Virus record (IMG/VR): IMGVR_UViG_3300043466_000913 | Span: 1-36,087 of that record | Source: a virus | Reading direction: 5' to 3' (one strand) | Length of the DNA stretch: 36,087 nt | The notes under the pieces: model-generated | Databases searched by the model: none | What the model saw: the letters and a program-made list of their open reading frames with translations, nothing else | What the model was told of the DNA's origin: nothing | Position numbers and translations under genes: made by a program | Part shown: piece by piece, positions 1-36,087 of the stretch | How positions within the stretch are numbered: position 1 is the stretch's first letter | How the letters are laid out: each line of letters starts with the position of its first letter

Positions 1-147
1 CCGACCAGCCATTCCCTGATGCCGTACGCAACCACACAGGGCCGATATACGCGCACAATGCAGCGTTCGAGCGGCTCGTCTTCTATTACGTCCTTGAATG
101 TGACTTTCGGCTCGAGCAGTTCGTCTGCACCGCTGCACAAGCGCGTG
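1..147. repeat. Terminal redundancy, left copy (circular join)
   Basis: These 147 bases recur at 35941-36087. The copies differ only at positions 8 (g/a), 14 (c/t) and 21 (g/a); the remaining 126 bases are identical. The polymerase reading frame continues from the right end into this copy without a break, so this is the overlap of a circular or circularly permuted genome. All three differences are transitions; two are silent and one changes Ala to Thr, which fits two co-existing strain variants better than random error. Confidence 0.9.
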
Positions 148-1802
148 CTAACTGCCTACCGGGCAGCCTTGAAGACGTCGGTCGCGCCATCAGCAGCAAC
201 ATGCGCAAAGACCACCGAGGAAAGCAACTCATACGAGCACTATCTGTACCCCGCGCTGATGGATCATTTAATAACGATCCCGCCCTTTTGGCCGAGATGA
301 TCCGTTACTGCGAAACCGACGTCAAAGTGATGCGCGCGATCAGCCAGGCCATGCGTCCGCTGTCCGATCAGGAGCTGGCCGACTACCATGTCAACGAGCG
401 CATCAACGACCGCGGCGTGCTGCTGGACTTGCCGTTAGCTCAAGCCGCCGTCAAGTACGCATCGACCGAACTCGAAGAGATTGAAACGCTGGTAGCCGAG
501 TTGACTGAGGGTGAGATTCTGTCAGTACGCAGCCCGAAGATGCGCCAGTGGGTGCTAGACCGCGTCGGGCCGCAGGCGCTGACGATGATGGAGGTCTACA
601 AAGACGGCGAAAAGAAGTATTCTATTGATAAGGCGGTACGCGCCAATCTACTGGCTTTTGCAGAGGAAAACCCCGATGAGATTCCGACCCATGTTGCGGA
701 CGTCATTCAATGTGCCGACGATCTCTGGGCGTCGTCGGTTGCGAAGTTCAGCCGCCTTGGCGAGCTGGCTGACGAAGTTGATCACCGTGTACGAGGTGCA
801 TTTGTCTTCGCCGGAGGGTCTGCCACCGGGCGTGCATCGAGCTATGGCGCTCAAGTCCACAACTTCACCCGAAAGTGTGCAGCAGAGCCCGATGATGTAC
901 GGCACGCTATGGTCAGAGGCCACAGCATCACCCCAAGATTTGGAAAACGCGTTACTGATGTTCTCAAGGGAATGCTCCGGCCCGCACTGATTCCTGCGCC
1001 TGGTAAACAATTCGTTGTCGCTGACTGGTCTGCTGTCGAGGCCCGTGTCACCGCGTGGGCGTCTGCTGACCCGCAGGCTGATGACGTGCTGCAAGTCTTC
1101 CGCGATGGCCGCGACATCTATAAGCGTGAGGCCGCCGGTATCTACCGCGTGGCCGAGGATAGCGTCGACAAGGAGCAGCGCCAGATCGGCAAGGTTGCGA
1201 TTCTCTCGCTTGGCTTCGGTGGCTCGGTCGGTGCGTTTGCCGCGATGGGCCGCAACTACGGCGTCATCATGCCGGAGTCGGACGCCCGTCGGATTGTCGA
1301 CGCTTGGCGCCGTGCTAATGCGTGGGCGGTGCGCTACTGGGCCAAGCTCGAAGAGGCGTACACGCGTGCTCTACGCAACCCTGGGCGCGAGTTCTCAGCG
1401 GGGCGGGTGACGTACCTGTACGACAAGCAGCATCTTTGGTACGCGCTGCCATCGGGCCGCGTGCTGTGCTATCCATTTGCTAAGTTTGAGGGTGATGAGA
1501 TCACGTACGTCAAGGCGGCATGGAAACCTGCAGCGGACGCGAAGGAATGGCCGCGTGCTCGCTTGTGGCGGGGGCTGGCCTGTGAGAATATTACGCAAGC
1601 AGTCGCTAACGATCTGCTACGGCACGCTTTACGCCAGCTGGATGATGTAGTGCTGCACGTACACGATGAGATCGTTCTGGAGACGGCCAATCCCGATGCA
1701 CCCAATACCCTGCAACAAGTGATGTGCACGCCGCCTGATTGGGCGGCGGGTCTGCCATTGTCGGCAGAAGTAGCAGTCATGAACCGCTACGGCAAAGGTT
1801 AA
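3..1802 (+). CDS. DNA polymerase I-type (family A), C-terminal 599 residues
   Basis: This is the main part of a family A DNA polymerase whose first 50 codons are at 35793-35940; the joined protein is 649 aa. It lacks a 5'-nuclease domain and consists of a DEDD 3'-5' exonuclease followed by the polymerase domain, as in many phage replicases. Using joined numbering, motif A is DWSAVEARV (Asp391). Motif B is RQIGKVAILSLGFGG, with Arg443 and Lys447. Motif C is VHDEIVLE (His604, Asp605, Glu606). The residue equivalent to E. coli Pol I Phe762 is Leu451 (codon 1203-1205), and the Tyr766 equivalent is Phe455. The gene follows the methyltransferase-like gene with a 10-bp overlap and precedes the primase/helicase gene, so it belongs to the replication operon. 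Its role is template-directed synthesis of phage DNA. The window edge splits it; it is not truly truncated. Confidence 0.95.
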   Translation, partial: DQPFPDAVRNHTGPIYAHNAAFERLVFYYVLECDFRLEQFVCTAAQARANCLPGSLEDVGRAISSNMRKDHRGKQLIRALSVPRADGSFNNDPALLAEMIRYCETDVKVMRAISQAMRPLSDQELADYHVNERINDRGVLLDLPLAQAAVKYASTELEEIETLVAELTEGEILSVRSPKMRQWVLDRVGPQALTMMEVYKDGEKKYSIDKAVRANLLAFAEENPDEIPTHVADVIQCADDLWASSVAKFSRLGELADEVDHRVRGAFVFAGGSATGRASSYGAQVHNFTRKCAAEPDDVRHAMVRGHSITPRFGKRVTDVLKGMLRPALIPAPGKQFVVADWSAVEARVTAWASADPQADDVLQVFRDGRDIYKREAAGIYRVAEDSVDKEQRQIGKVAILSLGFGGSVGAFAAMGRNYGVIMPESDARRIVDAWRRANAWAVRYWAKLEEAYTRALRNPGREFSAGRVTYLYDKQHLWYALPSGRVLCYPFAKFEGDEITYVKAAWKPAADAKEWPRARLWRGLACENITQAVANDLLRHALRQLDDVVLHVHDEIVLETANPDAPNTLQQVMCTPPDWAAGLPLSAEVAVMNRYGKG

Positions 1803-1807
1803 CAAAA

Positions 1808-1829
1808 AAGCCACCTGGCGGGGTGGCTT
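1808..1829 (-). terminator. Hairpin between polymerase and primase genes
   Basis: AAGCCACC (1808-1815) pairs perfectly with GGTGGCTT (1822-1829) around a 6-nt loop. The left side is preceded by a run of six A, so on the minus strand the stem is followed by a T-run and forms a good intrinsic terminator. On the plus strand only TTCTTC follows, so termination of the replication operon here would be weak. It may block antisense transcripts or act as a partial bidirectional terminator. Confidence 0.6.
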
Positions 1830-1849
1830 CTTCAACTACAAGGACTGCA

Positions 1850-4171
1850 ATGGATTTCATTGAATACTATCAGAAATTAGCACCCGAAGGCGAGACGGCG
1901 CTGATTGTGCGCCAGAAACCACAACTGAAAGCTGGCGAGCTGCAGTTTCACGCCGACGGCGCCATCAAGTGCACCTGGCCTGCGTATCTGCCAAGCCACA
2001 ACATCAAACCCGATTGGGCCATCTACGGCAACACCGCGTCGTTCATCATCGACCGTTTTGATAATGGCCATGTGAGCGCGTCCGCTGCCAATTGCGAGTA
2101 CGTGCTGGTGATGGTGCTTGATGACGTGGGTGATCCTGAGAAGGCGCCCAACACCCCGACCGTGCCGCCGACGTGGATCATCGAGACGTCCGAGGGCTCG
2201 TACCAGTGGGGCTACACGTTCTCCGAGCAGCCGACGAAGGGCGAGTACGCTGCAGCGATCCGCGCGGTGGCTGATGCTGGCTACACCGATCCAGGCGCCT
2301 GTAACCCTGTGCGCAACTTCCGGCTACCAGGCTCGATCAACCTAAAGCCGAACAAGAACCGATTCGCCGCTCGCTTAGTCGAGTTCCACCCCGAGCGCGA
2401 GTACACGCTCTCTGAGCTCTGCGCAGGCCTTAACGTGACGCCTGCGCCTGCCGACTCGCTGACACTGCGCCCGATCCGATTGTCGGATGATGGCGCTGAT
2501 GACGTGATGGCGTGGTTGTCGGGGCAGGGTCTGCTACTGTCGCGCCCGAATCCGCAAGGGTGGGCGGGTGTTATTTGCCCGAACAGTAGCGAGCACACCG
2601 ATGGCAACCCAGAGGGCCGGTACAACCCCGCCATGCGTGCCTACTGCTGCCTGCACTCGCACTGTCTTGAGCTCGACTCGCATACATTCCTTGATTGGGT
2701 GGCCGCGCAGGGCGGCCCGAAACACGCGCCAGGCTTGCGTGACGAGCTGTTGGCCGCCGTGATGGATCAGACGCTTGCCAAACTGCAGCCGACTGAGGCG
2801 TTCCCTGACAAGGGCGCCGAGGTGATCGCCGAGGTAGAAAAAAAGCAGTTAGACCGAGTGACTAAAGAGGATTGGTATTCCCGCTTTGCGTACATTTTGA
2901 ATGAAGATTCATTTTTTGATATGGAAATGCGGTATGAGATAGACCGCACAGGTTTTAACGCCTTGTACCGGCATGTACTCTGTTATTCAATTCATAAGAC
3001 AGGCAAAAATTCGCGGCGTATTGAGGCGTCGGTTTGTTACGACGAAAATCGCCACGCTAAAAACGCTTTAACGCTTGCTGGAATTACTTACGCCGCTGGC
3101 GAGAGCGTGCTGGTATCGCGTGAGGGGCAGGTATATGGCAATCGCTGGGTCAACCGCCGCCCCGCAATACCTACTAGCACCTGCAGCCCGCAACGCTGGT
3201 TTGATCACCTAGAAAAGCTAATCCCTACCGATTTTGAGCGCGAGCACGTCCTAAACGTGATGGCGTACAAATTGCAAAATGCAAACAAAAAGATTAACCA
3301 CGCTGTACTGCATATTGGCCGCCCAGGGTCAGGTAAGGATACCCTCTGGGAGCCGCTATTGTGGGGCGTAGGCGGCGCAAATAAAGCGAACGTGAAAACT
3401 CTCAAGAACGAGGAAATTACGTCGCAGTGGGGCTATTCGCTTGAGTCTGAGATTATGGTTTTCGAGGAGTTACGCGAGAGTGAAGCGAGAGATCGTCGCG
3501 CGCTCGAGAACCATCTCAAGCCGATTATTGCCGCGCCGCCGGAGTTCTTACAGGTCAACCGTAAGCGCTTACACCCTTACGATATTTTGAACCGCGTGTT
3601 CGTGCTTGCGTTCTCGAATGAGCGCGCGCCGTTATCGTTGCCTTCGGATGATCGGCGCTGGTTCGTGACATATTCAGACGCGCCGAGGATGCCTGACCCC
3701 GAGGGTAAGGCATTTTGGGACTGGTACGCATCCGGCGGCCTTGAGGCCGTATGCAAGGTGCTCTATGCGCGTGACGTGAGCCGATTCAACCCAGGCGCTG
3801 CGCCGCCGTTGACCGAGGCGAAAATTATCATGATCGAGCAGGGCCGCTCAACCGCCGAATCGTACCTTGTCGAGATGATCGAGCGCCGCCTGGGCGAGTT
3901 CTCGGCGGGCGTGATCGCGTCGCCGTTCTACGCGCTCTGTGACCGCCTGCAGGGCGGGGCGCCCACGGGTACTAGGGTAGTACAGCAGGCGCTCTTGCAC
4001 GCGCTCAAAGAGGCCGGATGGGTCGATATGGGCCGCCTTATGTCGAGGGAATTCAGCACACGCAAGCATGTATTCGCTGCGCCCGATTTGGCCGACACGG
4101 CCACAAAATCGGAGCTGCGCCGGATGGTAGAGGAAGCGCCGCCGCCCGCCGCTGTGCGTCTAGTTAAGTAA
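1850..4171 (+). CDS. Phage primase/helicase (primase-like N-terminus, SF3-type DUF5906 helicase)
   Basis: The protein is 773 aa. I start it at ATG 1850, which has AAGGA six bases upstream, because the frame upstream of it overlaps the polymerase gene and a hairpin. The N-terminal third resembles RepB-like archaeo-eukaryotic primase domains, with segments such as VMVLDDVGD and RNFRLPGSINLKP. A Cys/His patch near residues 245-290 (ICPNSSEHTD, YCCLHSHC) may bind zinc. The C-terminal half is a helicase of the D5/DUF5906 type. Its Walker A is GRPGSGKD at about residue 490 (Lys496), its Walker B is IMVFEEL at about 535-541, and it has a sensor-like FSNERAPLSLPSDDRRW stretch near 585-600. It probably unwinds DNA and primes synthesis for the adjacent PolA. 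Whether the primase domain is active cannot be judged by eye. Confidence 0.88.
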   Translation: MDFIEYYQKLAPEGETALIVRQKPQLKAGELQFHADGAIKCTWPAYLPSHNIKPDWAIYGNTASFIIDRFDNGHVSASAANCEYVLVMVLDDVGDPEKAPNTPTVPPTWIIETSEGSYQWGYTFSEQPTKGEYAAAIRAVADAGYTDPGACNPVRNFRLPGSINLKPNKNRFAARLVEFHPEREYTLSELCAGLNVTPAPADSLTLRPIRLSDDGADDVMAWLSGQGLLLSRPNPQGWAGVICPNSSEHTDGNPEGRYNPAMRAYCCLHSHCLELDSHTFLDWVAAQGGPKHAPGLRDELLAAVMDQTLAKLQPTEAFPDKGAEVIAEVEKKQLDRVTKEDWYSRFAYILNEDSFFDMEMRYEIDRTGFNALYRHVLCYSIHKTGKNSRRIEASVCYDENRHAKNALTLAGITYAAGESVLVSREGQVYGNRWVNRRPAIPTSTCSPQRWFDHLEKLIPTDFEREHVLNVMAYKLQNANKKINHAVLHIGRPGSGKDTLWEPLLWGVGGANKANVKTLKNEEITSQWGYSLESEIMVFEELRESEARDRRALENHLKPIIAAPPEFLQVNRKRLHPYDILNRVFVLAFSNERAPLSLPSDDRRWFVTYSDAPRMPDPEGKAFWDWYASGGLEAVCKVLYARDVSRFNPGAAPPLTEAKIIMIEQGRSTAESYLVEMIERRLGEFSAGVIASPFYALCDRLQGGAPTGTRVVQQALLHALKEAGWVDMGRLMSREFSTRKHVFAAPDLADTATKSELRRMVEEAPPPAAVRLVK

Positions 4172-4182
4172 TGCGCTGGCGC

Positions 4183-4206
4183 AAAAAAAACCCGCCGGAG
4201 GGCGGG
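4183..4206 (-). terminator. Intrinsic terminator of the minus-strand accessory operon
   Basis: Read on the minus strand, CCCGCC pairs with GGCGGG around a CTCC loop and is followed by eight T (plus-strand A-run 4183-4190). It lies 39 bp beyond the last gene of the leftward operon and 12 bp past the stop of the rightward primase gene, so it may serve both. The T-run supports mainly the minus direction. Confidence 0.85.
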
Positions 4207-4244
4207 CTAAAAGCGGCACTGATCGCCGAGGGGAGCTCTCGGCG

Positions 4245-4304
4245 TCACAATCCTAGCAGGATCGCGAAGAGTGCCGCAAGAAATAATCCAATGAGCGCGG
4301 CCAT
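4245..4304 (-). CDS. 19-aa hydrophobic micropeptide
   Basis: This tiny frame encodes MAALIGLFLAALFAILLGL, which is almost wholly hydrophobic and long enough to span a membrane once. Its ATG overlaps the TAA of the upstream gene (TAATG at 4302-4306), a classic arrangement for coupled translation, and it is the last gene before the operon terminator. I do not recognise a family. Small single-span phage peptides can act in lysis, membrane sensing or host-protein inhibition, but nothing here picks one of these. The start-stop overlap and the composition are the evidence that it is real. Confidence 0.6.
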   Translation of the reverse strand: MAALIGLFLAALFAILLGL

Positions 4305-4588
4305 TAGTCACCGCCTGATAGATAATCCGCCGCTTCGCTTTCCAGTCGCTTAATCGTCGCGTCGTTCAGATAGTCGGCAATGTCGGCCGGATTGTCAGCG
4401 ACGTGCGCGTGCACAATCCAAGCAGTAGCATTGAACCCGAGTTCAGGATCGGCGGGCTCGAAATCTACCCATATTGAGAAAAGCACGTCATCCAGCAGAA
4501 TTTCTACGCGCTCAAGATAATGCGGATATGGCCGATTTTTTGCGCCAGCTACGGCGCGGGCATCGTCGCGTGCGTTATTTGTCATCAT
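4304..4588 (-). CDS. Hypothetical protein (94 aa), acidic
   Basis: I do not recognise this protein. It is acidic and soluble-looking, with an Asp-rich centre (ILLDDVLF, WVDFEPADPELG) and a helical, acidic C-terminus (IKRLESEAADYL). AAGGTG lies just upstream and could serve either of two adjacent ATG codons (4588 or 4585); the second has the better spacing. That SD overlaps the stop of the upstream gene, and the gene's own stop overlaps the micropeptide start, so translation along the operon is tightly coupled. Confidence 0.75.
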   Translation of the reverse strand: MMTNNARDDARAVAGAKNRPYPHYLERVEILLDDVLFSIWVDFEPADPELGFNATAWIVHAHVADNPADIADYLNDATIKRLESEAADYLSGGD

Positions 4589-4591
4589 AGG

Positions 4592-4924
4592 TCACCTTGT
4601 AGTAGTTAAGCCGGGCATCGGCGCGCGCAGCGGCGCGCCTGTCCAATCCAATGCAATTTGTTCGACGAGCGGTATCGTCGGATCATACTGGGCCGCGCTC
4701 GTTTCGCTGGCGCCGTGATAATCGAGCGCCTGCAGACAATTCAGATTATCGAACCGGCGTATATAGTCCGCCGTCGACGTGATACCGGCCGTGTATACCG
4801 GAAATTTGCGTATATCTTTAGGCTTTTTGGTTTTATAGGGTTTGCGGGCCGCTTTGGCCAATTCGAGCGGATCACGATCGAACTTGACGCGATACGTGGT
4901 GCCATCAATATTTATTGTTTGCAT
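4592..4924 (-). CDS. Hypothetical protein (110 aa), basic N-terminal half
   Basis: No family recognised. The protein begins with a short beta-rich segment (MQTINIDGTTYRVKF) followed by a Lys/Arg/Pro-rich stretch around residues 25-42 (KAARKPYKTKKPKDIRKF), and then a mixed C-terminal half. The start at 4924 is supported by GGAGGG eight bases upstream. It is the seventh gene of the leftward operon. The basic patch might bind nucleic acid, but that is only inference. Confidence 0.75.
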   Translation of the reverse strand: MQTINIDGTTYRVKFDRDPLELAKAARKPYKTKKPKDIRKFPVYTAGITSTADYIRRFDNLNCLQALDYHGASETSAAQYDPTIPLVEQIALDWTGAPLRAPMPGLTTTR

Positions 4925-4939
4925 AATGTTAACCCTCCA

Positions 4940-5167
4940 TTAGATAGTGCAGCAACCACAGCACGGCGCGTCGATACACCGGCCGCGGGCATTTTGATAA
5001 TAGGTTTTCGGGCCGCGCTCGCTGAATAGTGTTATCGCGTCGACTTTAGTTACGCGCCGATCCAGTAGCACGGCGCGGCCCTTAGACCATTGGATTATGT
5101 CGCCTGGCAATATGCGCGCGCCAGTTGACGCGCATAAGCCTGGATAACGTGCTGTTATCGTTTTCAT
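4940..5167 (-). CDS. Small hypothetical protein (75 aa) with Cys-rich C-terminus
   Basis: I choose ATG 5167 (MKTITARYPGLC) over the ATG seven codons upstream, because AAAGG lies seven bases before it and the upstream gene stops just before it (TAATATG). The N-terminal pattern YPGLC...GARILPGD resembles small phage proteins in which a CxxC-type knuckle is followed by a G-x-I-x-x-G turn, but here the second Cys of the knuckle is missing. The C-terminus is a dense cluster, CIDAPCCGCC, that could bind a metal. The function is unknown. Confidence 0.7.
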   Translation of the reverse strand: MKTITARYPGLCASTGARILPGDIIQWSKGRAVLLDRRVTKVDAITLFSERGPKTYYQNARGRCIDAPCCGCCTI

Positions 5168-5168
5168 A

Positions 5169-5363
5169 TTAGGCCTTTTCAAAATCAAAATAAGTATTCA
5201 TTCGGCACCGTTCGCAGCAAACAAAGTATTTGCCACGGCCGACCGCGTTTTTAGTTTCGAAATAATACGGGTCAAAAAAATCCTGATAACAGTTAAAACA
5301 CGACAGTACAATTTGCGCGGCTAATTCGGATTTTTTAACGGCGGGAAAGTTATCAATTTTCAT
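5169..5363 (-). CDS. Small zinc-finger-like protein (64 aa)
   Basis: Two cysteine knuckles are visible: CFNC at about residues 22-25 and CCERC at about 49-53. Their spacing is typical of a treble-clef or zinc-ribbon fold. The stretch between them is aromatic-rich (YYFE, YFVCC). A start at 5363 follows the stop of the preceding gene by one base (TAACATG), with AAAGGCGG upstream. It ends three bases before the next start. A nucleic-acid-binding or regulatory role would be usual for such a protein, but the target is unknown. It is one of few candidates in the genome for binding the operator repeats at 6660-7146. Confidence 0.7.
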   Translation of the reverse strand: MKIDNFPAVKKSELAAQIVLSCFNCYQDFFDPYYFETKNAVGRGKYFVCCERCRMNTYFDFEKA

Positions 5364-5364
5364 G

Positions 5365-6048
5365 TTAGGCCGCCTTTTTCAAAAAGAAAACCTTTTCCGC
5401 CTTTTTGGCGCCAGAACCGTGAGCCAAAAACCCGACAATTGTCGGCCGATCGGCGCGCGCGCAGAGCTGACAATCTGCGCAGCTCACGTCGTCGCGCAGC
5501 TGCGCAGGGCATGTAATGACGACGCGGCCGGCCGGCGTATGGTTTTTAGCGCCAGCGTCGGCCGGTAGAATTGTGACGACAGGGCCGGCGCCGGTATCGG
5601 CCAACGCGTCGGCGTGCGATAAATCATTGGCCGACAGATTGATAGTAAAGCCGGCCGCGTTGGCCGCTTTAATTTGCGCGAGGTTGTCGACTGTCGCCGG
5701 CTTGTGAGTGTATGTAAAGCCGCGCCGACCCGCATTGGCCGCCACAAGCATTTCGAGCGCGAGCGGATTAATAGAATTGTCCAGGCCTGGTAAATCGCCG
5801 GCTTGATTGTGGCGCCACAATTGGCCGGCCGGTAAATTCGCGATCGCGTCGCAAAATTCATCCCAAGACATGCCGCGATCGCCGGCCGTGACAGCGCGCC
5901 AATGCAACGCGAGCGGCCCGCCGTCGGCGTAACAGCCGCCAGATTTCAGCGGGCATGCCGACGGGCAGGAAGCGGCCGACGTCGTCGATACCGGTATCGG
6001 GCCGGTTTTTGCGTTGGCTGATTTTAGCGTTAAGTGTACGGTTTTCAT
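5365..6048 (-). CDS. Conserved Cys-rich phage protein (227 aa), GP88/DUF7227-like
   Basis: The N-terminal signature SCPSACPLKSGGCYADGG (about residues 27-44) and the later pair CADCQLC (about 195-201) match a family of phage proteins of unknown function that I recall as DUF7227 or gene-88-like. The body alternates strands and helices (RHNQAGDLPG, GRRGFTYTHKP, GFTINLSANDLSHADAL, GPVVTILP), which suggests an alpha/beta barrel. Four to six conserved Cys suggest an iron-sulfur cluster or zinc; an evolutionary link to radical-SAM barrels is my inference. The start at 6048 has GGGAGC upstream in the leader GGGAGCTAAAACAATG, shared with two neighbouring genes. The gene is unusually rich in GGCC sites (about 18 by eye), because Ala is written GCC and Gly GGC. 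Confidence 0.8.
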   Translation of the reverse strand: MKTVHLTLKSANAKTGPIPVSTTSAASCPSACPLKSGGCYADGGPLALHWRAVTAGDRGMSWDEFCDAIANLPAGQLWRHNQAGDLPGLDNSINPLALEMLVAANAGRRGFTYTHKPATVDNLAQIKAANAAGFTINLSANDLSHADALADTGAGPVVTILPADAGAKNHTPAGRVVITCPAQLRDDVSCADCQLCARADRPTIVGFLAHGSGAKKAEKVFFLKKAA

Positions 6049-6072
6049 TGTTTTAGCTCCCGAATTGTTTTA

Positions 6073-6162
6073 TTAAATTGCCAAGCAAAAGAAAAGAAAA
6101 GCGAATAACGCGCCGAATCCGATCAGCGCGCCGATAATTTCCAAGATTGAAGGGTTTTCCAT
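6073..6162 (-). CDS. 29-aa membrane micropeptide
   Basis: The frame encodes MENPSILEIIGALIGFGALF followed by AFLFFCLAI: a short polar N-terminus and one strong transmembrane helix. It has the same leader (GGAGCTAAAACAATG) as the genes starting at 6048 and nearly the same as that at 6329, which argues that it is translated. It sits between two clearly coding genes with 24- and 14-bp gaps. I do not know its function. Together with the 19-aa peptide at 4245-4304 it gives this operon two single-span membrane peptides. Confidence 0.7.
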   Translation of the reverse strand: MENPSILEIIGALIGFGALFAFLFFCLAI

Positions 6163-6176
6163 TGTTTTAGCTCCAA

Positions 6177-6329
6177 TTAGATAAATGACAAACCGGTAAT
6201 GCGGAAGCAATTACCGGAAGCGGTTTCGACGTCGATAGTCCCAAATTTGTGCACGGCTAATACAGTGACAGTCTGCAGTTTGCTGTAAATAGCAATTTGG
6301 ATCTTTTGGCCAACGATAGGTTTTTGCAT
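6177..6329 (-). CDS. Small hypothetical protein (50 aa), SH3/KOW-like beta barrel
   Basis: The protein begins MQKPIVGQKIQIAIYSKLQT and continues with short alternating strands (VTVLAVHKFGTIDVET, FRITGLSF), the look of a small SH3-type or KOW-type barrel. It starts at ATG 6329 behind GGGAGCAAAAACAATG. No catalytic residues can be proposed. It is the second gene of the leftward operon, and a small DNA- or RNA-binding role is possible. Confidence 0.65.
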   Translation of the reverse strand: MQKPIVGQKIQIAIYSKLQTVTVLAVHKFGTIDVETASGNCFRITGLSFI

Positions 6330-6352
6330 TGTTTTTGCTCCCAGGTTTGCGG

Positions 6353-6366
6353 CCCGCTTGCGCGGG
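6353..6366. other. Short intergenic hairpin
   Basis: CCCGC (6353-6357) pairs with GCGGG (6362-6366) around TTGC, in the gap between the first two genes of the leftward operon. No T-run follows on either strand, so it is probably an mRNA structure and not a terminator. Confidence 0.35.
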
Positions 6367-6377
6367 TCTGATTCGGT

Positions 6378-6545
6378 TTAAATGTAATTCCAAGGCTTGG
6401 CGCCGACGGATTTCGCGAATTGTTTTGCGTCGCGTTTTTGAGCGAAAGTCATTTCAGTAATGATGTTTTCCAGTAGCGGCTTAACTCCACGGACAATTGC
6501 AATTTTCCAGCCGTCGCGGGTTTTAGTGAGGTGCGCTGTCGTCAT
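6378..6545 (-). CDS. Small hypothetical protein (55 aa), first gene of leftward operon
   Basis: The protein starts MTTAHLTKTRDGWKIAIVRG and ends KQFAKSVGAKPWNYI. The start at 6545 is supported by AAGGGGC about six bases upstream, and a strong promoter-like pair lies some 60-90 bp upstream. It is basic and probably mixed beta/alpha. I do not recognise it. Being promoter-proximal, it should be the most highly expressed gene of this operon. Confidence 0.65.
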   Translation of the reverse strand: MTTAHLTKTRDGWKIAIVRGVKPLLENIITEMTFAQKRDAKQFAKSVGAKPWNYI

Positions 6546-6606
6546 TTTTTGCCCCTTTGCTTAAAAAATAGTCAGTTAACTTGTAAATCATTGTGCTGCA
6601 GATATC

Positions 6607-6635
6607 TTTATACGCGAAAAAATAAAAAGTGTAAA
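6607..6635 (-). promoter_or_regulatory. Sigma70-like promoter of leftward accessory operon
   Basis: On the minus strand TTTACA (6635-6630) and TATAAA (6612-6607) are separated by exactly 17 bp, each matching consensus at five of six positions. The start of transcription would be near 6600, giving a leader of about 55 nt before the first gene (ATG 6545). The -35 lies in a small inverted repeat, TGTAAA (6630-6635) and TTTACA (6643-6648), which could be an operator. Confidence 0.75.
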
Positions 6636-6660
6636 GGATTATTTTACATTAGTTTGCGCG

Positions 6661-6696
6661 GTCAATTTGTAACCGATGTTAGTCAATTTGTAGCCG
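6661..6696. repeat. 15-bp direct repeat, 21-bp period
   Basis: GTCAATTTGTAACCG (6661-6675) and GTCAATTTGTAGCCG (6682-6696) differ at one base and are spaced 21 bp start to start, two helical turns. They lie just upstream of the leftward promoter and overlap one GTTAGT half-site (6678-6683). Tandem regulator binding is plausible. Confidence 0.6.
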
Positions 6697-6755
6697 TGAA
6701 AAAGCGGCAAATGACTAACGCGGAACACTAGACTAGATGCGGCTTTTTGCTTTTT

Positions 6756-6899
6756 GTTAGTCATGTAGTCATGTTTTTAGATTGAACCTAAGTAACTTTA
6801 TTTTTGATATCTATATGGCAACAATGCCAGGCCATGACGTGCGCATCTCTGCACGCGCGCCAATTTAATTTCCATGACTACATGACTAACATGACTAAC
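6756..6899. repeat. 18-bp perfect inverted repeat plus extra CATGACTAAC copy
   Basis: GTTAGTCATGTAGTCATG at 6756-6773 is the exact reverse complement of 6873-6890; a further ATGACTAAC follows at 6891-6899, and another lies outside at 6711-6719. The arms are 99 bp apart and enclose AT-rich DNA. The arms share the GTTAGT/ACTAAC hexamer with the palindromes at 7013-7146, so one protein family may read both. Confidence 0.8.
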
Positions 6900-6922
6900 A
6901 TAGCTTTTTGACAACAAAAAAG

Positions 6923-6931
6923 TTATCCACA
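6923..6931 (+). promoter_or_regulatory. Perfect DnaA box
   Basis: TTATCCACA matches the bacterial DnaA 9-mer consensus exactly. It is surrounded by A-rich DNA (6914-6922 and 6941-6947) and flanked by repeat clusters on both sides, the usual company of an iteron-type origin. A single 9-mer can occur by chance, so context carries the argument. Confidence 0.55.
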
Positions 6932-6955
6932 GATTTGTGTACAAAAAGGTAACAG

Positions 6956-6974
6956 AAAAAGGGCCCTCGGCCCT
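6956..6974 (-). terminator. Minus-directed intrinsic terminator inside the hub
   Basis: AGGGCC (6960-6965) pairs with GGCCCT (6969-6974) around CTC. The A-run at 6956-6960 becomes a T-run on the minus strand, so the structure would stop leftward transcription. No minus-strand gene lies upstream of it, so it either ends a short untranslated RNA made from the palindrome region or blocks antisense leakage into the origin. Confidence 0.65.
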
Positions 6975-7012
6975 CGCTTCGTGTTAGTTGGCTATATGGC
7001 TAACAGATGTTA

Positions 7013-7146
7013 GTTAGTACTCACTAACTGGCGCAAAAAAAAGTGAGTGCTCACTAACTTGCCAGGCTAACAACTGTCAGTAAGTGCTCACTAACATGTT
7101 AGTTAGTGCTCACTAACCTGGGAGATTGAAGTGAGTGCTCACTAAC
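7013..7146. repeat. Five 16-bp palindromic operator/iteron-like repeats
   Basis: The copies are 7013-7028, 7043-7058, 7080-7095, 7102-7117 and 7131-7146. The consensus is GTTAGTGCTCACTAAC: two 7-bp arms around a central CT. Four copies carry GTGCTCACTAAC exactly in the last 12 bases; the first has GTACTCACTAAC. All have the same orientation, with gaps of 14, 21, 6 and 13 bp. The right half is invariant and the left half varies (GTTAGT, GTGAGT, GTAAGT). The pattern fits a dimeric DNA-binding protein. Confidence 0.85.
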
Positions 7147-7150
7147 TTTT

Positions 7151-7166
7151 GGGTGGGGGGTGGGGG
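7151..7166 (+). other. G-run tract, possible quadruplex
   Basis: GGGTGGGGGGTGGGGG lies directly after the last palindrome and about 80 bp before the small terminase gene. Fourteen of sixteen bases are G. A two- or three-layer G-quadruplex is possible on the plus strand, or in mRNA if transcription begins upstream. Confidence 0.45.
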
Positions 7167-7198
7167 CCCGCGCCTGGCCGGTCACGTCCACGGAGGTG

Positions 7199-7227
7199 TT
7201 GCACAAAATTTTTTATTTTTTTAAAAA
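7199..7227 (+). promoter_or_regulatory. Weak candidate late promoter
   Basis: TTGCAC (7199-7204) and TAAAAA (7222-7227) are 17 bp apart, within a strongly A/T-biased tract 20-50 bp before the small terminase start. The -10 matches only four of six positions. If it is used, the leader would be only about a dozen bases, which would fit the absence of a Shine-Dalgarno before ATG 7247. Confidence 0.35.
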
Positions 7228-7246
7228 AATCCGTTACCATCAAGCC

Positions 7247-7696
7247 ATGTTCAAATCCATCCCGTTCACCCCACGCAAAGTGGAGGCGACAGAAGCGCGT
7301 CTCCAGGCGATCTATGACGCCGCTGCTTTGGGTCTGAAGGGTGACTCGCTGGCGTTAGCCGCTGGATTGCTGCCCACCGAATACAGACAGCTGTGCGAGT
7401 TGGATCCGGTGGCTGCGATGGCAGAACAGAAGGGCCGCGCTGACTCCGAGATGGAGGCGTCCATGCACCTGCGCGAAGCTGCCCGTGCTGGCGACAGCAA
7501 GGCGGCGCTGGCTATACTGCAGCACAGCCACGGCTGGACAGCCCGCCAAGAGATTAGTGTCGACATCACGAACCGGATCAGCATCACGCAGGCGCTGCAA
7601 CAGGCGCAGGAACGTGTGATCGACGGTCTGATCACCGAACAGCAACCGCACACGTTACCCACCAAACTGACGCATGGCACAACAGCCGATCTATGA
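7247..7696 (+). CDS. terS: Terminase small subunit
   Basis: The protein is 149 aa. I start it at ATG 7247 (MFKSIPFTPRK) because the frame upstream runs through the G-run and A/T tracts. An N-terminal helix-turn-helix-like stretch (ALGLKGDSLALAAGLLPTEY, about residues 25-44) is followed by helices with EASMHLREAARAGDSKAALA and the HSHGWTARQEISV segment typical of small terminase subunits. The C-terminus is helical and Gln-rich. The protein should recognise the packaging site and load the large subunit onto DNA. It overlaps the large subunit gene by 23 bp. No clear Shine-Dalgarno precedes the start, which is unusual for the first gene of a long operon. Confidence 0.85.
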   Translation: MFKSIPFTPRKVEATEARLQAIYDAAALGLKGDSLALAAGLLPTEYRQLCELDPVAAMAEQKGRADSEMEASMHLREAARAGDSKAALAILQHSHGWTARQEISVDITNRISITQALQQAQERVIDGLITEQQPHTLPTKLTHGTTADL

Positions 7697-9212
7697 CGCC
7701 GAGGGCGAACAGCTACTGATGGCGCGCCTATGGGCGCCACAGATAGCCGACGACCCCGAGGCGTTCGTGCTGTTCGCCTTCCCGTGGGGGCAAGCCAACA
7801 CACCGCTGGCCAAGTTCAAAGGCCCGCGCACCTGGCAGCGCAAGATATTGCGACGCATCGCCACGCACATCAAGACCAACAAGGGTCAAGTCGACATGGA
7901 CGCCCTGCGAACTGCGGTCGCGTCTGGCCGGGGTATCGGCAAGTCAGCCTTGGTGTCATGGCTAGTGTTGTGGATGCTGACCACCCGCATTGGGTCTAGT
8001 GTGATCGTGTCAGCCAACAGTGAAGCGCAGCTCCGCTCAGTCACTTGGGGTGAGTTGACTAAGTGGCAAGCGATGGTGATCAACAACCACTGGTGGGAGA
8101 TCAGCGCAACCAAGCTGACGCCTGCCAAGTGGCTGACGGAACTGGTCGAGCGCGATTTGAAGAAGGGTACGCGCTACTGGGCGGCTGAGGGCAAGCTGTG
8201 GTCGGAAGAAAATCCCGACAGCTACGCGGGTGTGCACAACCACGACGGCATGATGCTGATCTTCGATGAGGCCTCGGGCATACCGGACGCCATCTGGTCG
8301 GTCGGTGCGGGCTTCTTCACGGAACCGATCCTAGACCGGTATTGGTTTGCGTTCTCGAACCCGCGGCGTAATCAGGGCTACTTCTACGAGTGTTTCCACG
8401 CCAAGCGCAACTTCTGGCAGACGGAAAACATCGACTCACGGACAGTCGAAGATACGGACAAGCAGATATATGAGCAGATCATTGCGGAGTATGGCGAAGA
8501 TTCGCCGCAGGCTCGGGTTGAAGTCTACGGTGAATTTCCATCGGCTGGCGAAGATCAGTTTATTGGTGCGAGTGCTATCGACGACGCCGCCGGTCGGCCA
8601 CGCTACAAGGACGAAACGGCGCCAATTGTTATCGGCGTTGACCCAGCTCGCGGCGGCGCGGATGCCACCGTCATCGTCGTCCGGCAAGGACGCGACCTGG
8701 TAGCGATCAAACGCTACCACGGCGAGGACACGATGACGACCGTCGGACGGGTGATCGACGCCATCGAGGAGTACCGGCCAGCACTGACAATCATCGACGA
8801 AGGTGGTCTTGGCTACGGCATACTTGACAGGTTAAAAGAACAGCGATACAAGGTGCGGGGAGTGAACTTCGGTTGGAAGTCAAGCAAGCCGGTCATGTGG
8901 GGTAACAAGCGCGCCGAGATGTGGGGCGCGATGAAGGAGTGGCTGAAAACAGCCAGCATCCCGAATGATCGGCAGTTGAAAGCGGACTTGACCGGCCCGA
9001 TGAAAAAGCCCGACTCGTCGGGTACGATCTATTTGGAAGGCAAGAAAGAGATGAAGTCACGCGGCCTCGCCTCGCCGGATGCAGCAGACGCCCTCGCGGT
9101 GACGTTCGCGTTCCCGGTGGCCAGCCGCGAGTCGGGCTACGAGCGTGCGGCACGCCGCAGTGACGGCTACACGCAGCGCCCCGTAGCCGCGACCGGCTGG
9201 ATGGGAGCGTGA
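7674..9212 (+). CDS. terL: Terminase large subunit
   Basis: The protein is 512 aa, a normal size. The ATPase half has Walker A GRGIGKSA (residues 85-92, Lys90) and Walker B MLIFDEAS (Asp198, Glu199). The RNase H-like nuclease half has IGVDPARGGADAT (Asp323), TIIDEGGLG (Asp375, Glu376) and the final acidic motif SPDAADAL (Asp469, Asp472). It cuts concatemeric DNA and drives it into the procapsid through the portal. The overlap with the small subunit suggests coupled translation. The next gene begins one base past its stop. Confidence 0.97.
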   Translation: MAQQPIYDAEGEQLLMARLWAPQIADDPEAFVLFAFPWGQANTPLAKFKGPRTWQRKILRRIATHIKTNKGQVDMDALRTAVASGRGIGKSALVSWLVLWMLTTRIGSSVIVSANSEAQLRSVTWGELTKWQAMVINNHWWEISATKLTPAKWLTELVERDLKKGTRYWAAEGKLWSEENPDSYAGVHNHDGMMLIFDEASGIPDAIWSVGAGFFTEPILDRYWFAFSNPRRNQGYFYECFHAKRNFWQTENIDSRTVEDTDKQIYEQIIAEYGEDSPQARVEVYGEFPSAGEDQFIGASAIDDAAGRPRYKDETAPIVIGVDPARGGADATVIVVRQGRDLVAIKRYHGEDTMTTVGRVIDAIEEYRPALTIIDEGGLGYGILDRLKEQRYKVRGVNFGWKSSKPVMWGNKRAEMWGAMKEWLKTASIPNDRQLKADLTGPMKKPDSSGTIYLEGKKEMKSRGLASPDAADALAVTFAFPVASRESGYERAARRSDGYTQRPVAATGWMGA

Positions 9213-9213
9213 C

Positions 9214-9627
9214 ATGCCGGGCAACGCGACAGGATATGCAGAAGGTGTGTACGGCGTAGGAATGCGCGAGCCGTACGAGTCAGAACTCGAGTATTTCAAA
9301 GCAAACCCGCACGTAGCGGGCATGGCGGCAGAGGATGACAAGATTATTCTGAACCCGTACAGCACGTTAAAACCGCAAGAAAAAGAGTCCGTCAAGCTAA
9401 ACGAAGCTGCGCGCGTACACATGCGGCGGGGTTTGATGGAGGCGCCGCGATATGCACTAACGCCGGAGCAAGAAAAGGCGTTTGCTAAGTACGGCACCGG
9501 CAATATTGACGATATACGGCAAACTTTGGCCGCTCGTATTCTGTCGGGCGACCCATCGGCGCTAACGCCGACGCCAGAACAGCAAGATTACGTAAAACGC
9601 TTACGCCAATTTATGGGGGTACGCTAG
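9214..9627 (+). CDS. Hypothetical protein (137 aa) of the packaging cluster
   Basis: No function known. The N-terminus is acidic and Gly-rich; the centre has the pattern ILNPYSTLKPQEKESVKLNE and the C-terminus LTPEQEKAF...LSGDPSALTPTPEQQDYV. I recall similar proteins beside terminase genes in several phages, without an assigned role. Its place between the large terminase and the portal suggests a virion or packaging accessory. The start is one base after the terminase stop. Confidence 0.8.
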   Translation: MPGNATGYAEGVYGVGMREPYESELEYFKANPHVAGMAAEDDKIILNPYSTLKPQEKESVKLNEAARVHMRRGLMEAPRYALTPEQEKAFAKYGTGNIDDIRQTLAARILSGDPSALTPTPEQQDYVKRLRQFMGVR

Positions 9628-9628
9628 A

Positions 9629-9886
9629 ATGGCTAAGAAAGGCGTGTCGCTAAGCGTCGGACGGGGTGAAAAGCTGCCGGTCAGCAAGGGCGCGGGGCTG
9701 ACCGCCAAGGGGCGTGAGAAGTACAACCGCGAGACGGGGTCGAATCTGAAAGCCCCGGCACCGAGTCCGAAGACGAAGGCGGATGAAGGCAGAAAGAAGT
9801 CGTTCTGCGCCCGCATGGGTGCCGTAGCGGCGAAGGCGAAGGATGGCGAACGTGCCAAAGCGTCATTGAAAAGGTGGAAATGCTGA
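9629..9886 (+). CDS. Small basic protein (85 aa), DUF6321-like
   Basis: The protein is Lys-rich and ends with the pattern KSFCARM...AKASLKRWKC, which with GLTAKGREKYNRETG near residues 23-37 matches a family of small phage and bacterial proteins recalled as DUF6321. The role is unknown. It is the first of three tandem small basic proteins before the portal gene. Its TGA overlaps the next ATG (ATGA/TGATG arrangement at 9884-9888). Confidence 0.8.
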   Translation: MAKKGVSLSVGRGEKLPVSKGAGLTAKGREKYNRETGSNLKAPAPSPKTKADEGRKKSFCARMGAVAAKAKDGERAKASLKRWKC

Positions 9887-10047
9887 TGAAAAAGCCAGGC
9901 GACCCAGGACTCTACGCAAACATTCACGCTAAACGCGAGCGCATCAAGGCCGGAAGCGGCGAAAAAATGCGTAAACCGGGCGCTGCTGGCGCACCGACGG
10001 CTAAAGCGTTCAAGCAATCGGCCAAAACGGCGAAGAAGGGGAAGTAA
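9886..10047 (+). CDS. Small basic protein (53 aa)
   Basis: The frame begins MKKPGDPGLYANIHAKRERI and ends in a Lys/Ala-rich tail. Proteins with the pattern LYANIHAKRxRI...GSGEKMRKPG...AP are common in phage packaging clusters and have no assigned function. The start overlaps the previous stop and the next gene follows one base after its stop, which supports it as a real gene. The strong positive charge suggests contact with DNA or with the acidic scaffold or portal (inference). Confidence 0.75.
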   Translation: MKKPGDPGLYANIHAKRERIKAGSGEKMRKPGAAGAPTAKAFKQSAKTAKKGK

Positions 10048-10048
10048 C

Positions 10049-10195
10049 ATGCCGCTGATGAAGTCAAAATCGGAAAAAGCCTTCAAACAGAACATCCGTA
10101 CCGAGGTCAAAAGCGGCAAGCCGGTCAAACAGGCAGTCGCAATCGCGTACGCAACCAAGCGGGCAGCGGCAAAACCCGCCAAAAAGATGAAATAA
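10049..10195 (+). CDS. Small basic protein (48 aa), DUF6496-like
   Basis: The protein begins MPLMKSKSEKAFKQNIRTEV and contains KSGKPVKQAVAIAY, a pattern I recall from small phage proteins grouped as DUF6496-like. Its stop abuts the portal ATG directly (TAAATG). It is Lys/Ala-rich with pI clearly basic. The function is unknown; conservation of position is the main clue. Confidence 0.75.
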   Translation: MPLMKSKSEKAFKQNIRTEVKSGKPVKQAVAIAYATKRAAAKPAKKMK

Positions 10196-12484
10196 ATGGA
10201 CTACACCGGCATAAATAAGGCAGCAAAAGTCGCTGATATTGGCGGAAACCCTCCGTCAGACGACATGAAGAAAGACACACAGGATGTGTTGTCGACCATG
10301 CGCAAACGGCTAACTATGGCCATTTCTGCGCTGTCTGAGAGCCGGGAAGACGAACTAGACGACCTGCGCTTCTATGCAGGTTCACCTGATAACCACTGGC
10401 AGTGGCCAGCGGACGTGTTGGCAACGCGTGGTGCCGTGCAAGGGCAGACCATCAACGCCCGCCCGACGCTGACGATCAACAAGCTGCCCCAGCACGTACG
10501 GCAGGTCACCAATGACCAAAGACAAAACCGTCCGAGCGGCAAAGTTATACCCGCTGACGACCGCGCTGACCCTGAAGTTGCCGAAATCTACAACGGCATG
10601 GTCAGGCACATCGAGTACATCTCGGACGCCGACGTTGCTTACGACACCGCCTGCGAGAACCAGGTCAGCTACGGCGAAGGGTACATCCGCATCCTGACGG
10701 AATACTGCGACGACGACACGTTTGATCAAGACATCAAGATCGCACGCATCCGCAATAGCTTCTCAGTCTACATGGATCCAACCATTCAAGACCCGTGCGG
10801 TGCGGATGCCAAGTGGTGCTTCATTACTGAAGATTTGCAGCGTTCCGACTACGAGCGCATGTTCCCAGACGCCAGCCCGCTCTCGACGCTACAGGCGCAA
10901 GGCGTGGGCGACCAGTCGATCTCGGTCTGGATTAACCAGGACACCGTGAGGATTGCTGAGTATTACTACATCGAGTACGACAAGGCCACGCTGCACCTGT
11001 ACCCCGGCAACATCACGGCGTTCGAGGGTTCGCCCGAGGCCAAGCAGATGAAACAGATGGGCATCAAGCCTATCCGCACCCGCGAAGTGAATGCCAAGCG
11101 GGTTAAGTGGTGCAAGACCAACGGCTACGAGATGCTCGAGTCGAACGACTGGGCAGGCCACTGGATTCCGGTGGTGCGTGTCATTGGTAACGAATTTGAA
11201 GTTGACGGTAAGCTGTACGTGTCGGGTTTGGTGCGTAACGCCAAGGATGCCCAGCGCATGTACAACTACTGGACAAGCCAAGAAGCCGAAATGCTGGCCT
11301 TGGCGCCCAAGGCACCGTTTATTGGGTATGGCGGCCAGTTTGAAGGCTATGAGATGCAGTGGAAGACGGCCAACACGCAGAACTGGCCGTATCTGGAGGT
11401 CAACCCCGACGTGACGGATGGTTCGGGTGCCGTGCTGCCGCTACCGCAGCGCGCCGCACCGCCGCTGCCGCAGACAGGGCTGATCCAAGCCAAGATGGGG
11501 GCGTCTGATGATATCAAGTCAACGACTGGCCAGTACGATACGAGCTTGGGCGCAACGTCTAACGAGCGATCCGGCAAAGCGATTATGGCGCGCGAGCGTC
11601 AGTCTGATACTGGCACTTATCATTACGTGGACAATTTGGCGCGGGCTATTAGGCACGTTACCCGTCAAATTGTTGGCCTGATCCCGAAGATTTACGACAC
11701 CCAGCGTATTGCCCGCATTATCGGTGTTGATGGTGACACCGAGATGGTCAAGCTCGACCCGATGCAGCAAGAAGCGGTCAAAGAGATTCGTGACCAGAAC
11801 GACATCGTTATCGATAAGATTTACAACCCTAGCGTCGGTAAGTACGACGTGGTGGTGACCACCGGCCCATCCTATCTGACCAAGCGTCAGGAAGCACTGG
11901 ATGCAATGGGCATGATTCTGCAATCCAACCCGCAGCTCTGGAGCGTGGCGGGCGATCTGTTCATCAAGAACATGGACTGGCCTGGCGCGCAGGAGATGGC
12001 AGCACGCTTTGCCAAGATCATCGATCCGAAGATTTTGGAAGGCAGCGACGAGTCGCCTGAGATGCAGATGGCCAAGCAGCAGATGGAAGCGATGGGCCAA
12101 GAGCTGCAGCAAATGCAACAAATGCTGCAGAATGTTGGCAAGTCGGTCGAGGTGCAGGATATGGAGCGCAAGAACTTCGAAGCCGAGATCAAGGCGTACC
12201 AAGCCGAAACACAGCGTCTGTCGGCTGTTGGCGCCGCTATGTCACCCGATCAGGTGCAAGACGTCGTCATGCAGACCCTGCGCGACATTATGAGCACCGG
12301 CGACTTGGCGATGAGCGAGGGTGGGCTAGAGCTGCCGGGCGAAATGCCCATGATGGGTGAGGAAATGGGCATGATGCCCCCTGACATGCAACAAATGCCG
12401 CCGGAAATGGGCATGATGCCCCCAGAATCGGCTGAAATGCCACCTGAAATGCTGAATATGCCGCCTGAGGAACCACGACTATGA
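10196..12484 (+). CDS. Portal protein, P22 type
   Basis: The protein is 762 aa; P22 gp1 is 725. The N-terminal part has the P22-portal look (SRE-DELDDLRFYAG, RPTLTINKLPQHVRQVTNDQ, VIPADDRADPEVAEIYNGM) and a central segment with YDTACENQVSYGEGYIRI. From about residue 620 a long helix rich in Met and Gln follows, as in the barrel domain. The last 50 residues are an unusual Met/Pro-rich tail with repeated MPPEM, MMPPE and NMPPEE units. Twelve copies form the ring through which DNA enters and leaves, and the gp4-like protein binds beneath it. Its TGA overlaps the next ATG (ATGA). Confidence 0.95.
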   Translation: MDYTGINKAAKVADIGGNPPSDDMKKDTQDVLSTMRKRLTMAISALSESREDELDDLRFYAGSPDNHWQWPADVLATRGAVQGQTINARPTLTINKLPQHVRQVTNDQRQNRPSGKVIPADDRADPEVAEIYNGMVRHIEYISDADVAYDTACENQVSYGEGYIRILTEYCDDDTFDQDIKIARIRNSFSVYMDPTIQDPCGADAKWCFITEDLQRSDYERMFPDASPLSTLQAQGVGDQSISVWINQDTVRIAEYYYIEYDKATLHLYPGNITAFEGSPEAKQMKQMGIKPIRTREVNAKRVKWCKTNGYEMLESNDWAGHWIPVVRVIGNEFEVDGKLYVSGLVRNAKDAQRMYNYWTSQEAEMLALAPKAPFIGYGGQFEGYEMQWKTANTQNWPYLEVNPDVTDGSGAVLPLPQRAAPPLPQTGLIQAKMGASDDIKSTTGQYDTSLGATSNERSGKAIMARERQSDTGTYHYVDNLARAIRHVTRQIVGLIPKIYDTQRIARIIGVDGDTEMVKLDPMQQEAVKEIRDQNDIVIDKIYNPSVGKYDVVVTTGPSYLTKRQEALDAMGMILQSNPQLWSVAGDLFIKNMDWPGAQEMAARFAKIIDPKILEGSDESPEMQMAKQQMEAMGQELQQMQQMLQNVGKSVEVQDMERKNFEAEIKAYQAETQRLSAVGAAMSPDQVQDVVMQTLRDIMSTGDLAMSEGGLELPGEMPMMGEEMGMMPPDMQQMPPEMGMMPPESAEMPPEMLNMPPEEPRL

Positions 12485-12843
12485 GCTGCGCAAACTTTGT
12501 AGGCATCTTGTTTTTGGGCCGCGATGTGGCTCATTCGGTGCATCTGAACACCCGTAGCTACGCCAAACACGTTGCGCTGAACACGTTTTACGACGAGATT
12601 GTTGATCTGGCGGACAAGTTTGCGGAAGCCTACCAAGGCCGTCACGGGCTAATCGGCGCTATTTCGCTGCAGTCGACCAAGAAGCCAGGCAACATTGTGG
12701 AATTTTTGCAAGACCAGCTTGAAGAAATTGAAGAGATGCGGTACAAGGTGGTCGATAAGTCGGACAGCCCGCTGCAAAACATCATCGATGAAATTGTTGG
12801 GCTGTACCTGTCCACGCTGTACAAACTAAGGTTCTTGGCATGA
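12481..12843 (+). CDS. DUF5856-like protein (120 aa), helical, ferritin-like look
   Basis: The protein has the pattern GRDVAHSVHLNTRSYAKHVALN followed by FYDEIVDLADKFAEAYQG, with His and acidic residues spaced on helices as in Dps or ferritin-like four-helix bundles. I recall this as the DUF5856 family of phages. No function has been proved; whether it binds iron is unknown. It overlaps both neighbours by four bases (ATGA at 12481 and 12840), placing it firmly in the late operon between portal and structural proteins. Confidence 0.8.
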   Translation: MSCANFVGILFLGRDVAHSVHLNTRSYAKHVALNTFYDEIVDLADKFAEAYQGRHGLIGAISLQSTKKPGNIVEFLQDQLEEIEEMRYKVVDKSDSPLQNIIDEIVGLYLSTLYKLRFLA

Positions 12844-13619
12844 CCGCACCGGTTTCTCAGACAAAATTTGGTAAGAACGAGCCGTTTGAGCTACAAGTCT
12901 CACGCAGCGAGATTCCTAACCACCGTAATGTCACCGTGTTTGGTTACAACGCGGATGTTGACACGACTGAAGTAACCGTCTGGCCGCTGCCGTCCATTAT
13001 TGCGCACCCAAACGCTGCGTTGCAGATGAAGGTAAGTTCGACCAACGCTAACGACACTTCAGCAGGCACTGGCGCGAGAACGATCGTCATTCAAGGGCTT
13101 GACGCCAACTACGCCGAGATAACGGACACGGTGACGCTAAACGGGTTAACCGAAGTGTTGACGTCGAAGTCGTTTTTGCGGGTCAATTACGCTTATGTAG
13201 CGACCGCAGGCAGCACAGAGTCAGCCGCAGGTGACATCTATATTGGCACCGGCACGGTGACTTCTGGTGTACCGGCAACCGTCTACAACATTATCAAGTA
13301 CGACTTTAATAACACCGTTACCGGCCACTACACGATTCCGGCAGGCTACACCGGCTATCTGTCGCAAGGGCTGTTTTCTGCGGGCCAAGTTACCGGCTCA
13401 ACCCAAGTTCGCGGGCGGCTGTTAACTGCAGGCACCGACGGTATTCGTCGCACCGCAGCGGTCACCACGGTCAACAACGGTGTAGCAGACTATGTGTTTG
13501 AGTACCCGTTGCGGATAGAAGAGAAAACCGATATTGAAGCTACCGGTGTAGGCAGCGCGGCTAACAATGGCGTTTCTTGCATGTTCATTATTCTTTTGGT
13601 TAAAAACACCACAAACTAA
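12840..13619 (+). CDS. Putative structural (head/decoration) protein (259 aa)
   Basis: The sequence is beta-rich, Thr/Ala/Gly-rich and nearly free of Cys (one Cys near the C-terminus), like many capsid decoration or head-fibre proteins. Recognisable segments are VWPLPSIIAHPNAALQMKV and IPAGYTGYLSQGLFSAGQ. It lies between the DUF5856-like gene and another small beta protein, upstream of the scaffold. A structural role follows from composition and position; I cannot name the family. Confidence 0.75.
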   Translation: MTAPVSQTKFGKNEPFELQVSRSEIPNHRNVTVFGYNADVDTTEVTVWPLPSIIAHPNAALQMKVSSTNANDTSAGTGARTIVIQGLDANYAEITDTVTLNGLTEVLTSKSFLRVNYAYVATAGSTESAAGDIYIGTGTVTSGVPATVYNIIKYDFNNTVTGHYTIPAGYTGYLSQGLFSAGQVTGSTQVRGRLLTAGTDGIRRTAAVTTVNNGVADYVFEYPLRIEEKTDIEATGVGSAANNGVSCMFIILLVKNTTN

Positions 13620-13621
13620 TC

Positions 13622-13888
13622 ATGGCAAATTACACCTACATCACCGCCTCTGCCAACATCAAGCCGATGGCCGGTAAGCTAAAAGGCATATTCGTTAGCG
13701 CCGCATCGAGCACGCCGACCATCACGGTCTACGACTCGGCAGCCGCGACAACCACCAAAACTATTCTGGGCGTGTTTACCCCCGCCGCCGCGACATCGTA
13801 TATGTTGCCGCTTGACGGGGCGTACGCCCGAGACGGAATTTATGTGGCGATTGGCGGAACAGTTGCTGCAACAGTAATTTGGGAGTAA
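13622..13888 (+). CDS. Small structural/decoration-like protein (88 aa)
   Basis: The protein is beta-rich (ANIKPMAGKLKGIFVSAAS, TPTITVYDSAA, VYVAIGGTV-type strands) and ends VIWE. This layout resembles small capsid-associated proteins in other podoviruses. The start is three bases after the preceding stop. The end of the gene lies inside the first of three hairpins that precede the scaffold gene. Confidence 0.75.
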   Translation: MANYTYITASANIKPMAGKLKGIFVSAASSTPTITVYDSAAATTTKTILGVFTPAAATSYMLPLDGAYARDGIYVAIGGTVAATVIWE

Positions 13889-13938
13889 ATTCTCCCCAAA
13901 CCGAACTAACGCGGTACGTTAGGGATTCTTTAGGAATC
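13878..13938 (+). promoter_or_regulatory. Three consecutive hairpins before the scaffold gene
   Basis: The first hairpin pairs TTTGGGAG (13878-13885) with CTCCCCAAA (13892-13900), with one bulged C, and spans the stop codon of the preceding gene. The second pairs CTAACG (13906-13911) with CGTTAG (13917-13922). The third pairs GATTC (13924-13928) with GAATC (13934-13938), four bases before the scaffold ATG and over its ribosome-binding area (AGGAATC). None is followed by a T-run. They may set scaffold expression by mRNA processing, stability or blocking of the RBS. Confidence 0.6.
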
Positions 13939-13942
13939 GACA

Positions 13943-14728
13943 ATGTCAGACGAGTTTCAAAACCAGTTAGCGGATTCACCCGCGCCAGACCAGGCACCGA
14001 CGGCAGAGCCTGTAGCTGAAGAAACACTAGCGCCGGAGAATGACCAGCCAAACGAGCAGCAGACCAAGACCTTCACACAAGAAGAATTGGATGCCATCGT
14101 AGGCAAAAGGCTTGCAAGAGAGCAAAGGAAGTGGGAACGCGAGCAGAGTCGCAAAGCGCAAACAGCGCCTGCACCTGCAGAGTTACCGCCGCCAGAACAG
14201 TTTGATTCAGTTGATGCGTATGCCGATGCACTAGCAACGCGCAAAGCTGAAGAGCTACTGGCCAAGCGTGAACTCGAACGGCAGAAAATGGATCTGCTTG
14301 AGGCGTATCACGATAGGGAAGAAGAGGCTCGAGGTAAGTACGACGACTTTGAACAAGTCGCCTACAACCCAAAGCTGCCAATCTCTAACGCGATGGCTGA
14401 GACGATTCAAGCATCGGATATTGGCCCTGATATTGCGTATTACTTGGGCTCAAACCCGAAAGAAGCCGCGCGAATTGCCTCACTGAATTCGCCCATCTTA
14501 CAGGCTAAAGAAATTGGCCGAATTGAAGCAAAGATTGCTTCTGAGCCGGTTTTGAAGAAAACGACAAGCGCCCCACCGCCGATAGCACCTATATCGGGCA
14601 GAGGTTCTGGATCGCCGTCTTACGACACAACTGACCCACGCTCAATCAAAAACATGAGCACGTCGGAGTGGATTGAGGCGGAGCGCCAGCGCCAAATGAA
14701 AAAGTGGGAAGCTCAACGTAATCGCTAA
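13943..14728 (+). CDS. Scaffolding protein
   Basis: The protein is 261 aa, strongly charged and helical. The N-terminal 45 residues are acidic, Pro/Glu-rich and probably disordered. Long charged helices follow (EELDAIVGKRLAREQRKWER, ELLAKRELERQKMDLLEAYH). The C-terminal end is basic and helical (MSTSEWIEAERQRQMKKW), the usual coat-binding end of P22-type scaffolds. It sits directly before the coat gene. It would guide coat assembly into a procapsid and then leave. Confidence 0.9.
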   Translation: MSDEFQNQLADSPAPDQAPTAEPVAEETLAPENDQPNEQQTKTFTQEELDAIVGKRLAREQRKWEREQSRKAQTAPAPAELPPPEQFDSVDAYADALATRKAEELLAKRELERQKMDLLEAYHDREEEARGKYDDFEQVAYNPKLPISNAMAETIQASDIGPDIAYYLGSNPKEAARIASLNSPILQAKEIGRIEAKIASEPVLKKTTSAPPPIAPISGRGSGSPSYDTTDPRSIKNMSTSEWIEAERQRQMKKWEAQRNR

Positions 14729-14747
14729 CTTTTTTAGGATATAAATC

Positions 14748-15950
14748 ATGGCAAACTCGATTCTTACCATCGACATGATCACCCGCAAGGCTCTCGAAAT
14801 CCTCGAGAACAACCTGGTGCTCACTCGTAACGTCAATCGTCAGTACGACGATTCTTTCGCCGTTGAAGGCGCAAAAATTGGTTCCACACTGCGTATCCGT
14901 TTACCAGATCGCGCGTTGGTAACCGACGGTGCCGCTCTGCAAGTGCAGGACGACAACGAACAGTTCACCACCCTGACTGTTGCTTCGCAGAAGCACATCG
15001 GCGTGAACTTCACCTCCGCTGAACTCACCATGCAGTTGGATGACTTTGCAGAGCGTGTATTGAAACCTCGTATTTCGCAGCTGGCTTCCAGCATCGATGC
15101 AGACGTTGCTAACGCATACAAAAATGTGTTCAACTCGGTCGGCACCCCAGGCACCACCCCATCGACTTCGCTCGTTCTGTTGCAAGCTCAGCAGAAGCTG
15201 AACGAAAACGCTGCTGTGATGGCGCCACGCTATGCAACCGTTAACCCAGCTGCTAACGCTGGTCTGGTTGAAGGCATGAAAGGTCTGTTCAACCCAACCG
15301 ACACCATCAGCCGCCAGTTCAAGAACGGCATGATGGGCATGGGTGTGCTGGGCTTCGACGAAGTCAACATGTCTCAGTCGATCAAGCAGCATACCAACGG
15401 TGACTGGGGTACTTCGATCACCGTGACTTCAACTGTCACGACCGAAGGTCAGTCCACTCTGCCAATCAGCTTTACTGGCTCGAGCAAGACTTGGAACGTC
15501 GGCGACGTGTTCACCATCGCTGGTGTTAACGCTGTCAACCCACAAACTCGCGAGTCCACCGGTTCGTTGCAACAGTTCACCGTAACTGCAGCTGCTACCG
15601 GTTCATCAACCGCAACGCTGTCGATCTCACCTGCACTGTACTCGGCAAGCCAAGCACTGGCTACCGTGTCGTCGCTGCCAGCATCGGGTGCGGTTGTCAC
15701 CATGTTGGGTTCGGCTGCTACTGCCTATCCGCAGAACTTGGTCTACCACAAGGACGCGATCACTTTTGCAACCGCCGACTTGTTGATGCCACAAGGCGTG
15801 GACATGGCTTCTCGCCAAGTTCACAACGGTATTTCGATGCGTGTTGTTCGTCAGTACGACATCAACAACGACCGTCTGCCTTGCCGTATCGACGTTCTGT
15901 ACGGTTTCAGCACAATCCGTCCACAAATGGCTTGCCGCCTCTGGGGCTAA
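14748..15950 (+). CDS. Major capsid protein, P22 coat-like (HK97 fold)
   Basis: The protein is 400 aa; P22 gp5 is 430. It begins MANSILTIDMITRKALEILE. The order of segments matches the P22 coat family: ALQVQDDNEQFTTLTVASQK, then LKPRISQLASSIDADVANAY, GVLGFDEVNMSQS, and a beta-rich inserted region around residues 220-320 (VFTIAGVNAVNPQTRESTGS, LQQFTVTAAAT) like the P22 I-domain. The end is VLYGFSTIRPQMACRLWG. The RBS AGGA lies ten bases before ATG. A strong UUCG hairpin follows eight bases after the stop. Confidence 0.93.
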   Translation: MANSILTIDMITRKALEILENNLVLTRNVNRQYDDSFAVEGAKIGSTLRIRLPDRALVTDGAALQVQDDNEQFTTLTVASQKHIGVNFTSAELTMQLDDFAERVLKPRISQLASSIDADVANAYKNVFNSVGTPGTTPSTSLVLLQAQQKLNENAAVMAPRYATVNPAANAGLVEGMKGLFNPTDTISRQFKNGMMGMGVLGFDEVNMSQSIKQHTNGDWGTSITVTSTVTTEGQSTLPISFTGSSKTWNVGDVFTIAGVNAVNPQTRESTGSLQQFTVTAAATGSSTATLSISPALYSASQALATVSSLPASGAVVTMLGSAATAYPQNLVYHKDAITFATADLLMPQGVDMASRQVHNGISMRVVRQYDINNDRLPCRIDVLYGFSTIRPQMACRLWG

Positions 15951-15957
15951 GCACTGG

Positions 15958-15975
15958 TGGGGGCTTCGGCCCCCA
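15958..15975 (+). terminator. UUCG hairpin 1, after coat gene
   Basis: TGGGGGC (15958-15964) pairs perfectly with GCCCCCA (15969-15975) around the very stable TTCG tetraloop. ATTGACG follows, with no T-run, so it is more likely a 3'-end stabiliser or a partial terminator than a full stop. Two hairpins of the same design follow the next two genes. Confidence 0.7.
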
Positions 15976-16004
15976 TTGACGACTCTATTTGAAAGGAATT
16001 CATC

Positions 16005-16418
16005 ATGGCTCTTCCTAACGGCGCAGGCGGCTATCAGATTGGTGATGGCAACCTCAACGAAACCAATTTTCAAGTTATTCCGGTGCCAGCAACGGCTACT
16101 GCAACCGCAACGCTGACCGCAGCGCAAGTGCTTAACGGCATTCTGCTCGGCAGCCCAGGTGCATCGGCTGCCAGCTACACGCTGCCAACCGTAGCTGATC
16201 TGGAAGCTGCACTACCTAACTCCGACAAGCCAGGCGTTTCGTTTGACTTCTCGGTAGTTAACGTTGACGGCTCCAGCTCAGGTGTGATCACACTGGTAAC
16301 CAACACTGGTTGGACACTGGTTGGTCTGATGACCGTTGTTGCAACTGCTGGCACGGCGCAAATCTTCCGTGCTCGCAAGAGCGGCGTTGGTACTTGGACT
16401 CTGTACCGCATCGGCTAA
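16005..16418 (+). CDS. Capsid decoration/head-fibre-like protein (137 aa)
   Basis: The protein is beta-rich with the pattern ATATLTAAQVLNGILLGSPG, then FDFSVVNVDG, GVITLVTNTGWTLVGLMTVV, and ends TWTLYRIG. Proteins of this type are common just after coat genes and are taken to decorate the capsid surface. AAAGGA precedes the ATG by about eight bases. The gene is flanked by two UUCG hairpins, so it forms its own transcript segment. Confidence 0.75.
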   Translation: MALPNGAGGYQIGDGNLNETNFQVIPVPATATATATLTAAQVLNGILLGSPGASAASYTLPTVADLEAALPNSDKPGVSFDFSVVNVDGSSSGVITLVTNTGWTLVGLMTVVATAGTAQIFRARKSGVGTWTLYRIG

Positions 16419-16424
16419 AAACCT

Positions 16425-16442
16425 CGGGGGCTTCGGCCCCCG
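16425..16442 (+). terminator. UUCG hairpin 2
   Basis: CGGGGGC (16425-16431) pairs with GCCCCCG (16436-16442) around TTCG. TTATTT follows, a short U-rich stretch that gives it modest terminator character on the plus strand. Confidence 0.7.
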
Positions 16443-16460
16443 TTATTTAAAGGATAGATC

Positions 16461-16745
16461 ATGCCTAACACTAAAGCTGTTGGTGTTGCGTACTCAGATC
16501 CAGAGTTTGAAAGCGTATCGGTTACCGGTGCAATTACTGCCCCGACCATTACGTCTACTGCTACCACAAGTGCAGTCGTCGCTAATGCAACCGCTGGCTT
16601 GTATTTTCTGACTACCGCAATTACCGCTAACTCCACCACTACTTCCGCACCTAAAGGTTCAATCGGCACCACCAGCAACGCAACAGGCGCTGGCAAGCTG
16701 TTTGTGTCTGACGGCACGAAGTGGCAATTTGCTGTTGTTGCTTAA
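16461..16745 (+). CDS. Small Ala/Thr-rich structural protein (94 aa)
   Basis: The sequence is dominated by Thr, Ala, Ser and Val (SVSVTGAITAPTITSTATTS) and ends GKLFVSDGTKWQFAVVA, like capsid or fibre modules that form beta strands. AAAGGA lies upstream in a leader (TTTAAAGGATAGATCATG) similar to that of the preceding gene (TTTGAAAGGAATTCATC). The near-duplicate leader and flanking hairpins suggest that this unit and the previous one arose from one cassette layout, though the proteins are different. Confidence 0.7.
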   Translation: MPNTKAVGVAYSDPEFESVSVTGAITAPTITSTATTSAVVANATAGLYFLTTAITANSTTTSAPKGSIGTTSNATGAGKLFVSDGTKWQFAVVA

Positions 16746-16749
16746 AAAA

Positions 16750-16767
16750 TAGGGGCTTCGGCCCCTA
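16750..16767. terminator. UUCG hairpin 3
   Basis: TAGGGGC (16750-16756) pairs with GCCCCTA (16761-16767) around TTCG. An A-run precedes it (16744-16749), so on the minus strand it reads as a terminator with a T-run; on the plus strand it is only a stable hairpin. Confidence 0.7.
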
Positions 16768-16775
16768 TACACCCT

Positions 16776-16976
16776 ATGACAATTTATCTCCGACACCCGG
16801 TTCACGGATCCAAAGTAGCCACAATGGCGCTAGAGGCCGATTTTGATGAACAAAACGGATGGGAGCGGTATAATCCCGACACGCCTTCGGCTCTCGAAGA
16901 AGCGGCGCCAGTCAACGAGCTGGAACCCAAACGTCGTCGTAGCCGCCCACCTGTAGAGGTAGCAGCGGCAGAATAA
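16776..16976 (+). CDS. Small hypothetical protein (66 aa)
   Basis: The N-terminal 35 residues (MTIYLRHPVHGSKVATMALE, then EQNGWERY) resemble a short conserved segment seen in phage head-completion regions; the rest is acidic/Pro-rich with a basic RRRSRPP patch. No function can be assigned. There is no good Shine-Dalgarno upstream, and hairpin 3 ends only eight bases before the ATG, so translation may be weak. Confidence 0.65.
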   Translation: MTIYLRHPVHGSKVATMALEADFDEQNGWERYNPDTPSALEEAAPVNELEPKRRRSRPPVEVAAAE

Positions 16977-16985
16977 GGAGCTTGA

Positions 16986-17696
16986 ATGGCAACCGCCTTC
17001 GACCAGATTAAAGCGGCCCTCCGGCTTATCGGCCAGCTGGCTGAAGGTGAAGAGCCTTCCCCGCAAGCAGCGCAGGATGCGCTGACTGCCATGAATCAGA
17101 TGATTGATTCGTGGAATACCGAGCGTTTGGCCGTCTTCTGTACGGAAGATCAGGTGTTTAACTGGCCAACCGACACGATTACCCGCACGTTAGGGCCGAC
17201 CGGCGACTTTGTCGGCAATCGTCCGATTCTGATTGACGATGCGACGTATTTCCGTGACCCGCAGACCAACGTTTCGTACGGCATCAAGCTGATCAATCAG
17301 CAGCAGTACGATGGCATTGCGGTCAAGACCGTGACCAGCACGTATCCGCAGGTCATGTTCGTCAACAATACGTTCCCCAACATCACCATGACCATCTATC
17401 CAAAGCCCACACGGCTTTTGGAATGGCATTTTGTGTCGGTGCAGCAGCTGGATAAGCCAGCTACGCTCAACACCGTATTGTCCTTCCCGCCGGGCTACCT
17501 GCGGGCGTTCAAGTACAACTTGGCGATGGAGATTGCCAACGAGTTTGGTGTTGAGCCCATGCCGCAGGTAACGCGGATCGCAATGACATCTAAGCGGAAT
17601 CTGAAGCGCATCAACAACCCAGATGACGTGATGTCGATGCCTTATGCAATCGTGGCTAACCGGCAACGTTACAACATCTACGCAGGTAACTTCTAA
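16986..17696 (+). CDS. Tail accessory factor, P22 gp4-like
   Basis: The protein is 236 aa; P22 gp4 is shorter (166). The N-terminus IKAALRLIGQLAEGEEPSPQ followed by DALTAMNQMIDSWNTERL is the family signature. A beta-rich middle (YPQVMFVNNTFPNITMTIYP) and a helical C-terminus (YLRAFKYNLAMEIANEFG) follow. It should bind under the portal and start tail assembly, closing the head. AAGGAG precedes the ATG. Its neighbour downstream is the gp10-like protein, as in P22. Confidence 0.9.
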   Translation: MATAFDQIKAALRLIGQLAEGEEPSPQAAQDALTAMNQMIDSWNTERLAVFCTEDQVFNWPTDTITRTLGPTGDFVGNRPILIDDATYFRDPQTNVSYGIKLINQQQYDGIAVKTVTSTYPQVMFVNNTFPNITMTIYPKPTRLLEWHFVSVQQLDKPATLNTVLSFPPGYLRAFKYNLAMEIANEFGVEPMPQVTRIAMTSKRNLKRINNPDDVMSMPYAIVANRQRYNIYAGNF

Positions 17697-17699
17697 GCC

Positions 17700-19133
17700 G
17701 TGAAGACGCCTATCCTTGGTCAATCGTACGTCGCGCGCAGCTTGAACGCTGCGGCGGCGCGTATGGTCAACCTGTACCCAGAAATCACACCGTCGCCAGA
17801 AGGCAACGAGCCAGCGTACCTGAACCGCGCGCCAGGCTTGCGCCGATTGGCCACCGTCGGTACTGGCCCAATCCGTGGCCTGTGGTCGTACGGCGGCTAT
17901 GGTTACGTGGTGTCGGGCTCTCGGCTGTATCGGGTTGACACCAACTGGACGGTCACCCAGATCGGCGGCGTGTCGGGCACTGGGCCTGTGTCGATGGTCG
18001 ACAACGGCACGCAGCTCTTCATCGCGGCAAACCCTGAAGGGTTTATCTACGACGCGTCGACCGAAGAGTACGCCGAGATCACGGACGTAGACTTTCCCGG
18101 CGCGGTAACAGTCGGCTATTTGGATGGCTACTTTATCTTCCAAGAGCCTAACTCCCAGAAGTTTTGGGTGTCTGAGCTGCTGGATGGCACGCAGCTTGAC
18201 CCGCTGAGCTTTGCCAGCGCCGAAGGTATGCCGGACAACTTGGTGTCGCTGTTTGTCGACCACCGCGAGGTCTGGCTGTTTGGCACCCAGTCGGTTGAGG
18301 TCTGGTACAACGCAGGCACCTCGCCCTTCCCGTTGGCTCGCATCCAAGGTGCTGTCAACGAGCTGGGCTGCGCAGCTACTTACTCGGTTGCCAAGATGGA
18401 CAACTCGCTGTTCTGGCTTGGGGCAGATGCCCGTGGCCAAGGCGTGGTGTTCCGTGCCCAAGGCTATACCGGCCAGCGTGTTTCGACCCATGCGGTCGAA
18501 TTCGCTATCCAGAGCTACGGCTCCATCTCGGACGCTATTGGTTTTACTTATCAGCAAGACGGCCATGCCTTCTACGTGCTGAGCTTTCCAAGCGCCCAAC
18601 GCACTTGGGTGTTTGATGTAGCCACCGGCGCATGGCATGAGCGTGCAGGCTTTGCTAACGGTGACTTTATTCGCCACCGTGCCAACTGCCAGATGTTCTA
18701 CAACAACGAGGTCGTCGTTGGTGACTTCCAGAACGGCAAGATTTACGCGTACGACTTGGACGTGTTTGCTGACGACAACCTGCCACAGAAGTGGTTGCGG
18801 TCGTGGCGGGCACTGCCTACCGGCCAGAACAACTTAAAGCGTACCGCTCAGCACACGCTGCAGCTTGAGTGCGAGACAGGTGTCGGTCTGATCACCGGCC
18901 AAGGCAACGACCCGCAGGTCATCATGCGCTGGTCGGATGACGGTGGCCACACCTGGTCAAACGAGCATTGGACGGGCATGGGCAAAATCGGCAACTACGG
19001 CTACCGTGCCTTCTGGCGGCGGCTGGGCATGACTGAAAAGCTGCGCGACCGTGTCTACGAGGTGTCCGGCACCGACCCCGTCAAGATCGCCATCATGGGT
19101 GCCGAGTTAGTGTTGACCGGCACCAATGCCTAA
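17700..19133 (+). CDS. Packaged-DNA stabilisation protein, P22 gp10-like
   Basis: The protein is 477 aa, very close to P22 gp10 (472). The start codon is GTG (17700-17702), three bases after the gp4-like stop; no in-frame ATG fits the conserved N-terminus KTPILGQSYVARSLNAAA followed by RMVNLYPE. A repeated blade-like pattern (GLWSYGGYGYVVSGSRLY, DNGTQLFIAANPEGFIYD) fits the beta-propeller expected of this tail hub. It plugs the portal exit after packaging. It overlaps the fibre gene by 8 bp. Confidence 0.9.
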   Translation: MKTPILGQSYVARSLNAAAARMVNLYPEITPSPEGNEPAYLNRAPGLRRLATVGTGPIRGLWSYGGYGYVVSGSRLYRVDTNWTVTQIGGVSGTGPVSMVDNGTQLFIAANPEGFIYDASTEEYAEITDVDFPGAVTVGYLDGYFIFQEPNSQKFWVSELLDGTQLDPLSFASAEGMPDNLVSLFVDHREVWLFGTQSVEVWYNAGTSPFPLARIQGAVNELGCAATYSVAKMDNSLFWLGADARGQGVVFRAQGYTGQRVSTHAVEFAIQSYGSISDAIGFTYQQDGHAFYVLSFPSAQRTWVFDVATGAWHERAGFANGDFIRHRANCQMFYNNEVVVGDFQNGKIYAYDLDVFADDNLPQKWLRSWRALPTGQNNLKRTAQHTLQLECETGVGLITGQGNDPQVIMRWSDDGGHTWSNEHWTGMGKIGNYGYRAFWRRLGMTEKLRDRVYEVSGTDPVKIAIMGAELVLTGTNA

Positions 19134-20619
19134 CGCCGATAACGAACCGCAGATACCCAAGAACCAGTCGCCGATTACCGACGACCGGACGGGGATGGTG
19201 TCGCGTGACTGGTATCGGTTCTTCCTAAACCTGCTGAACAAAGCCAACTCCGGTGGTGGTGGCGGGTCAGGTACGGTCACGTCGGTCAATGTCTCCGGCG
19301 GCACGACAGGTCTGACGACTTCAGGCGGCCCTGTCACAACATCAGGCACCATCACGCTGGCAGGCACGCTGGATGTCGATAATGGCGGCACGGGCCAGAC
19401 TACGGCAGCAGCCGCCATTACCGCGCTAACAGGCACGCAGACGTCAGGCTACTACCTGCGCTCAAACGGCACTAACGCGGCTTTGAGCGCCATTCAGGTT
19501 GCCGACGTGCCAACGCTTAACCAAAACACAACCGGCCAAGCAGGCAGTGTAGCCAATGCGTTGACTTCTGGCACCGGCATCTCGTACAGCGTCGGCACAA
19601 CCTATGACGGCTCGGTGGCGGTCACGATTGATAATTCGGCGCCAGATCAGGTGGTGTCGCTGACCGGCGGCACAGGCATCAGCACCTCGGGCACGTACCC
19701 CAGCTTTACCATTACAAATACGGCGCCTGATCAAGTGGTGTCACTTACTGGTGGCACAGGTATTAGCACGTCAGGCATTTACCCCAGCTTTACCGTAACT
19801 AATACCGCACCAGACCAAGTCGTTTCCATAGCGGCTGGCACGGGTATGAGCGTGACAGGCACATACCCCAGCTTTACCGTCACCAACACCGCACCCGACC
19901 AGATCGTATCGCTGACAGGCGCAGGTACGACCAGCGTCACCGGCACGTACCCAAACTTCACCATCACCTCCAACGATCAGTACGTGGGCACGGTCACCAG
20001 CGTCTCCGGCACCGGCACGGTCAACGGCATCAGCCTGTCGGGCACGGTGACGTCCAGCGGCAGCCTGACACTCGGTGGCACGCTGACTGGGGTTGACCTG
20101 ACTACCCAAGTGACGGGTACGCTGCCGATTGCTAACGGCGGTACAGGCCAGACAACTGCCAGCGCAGCGTTTAATGCCTTGTCGCCAGTCACCAGCACGG
20201 GCGATCTGATCATTGGCAACGGGGCCAACAGCTCGACCCGCCTGCCGATTGGGGCGAACAACTACGTTCTGACCTCGAATGGCACGACGGCTGTCTGGGC
20301 GTTGGCTACCGGTTCGGGCGCGACGATTACGAACGACACCACAACCGCAACAAATGTCTACCCGACCTTTGCGGCAGCCACCTCCGGCGCGCTGTCGACC
20401 ATCTACACCAGCAATGCAAAATTACTATACAAACCCAGCACGGGTGAATTAACATCTGAGCATTTCATAGCGGGCAACGGCATATTTGTCAATAATCTAA
20501 CGATTGATGTCAGCTATACCATTGCAGCAGGTACGTCGGGCATGTCAGCTGGGCCGGTTACGGTGGCGAGCGGCACGACGGTGACAGTAGCCAGCGGCTC
20601 ACGATGGGTGGTGATGTGA
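19126..20619 (+). CDS. Tail fibre/needle-position protein with 28-aa repeats
   Basis: The protein is 497 aa. The N-terminus (about residues 1-40: PKNQSPITDDRTGMVSRDWY) looks like a virion-anchoring segment, followed by a Gly hinge (SGGGGGSG). The rest is Gly/Thr/Ser-rich, including GGTGQTTA-type motifs, and four 28-residue repeats (172-283). The C-terminus, GPVTVASGTTVTVASGSRWV followed by VM, is a tip motif seen in many phage fibres. It follows the gp10-like gene, where P22 carries its needle gp26, so it may be the needle, an adaptor or a fibre. Receptor binding is inferred. Confidence 0.8.
   Translation: MPNADNEPQIPKNQSPITDDRTGMVSRDWYRFFLNLLNKANSGGGGGSGTVTSVNVSGGTTGLTTSGGPVTTSGTITLAGTLDVDNGGTGQTTAAAAITALTGTQTSGYYLRSNGTNAALSAIQVADVPTLNQNTTGQAGSVANALTSGTGISYSVGTTYDGSVAVTIDNSAPDQVVSLTGGTGISTSGTYPSFTITNTAPDQVVSLTGGTGISTSGIYPSFTVTNTAPDQVVSIAAGTGMSVTGTYPSFTVTNTAPDQIVSLTGAGTTSVTGTYPNFTITSNDQYVGTVTSVSGTGTVNGISLSGTVTSSGSLTLGGTLTGVDLTTQVTGTLPIANGGTGQTTASAAFNALSPVTSTGDLIIGNGANSSTRLPIGANNYVLTSNGTTAVWALATGSGATITNDTTTATNVYPTFAAATSGALSTIYTSNAKLLYKPSTGELTSEHFIAGNGIFVNNLTIDVSYTIAAGTSGMSAGPVTVASGTTVTVASGSRWVVM
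19639..19974 (+). repeat. Four 84-bp coding repeats in the fibre gene
   Basis: Each unit encodes 28 residues of the form APDQVVSLTGGTGISTSGTY followed by PSFTITNT. Units 1 and 2 are nearly identical; units 3 and 4 have diverged (VSIAAGTGMSVTG, VSLTGAGTTSVTG). The length could change by unequal recombination. Confidence 0.85.
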
Positions 20620-20960
20620 TCAATCATTATTTTAGTTCCGGCGTGTACGCCAAAGAAACCCGCATTCCTGCTGGGGAAGTGCTGGTTCAACATGCGCACA
20701 AGTACGACCACATATCTATATTGGCGGAAGGCAAAGTTGAAATTTTGGTCGACGGCAAAAAAGACGTTATGTACGCGCCAGCGCTTTTAACCATAGAAGC
20801 GAATAAGCATCATGGTGTAAAAGCATTGACGGATGTAGTCTGGTACTGCATTCACGCAACAAGTTGTGCGGATGAAGATGAAATTGATGAGGTTTTGATT
20901 GCGCCGAGCGACATGGCGGCTGCGCAAGCAATAGCAAGCACATTGCAAAAGGAGTTTTAA
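20604..20960 (+). CDS. Cupin-fold protein (118 aa)
   Basis: The protein is a single small cupin. Motif 1 is AGEVLVQHAHKYDHISIL, with His30, His32 and His36, and the usual Glu is replaced by His36. The Gly turn is EGKVEILVDGK and motif 2 is around ANKHHGVKAL (His69, His70) and CIHAT (His84). It probably binds a divalent metal. Enzymatic, sugar-binding or purely structural roles are all possible. It is unusual in lying between the fibre and ejection genes and overlapping the fibre stop by 16 bp; a GTG at 20616 is an alternative start. Confidence 0.8.
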   Translation: MGGDVINHYFSSGVYAKETRIPAGEVLVQHAHKYDHISILAEGKVEILVDGKKDVMYAPALLTIEANKHHGVKALTDVVWYCIHATSCADEDEIDEVLIAPSDMAAAQAIASTLQKEF

Positions 20961-20961
20961 T

Positions 20962-21675
20962 ATGCCTTGGATTATTGGTGGGGCGATGCTGGGAAGCGCA
21001 ATTATTGGTGGCTCAGCAAGCAACAAAGCTTCTAAAGCGCAAGCTGCGGCTACGCGCGAAAGCACAGCCGCGCAAGAGCGTATGTTTAACCGGCAGGTTG
21101 AGCTGCAAGAGCCGTTTCGCCAAGTAGGCGTCAACGCGCTACCCGAACTGGTTGCTGCTTCTCGTTACGAGCCCTTCACGATGGAGAAATTTCAGCGTGA
21201 CCCCGGCTACGGATTTCGGTTAAAAGAAGGCCTACGCGTCCTAGAAAACAGCGCATTAGCAAGAGGTATGGGTCAGTCCGGCGCTACTTTACGGGGTACT
21301 ACGCGTTTTGGCCAAGAGCTTGCATCGGATGAATTCACCAACGCATTTAACCGCTATCAAGCTGAACGTAACGCACGTCTTAACCCGTTGCAAAGTTTGG
21401 CAGGCATGGGTCAAACAACCTCGCAAAATATTGCTAATCAAGCCGGTCAATTAGGGCAAGCACAAGCGGCAAACGCTGTTGCGATGGGCAACATCCGCGC
21501 GTCGGGCTACGTGAACACTGCAAACGCGTTGACTAACGCGCTAGGCCAAGGCGTGAACTACTACCAGAATCAGCAGATGATGGATCGGTTCTTTCCGAAG
21601 CAACAGAATTACGGCGCGCCCGACCCCCGCTTAATGCAAATTGGCAGCTCTACTAGCGATTACTCTAAATACTAG
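20962..21675 (+). CDS. DNA ejection/transfer protein, P22 gp7-like
   Basis: The protein is 237 aa; P22 gp7 is about 229. It has a hydrophobic, Gly-rich N-terminus (MPWIIGGAMLGSAIIGGSAS) that could insert into the membrane after ejection. A Gln/Ala-rich helical body and the segment PFRQVGVNALPEL...DPGYGFRLKEG follow; this last is the family signature, often labelled DNA transfer protein p32. The protein is expected to be carried in the head and ejected ahead of the DNA. AAAGGAG precedes the ATG. Confidence 0.88.
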   Translation: MPWIIGGAMLGSAIIGGSASNKASKAQAAATRESTAAQERMFNRQVELQEPFRQVGVNALPELVAASRYEPFTMEKFQRDPGYGFRLKEGLRVLENSALARGMGQSGATLRGTTRFGQELASDEFTNAFNRYQAERNARLNPLQSLAGMGQTTSQNIANQAGQLGQAQAANAVAMGNIRASGYVNTANALTNALGQGVNYYQNQQMMDRFFPKQQNYGAPDPRLMQIGSSTSDYSKY

Positions 21676-21692
21676 AAAGACACGGGTTAGTT

Positions 21693-23087
21693 ATGGCGAC
21701 TATTGATTACACCATCCCAGGGCAGCTCAAAGGCATTCAGATTGAACCGCCGATGAACGCTATGGCGCGCGCTATGGAGCTGCGCGGGTTGCAGGAAGCA
21801 TCGAATTTGAATGCCTTGCGGATGCAAGAACAAGAAATGAAGATGGGTGAAGCGCAGCGTTTAAATCAGCAACGCAACGCGTTAGCGCGCATTCATGCCG
21901 ACCCCAACGTAAAAGTTGGTTCGCCTGAGTATTTAACCCGAGTCCAACAAGAAGCGCCTGACTTATATGAGCCTGTGGCAGCGCGTGCTTTGCAACGCGC
22001 AGATTTAGAAGAAAAAATTGAAGGGCGTAAGGCTCAAAATTTTGACCGTAAATTTAAGTTATACCAGACCGTCGTACCTAATATTAATTCGGAAGACGGC
22101 GTCTACCAGTACGTGCAAGCCGCGTATAACGACCCTGATTTGAAACCAATCTTAGAAAAAATTCAGCCGCTTGAGGCTGCGTTAGAGAGCAATCTCAGCG
22201 CATTTCTACAAAATCCTGATGACTGGCGTTTGCGTTCTAGTGGCGTGCCTGCCGACAAATTAGTCGAGCTTGCATTGCAGAAATCGAGAGCGCAACGTGA
22301 AGAAGCGCGCCTTGATTTGGAAGACCAGCGCGTACGTGAGACGCAGCGTCATCAACAGGAGATGGAGCGGATTAGTTCGCTTGGCGCTAACCGTCAAACT
22401 GAGCAATTGGCCGAAACTCGTCGCCACAATCAAGCAATGGAAGGGCTTGACGCTCGCCGCGTTAGTATTACCGCTGCAGCTGAACAGCGTAAAGCTGAGC
22501 AGGGCGATTCGCCGTTGTCACAAAAAGATAAACAGAAACGCGAAGCAGCATACCCGCAATCAAACGCAGCAATTAAAGGTATTGAAGCCAAGTCAGAGTC
22601 GTTTATTAACGATCTAAAAGCCTTGCGTGATCATCCAGGCTTGTCGCAGATTACCGGTCTTATTGCAGGCCGCGCGCCAGCAGTCACCAAGGAAGGCCGC
22701 GCAGCGCAGGCGCTGTACGACAAGATTTTGGCTAAAGGCGGCTTTGAGATGCTGCAGCAGATGCGTGAAGCCTCTAAGACAGGTGGCGCGTTGGGTAACG
22801 TCTCGAACCAAGAAGGTAAACAGTTGCAAGCATCGTTTGCGGCAATTGATCGTCGTCAAGATGCAGCAGACGTTAAGAAAGCATTGGAAACAGCGATTAG
22901 CGACGTTGAAGGCGCAAGAACGCGTAGCCGCGAAGCGTTTAGTGAGACGTATTCATACCGTGAGCAGCCGTCCGCTGCACCAGCGCCAGCAGCACCTAAA
23001 CCGCCTGCAGTAGGTACAGTGCAAGAAGGCTATCGGTTTAAAGGTGGCAACCCCGCCGATCAGAAAAACTGGGAAAAGGTGAAATAA
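21693..23087 (+). CDS. Internal virion/ejection protein, P22 gp20 position (464 aa)
   Basis: The protein is mostly coiled coil: a Met/Glu/Gln-rich N-terminal helix (LRMQEQEMKMGEAQRLNQQR), long charged helices around residues 195-280, and a Pro/Ala-rich linker near 425-440. The C-terminal motif GTVQEGYRFKGGNPADQKNW recurs at the ends of many phage ejection proteins. Order and size fit an ejected pilot protein forming part of the trans-envelope channel. Its stop abuts the next ATG (TAAATG). Confidence 0.8.
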   Translation: MATIDYTIPGQLKGIQIEPPMNAMARAMELRGLQEASNLNALRMQEQEMKMGEAQRLNQQRNALARIHADPNVKVGSPEYLTRVQQEAPDLYEPVAARALQRADLEEKIEGRKAQNFDRKFKLYQTVVPNINSEDGVYQYVQAAYNDPDLKPILEKIQPLEAALESNLSAFLQNPDDWRLRSSGVPADKLVELALQKSRAQREEARLDLEDQRVRETQRHQQEMERISSLGANRQTEQLAETRRHNQAMEGLDARRVSITAAAEQRKAEQGDSPLSQKDKQKREAAYPQSNAAIKGIEAKSESFINDLKALRDHPGLSQITGLIAGRAPAVTKEGRAAQALYDKILAKGGFEMLQQMREASKTGGALGNVSNQEGKQLQASFAAIDRRQDAADVKKALETAISDVEGARTRSREAFSETYSYREQPSAAPAPAAPKPPAVGTVQEGYRFKGGNPADQKNWEKVK

Positions 23088-25049
23088 ATGGCAGCCCCTT
23101 GGGAACAGTATCAGGCACCTGCTGCTGCGCCAGCGGGGCCGTGGAGTCAATATCAAGAACCGGCGCAATTACCTCCGGTAACAGTAACACCTGACAAAAT
23201 GACGGTCAGTGAAGTGCCTGGGCCGCGCAAATATTCTTTGATGGAAGTGCCGGGCGCGGCAATCTCCAATATCCCTAGCAGCTTTGCGCAACAGGCGGCA
23301 GGGCTGGCTTCGGCGGTGTATAGCCCCATCGACACAACGCGCGATCTGTTGCGCTTAATTGGTGGCGCTGGCCTTAAAGCGCTGCCTGAGTCGGTGCAGA
23401 AAACCATCGTTAGCAACTCTTACGATCCGACCAGCGTGCAACAAGCCATCGATAGCGCAGGTGCTGTAGGCGACTTTTACAAGCAACGCTACGGCACCGC
23501 TGACGGTTTTAAGCGTGCGGTCGCTGAAGACCCGGTCGGCGTACTTGCCGACTTTTCTACGTTAGTGGGTGGTGCTGCAGGTCTTGCCGGAAAAGCAGGT
23601 ATGGCTAAAACCGCTACGGGTCTAGGTGCAGTATCCGCTTACACCAATCCTTTGACCCCCGTGGTCAAAGCAGCTGCGGTGCCGGTTAAAGCCGCGGCAA
23701 AAGGCGTAGGCTATGTGCGTAATGTATTGGCGCCTAAAGAAGCCGCGCTGTTAGCCGCTGCTGAGGGCCAAGGGCAAGACATCGTCAACGCACTGCGCAA
23801 TTACGATCAATACGTAGCGTCTGGTATGCCTACTGCTGGCGCAGCAGTTGCTGGTGAGTTGACCGCGCCGCGCTACGCAGCCTTGCAACAACAGGTGTCT
23901 CAGCTTAAACCCCGCGAATATATGGAACGCGAAGCCGCTAACGTGGCAGCCCGCGGCAAAGCGTTAGGCACAATAGCGCAAGATGAAACAGCAATAAAAG
24001 CTGCTGAAACCGCAAGAACCCAAGCAACAAAACCATTATACGGCGCGGCGGATAAGCAGATTATTAAAGCCGATGACACGCTAAACGATTTGCTTGACCG
24101 CCCGTCAATGGAGAAGGCAATGGCTCGCGCTAAAACGCTGGCTAAAGAACGTAATGAGACGTTCCAGATGGGCAAAAATGTGCCTGAACAAAAAGTAGGG
24201 TCGGCGATTGTTGATGTAGATGGCAAACCTTTAGACACCAAAACTATACCCGCCGAATACGCTAAGTTTAACGGAAAAAGTTTGCACTACCTAAAACTAG
24301 CGTTGGATGACTTAATTAAAGATCCAGTAACTTTTGGGCTGGGGTCTAACGAAGTTGCAGCTATCAGTAAAACTCGCGGTGAGTTTTTAAACTGGTTTGA
24401 AGGTAAATCAGCTAATTACGCTGCTGCGCGCGAAGCCTATCAACAAGCCAGTAAGCCAATTAACATTATGCAGGTTGGGCAATACCTAGAGGGCAAGCTA
24501 AAACCCGCGTTAGAAACTTCTATTGGCGAACGTGCGGGTGTATTTGCGGGCGCGGTTAAAGAAGCGCCGACTACAATTAAACGCGCTACTGGTCAAACTC
24601 GGTTTGAAAAACTAGGTGATATTCTAGAGCCTGACCAAGTTAAAGTCGTCGAAGGCATTCGCAAGGATTTGGCGCGTGAGGCCGAGTTTACCAAGCAAGC
24701 GCGTGAAGGCGGCAAGGCAGGCGAGGTGTTCCCAGCTACTGAAGCGGCGCGTCTGCCTAACTTGATGAGCCGGGTTGCGTCGGTCGCGAATACGATCATA
24801 ACCAAGCTACAAGGCAAGATCGACAAGAAGCTCGCGTTAGAGTTGGCAACCGAGATGCTTGACCCTAAACTTGCTGCCGCTGCGATGGAAAAAGCGCTAC
24901 AGCGTCAGGCCAAGGGTGAGAAACTTGCCGAGCCATTTAAGATAGTAGGCCGCGCGGCGTTTGAAGCTGGGCGCAGCCCGCTTACACTGGGCGGTGTACA
25001 GGTAACGAATGCGTTAGCTGCCGAAAGTCAGAACAATTTAGGGAAGTGA
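23088..25049 (+). CDS. Large ejection/internal virion protein, P22 gp16 position (653 aa)
   Basis: The protein starts with PWEQYQAP and PWSQYQEP repeats, which are common at the N-termini of phage ejection proteins. An Ala/Gly-rich, partly hydrophobic region follows ([19 protein letters not shown]), then long helices. P22 gp16 is 609 aa in the same relative place. I see no lysozyme motif. It probably enters the cell with the DNA, but the specific activity is unknown. Confidence 0.8.
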
Positions 25050-25053
25050 TTAC

Positions 25054-25944
25054 ATGGCATCCTTGACCCCAACACCCAAGCAGCAATTCTTCGACGCTAA
25101 CGGCGACCCGCTCGTCGCTGGTAAGGTCTACACCTACGCAGGCGGCACAACCACGCCGATTGCGACCTATACCAGCCAGACGGGTGCGACTGCTAACACC
25201 AACCCGATCATCCTTGACTCGCGCGGCATGGCCAACATCTGGCTGCAGCCGACCATCGCGTACAAGTTCGTCGTCACCGACAGCAACGACGTCCAGCAGT
25301 ACACTACCGACAACATCCTAGTGCCTGTTGACAACCTGTCGTTCGGCTCGCCGCCAGCGATTGGCGACGTGGCACCGAACAGCGGTGCGTTTACCAGCCT
25401 GTCGGCCACGCTGAACGTCACCTTCTCCGGCACCGGCTACGTGCAGATGCCCGTGGGGGCAACGACTGACCGGCCTGCCTCACCATCGGAAGGCATGTTC
25501 CGCTACAACACCACGCTCGATCTGTTCGAGGGCTATGCCAACGGCGCTTGGGGTCAGGTGGGCGGTGCGGCGGGTGCAACCGGCGGCGGTAATGATGAGG
25601 TGTTCATTGAGAACGACCAGGTGGTTACGATCAGCTATACAATCCCCTCGACCAAGAATGCCATGACCACCGGCCCGATCACGCTGGGTGGTGGCTTCGT
25701 TGGCACCGGCAGTATTGCAGGCACGACGCTGACGATTGATAGCGTCACCTCGGGTGCCTTGGGTGTGGGTTCGGTGATCTTGGGTTCGGGTATTAGCGCC
25801 GACACGACGATCACGGTGTTGGGCACCGGCACCGGCGGCGAAGGTACGTACGAGGTGAATAACTCGCAGTCGGTGTCGCTGACCGCGATCACCGCGCCAG
25901 TCGTTGTCACCGTCTCTACCGGCTCTCGGTGGGTCGTTTTATAA
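25054..25944 (+). CDS. Tail fibre/spike with head-binding N-terminus (296 aa)
   Basis: The N-terminal 90 residues ([40 protein letters not shown], then FVVTDSNDV) form the common fibre anchor domain that attaches to the virion. The middle is short, with [20 protein letters not shown]. The C-terminal tip motif is split: AMTTGPITL near residue 205 and [12 protein letters not shown] at the end are separated by about 70 inserted residues ([20 protein letters not shown] onward). There is no long beta-helix, so it is not a full depolymerase spike. Receptor contact is inferred. Confidence 0.85.
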
Positions 25945-25954
25945 AGGGTAAATC

Positions 25955-26539
25955 ATGGCTTCTTTAGTTCTATCAGGCGATACATCCGGCTCGATTACGG
26001 TATCTGCACCAGCGGTAGCGGGTAGTACGACACAGACGCTGGTGAATGTCACAGGTACGTTAGCTCCTATTGTGCCGGGGACAGCCTTAACAGCAGTCAC
26101 AAACTTTACGACTTCCGCTGACTTTACCAGCATACCGTCATGGGTACGTCGAATCACCATTATATTTTCCGGTGTAAGTTTAAGCGGAACGGATAATATG
26201 CTTATTCAAATTGGCGATTCTGGTGGGCTAGAAACGACAGGTTATTTAGGCGCAGGTGGATACGCGATTACTGGAGCTGCTACCGTAGCAGGAACTTTTA
26301 CGGCTGGCTGGGGCATTGCTATGGGTTCTTCGGCAGGCGTGTTTCACGGCACAATGCAAATAGTTAATTTAACTGGTAACACTTGGATTTCTTCATCTTC
26401 AGGTGGGTTCTCTAATGCAGCCGCATTTTCTGGTGGTGGCGGTAATAAAACACTTTCGGCGCAATTAGATCGTGTCAGCGTTACCCGCACAGGAACAAAT
26501 ACTTTTACCGCTGGCACAATCAACATCCTTTACGAGTAA
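25955..26539 (+). CDS. Tail tip/fibre-like protein A (194 aa)
   Basis: The protein is beta-rich and Gly/Thr/Ser-rich. From about residue 55 it is clearly related to the protein at 27541-28074: SIPSWVRRITIIFSGVS against SLPSWTRRITIMLSGVS, VNLTGNTWIS against VNVTGNTWVC, and NTFTAGTINILYE against DTFDVNGGINIIYE. The two are paralogs separated by three small genes. GGTAAATC precedes the ATG, a leader also used by the next gene. It probably forms part of the adsorption apparatus. Confidence 0.75.
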   Translation: MASLVLSGDTSGSITVSAPAVAGSTTQTLVNVTGTLAPIVPGTALTAVTNFTTSADFTSIPSWVRRITIIFSGVSLSGTDNMLIQIGDSGGLETTGYLGAGGYAITGAATVAGTFTAGWGIAMGSSAGVFHGTMQIVNLTGNTWISSSSGGFSNAAAFSGGGGNKTLSAQLDRVSVTRTGTNTFTAGTINILYE

Positions 26540-26549
26540 GAGGTAAATC

Positions 26550-26993
26550 ATGGCTGGAACTGTTGTCGCAGATACGCTACAAGCCGATAGCACTAGCACG
26601 CTAGTCATCAAGAACGGTGTAGCTAATACGCCTCCTACGATTCAGGATAGTGCCGGTACGCAGATTGGTACGTTCTGTCGTGCGTGGGTGAACTTTAACG
26701 GTACAGGCACAGTCGCTATTCGTGCTGATTTTAACGTCGTAGATATTACCGACAATAACACAGGTGACTATACGATCAATATTGATGTTGATATGCCTGA
26801 TGCGGACTATACGGTGGTTGCAAATACGGGGTACACCGCAGTACCAGCATACCCATTGCCTGTTGCTCTTTACGGTAATAACACAACTGGAGCGACCGTA
26901 GCTCCAACCGTAGGCGCGGCTAGGATAAACACAAGAAATGCTAGTGGTAACCAAGCTGATTTTGCATATATCAATGTTGCAATTTTCCGCTAA
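26550..26993 (+). CDS. Tail fibre C-terminal-module protein (147 aa)
   Basis: The core CRAWVNFNGTGTVAIRADFN, followed by ITDNNTGDYTINI, MPDADYTVV and the end VNVAIFR-like INVAIFR, is a module found at the tips of many phage fibres, here as a separate protein. It starts with VVADTLQADSTSTLVIKNG, a short linker also usual before that module. It may trimerise as a separate tip. The family function is host recognition. Confidence 0.8.
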   Translation: MAGTVVADTLQADSTSTLVIKNGVANTPPTIQDSAGTQIGTFCRAWVNFNGTGTVAIRADFNVVDITDNNTGDYTINIDVDMPDADYTVVANTGYTAVPAYPLPVALYGNNTTGATVAPTVGAARINTRNASGNQADFAYINVAIFR

Positions 26994-27002
26994 AGGACAA
27001 TT

Positions 27003-27227
27003 ATGAACCAAAGAATTATATTTCCTGATGACGATGGCGGTATTGCTGTTGTCGTACCTTCACCTAATTGGTTGGCTAAGGAAGGCAATAGTGTTCAGAA
27101 ACTAGCCGCTATGCGAGTTCCTAGCGGCAAACCGTATCTGATCGTTGACGCTGCTGACATTCCGGCTGACCGTACCTTCCGCAACGCATGGACTGCTGAC
27201 TTTACTGGTGCAGAGGTGAAAGCATGA
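27003..27227 (+). CDS. Small fibre-associated protein (74 aa)
   Basis: The pattern MNQRIIFPDDDGGIAVVVPS at the start and ADIPADRTFRNAWTADF at the end matches a small protein often found after fibre tip genes, usually paired with the next gene. Its role is probably in fibre assembly, by position only. AAAGGA lies upstream, and its TGA overlaps the next ATG. Confidence 0.78.
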   Translation: MNQRIIFPDDDGGIAVVVPSPNWLAKEGNSVQKLAAMRVPSGKPYLIVDAADIPADRTFRNAWTADFTGAEVKA

Positions 27228-27541
27228 TTGTCATAGATTTCGCAAAAGCACAATCGATTACCAAAGATCGGCTTCGTGCTGAACGTACACCACTCCTAGC
27301 AGCTCAAGATGTGCTATTCCAACGAGCCTTAGAGTCGAATAGCGACACAGCAGCGATTGTGGCTGAGAAGCAGCGTCTAAGAGACATTACCAATCTGGTA
27401 GATGCTTGCACGACAACGGATGAACTAAAGGCACTATCGTGTGCTATCCCTGTGGTTGCTGAAGTAGTGCCAGAGCCTGTAGTGGAACCTACGCCTGAGC
27501 CAGTAGCAGAGCCTGAGCCTACACCTGAAGGAGAAGCATAA
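27224..27541 (+). CDS. Small fibre-associated protein with Pro/Glu tail (105 aa)
   Basis: The N-terminal 70 residues are helical (FAKAQSITKDRLRAERTPLL, AAQDVLFQRALE, IVAEKQRLRD), as in the partner protein commonly following the preceding gene. The C-terminus is a degenerate repeat of Pro-Glu-Pro-Val (EPVVEPTPEPVAEPEPTPEG). A fibre chaperone or tail-assembly role is likely by position but unproved. Its stop overlaps the next start (TAATG). Confidence 0.78.
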   Translation: MIVIDFAKAQSITKDRLRAERTPLLAAQDVLFQRALESNSDTAAIVAEKQRLRDITNLVDACTTTDELKALSCAIPVVAEVVPEPVVEPTPEPVAEPEPTPEGEA

Positions 27542-28074
27542 TGACTGTCACGATTAACGGTAGCGCAGGTGTTACCACGAACAGCGGTGCGGTGTATGAC
27601 AGCTTGCAGAGAGGTACGGTATCAACTACAACAGGCGGTACTTCGATAGATTTTTCATCCCTTCCTAGTTGGACTCGCCGAATCACAATAATGTTGAGCG
27701 GCGTTAGTACAAACGGTACGACTACTTTGCGCGTGCAAATTGGTACTGGGGGGACTCCCACCACTAGCGGTTATACCAGCGATTGTATCCAAGCTACATC
27801 ATCTGGAACTGTAACGATTACCCAGCTAACTAACGGTTTTTACATTGCTACACCTACACTTGCAAACGCTTCATTTAAGGGAACTTTAGTGTTAGTCAAC
27901 GTAACAGGTAATACGTGGGTATGTAATGGAAATGTAGCTGACAGCACTAATAATCGCATGTATGTCAGTAGCGGTAACGTGGCACTTGGAGGCACTTTAG
28001 ACAATGTCCGAATAACAATTAACGGTACAGACACGTTTGATGTTAACGGCGGTATCAACATCATTTATGAGTAA
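27541..28074 (+). CDS. Tail tip/fibre-like protein B (177 aa), paralog of 25955-26539
   Basis: This protein shares with protein A the core PSW-RRITI-LSGVS, the VN-TGNTW motif and the GxINIIYE end. The N-terminal 40 residues differ and are Thr/Gly-rich. The two paralogs may be alternative or sequentially placed tips. The start is coupled to the preceding gene by TAATG, with GAAGGAG upstream. Confidence 0.75.
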   Translation: MTVTINGSAGVTTNSGAVYDSLQRGTVSTTTGGTSIDFSSLPSWTRRITIMLSGVSTNGTTTLRVQIGTGGTPTTSGYTSDCIQATSSGTVTITQLTNGFYIATPTLANASFKGTLVLVNVTGNTWVCNGNVADSTNNRMYVSSGNVALGGTLDNVRITINGTDTFDVNGGINIIYE

Positions 28075-28077
28075 GCG

Positions 28078-28299
28078 ATGGATTCACAAGTGCTATTCAA
28101 CATCGCAGTAGCGATCGCCGGGTTCTTCGGCGGGTGGGTGCTGAACAACATCCACCGCTCGATCGACCGGCTGGACACCGACGTACGCGCCATGCCGCAC
28201 ACCTACGTTACCCGCGAGGGCTACAAGGACGACATCCGCGACATCCGCGAGATGCTGGGTAAGATTTTCGATAGGCTGGAGCACAAGCAAGACAAATGA
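28078..28299 (+). CDS. Small membrane-anchored coiled-coil protein (73 aa), lysis cassette
   Basis: One transmembrane segment (LFNIAVAIAGFFGGWVLNNI, about residues 6-25) is followed by a charged helix (IDRLDTDVRAMP, YKDDIRDIREMLGKIFDRLE). Similar proteins occur near phage holins. It could be an inner-membrane spanin-like subunit or a holin regulator; I see no lipoprotein partner, so a spanin call would be weak. Its TGA overlaps the next ATG. Confidence 0.72.
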   Translation: MDSQVLFNIAVAIAGFFGGWVLNNIHRSIDRLDTDVRAMPHTYVTREGYKDDIRDIREMLGKIFDRLEHKQDK

Positions 28300-28913
28300 T
28301 CGATCCGGTAACAATCGGTCTGGCGGTTGCGGGCGTCAAGGCGGTTGTTACTGGCGTTAAAGAGGCCGCTGCACTTGCTCGCGAAGCCTTCGACGAAATC
28401 AACGGCGCGGTGGAGTCCGGCAAGACGCTAGCCGACTCCATGTCGGGCGTCACTAAGTTCTTCTCTGCCGCAGGCAAATACGAAACCCAGCGCACACAGC
28501 TAGAGGAAGCCCGCGCAGCTCAAGAGGCCGCGGTCGCTAAAGGCCACGCGGTGCCGGAATACATTTCAGACGCCGAGTACGTCATCGAGATGATGATCAT
28601 TGATCGCCAGATCAAACAGTACTACGACGACATCAAACATATTTTCATCTACCACTTCCAAGAAGCAGGCATGTGGGACGAGTTCTGGGCGCGTATGGGT
28701 AAGCTCAGAGGCGAACGGGAAGCCAAGGCAGAGGCGCTGCGCAAGGCAGAGACAGAGAAACGCCTGCAGGCCAAAGTCGCCGAGATGAAGCAACGACGCG
28801 CTAGACAAGCGGTCATAGCCCATATAGAGCTGCTAGTCACGGCGGTTATTCTTGCCGTTATCGTGGCGGGCTTCTGCTGGGGTATGTGGTGGATGTTTCA
28901 ACAAGGAGGTTGA
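28296..28913 (+). CDS. Hypothetical protein (205 aa) with C-terminal membrane helix
   Basis: The N-terminus is mildly hydrophobic and Ala/Val-rich. The centre is helical with IMIDRQIKQYYDDIKHIF-like acidic/aromatic segments, followed by a strongly charged coiled coil (EREAKAEALRKAETEKRLQA). A clear transmembrane segment lies near the end (LLVTAVILAVIVAGFCWGMW). It sits between the small membrane protein and the holin, so a role in lysis or in the membrane end of infection is possible. No family name is known to me. Confidence 0.75.
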   Translation: MIDPVTIGLAVAGVKAVVTGVKEAAALAREAFDEINGAVESGKTLADSMSGVTKFFSAAGKYETQRTQLEEARAAQEAAVAKGHAVPEYISDAEYVIEMMIIDRQIKQYYDDIKHIFIYHFQEAGMWDEFWARMGKLRGEREAKAEALRKAETEKRLQAKVAEMKQRRARQAVIAHIELLVTAVILAVIVAGFCWGMWWMFQQGG

Positions 28914-28914
28914 C

Positions 28915-29319
28915 ATGCTAGATGCTCTACTAAATATCGGCGGCAAGCTGATCGACAAACTAATCCCTGACCCGGAACAGAAGGCCAAGGCGCAGCTAGA
29001 ACTCGCCAAGATGGCGCAGGACGGCGAGCTGGCCAAGATGGCCAACGAAACCGACTTGTACAAGACTGAGCAGAACAATCTGACCGAGCGCCTAAAGGCC
29101 GACATGGGCAGCGATAGCTGGCTGTCGAAGAACATCCGCCCGCTAACGCTGGTGTACATTCTGGTGGCGTACATGGCGCTGGCCATCCTCGACGCCGCGG
29201 CGTTGGATATCGCGGACTCGTTCGTAGAGCTGCTAGGGCAGTGGGGTATGCTTGTGATGTCCTTCTACTTCGGCGGCAGGACGCTTGAGAAAATTATCGA
29301 TATGCGAGCAAAGAAATGA
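28915..29319 (+). CDS. Holin, 3TM family (GTA holin-like)
   Basis: I start it at ATG 28915, which has a perfect AAGGAGG five bases upstream; the frame further up overlaps the previous gene. The protein is 134 aa. An N-terminal amphipathic region (LLNIGGKLIDKLIPDPEQKA) leads into a charged helix and then the diagnostic SWLSKNIRPLTLVYILVAYM. A second hydrophobic segment follows at about residues 103-118. Holins of this type permeabilise the inner membrane at a set time so that the endolysin can reach the peptidoglycan. It overlaps the endolysin gene by four bases. Confidence 0.88.
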   Translation: MLDALLNIGGKLIDKLIPDPEQKAKAQLELAKMAQDGELAKMANETDLYKTEQNNLTERLKADMGSDSWLSKNIRPLTLVYILVAYMALAILDAAALDIADSFVELLGQWGMLVMSFYFGGRTLEKIIDMRAKK

Positions 29320-29828
29320 TCGACAATTTCCGCGAGGCTTTGCAGGCCGTTTTGTTGCACGAAGGGGGTTTCGTTAACCATCCAAAAGACCCAGGCGGCA
29401 TGACCAACCTGGGCGTCACTAAAAAGGTATGGGAAGAATGGGTCGGTCATCCTGTTGGCGAAAGCGAGATGCGGGCGTTGACGCCAGAAACGGTGGCGCC
29501 GATGTACAGGAGAAAGTACTGGGACGCAGTCAAGGGCGACGAGCTGCCGTCGGGGCTGGACTACCTGATGTTCGACTTTGCGATCAACGCGGGGCCGGGA
29601 CGGGCGATCCGCACCATGCAAAAGGCGATCGGAACAAGTCCTGACGGCGTCATCGGCCCGAAAACAATGCAGGCGTTAAAGGACGCAGACCCAACAGAAT
29701 TGATCGCCAAGTTCAGCGTAGAAAAAGAACTGTTCTACAAGGCGCTCCCGACGTTCGCCACCTTCGGCAAAGGGTGGCTACGTCGAGTAGACGAGGCTAA
29801 GTCACATGCGGTGACGATGCTCGCGTAA
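29316..29828 (+). CDS. Endolysin, GH108 N-acetylmuramidase with C-terminal PG-binding domain
   Basis: The protein is 170 aa. The active-site region is LLHEGGFVNHPKDPGGMTNL followed by GVTK; Glu16 is the likely catalytic residue in the EGG motif typical of GH108. The second half (FDFAINAGPGRAIRTMQKAI, DGVIGPKTMQAL) is the PG_binding_3 domain. There is no signal peptide, so it depends on the holin. The last 27 bp overlap a convergent minus-strand gene. Confidence 0.95.
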   Translation: MIDNFREALQAVLLHEGGFVNHPKDPGGMTNLGVTKKVWEEWVGHPVGESEMRALTPETVAPMYRRKYWDAVKGDELPSGLDYLMFDFAINAGPGRAIRTMQKAIGTSPDGVIGPKTMQALKDADPTELIAKFSVEKELFYKALPTFATFGKGWLRRVDEAKSHAVTMLA

Positions 29829-29990
29829 CTGCTGGCAAATGACGCGGTCACGCGTCGTCATCCAGATCGTCGTATCCTTTGTTGTGCATTCAGTCGGCGA
29901 CGGCCCCTTGGGCTCGGGCAAGCCAATAGCAAGAAAAGTAAACGTGGCCACCGCGATGGCCGCGTAGTACACCACCACAAGGTCTTTCAT
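29802..29990 (-). CDS. Small membrane protein (62 aa), convergent with endolysin
   Basis: One N-terminal transmembrane segment (VVVYYAAIAVATFTFLAIGL, residues 5-24) is followed by a Pro turn and a soluble, Thr/Arg-rich tail with two Cys. The start overlaps the stop of the upstream gene (ATGA at 29987-29990), which supports it as the last gene of the leftward operon. Its position next to the lysis genes raises the idea of a spanin or lysis regulator, but there is no coiled coil and it is on the other strand. Confidence 0.65.
   Translation of the reverse strand: MKDLVVVYYAAIAVATFTFLAIGLPEPKGPSPTECTTKDTTIWMTTRDRVICQQLREHRHRM
29841..29856. terminator. Hairpin just past the late operon
   Basis: GACGCG (29841-29846) pairs with CGCGTC (29851-29856) around GTCA, 12 bp after the endolysin stop and within the convergent small gene. 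No T-run follows on either strand, so it may pause or slow converging polymerases and is not a standard intrinsic terminator. Confidence 0.35.
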
Positions 29991-30169
29991 ATCCGTAGCA
30001 GCCTCCCAAGCAGTTTGGTGATCGGCGACGCCTCATACGGCTCAATGCCCAACATCACGTCCTGCACGAACCGCTCCTCGGGCGTCGCAGGCTTCTGATA
30101 GAACTGCGGCGTGTAATGCGCGCCGATCTTCGGCGGCTCTTCCTTGATGAAGTATCCATCACGTAGCAT
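29987..30169 (-). CDS. Hypothetical protein (60 aa)
   Basis: I start it at ATG 30169 because AGGAGG lies seven bases upstream; an ATG at 30208 would overlap the previous gene by 50 bp. The protein runs MLRDGYFIKEEPPKIGAHYT and ends ITKLLGRLLRI. It is Pro-rich and probably partly extended. It lies in a chain of ATGA-overlapped small genes. No family is recognised. Confidence 0.7.
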   Translation of the reverse strand: MLRDGYFIKEEPPKIGAHYTPQFYQKPATPEERFVQDVMLGIEPYEASPITKLLGRLLRI

Positions 30170-30404
30170 TTTTCTTCCTCCTATCTTCATTTGCACGGCG
30201 TGCGTCAACCGCTTTCTTTTTTATTAACGCTGCCTCTTCTTTAGTATAAACAGGTTCGGCCCCATTGGCCGTTGCGCGCAGCCACACCTCGGCGCTGTAG
30301 GCGCCCGCCCCGCAGGCTTTGCACTTGCGTTGACGCCGCAGGCCGCCTGCCATCTTGATGACGTTGACGACGTAGGTGCGCTCGTTACAGGTCATACATT
30401 TCAT
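30159..30404 (-). CDS. NrdR-like zinc-ribbon protein (81 aa)
   Basis: An N-terminal zinc ribbon is clear: CMTC at residues 3-6 and CKAC at about 28-31, with an RRQRKC segment before the second knuckle, as in the zinc ribbon of NrdR repressors. The ATP-cone domain of NrdR is absent. The C-terminal part is a charged helix (EEAALIKKKAVDARRANEDR). It probably binds DNA or RNA; a regulatory role is inferred. It overlaps the gene before it by ATGA and is a second candidate for a regulator in this genome. Confidence 0.75.
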   Translation of the reverse strand: MKCMTCNERTYVVNVIKMAGGLRRQRKCKACGAGAYSAEVWLRATANGAEPVYTKEEAALIKKKAVDARRANEDRRKKNAT

Positions 30405-30595
30405 GGTTTGGCCGCCTGGTTCAGTATCTCAACCCGCTCACGGGCGTCACGCAGCGCGCAGTAGCGCTGGTGCAGCCGCTGCAGGATCGAGCTGCGCTTC
30501 TCATGCAAGAGCTCAGCGGTCAACATGGCGAACACCTCGTCTTCCGAGAGCTTGGGCAGCTGATCATTTAGGGCGCGCCAGCTTAGCTTTTTCAT
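30401..30595 (-). CDS. Small helical protein (64 aa)
   Basis: The pattern MKKLSWRALNDQLPKLSEDE, then VFAMLTAEL and LHQRYCALRDARERVEIL, matches a small protein repeatedly found in phage early operons next to coiled-coil genes; no function is known to me. The start overlaps the end of the preceding gene by 32 bp, and its stop overlaps the next start (ATGA). Confidence 0.75.
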   Translation of the reverse strand: MKKLSWRALNDQLPKLSEDEVFAMLTAELLHEKRSSILQRLHQRYCALRDARERVEILNQAAKP

Positions 30596-30737
30596 CTTCT
30601 ATCCTTGTTTCAATTCGTGCTACTTCGTCTACCGCGCGCTGGAATGCGCGCTCCATTTGGTTCAGCTCGCGCTGCCGCGCGCGCTCCTCGGCGCGTGCAG
30701 CAGGCAGCTTAGCCTTCCAGTAATCAATTCTTCTCAC
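30564..30737 (-). CDS. Small coiled-coil protein (57 aa), GTG start
   Basis: I choose GTG at 30737 (MRRIDYWKAKLPAARAEERA), because GGAGG lies nine bases upstream and the longer frame upstream overlaps another coding frame. The protein is a highly charged helix with heptad-like spacing. It overlaps the preceding 48-aa gene by 14 bp. The role is unknown; such proteins may form oligomers or bind partner proteins. Confidence 0.65.
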   Translation of the reverse strand: MRRIDYWKAKLPAARAEERARQRELNQMERAFQRAVDEVARIETRIEDEKAKLARPK

Positions 30738-30870
30738 GTTGTTCGGCCTCCAGTTCACGCAAATCGTTGGCGACGTCCGAGACGCCATGCCAGTCGCTGC
30801 GGGCGATCATGACATGCAGGTAGTCGATCAGAATCTCGCGCTGTGTTTCGTACTTGGTAAAGTCAGTCAT
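30724..30870 (-). CDS. Small hypothetical protein (48 aa)
   Basis: The frame begins MTDFTKYETQREILIDYLHV and continues with DWHGVSDVANDLRELEAEQR. Its ATG overlaps the TGA of the upstream gene (ATGA at 30867-30870), and it contains the GGAGG used by the next gene. It is acidic and helical, and resembles short phage proteins with the pattern DW-GV-D-A-DLRELEA. The function is unknown. Confidence 0.7.
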   Translation of the reverse strand: MTDFTKYETQREILIDYLHVMIARSDWHGVSDVANDLRELEAEQREKN

Positions 30871-31151
30871 TTCCCATCTCCAGTCAGTTTAGAAAATTGC
30901 GTAATCGGCATGATGCGCTGGCTGCCGTCGACCATCAGAATGTGCGCAAACCCTTGTGAGTCGTTCCAGCAGCCGTAGTAGGCACGCTGCAATCCATCAA
31001 TGTCGAACATCAGCTTGCGACCTCGGCACCAGTCAGGGCGGTCTTGCGTGAGCACCGTCTGGACGCTGATGTCGTTGGTGTAGCTTAAGTAGTTGTTGGC
31101 GCTAACCGAGTGTCCGGCAGCAGCAAGTACAGCAGCGGTAAGTAATGGCAT
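30867..31151 (-). CDS. Putative secreted/periplasmic protein (94 aa)
   Basis: A short signal-peptide-like N-terminus (MPLLTAAVLAAAGHSVSA, cleavage likely after Ala18) precedes a small beta-rich domain. Two Cys (DWCRG and YGCWND) are positioned to form a disulfide. The pattern GLQRAYYGCWNDSQG and VDGSQRIMPITQF is shared with small exported proteins in other phages. A periplasmic role such as protection from a second phage is only a guess. The N-terminus lacks a strong basic n-region. Confidence 0.7.
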   Translation of the reverse strand: MPLLTAAVLAAAGHSVSANNYLSYTNDISVQTVLTQDRPDWCRGRKLMFDIDGLQRAYYGCWNDSQGFAHILMVDGSQRIMPITQFSKLTGDGK

Positions 31152-31160
31152 GGTGTCCCC

Positions 31161-31358
31161 CTAGTCGGCTTTGCCTTTGATTAAATCGATCATCTCGACG
31201 TACGCTGCCTTGCTCTGTTCGTGCGTGTTGGCGTAGACCATCTCTCTGGCCACCGCGTGCACCCGCCCGAACTGGCGCAGCAGCTCCGCCGCTCTGATGT
31301 CGTGCTCGTCCCGCGCGCGGTCTAGCAAGCGTGCGGCATGTTGTTCTGCAAGGTTCAT
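31161..31358 (-). CDS. Small helical protein (65 aa)
   Basis: The protein is all-helical and charged (AEQHAARLLDRARDEHDIRA, VEMIDLIKGKAD). The start overlaps the stop of the helicase gene (ATGA at 31355-31358), with GGAGG ten bases upstream inside the helicase gene. The function is unknown; it may be a helicase partner by position. Confidence 0.7.
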   Translation of the reverse strand: MNLAEQHAARLLDRARDEHDIRAAELLRQFGRVHAVAREMVYANTHEQSKAAYVEMIDLIKGKAD

Positions 31359-32707
31359 TTCAAGGCCTCCATTGCGATGTCTGAGATTGCTCGTTTGTCG
31401 TGAAGGGCGGCAAAGATTTTTTCGTCCACCGTGTTTTCAGCGGCGAGGATATACACCCATACCTCGCGCAATTGGCCGGAACGATGCAAACGTCCGATGG
31501 TTTGCTCGTACAGCTCAAGGCTCCACGGTAGAGATATAAAAGCCATAACGCATCCTCCGTGCTGTAGGTTAAGCCCGTGTCCTGCGCTTTTTGGATGGAC
31601 GGCCAGCAGTTCGATATGTCCAGCGTTCCAGCGTTCAATTGCTTTCTCATCGTCGAGCGTCTGCGCTTTCGGATAGCGACGTTTAATTTCCGCCAGCTCC
31701 TCTTGAAACTGGTAAACCAAGATCGTATTGGCATGTTGATTCTCCTCGAGTAACTCATCCAATCGCTCAAACTTGTGGCTGCTAAACCAGATTGACTGCT
31801 TGGTCGTCGCAAATTGCCCAGGCACGGCGGTCGCCACCCGCTGGCTGTCGTACACAAACCCGCTGGCCATCTGCTGCAGCTTAGACGTCACGGCGGCAGC
31901 GTTGGCGGCCAGCACCTCGGCGGTCGGGAACTGTACCGCAAAGTCGCGCTTCATCTTCTCGTACGGCGCGCGGTCATCCAGCTGGCAGCGCAACTCGACG
32001 ACGTGGCAAGGCGGCAGCTTGTCGCGGTACTCGCCAGGCTCCAGCACGTACGTCGCTGGCTTGATCTTCTCCATGATCTGCAACAGGGCGCCAGGGCGTG
32101 GCATCCACTCGCCGAAGTCGCGGTTCATGCAGACGAAGTATTGCTGCAAGAAGGCGCCCTTGGCGCGGCCTAAGAGCTTCTCGTCAACGATCTTGCACTG
32201 ACCGAAGACGTCTTCCAGCCCGTTACTGGTGAATGACCCAGTCAAACCCCAGCGTATCTTGAACTGGTCGATCACCTTGTGCAGGGCTTTAAAGCGTGTG
32301 CCTGACGGGTTCTTCAGTTTGGTCAGCTCGTCAAACACGATGGCGTCGTACACAATCCCGTCAAATCCTGACGCAGCAAAATCGCACAGCCATTGGATGT
32401 TGTCGTAGTTGATGACGACGACATCCGCTGCACCGGCAAGCGCTGCTTCTCGTTGCGCCGGGGTGCCAACCGCCACGTTAAGGTTTAACTCTGGCGCCCA
32501 CTTTGGCTGCTCGACTGGCCACACGTCCGTACACACGCGTTTGGGCGCCAGCACCAGAAAGCGCGACGCGTAGCCACCCTTAATCATCGCTTGCATCGCC
32601 GTCAGCGTAATCGCGGTCTTGCCTGCGCCGACAGGCGCCAAGATCATCGCGCGGTCACGCTCGTACAGGAAGTCAGCCGCTTCGTCCTGGTAAGGGCGTA
32701 ACTTCAC
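31355..32707 (-). CDS. SNF2-like superfamily 2 helicase/ATPase
   Basis: The protein is 450 aa and starts with GTG (32707), overlapping the upstream TGA (GTGA). Motif I is APVGAGKTA (residues 24-32), motif II is VFDELTKLKN (Asp126, Glu127; DELT where many have DEAH), motif III is LTGSFTSN (about 155-162) and motif VI is QTIGRLHRSGQ (from about 402, Arg406 and Arg409). The family translocates on double-stranded DNA and is common beside VRR-NUC nucleases in phage replication modules. A role in replication restart or recombination is likely. Confidence 0.92.
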   Translation of the reverse strand: MKLRPYQDEAADFLYERDRAMILAPVGAGKTAITLTAMQAMIKGGYASRFLVLAPKRVCTDVWPVEQPKWAPELNLNVAVGTPAQREAALAGAADVVVINYDNIQWLCDFAASGFDGIVYDAIVFDELTKLKNPSGTRFKALHKVIDQFKIRWGLTGSFTSNGLEDVFGQCKIVDEKLLGRAKGAFLQQYFVCMNRDFGEWMPRPGALLQIMEKIKPATYVLEPGEYRDKLPPCHVVELRCQLDDRAPYEKMKRDFAVQFPTAEVLAANAAAVTSKLQQMASGFVYDSQRVATAVPGQFATTKQSIWFSSHKFERLDELLEENQHANTILVYQFQEELAEIKRRYPKAQTLDDEKAIERWNAGHIELLAVHPKSAGHGLNLQHGGCVMAFISLPWSLELYEQTIGRLHRSGQLREVWVYILAAENTVDEKIFAALHDKRAISDIAMEALK

Positions 32708-32985
32708 GGCGCACCTCTCTCGCGGATAGCTAATGCACCTACAACGTAGTAGTTTGTCAACTTGTCCTTCGCTGCCATCTCATCTAGCACCTTCGCACAC
32801 GCCTCGCGCTCCGCTGCTGCAACTAAGGCAACAAACTTCAACAGCGCATCTGACCCAAACTTATAAGAGTCATCTTTAAAATGCTCTAGCCGCCAAGTTA
32901 AATGTTGAACATCTTGCCCATTCATATCCCCGCCTATGGCATCAATCGCCATGCGGACGATGTTATCTTTGCTTAACCCACCCAT
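32704..32985 (-). CDS. Hypothetical protein (93 aa)
   Basis: The protein contains FVALVAAAEREACAKVLDEM and ends VVGALAIRERGAP, a pattern recalled from many small phage proteins of unknown function. AAGGAG lies seven bases before ATG 32985, inside the VRR-NUC gene, which it overlaps by 23 bp. It overlaps the helicase start by four bases. It may help couple nuclease and helicase production; no activity can be inferred. Confidence 0.75.
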   Translation of the reverse strand: MGGLSKDNIVRMAIDAIGGDMNGQDVQHLTWRLEHFKDDSYKFGSDALLKFVALVAAAEREACAKVLDEMAAKDKLTNYYVVGALAIRERGAP

Positions 32986-33235
32986 CTATCTGCTCCTTCG
33001 TCCATAGGCACGCGTAGTTCTGCTGCAACGCAGTAACGTCAGCGGCAAATCGTTTTTGTAACGGTGACAGTCGGCCACCTTTCGTTTTCAACTCCACAAA
33101 CCATGTGGTGCCATCAGGCATACACGCTAAGCGGTCACTAACCCCGCGTTGTGTGGGAGACTTGAACTTGTACGTCTTGCCGCCAGCACGCTCGACAGCC
33201 CACACAAAGTAGTTCTCAATTTCTTTTTCTAGCAT
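32963..33235 (-). CDS. VRR-NUC domain nuclease
   Basis: I start it at ATG 33235 (MLEKEIENYFVWAVERAGGK); the longer frame would run into the promoter. The protein is 90 aa, a stand-alone VRR-NUC. Catalytic residues are visible: GVSDR (Asp34) and the ExK pair FVELKTKGG (Glu48, Lys50), with Gln60 in LSPLQ. Stand-alone VRR-NUC proteins of phages are structure-specific nucleases that may resolve branched DNA. There is no Shine-Dalgarno, and the predicted transcription start is at about 33236, so the mRNA may be leaderless. Confidence 0.9.
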   Translation of the reverse strand: MLEKEIENYFVWAVERAGGKTYKFKSPTQRGVSDRLACMPDGTTWFVELKTKGGRLSPLQKRFAADVTALQQNYACLWTKEQIDGWVKQR

Positions 33236-33242
33236 GGCCGAA

Positions 33243-33271
33243 ATATAACACCCTAAAAAAGTATTTGACAA
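33243..33271 (-). promoter_or_regulatory. Leftward promoter of the VRR-NUC/helicase operon
   Basis: On the minus strand TTGTCA (33271-33266) and TTATAT (33248-33243) are 17 bp apart. Transcription would begin at about 33236, right before ATG 33235. The -35 is shared, base for base but on the other strand, with the rightward promoter at 33265. Confidence 0.7.
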
Positions 33272-33293
33272 GAATTATTTGCGGGGGTACAGT
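33265..33293 (+). promoter_or_regulatory. Rightward promoter of the replication operon
   Basis: A consensus TTGACA (33265-33270) is followed, after 17 bp, by TACAGT (33288-33293, four of six consensus). The start would lie near 33300, giving a short leader with AAGGAG before GTG 33323. No other gap in the block up to the primase gene has as good a match. Confidence 0.7.
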
Positions 33294-33322
33294 CGAGGCT
33301 CAAAACACTAAAGGAGCGTACA

Positions 33323-34441
33323 GTGCAACATTCATCCATCGTCGGCGGTTCCACCGCCAAGCGCGTCATCAACTGCCCAGCGTCTGTTGCGCTGTGCGCC
33401 AAGATGCCGCCCAAGCCATCAAACGAACACGCCGACCGTGGCACGCTGTTGCACAACGTCATCGCCGAGTTGCTCGAGTTCGACAAAAAGCCGGAGCAGT
33501 GCATCGGCGCTGCCTACAAAGATCAGGTACTTACCCAGGAGCTAATCGATGAGAAAATTATTCCCGCTCTCGCGGCCCTCGATGAAATTGATCCGGAAAA
33601 GCGAATGGAGTACATGGTGGAAACTCGCGTTGAGTTTGGTGATTTTCTACCTGATGTTTTCGGCAGCACTGATCTGCTTGGCCGCCGTGATAACCGTGCA
33701 TTCGTTATCGATTGGAAGTTCGGTGACGGGGTAGTGGTTGACGCTGTCGAGAATCCGCAGCTGCTTTTCTACGCTGCTGCTGCCATGCGTACCGAAGCCG
33801 CCAAGTGGGTGTTTGAAGGCGCCGATGAGATCGAGTGCATCATCGTGCAGCCACCGATGATTCGTCGCTGGGTGACGACGTTCGAGCGTGTCAAGGAGTT
33901 CGAGCAAGAGCTGCTGTACGCCGTGCGACTGTCCAGCTGGCCGAACGCGCCGATGCAGTGGGGTGATCATTGCCGCTGGTGTGCCGCCAAGCCGATCTGC
34001 CCGCAGATGACTGGCGCTGTCGAGCGTGCGCTGAAGCTGCAGCTCGTTAACCTGCCAGCTGATCAGATCAGTCAGCAGCTGCAGCAGGCCGCAGCGATTG
34101 AGAGTTATCTGAATGACTTGCGTGAGCTGGCGTTCAATATGCTGGAGAACGGTCAGCCGGTGCCAGGGTACAAGCTGGTGCCCAAGCAAGCGCGGCGTCA
34201 ATGGGTCAAAGAAGAAGCGATTGAGGCGTGGGTCGACGCCAAAGGTATTGAAGATGCGTATGACACGAAGATAAAGTCGCCTGCGCAGCTGGAAAAAGTC
34301 TTGAAAAAGGCTAAACTAGACTTCCCCGCCGATCTAGTAGTTGCTGTGTCGTCGGGTAGTACGTTGGCACCGGAGTCCGATCCGAGGCCAGCGGTGTTGC
34401 AAATCGGTCGTCAATTGACGGCTGCATTAACTAAACTTTGA
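33323..34441 (+). CDS. DUF2800 Cas4/RecB-like nuclease
   Basis: The protein is 372 aa and starts with GTG, with AAGGAG seven bases upstream. The Cas4-like features are an N-terminal Cys (Cys18 in RVINCPASVALC) and a C-terminal trio (Cys217, Cys220, Cys226 in HCRWCAAKPICP), which could hold a 4Fe-4S cluster. The PD-(D/E)XK core has Asp117 (VFGSTDLLG), Asp130 and Lys132 (VIDWKFGDG), and the Gln146/Tyr150 motif (NPQLLFYAAAA). It is probably a DNA exonuclease or recombination enzyme and is the first gene of the replication operon. Confidence 0.9.
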   Translation: MQHSSIVGGSTAKRVINCPASVALCAKMPPKPSNEHADRGTLLHNVIAELLEFDKKPEQCIGAAYKDQVLTQELIDEKIIPALAALDEIDPEKRMEYMVETRVEFGDFLPDVFGSTDLLGRRDNRAFVIDWKFGDGVVVDAVENPQLLFYAAAAMRTEAAKWVFEGADEIECIIVQPPMIRRWVTTFERVKEFEQELLYAVRLSSWPNAPMQWGDHCRWCAAKPICPQMTGAVERALKLQLVNLPADQISQQLQQAAAIESYLNDLRELAFNMLENGQPVPGYKLVPKQARRQWVKEEAIEAWVDAKGIEDAYDTKIKSPAQLEKVLKKAKLDFPADLVVAVSSGSTLAPESDPRPAVLQIGRQLTAALTKL

Positions 34442-34456
34442 TAAAGGAAATGGGTA

Positions 34457-35098
34457 ATGAGCAATCTCACAACATTCAAAAACGCAAACCTTCCCGCAGT
34501 ATCGACGCTTGCGACCACGTTGCGCACCTTAGACGTGGATGCAGGTAGCGCCGGTACAGTCATCATTAAGATGGACAAAACGGGGCATTGGGTCTTTGGT
34601 GCTGAACAAACCGAAGTCGAAGAAGGTTCGACATGGGCGATCAATCCGTACAGCTTTGTGCATGGTTTCATCGCTTGGGGTGAAGGCGAAGTACTCGGCG
34701 AGAACATGGTGCCGGTCAGCGAGCCTCTGCCTGAGATGGGTGTAGCGCCTGCCAACGCAAAGAACGGTTGGGAAGTCCAAGTCGGTCTATCGATGAAGTG
34801 TTTAACGGGTGAAGACGAAGGTCTTGAAGGTCGTTATTCCACGACATCGAGAGGCGGCAAACGCGCTTGGCAGGAGCTGGCAGTCGCAATCGCCGCGCAG
34901 GTCGAGAAGGATCAGAGCAAGCCGGTTCCGATCGTCCGTCTGAAGTCCGACTCATACAAGCACAAGAACTACGGCAAGGTAATTACGCCGTTGTTTGAGG
35001 TTGTTGGTTGGATGTCTATGGACGGCGAAGGCGACGCGCCAGCAGCAGAGGCCGAAGCACCGGCTGAAGCAGCGCCAACACGTCGTCGTCGCGGCTAA
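34457..35098 (+). CDS. DUF2815-like putative ssDNA-binding protein
   Basis: The protein is 213 aa. The core (WAINPYSFVHGFIAWGEGEV, VQVGLSMKCLTGEDEGLEGR, YSTTSRGGKRAWQELA, then DSYKHKNYGKVITPLFEVVG) matches proteins that follow DUF2800 nucleases in PolA-type phage modules, and I infer a single-stranded DNA-binding role from that neighbourhood. The C-terminus is Ala/Glu-rich but ends in RRRRG, unlike the acidic tip of cellular SSB. AAAGGA precedes ATG 34457. Confidence 0.78.
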   Translation: MSNLTTFKNANLPAVSTLATTLRTLDVDAGSAGTVIIKMDKTGHWVFGAEQTEVEEGSTWAINPYSFVHGFIAWGEGEVLGENMVPVSEPLPEMGVAPANAKNGWEVQVGLSMKCLTGEDEGLEGRYSTTSRGGKRAWQELAVAIAAQVEKDQSKPVPIVRLKSDSYKHKNYGKVITPLFEVVGWMSMDGEGDAPAAEAEAPAEAAPTRRRRG

Positions 35099-35119
35099 GT
35101 AACACGGGGGAAAAGACGG

Positions 35120-35191
35120 ATGCTGGAGAGCGCCGGATCGCACCACCGGCAAGAGAAGGCTCCAGACGCAGTCGAAGTACCCCACCTATAA
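35120..35191 (+). CDS. Possible 23-aa leader peptide
   Basis: A short frame (MLESAGSHHRQEKAPDAVEV, then PHL) fills most of the gap before the methyltransferase-like gene and stops two bases before its ATG. A G-rich stretch lies upstream (GGGGGAAAAGACGG), but it is not a clear Shine-Dalgarno. The same DNA folds into nested hairpins, so translation or folding might control the next gene. It may simply be an untranslated leader. Confidence 0.35.
   Translation: MLESAGSHHRQEKAPDAVEVPHL
35123..35165 (+). promoter_or_regulatory. Nested hairpin in the leader of the methyltransferase-like gene
   Basis: CTGGAG (35123-35128) pairs with CTCCAG (35160-35165), and inside them GCCGG (35132-35136) pairs with CCGGC (35146-35150) around a 9-nt loop. 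It lies in the 95-nt gap before ATG 35194, which has no good Shine-Dalgarno of its own. A structured regulatory leader is possible. Confidence 0.5.
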
Positions 35192-35193
35192 CT

Positions 35194-35802
35194 ATGAAAA
35201 TACTAATTGCTTGCGAATACTCTGGACGGGTACGCGACGCATTCATTGCGCGCGGTCACACCGCTATGTCTTGCGACTTACTGCCAACTGACGTGGCTGG
35301 GCCGCACCACCAAGGCGACGTGTTTGACATTATTAATGACGGCTGGGACTTGATGATAGCCCACCCGCCTTGTACCTACTTGTCTGTGTCTGGTATGCAC
35401 TGGACAACGCGCGGGCTGCGCGATCCACAGTTGACCGAAGACGCGCTTGACTTTGTGCAACGCTTGATGAATGCGCCAATTGCAAAGATTGCTATTGAAA
35501 ATCCTATTAGCGTCATTAGCAGCCGGATTCGTAAGCCTGACCAGATTATCAGCCCTTACCAGTTTGGCCATGACGCCAGTAAGAAGACGTGCCTTTGGTT
35601 GAAAGACTTGCCCTTGCTTACGCCCACGCAAATGGTCGAGCCGCGCATCGTCATAACACCTAGTGGAAAACCCGCTAAACGCTGGGGCAACCAGTGCGAC
35701 AACTATGGCCAAGACAAACTGCCGCCAAGCGCTGACAGATGGAAATTGCGTAGCGCCACATATCAAGGCATCGCTGACGCGATGGCAGCGCAATGGGGGT
35801 AA
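35194..35802 (+). CDS. C5-cytosine methyltransferase-like protein (202 aa)
   Basis: The N-terminus ILIACEYSGRVRDAFIARGH resembles SAM motif I of C5-methyltransferases (EYSG in place of FxGxG). Motif IV is IAHPPCTYLSVSG, with the Cys60 that would attack cytosine, and motif VI is AIENPISV (ENP for ENV). The C-terminal half has no evident motif VIII QxRxR or separate target-recognition domain. The protein is shorter than usual (about 300 aa and up), so it is either a minimal phage methylase or a relative with another activity. Methylation of phage DNA against host restriction is the likely purpose. Its stop overlaps the polymerase start by 10 bp. Confidence 0.78.
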   Translation: MKILIACEYSGRVRDAFIARGHTAMSCDLLPTDVAGPHHQGDVFDIINDGWDLMIAHPPCTYLSVSGMHWTTRGLRDPQLTEDALDFVQRLMNAPIAKIAIENPISVISSRIRKPDQIISPYQFGHDASKKTCLWLKDLPLLTPTQMVEPRIVITPSGKPAKRWGNQCDNYGQDKLPPSADRWKLRSATYQGIADAMAAQWG

Positions 35803-36087
35803 TTCTCTGGGTTGATTTCGAGACGCGCAGTCGCTGCGATCTCACAAGCAAGGGAGTGTACAACTATGCTCAAGATGCAAGCACAGATGTTCTGTGCATG
35901 TCCTATGCGTTTGGTGACAATGACGTTGTCACCTGGACGCCCGACCAACCATTTCCTGATACCGTACGCAACCACACAGGGCCGATATACGCGCACAATG
36001 CAGCGTTCGAGCGGCTCGTCTTCTATTACGTCCTTGAATGTGACTTTCGGCTCGAGCAGTTCGTCTGCACCGCTGCACAAGCGCGTG
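35793..36087 (+). CDS. DNA polymerase I-type (family A), N-terminal 98 codons
   Basis: This is the start of the polymerase gene that continues at the left end of the window. The protein begins MGVILWVDFETRSRCDL, with the exonuclease I motif DFET (Asp8, Glu10) of the DEDD 3'-5' proofreading domain. A second exonuclease segment, IYAHNAAFERLVFYY, lies in the terminal repeat. ATG 35793 lies inside the last codons of the methyltransferase-like gene (10-bp overlap), so translation is probably coupled. The final 147 bases duplicate the left end of the window. Confidence 0.93.
   Translation, partial: MGVILWVDFETRSRCDLTSKGVYNYAQDASTDVLCMSYAFGDNDVVTWTPDQPFPDTVRNHTGPIYAHNAAFERLVFYYVLECDFRLEQFVCTAAQAR
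35941..36087. repeat. Terminal redundancy, right copy (circular join)
   Basis: This copy matches 1-147 except for three transitions within the first 21 bases. Joining the window at this overlap gives a continuous 649-aa polymerase. It could be an assembly overlap of a circular molecule; the sequence alone does not show physical direct terminal repeats. Confidence 0.9.

Follow-up and report, generated by a model that had tools for sequence, protein, structure and literature searches.

Pairing of a replication initiator with its own iterons is already known from SaPI elements, from PLE and from geminiviruses. According to PMC7581432 (citing Ubeda 2007), the SaPI Rep and SCCmec Cch2 proteins are helicases or primase-helicases whose C-terminal domain recognises short iterons of the origin, and the SaPI-type origin is located just downstream of the helicase gene. 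Loading of two helicase rings by facing iteron clusters has been proposed for SaPI Rep and Cch2 (PMC7581432). The NrS-1 polymerase is a primase-polymerase with an SF3-like helicase region, and its Head and Tail folds were described as novel; an 8-nt recognition sequence, present twice, was suggested as a possible origin (PMC7102993). For the Vibrio cholerae PLE, origin swaps showed cognate pairing with RepA, and the phage nuclease Odn was proposed as the driver of diversification (PMC8263062). Geminivirus strains that are mismatched in the iteron-related domain of Rep are incompatible in replication (PMC2974675). In the winged helices of RFX1 and PCG2, the main base contacts are made by the wing (PMC4333399).

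The locus analysed here contains an inverted repeat which is very probably a pair of iteron clusters at the replication origin of a freshwater phage from a group that is common in freshwater. It is highly probable that the repeat is the core of the origin, that its iterons are bound by the winged helix of the phage's primase-helicase, and that the specificity is set mainly by the wing loop and the strand after it. The window, i.e. the whole stretch of DNA that was analysed, is an entire IMG/VR record of 36,087 bases and represents a podovirus-like phage, its terminase being related to many podophage terminases. It encodes an 810-aa primase-helicase (1739-4171), an SNF2-type helicase and a DUF2800/PD-(D/E)XK nuclease (Pfam/PHROGs) as well as a DNA polymerase-like gene, which was named after its annotated counterpart in relatives. 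A near-identical peptide is encoded at both record ends (35812-36087 and 1-300), inside the DNA polymerase region. The record therefore looks like a circular assembly with an inexact overlap; an exact terminal repeat was not found at its ends.

A non-coding hub of 700 bp (about 6546-7246) lies between small leftward genes on one side and the rightward terS and terL genes on the other. A comparison of the hub with phage records by blastn gave no match, and the GC skew along the window does not switch clearly at the hub. On the minus strand, a protein encoded at 5365-6048 matches DUF7227 (PF23872, E 1e-90), and the gene at 4304-4588 encodes an acidic protein of 94 aa that is present in 40/40 sequences holding both a primase and a typed hub. 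Just before terS, at 7150-7230, a G-run precedes a conserved CACGGAGG...AAATTTTTTATTTT element, which at least 30 of the 80 relatives share and which is possibly a packaging site or a promoter. The features of the hub and of the proposed initiator are the following:

1739-4171, plus strand: 810-aa primase-helicase, the proposed initiator (Pfam/PHROGs, AlphaFold2, PDB comparison, covariation)
4040-4078, plus strand: codons for residues 768-780 (MSREFSTRKHVFA), the proposed specificity determinant (covariation, AlphaFold2)
6638-6665, minus strand: TTGACC-16-AATAAT next to the first iteron, a candidate sigma-70-type promoter directed leftward (by consensus match)
6677-6685, plus strand: outlying iteron TGTTAGTCA, an exact unit; relatives have their own unit at the equivalent place
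6712-6720, minus strand: outlying reverse iteron CGTTAGTCA; relatives also have a reverse unit with a final G here, such as TTGTCCACG in the case of L031
6755-6773, plus strand: left arm, TGTTAGTCA (6755-6763) and TGTAGTCATG (6764-6773); in relatives, left arms with the local unit were obtained by automatic search
6774-6872, no strand: interarm region of 99 bp, candidate unwinding region (from its composition)
6873-6900, minus strand: right arm, three reverse iterons CATGACTACA, TGACTAACA and TGACTAACA; this unit was used for typing 40 relatives
6923-6931, plus strand: DnaA box TTATCCACA, a perfect match 22 bp past the right arm
6959-6975, minus strand: terminator-like hairpin for leftward reading (by consensus match)
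7011-7030, 7041-7060, 7078-7097, 7100-7119 and 7129-7148, no strand: five palindromic sites, a separate class outside the iteron system

The 18-bp perfect inverted repeat described in the initial annotation is exact, GTTAGTCATGTAGTCATG at 6756-6773 being the reverse complement of 6873-6890. The match even gains one base on each side (a flanking T/A), resulting in 19 bp (6755-6773 and 6873-6891) with 99 bp in between, and the additional ATGACTAAC copies at 6711-6719 and 6891-6899 were confirmed. Chance, which had been considered an inadequate explanation from the start, is ruled out: exact inverted repeats of at least 18 bp within 400 bp occurred in none of 50 simulated windows (first-order Markov) and in none of 2,000 simulated hubs of 700 bp. 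The arms are composed of tandem 9-bp units with the basic unit TGTTAGTCA, and both clusters face inward; the right arm reads TGTTAGTCA+TGTTAGTCA+TGTAGTCATG on the minus strand, the left arm TGTTAGTCA+TGTAGTCATG. When the window was searched for exact TGTTAGTCA, only one copy was found outside the hub, at 27890-27898. The interarm region is 76% AT in its first 50 bp, followed by a GC-rich CGTGC...GCACG inverted repeat.

Relatives were collected in several ways. A TerL search yielded 80 viral contigs (79-99% identical), a primase-centred scan 40 sequences (window included) with both a primase and a typed hub, and two extra scans with distant primases an independent set (n=58), for which the arms were called automatically and the wing was not used. 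The layout is retained as a rule across the related phage contigs, which number well over 100, and the 9-mer differs. Relatives with the same layout that lack both arms, which would have spoken against the significance of the repeat, were looked for; relatives mostly retain both arms with an altered word. Among the TerL relatives, where the hub layout recurs in many, the units are TGTTAGTCA, TGTTGGCTA, TGTGGGTCA, TGTGGACAA, TGTTGGTCA, TGTTGGCAA and TGCACGTCA; a further iteron class in relatives is TGTAGGCAA. The word is TGTTAGTCA in the window, TGTGGACCA in L091 and TGTGGACAA in L126, and mixed units occur in many origins. The arms are mostly 85-120 bp apart in relatives, and rearranged hubs are present within the window's own clade (L104, L113, L124). 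The automatic arm search reached 36/36 in 50 real loci and at most 29 in shuffled regions, and some hubs scored no better than background.

L318 carries tandem TGTTAGTCA-type arms at about 2300-2600 of its reverse complement, with a terminase-like gene of its own following approximately 1 kb downstream; none of the window's genes for TerL, portal, polymerase and primase has a homologue on this 13.6-kb contig, which ends 2.5 kb from the hub. In phage DSL-LC05 (L087), TGACCCAC repeat clusters in a single orientation lie in the corresponding intergenic region upstream of terS (about 3590-3980 of the reverse complement); the wing pattern was looked for in this phage and not found. ctNMl277 has no comparable arms, and its wing is different.

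The primase-helicase comprises a RepB_primase-like N-terminus, a DUF5906 helicase and a C-terminal winged helix. Two AlphaFold2 models, one of residues 441-810 (pLDDT 80) and one of the C-terminal 136 residues, show the helicase followed by the winged helix, and place the wing loop at residues 768-775 and the next strand at 776-780; the pLDDT of this block is above 90 in the isolated domain. The best fold match of the C-terminal part is the NrS-1 polymerase (Z 23, Foldseek 1e-15), to which the sequence match is weak. The SaPI5 primase-helicase matches with Z 18.3 over model residues 30-369, i.e. helicase and C-terminal domain, and ASFV PrimPol and poxvirus D5 are further matches. When the winged helix alone was compared with the PDB by Foldseek, nothing matched significantly (best E 0.17).

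The evidence connecting this protein to the arms is covariation. In the first set (n=35), similarity in the wing (residues 768-780) correlated with iteron similarity with a partial r of 0.59 when the rest of the primase-helicase protein was controlled for, as compared to 0.33 for the best window elsewhere in the protein; this was reached in 0/5,000 permutations. In the new set (n=58), the partial r of the wing was 0.82 and that of other regions at best 0.28 (0/2,000 permutations), with 13-residue windows starting at 757-767 scoring equally high because they overlap the wing. The permutations leave shared ancestry in; it is accounted for only by the independent-pair test described below. Other genes, compared in 30-34 phages, did not covary with the iteron (DNA polymerase -0.19, 94-aa gene 0.08, 110-aa gene -0.02, TerS -0.03, TerL 0.05). 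Simple linkage therefore does not explain the pattern, and co-inheritance as a block is argued against. Since they do not covary, two other initiator candidates were rejected, namely the 110-aa gene and the 94-aa gene, which every one of the 40 contigs possesses. The recognition helix of the primase, considered as the specificity determinant, was discarded because it varies mostly with the clade and not with the unit.

The last 130 residues of the L091 and window proteins are 99% identical outside the wing, and wing and iteron both differ; the same holds for L126-type proteins as compared to L129/L132, which are 95-98% identical. On a tree of 89 primases, calculated with the wing excluded, there are at least 27 changes of the unit. 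Position 4 of the unit (G or not) distinguishes the members of ten independent supported pairs, and in about 9/10 of these pairs Lys/Arg768 and Asp/Glu773 follow; none of the ten opposes the trend at residues 768/773 (sign test, p about 0.004). The primase columns that best predict the unit are 768, 772, 773 and 780. Arg770 is lost in 17/17 proteins with TTTGGGTCA units and kept in the other 72. The code is not one-to-one: at position 4, T, A and G all occur with Ala768, and an identical wing occurs with TGTGGGCAA or TGTGGGTCA (L098/L094). A rule linking Tyr772 to A6, seen in the first set, was weaker in the new set and was given up.

Furthermore, Met768 and TAGTCA iterons each predicted the other in lineages that are about 60% identical. 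A scan of viral contigs with ATGACTAACATGACTAACAT led to L321; its primase shares 61% identity with that of the window and has Met768. Conversely, outside the window's own group Met768 was seen in just one more wing, that of L076 (57% identical), whose hub was then found to contain TGTAGTCA/TGTTAGTCA units. As the identity between L321 and L076 is 72%, Met768 recurred independently at least once, not surely twice. In L323, a near relative, wing and units are the same as in the window. Natural variation points to about five residues as probably setting the specificity, and the confinement of covariation to the wing lends indirect support to the idea that the C-terminal domain specifically binds the phage's own iterons.

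On this basis, the following mechanism may be proposed. The several copies of the 9-bp iteron (TGTTAGTCA) would be bound, presumably directly, by the C-terminal winged helix of the primase-helicase, and the inward-facing clusters would load two helicase rings onto the AT-rich spacer. The spacer between the arms would then melt, and the primase domain of the primase-helicase would prime synthesis, possibly with assistance from host DnaA at the adjacent box. The wing loop (768-775), together with the strand after it, would account for most of the specificity; iteron word and loop change jointly between related phages. Origin function of the arms is what we infer from these sequence comparisons.

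The presence of a perfect DnaA box 22 bp off the right arm raises the question whether the 9-mers are themselves host DnaA sites, resembling the DnaA box (TGTGGATAA on the other strand), with DnaA alone as initiator. Indeed, TGTGGACAA differs from a DnaA box by only one base, and TGTGGATAA occurs as a unit in L091 and L148-type loci. However, TGTTAGTCA is a poor DnaA box, and the 9-mers vary between phages, together with a phage protein, while the adjacent true box stays nearly constant: it is TTATCCACA in 36/40, TTACCCACA in 3/40 and TTATTCACA in 1/40 of the iteron-typed hubs, which were picked by searching GTTA[TC][CT]CACA, i.e. the box with two free positions. The several DnaA boxes of a DnaA-dependent origin were not found in the window, which has one perfect box (6923-6931) and one with a single mismatch at 19374, fewer than in shuffles. 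This explanation is thus very unlikely. It is extremely unlikely that the arms act as a structure, either a DNA cruciform or an RNA hairpin. They can pair in a single strand, and folding of the region beats shuffles (z -5.6), but a loop of 99 bases is unfavourable, extra iteron copies outside the arms are unpaired, and Rfam gave no match at the gathering threshold for 6500-7300. Moreover, arm complementarity is 18/18 in just 51/133 loci and 13-17 of 18 in the other 82/133, and in L001/L092 one arm has gained a base that interrupts the pairing; the cruciform envisaged in the initial annotation is hence unlikely to be a selected feature.

The location of the hub between divergent transcription units, with a promoter-like site adjoining the first iteron, would also suit operators at which a phage repressor or activator controls the small leftward genes and the rightward terminase genes. 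The promoter match (TTGACC-16-AATAAT, 6638-6665) does not exceed shuffled expectation, and no recognised DNA-binding family was matched by the candidate genes near the hub in the window; a cognate regulator encoded by the phage was searched for in a subset of the genes, and no regulator family was found among these. The iteron covaries with the primase wing, but not with the genes between primase and hub. Operator function is accordingly unlikely, and autoregulation by the primase-helicase may be a side role of the arms. Unlike ordinary regulator operators, the arms covary with the wing of a primase-helicase, which points to an origin.

One regulator acting on both the arms and the downstream palindromes, which had been considered possible in view of the shared GTTAGT hexamer, is ruled out since the palindromes accompany every main iteron class, including TGTGGACAA, TGTGGGTCA, TGTTGGCTA and TGTAGGCAA (40 typed relatives). 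These sites upstream of terS have the form GTTAGTGAG..CTCACTAAC (consensus GTTAGTGAGNNCTCACTAAC); they are retained in most relatives whatever the iteron class and absent from a few loci. The hexamer occurs 15 times in 6678-7146, where about a dozen had been counted, and 27 times in the window (11.2 expected). Among the iteron classes, it is confined to that of the window, and its sharing with the palindromes is therefore coincidental. The hub does hold two classes of site, as had been thought possible, but they are not a single family joined by GTTAGT.

If the iterons and the wing are paired as proposed for this origin, close relatives would have private origins, which perhaps lets them escape satellites, competing phages or origin-targeting nucleases. 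Frequent word switching despite terminases that are about 95% identical is as predicted by the exclusion of satellites or co-infecting relatives; the nearest precedents are the Vibrio PLE/Odn system and the iteron-related domain of geminivirus Rep. In most environmental phages, the origin and its binding protein are both obscure, and here they could be paired from sequence alone; the choice of origin by primase-helicases of the D5/SF3 type thereby becomes testable. More tentatively, and with less confidence than in the origin itself, one might envisage a readable amino-acid-to-base code in which the hypervariable wing, not the recognition helix, reads the 9-bp iterons and repeated diversification leads to private origins.

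When compared to the described systems, the phage arms and primase-helicase can be read as working like SaPI Rep and its origin. Shared with the SaPI Rep/Cch2 type are a D5/SF3-like helicase with a C-terminal winged helix, for which binding of double-stranded DNA is predicted, and multiple short iterons (6677-6900) downstream of the helicase gene. In contrast to SaPI, the origin lies about 2.5 kb from this gene with other genes in between, and it has tandem 9-bp units and an adjoining DnaA box and belongs to a tailed phage that encodes a DNA polymerase itself; moreover, dozens of natural word/wing variants localise the specificity to the wing. For NrS-1, the paper describes no iteron clusters (PMC7102993). 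As in PLE RepA and its origin, where modules are exchanged, the DNA-binding domain of the initiator and the iterons vary jointly (PMC8263062), but PLE has RepA_N proteins, semi-palindromic iterons of about 30 bp and swaps of whole domains, whereas here one loop changes. A short protein stretch that varies with the iteron core among relatives is likewise found in geminivirus Rep (PMC2974675), a rolling-circle initiator of plant viruses with another fold and mechanism. That the wing instead of the recognition helix would carry the specificity resembles RFX1 and PCG2 (PMC4333399), which are eukaryotic transcription factors. With respect to the open-access literature, the new aspect is such a pairing across a common group of freshwater phages, with variants dense enough to localise the specificity to one wing.
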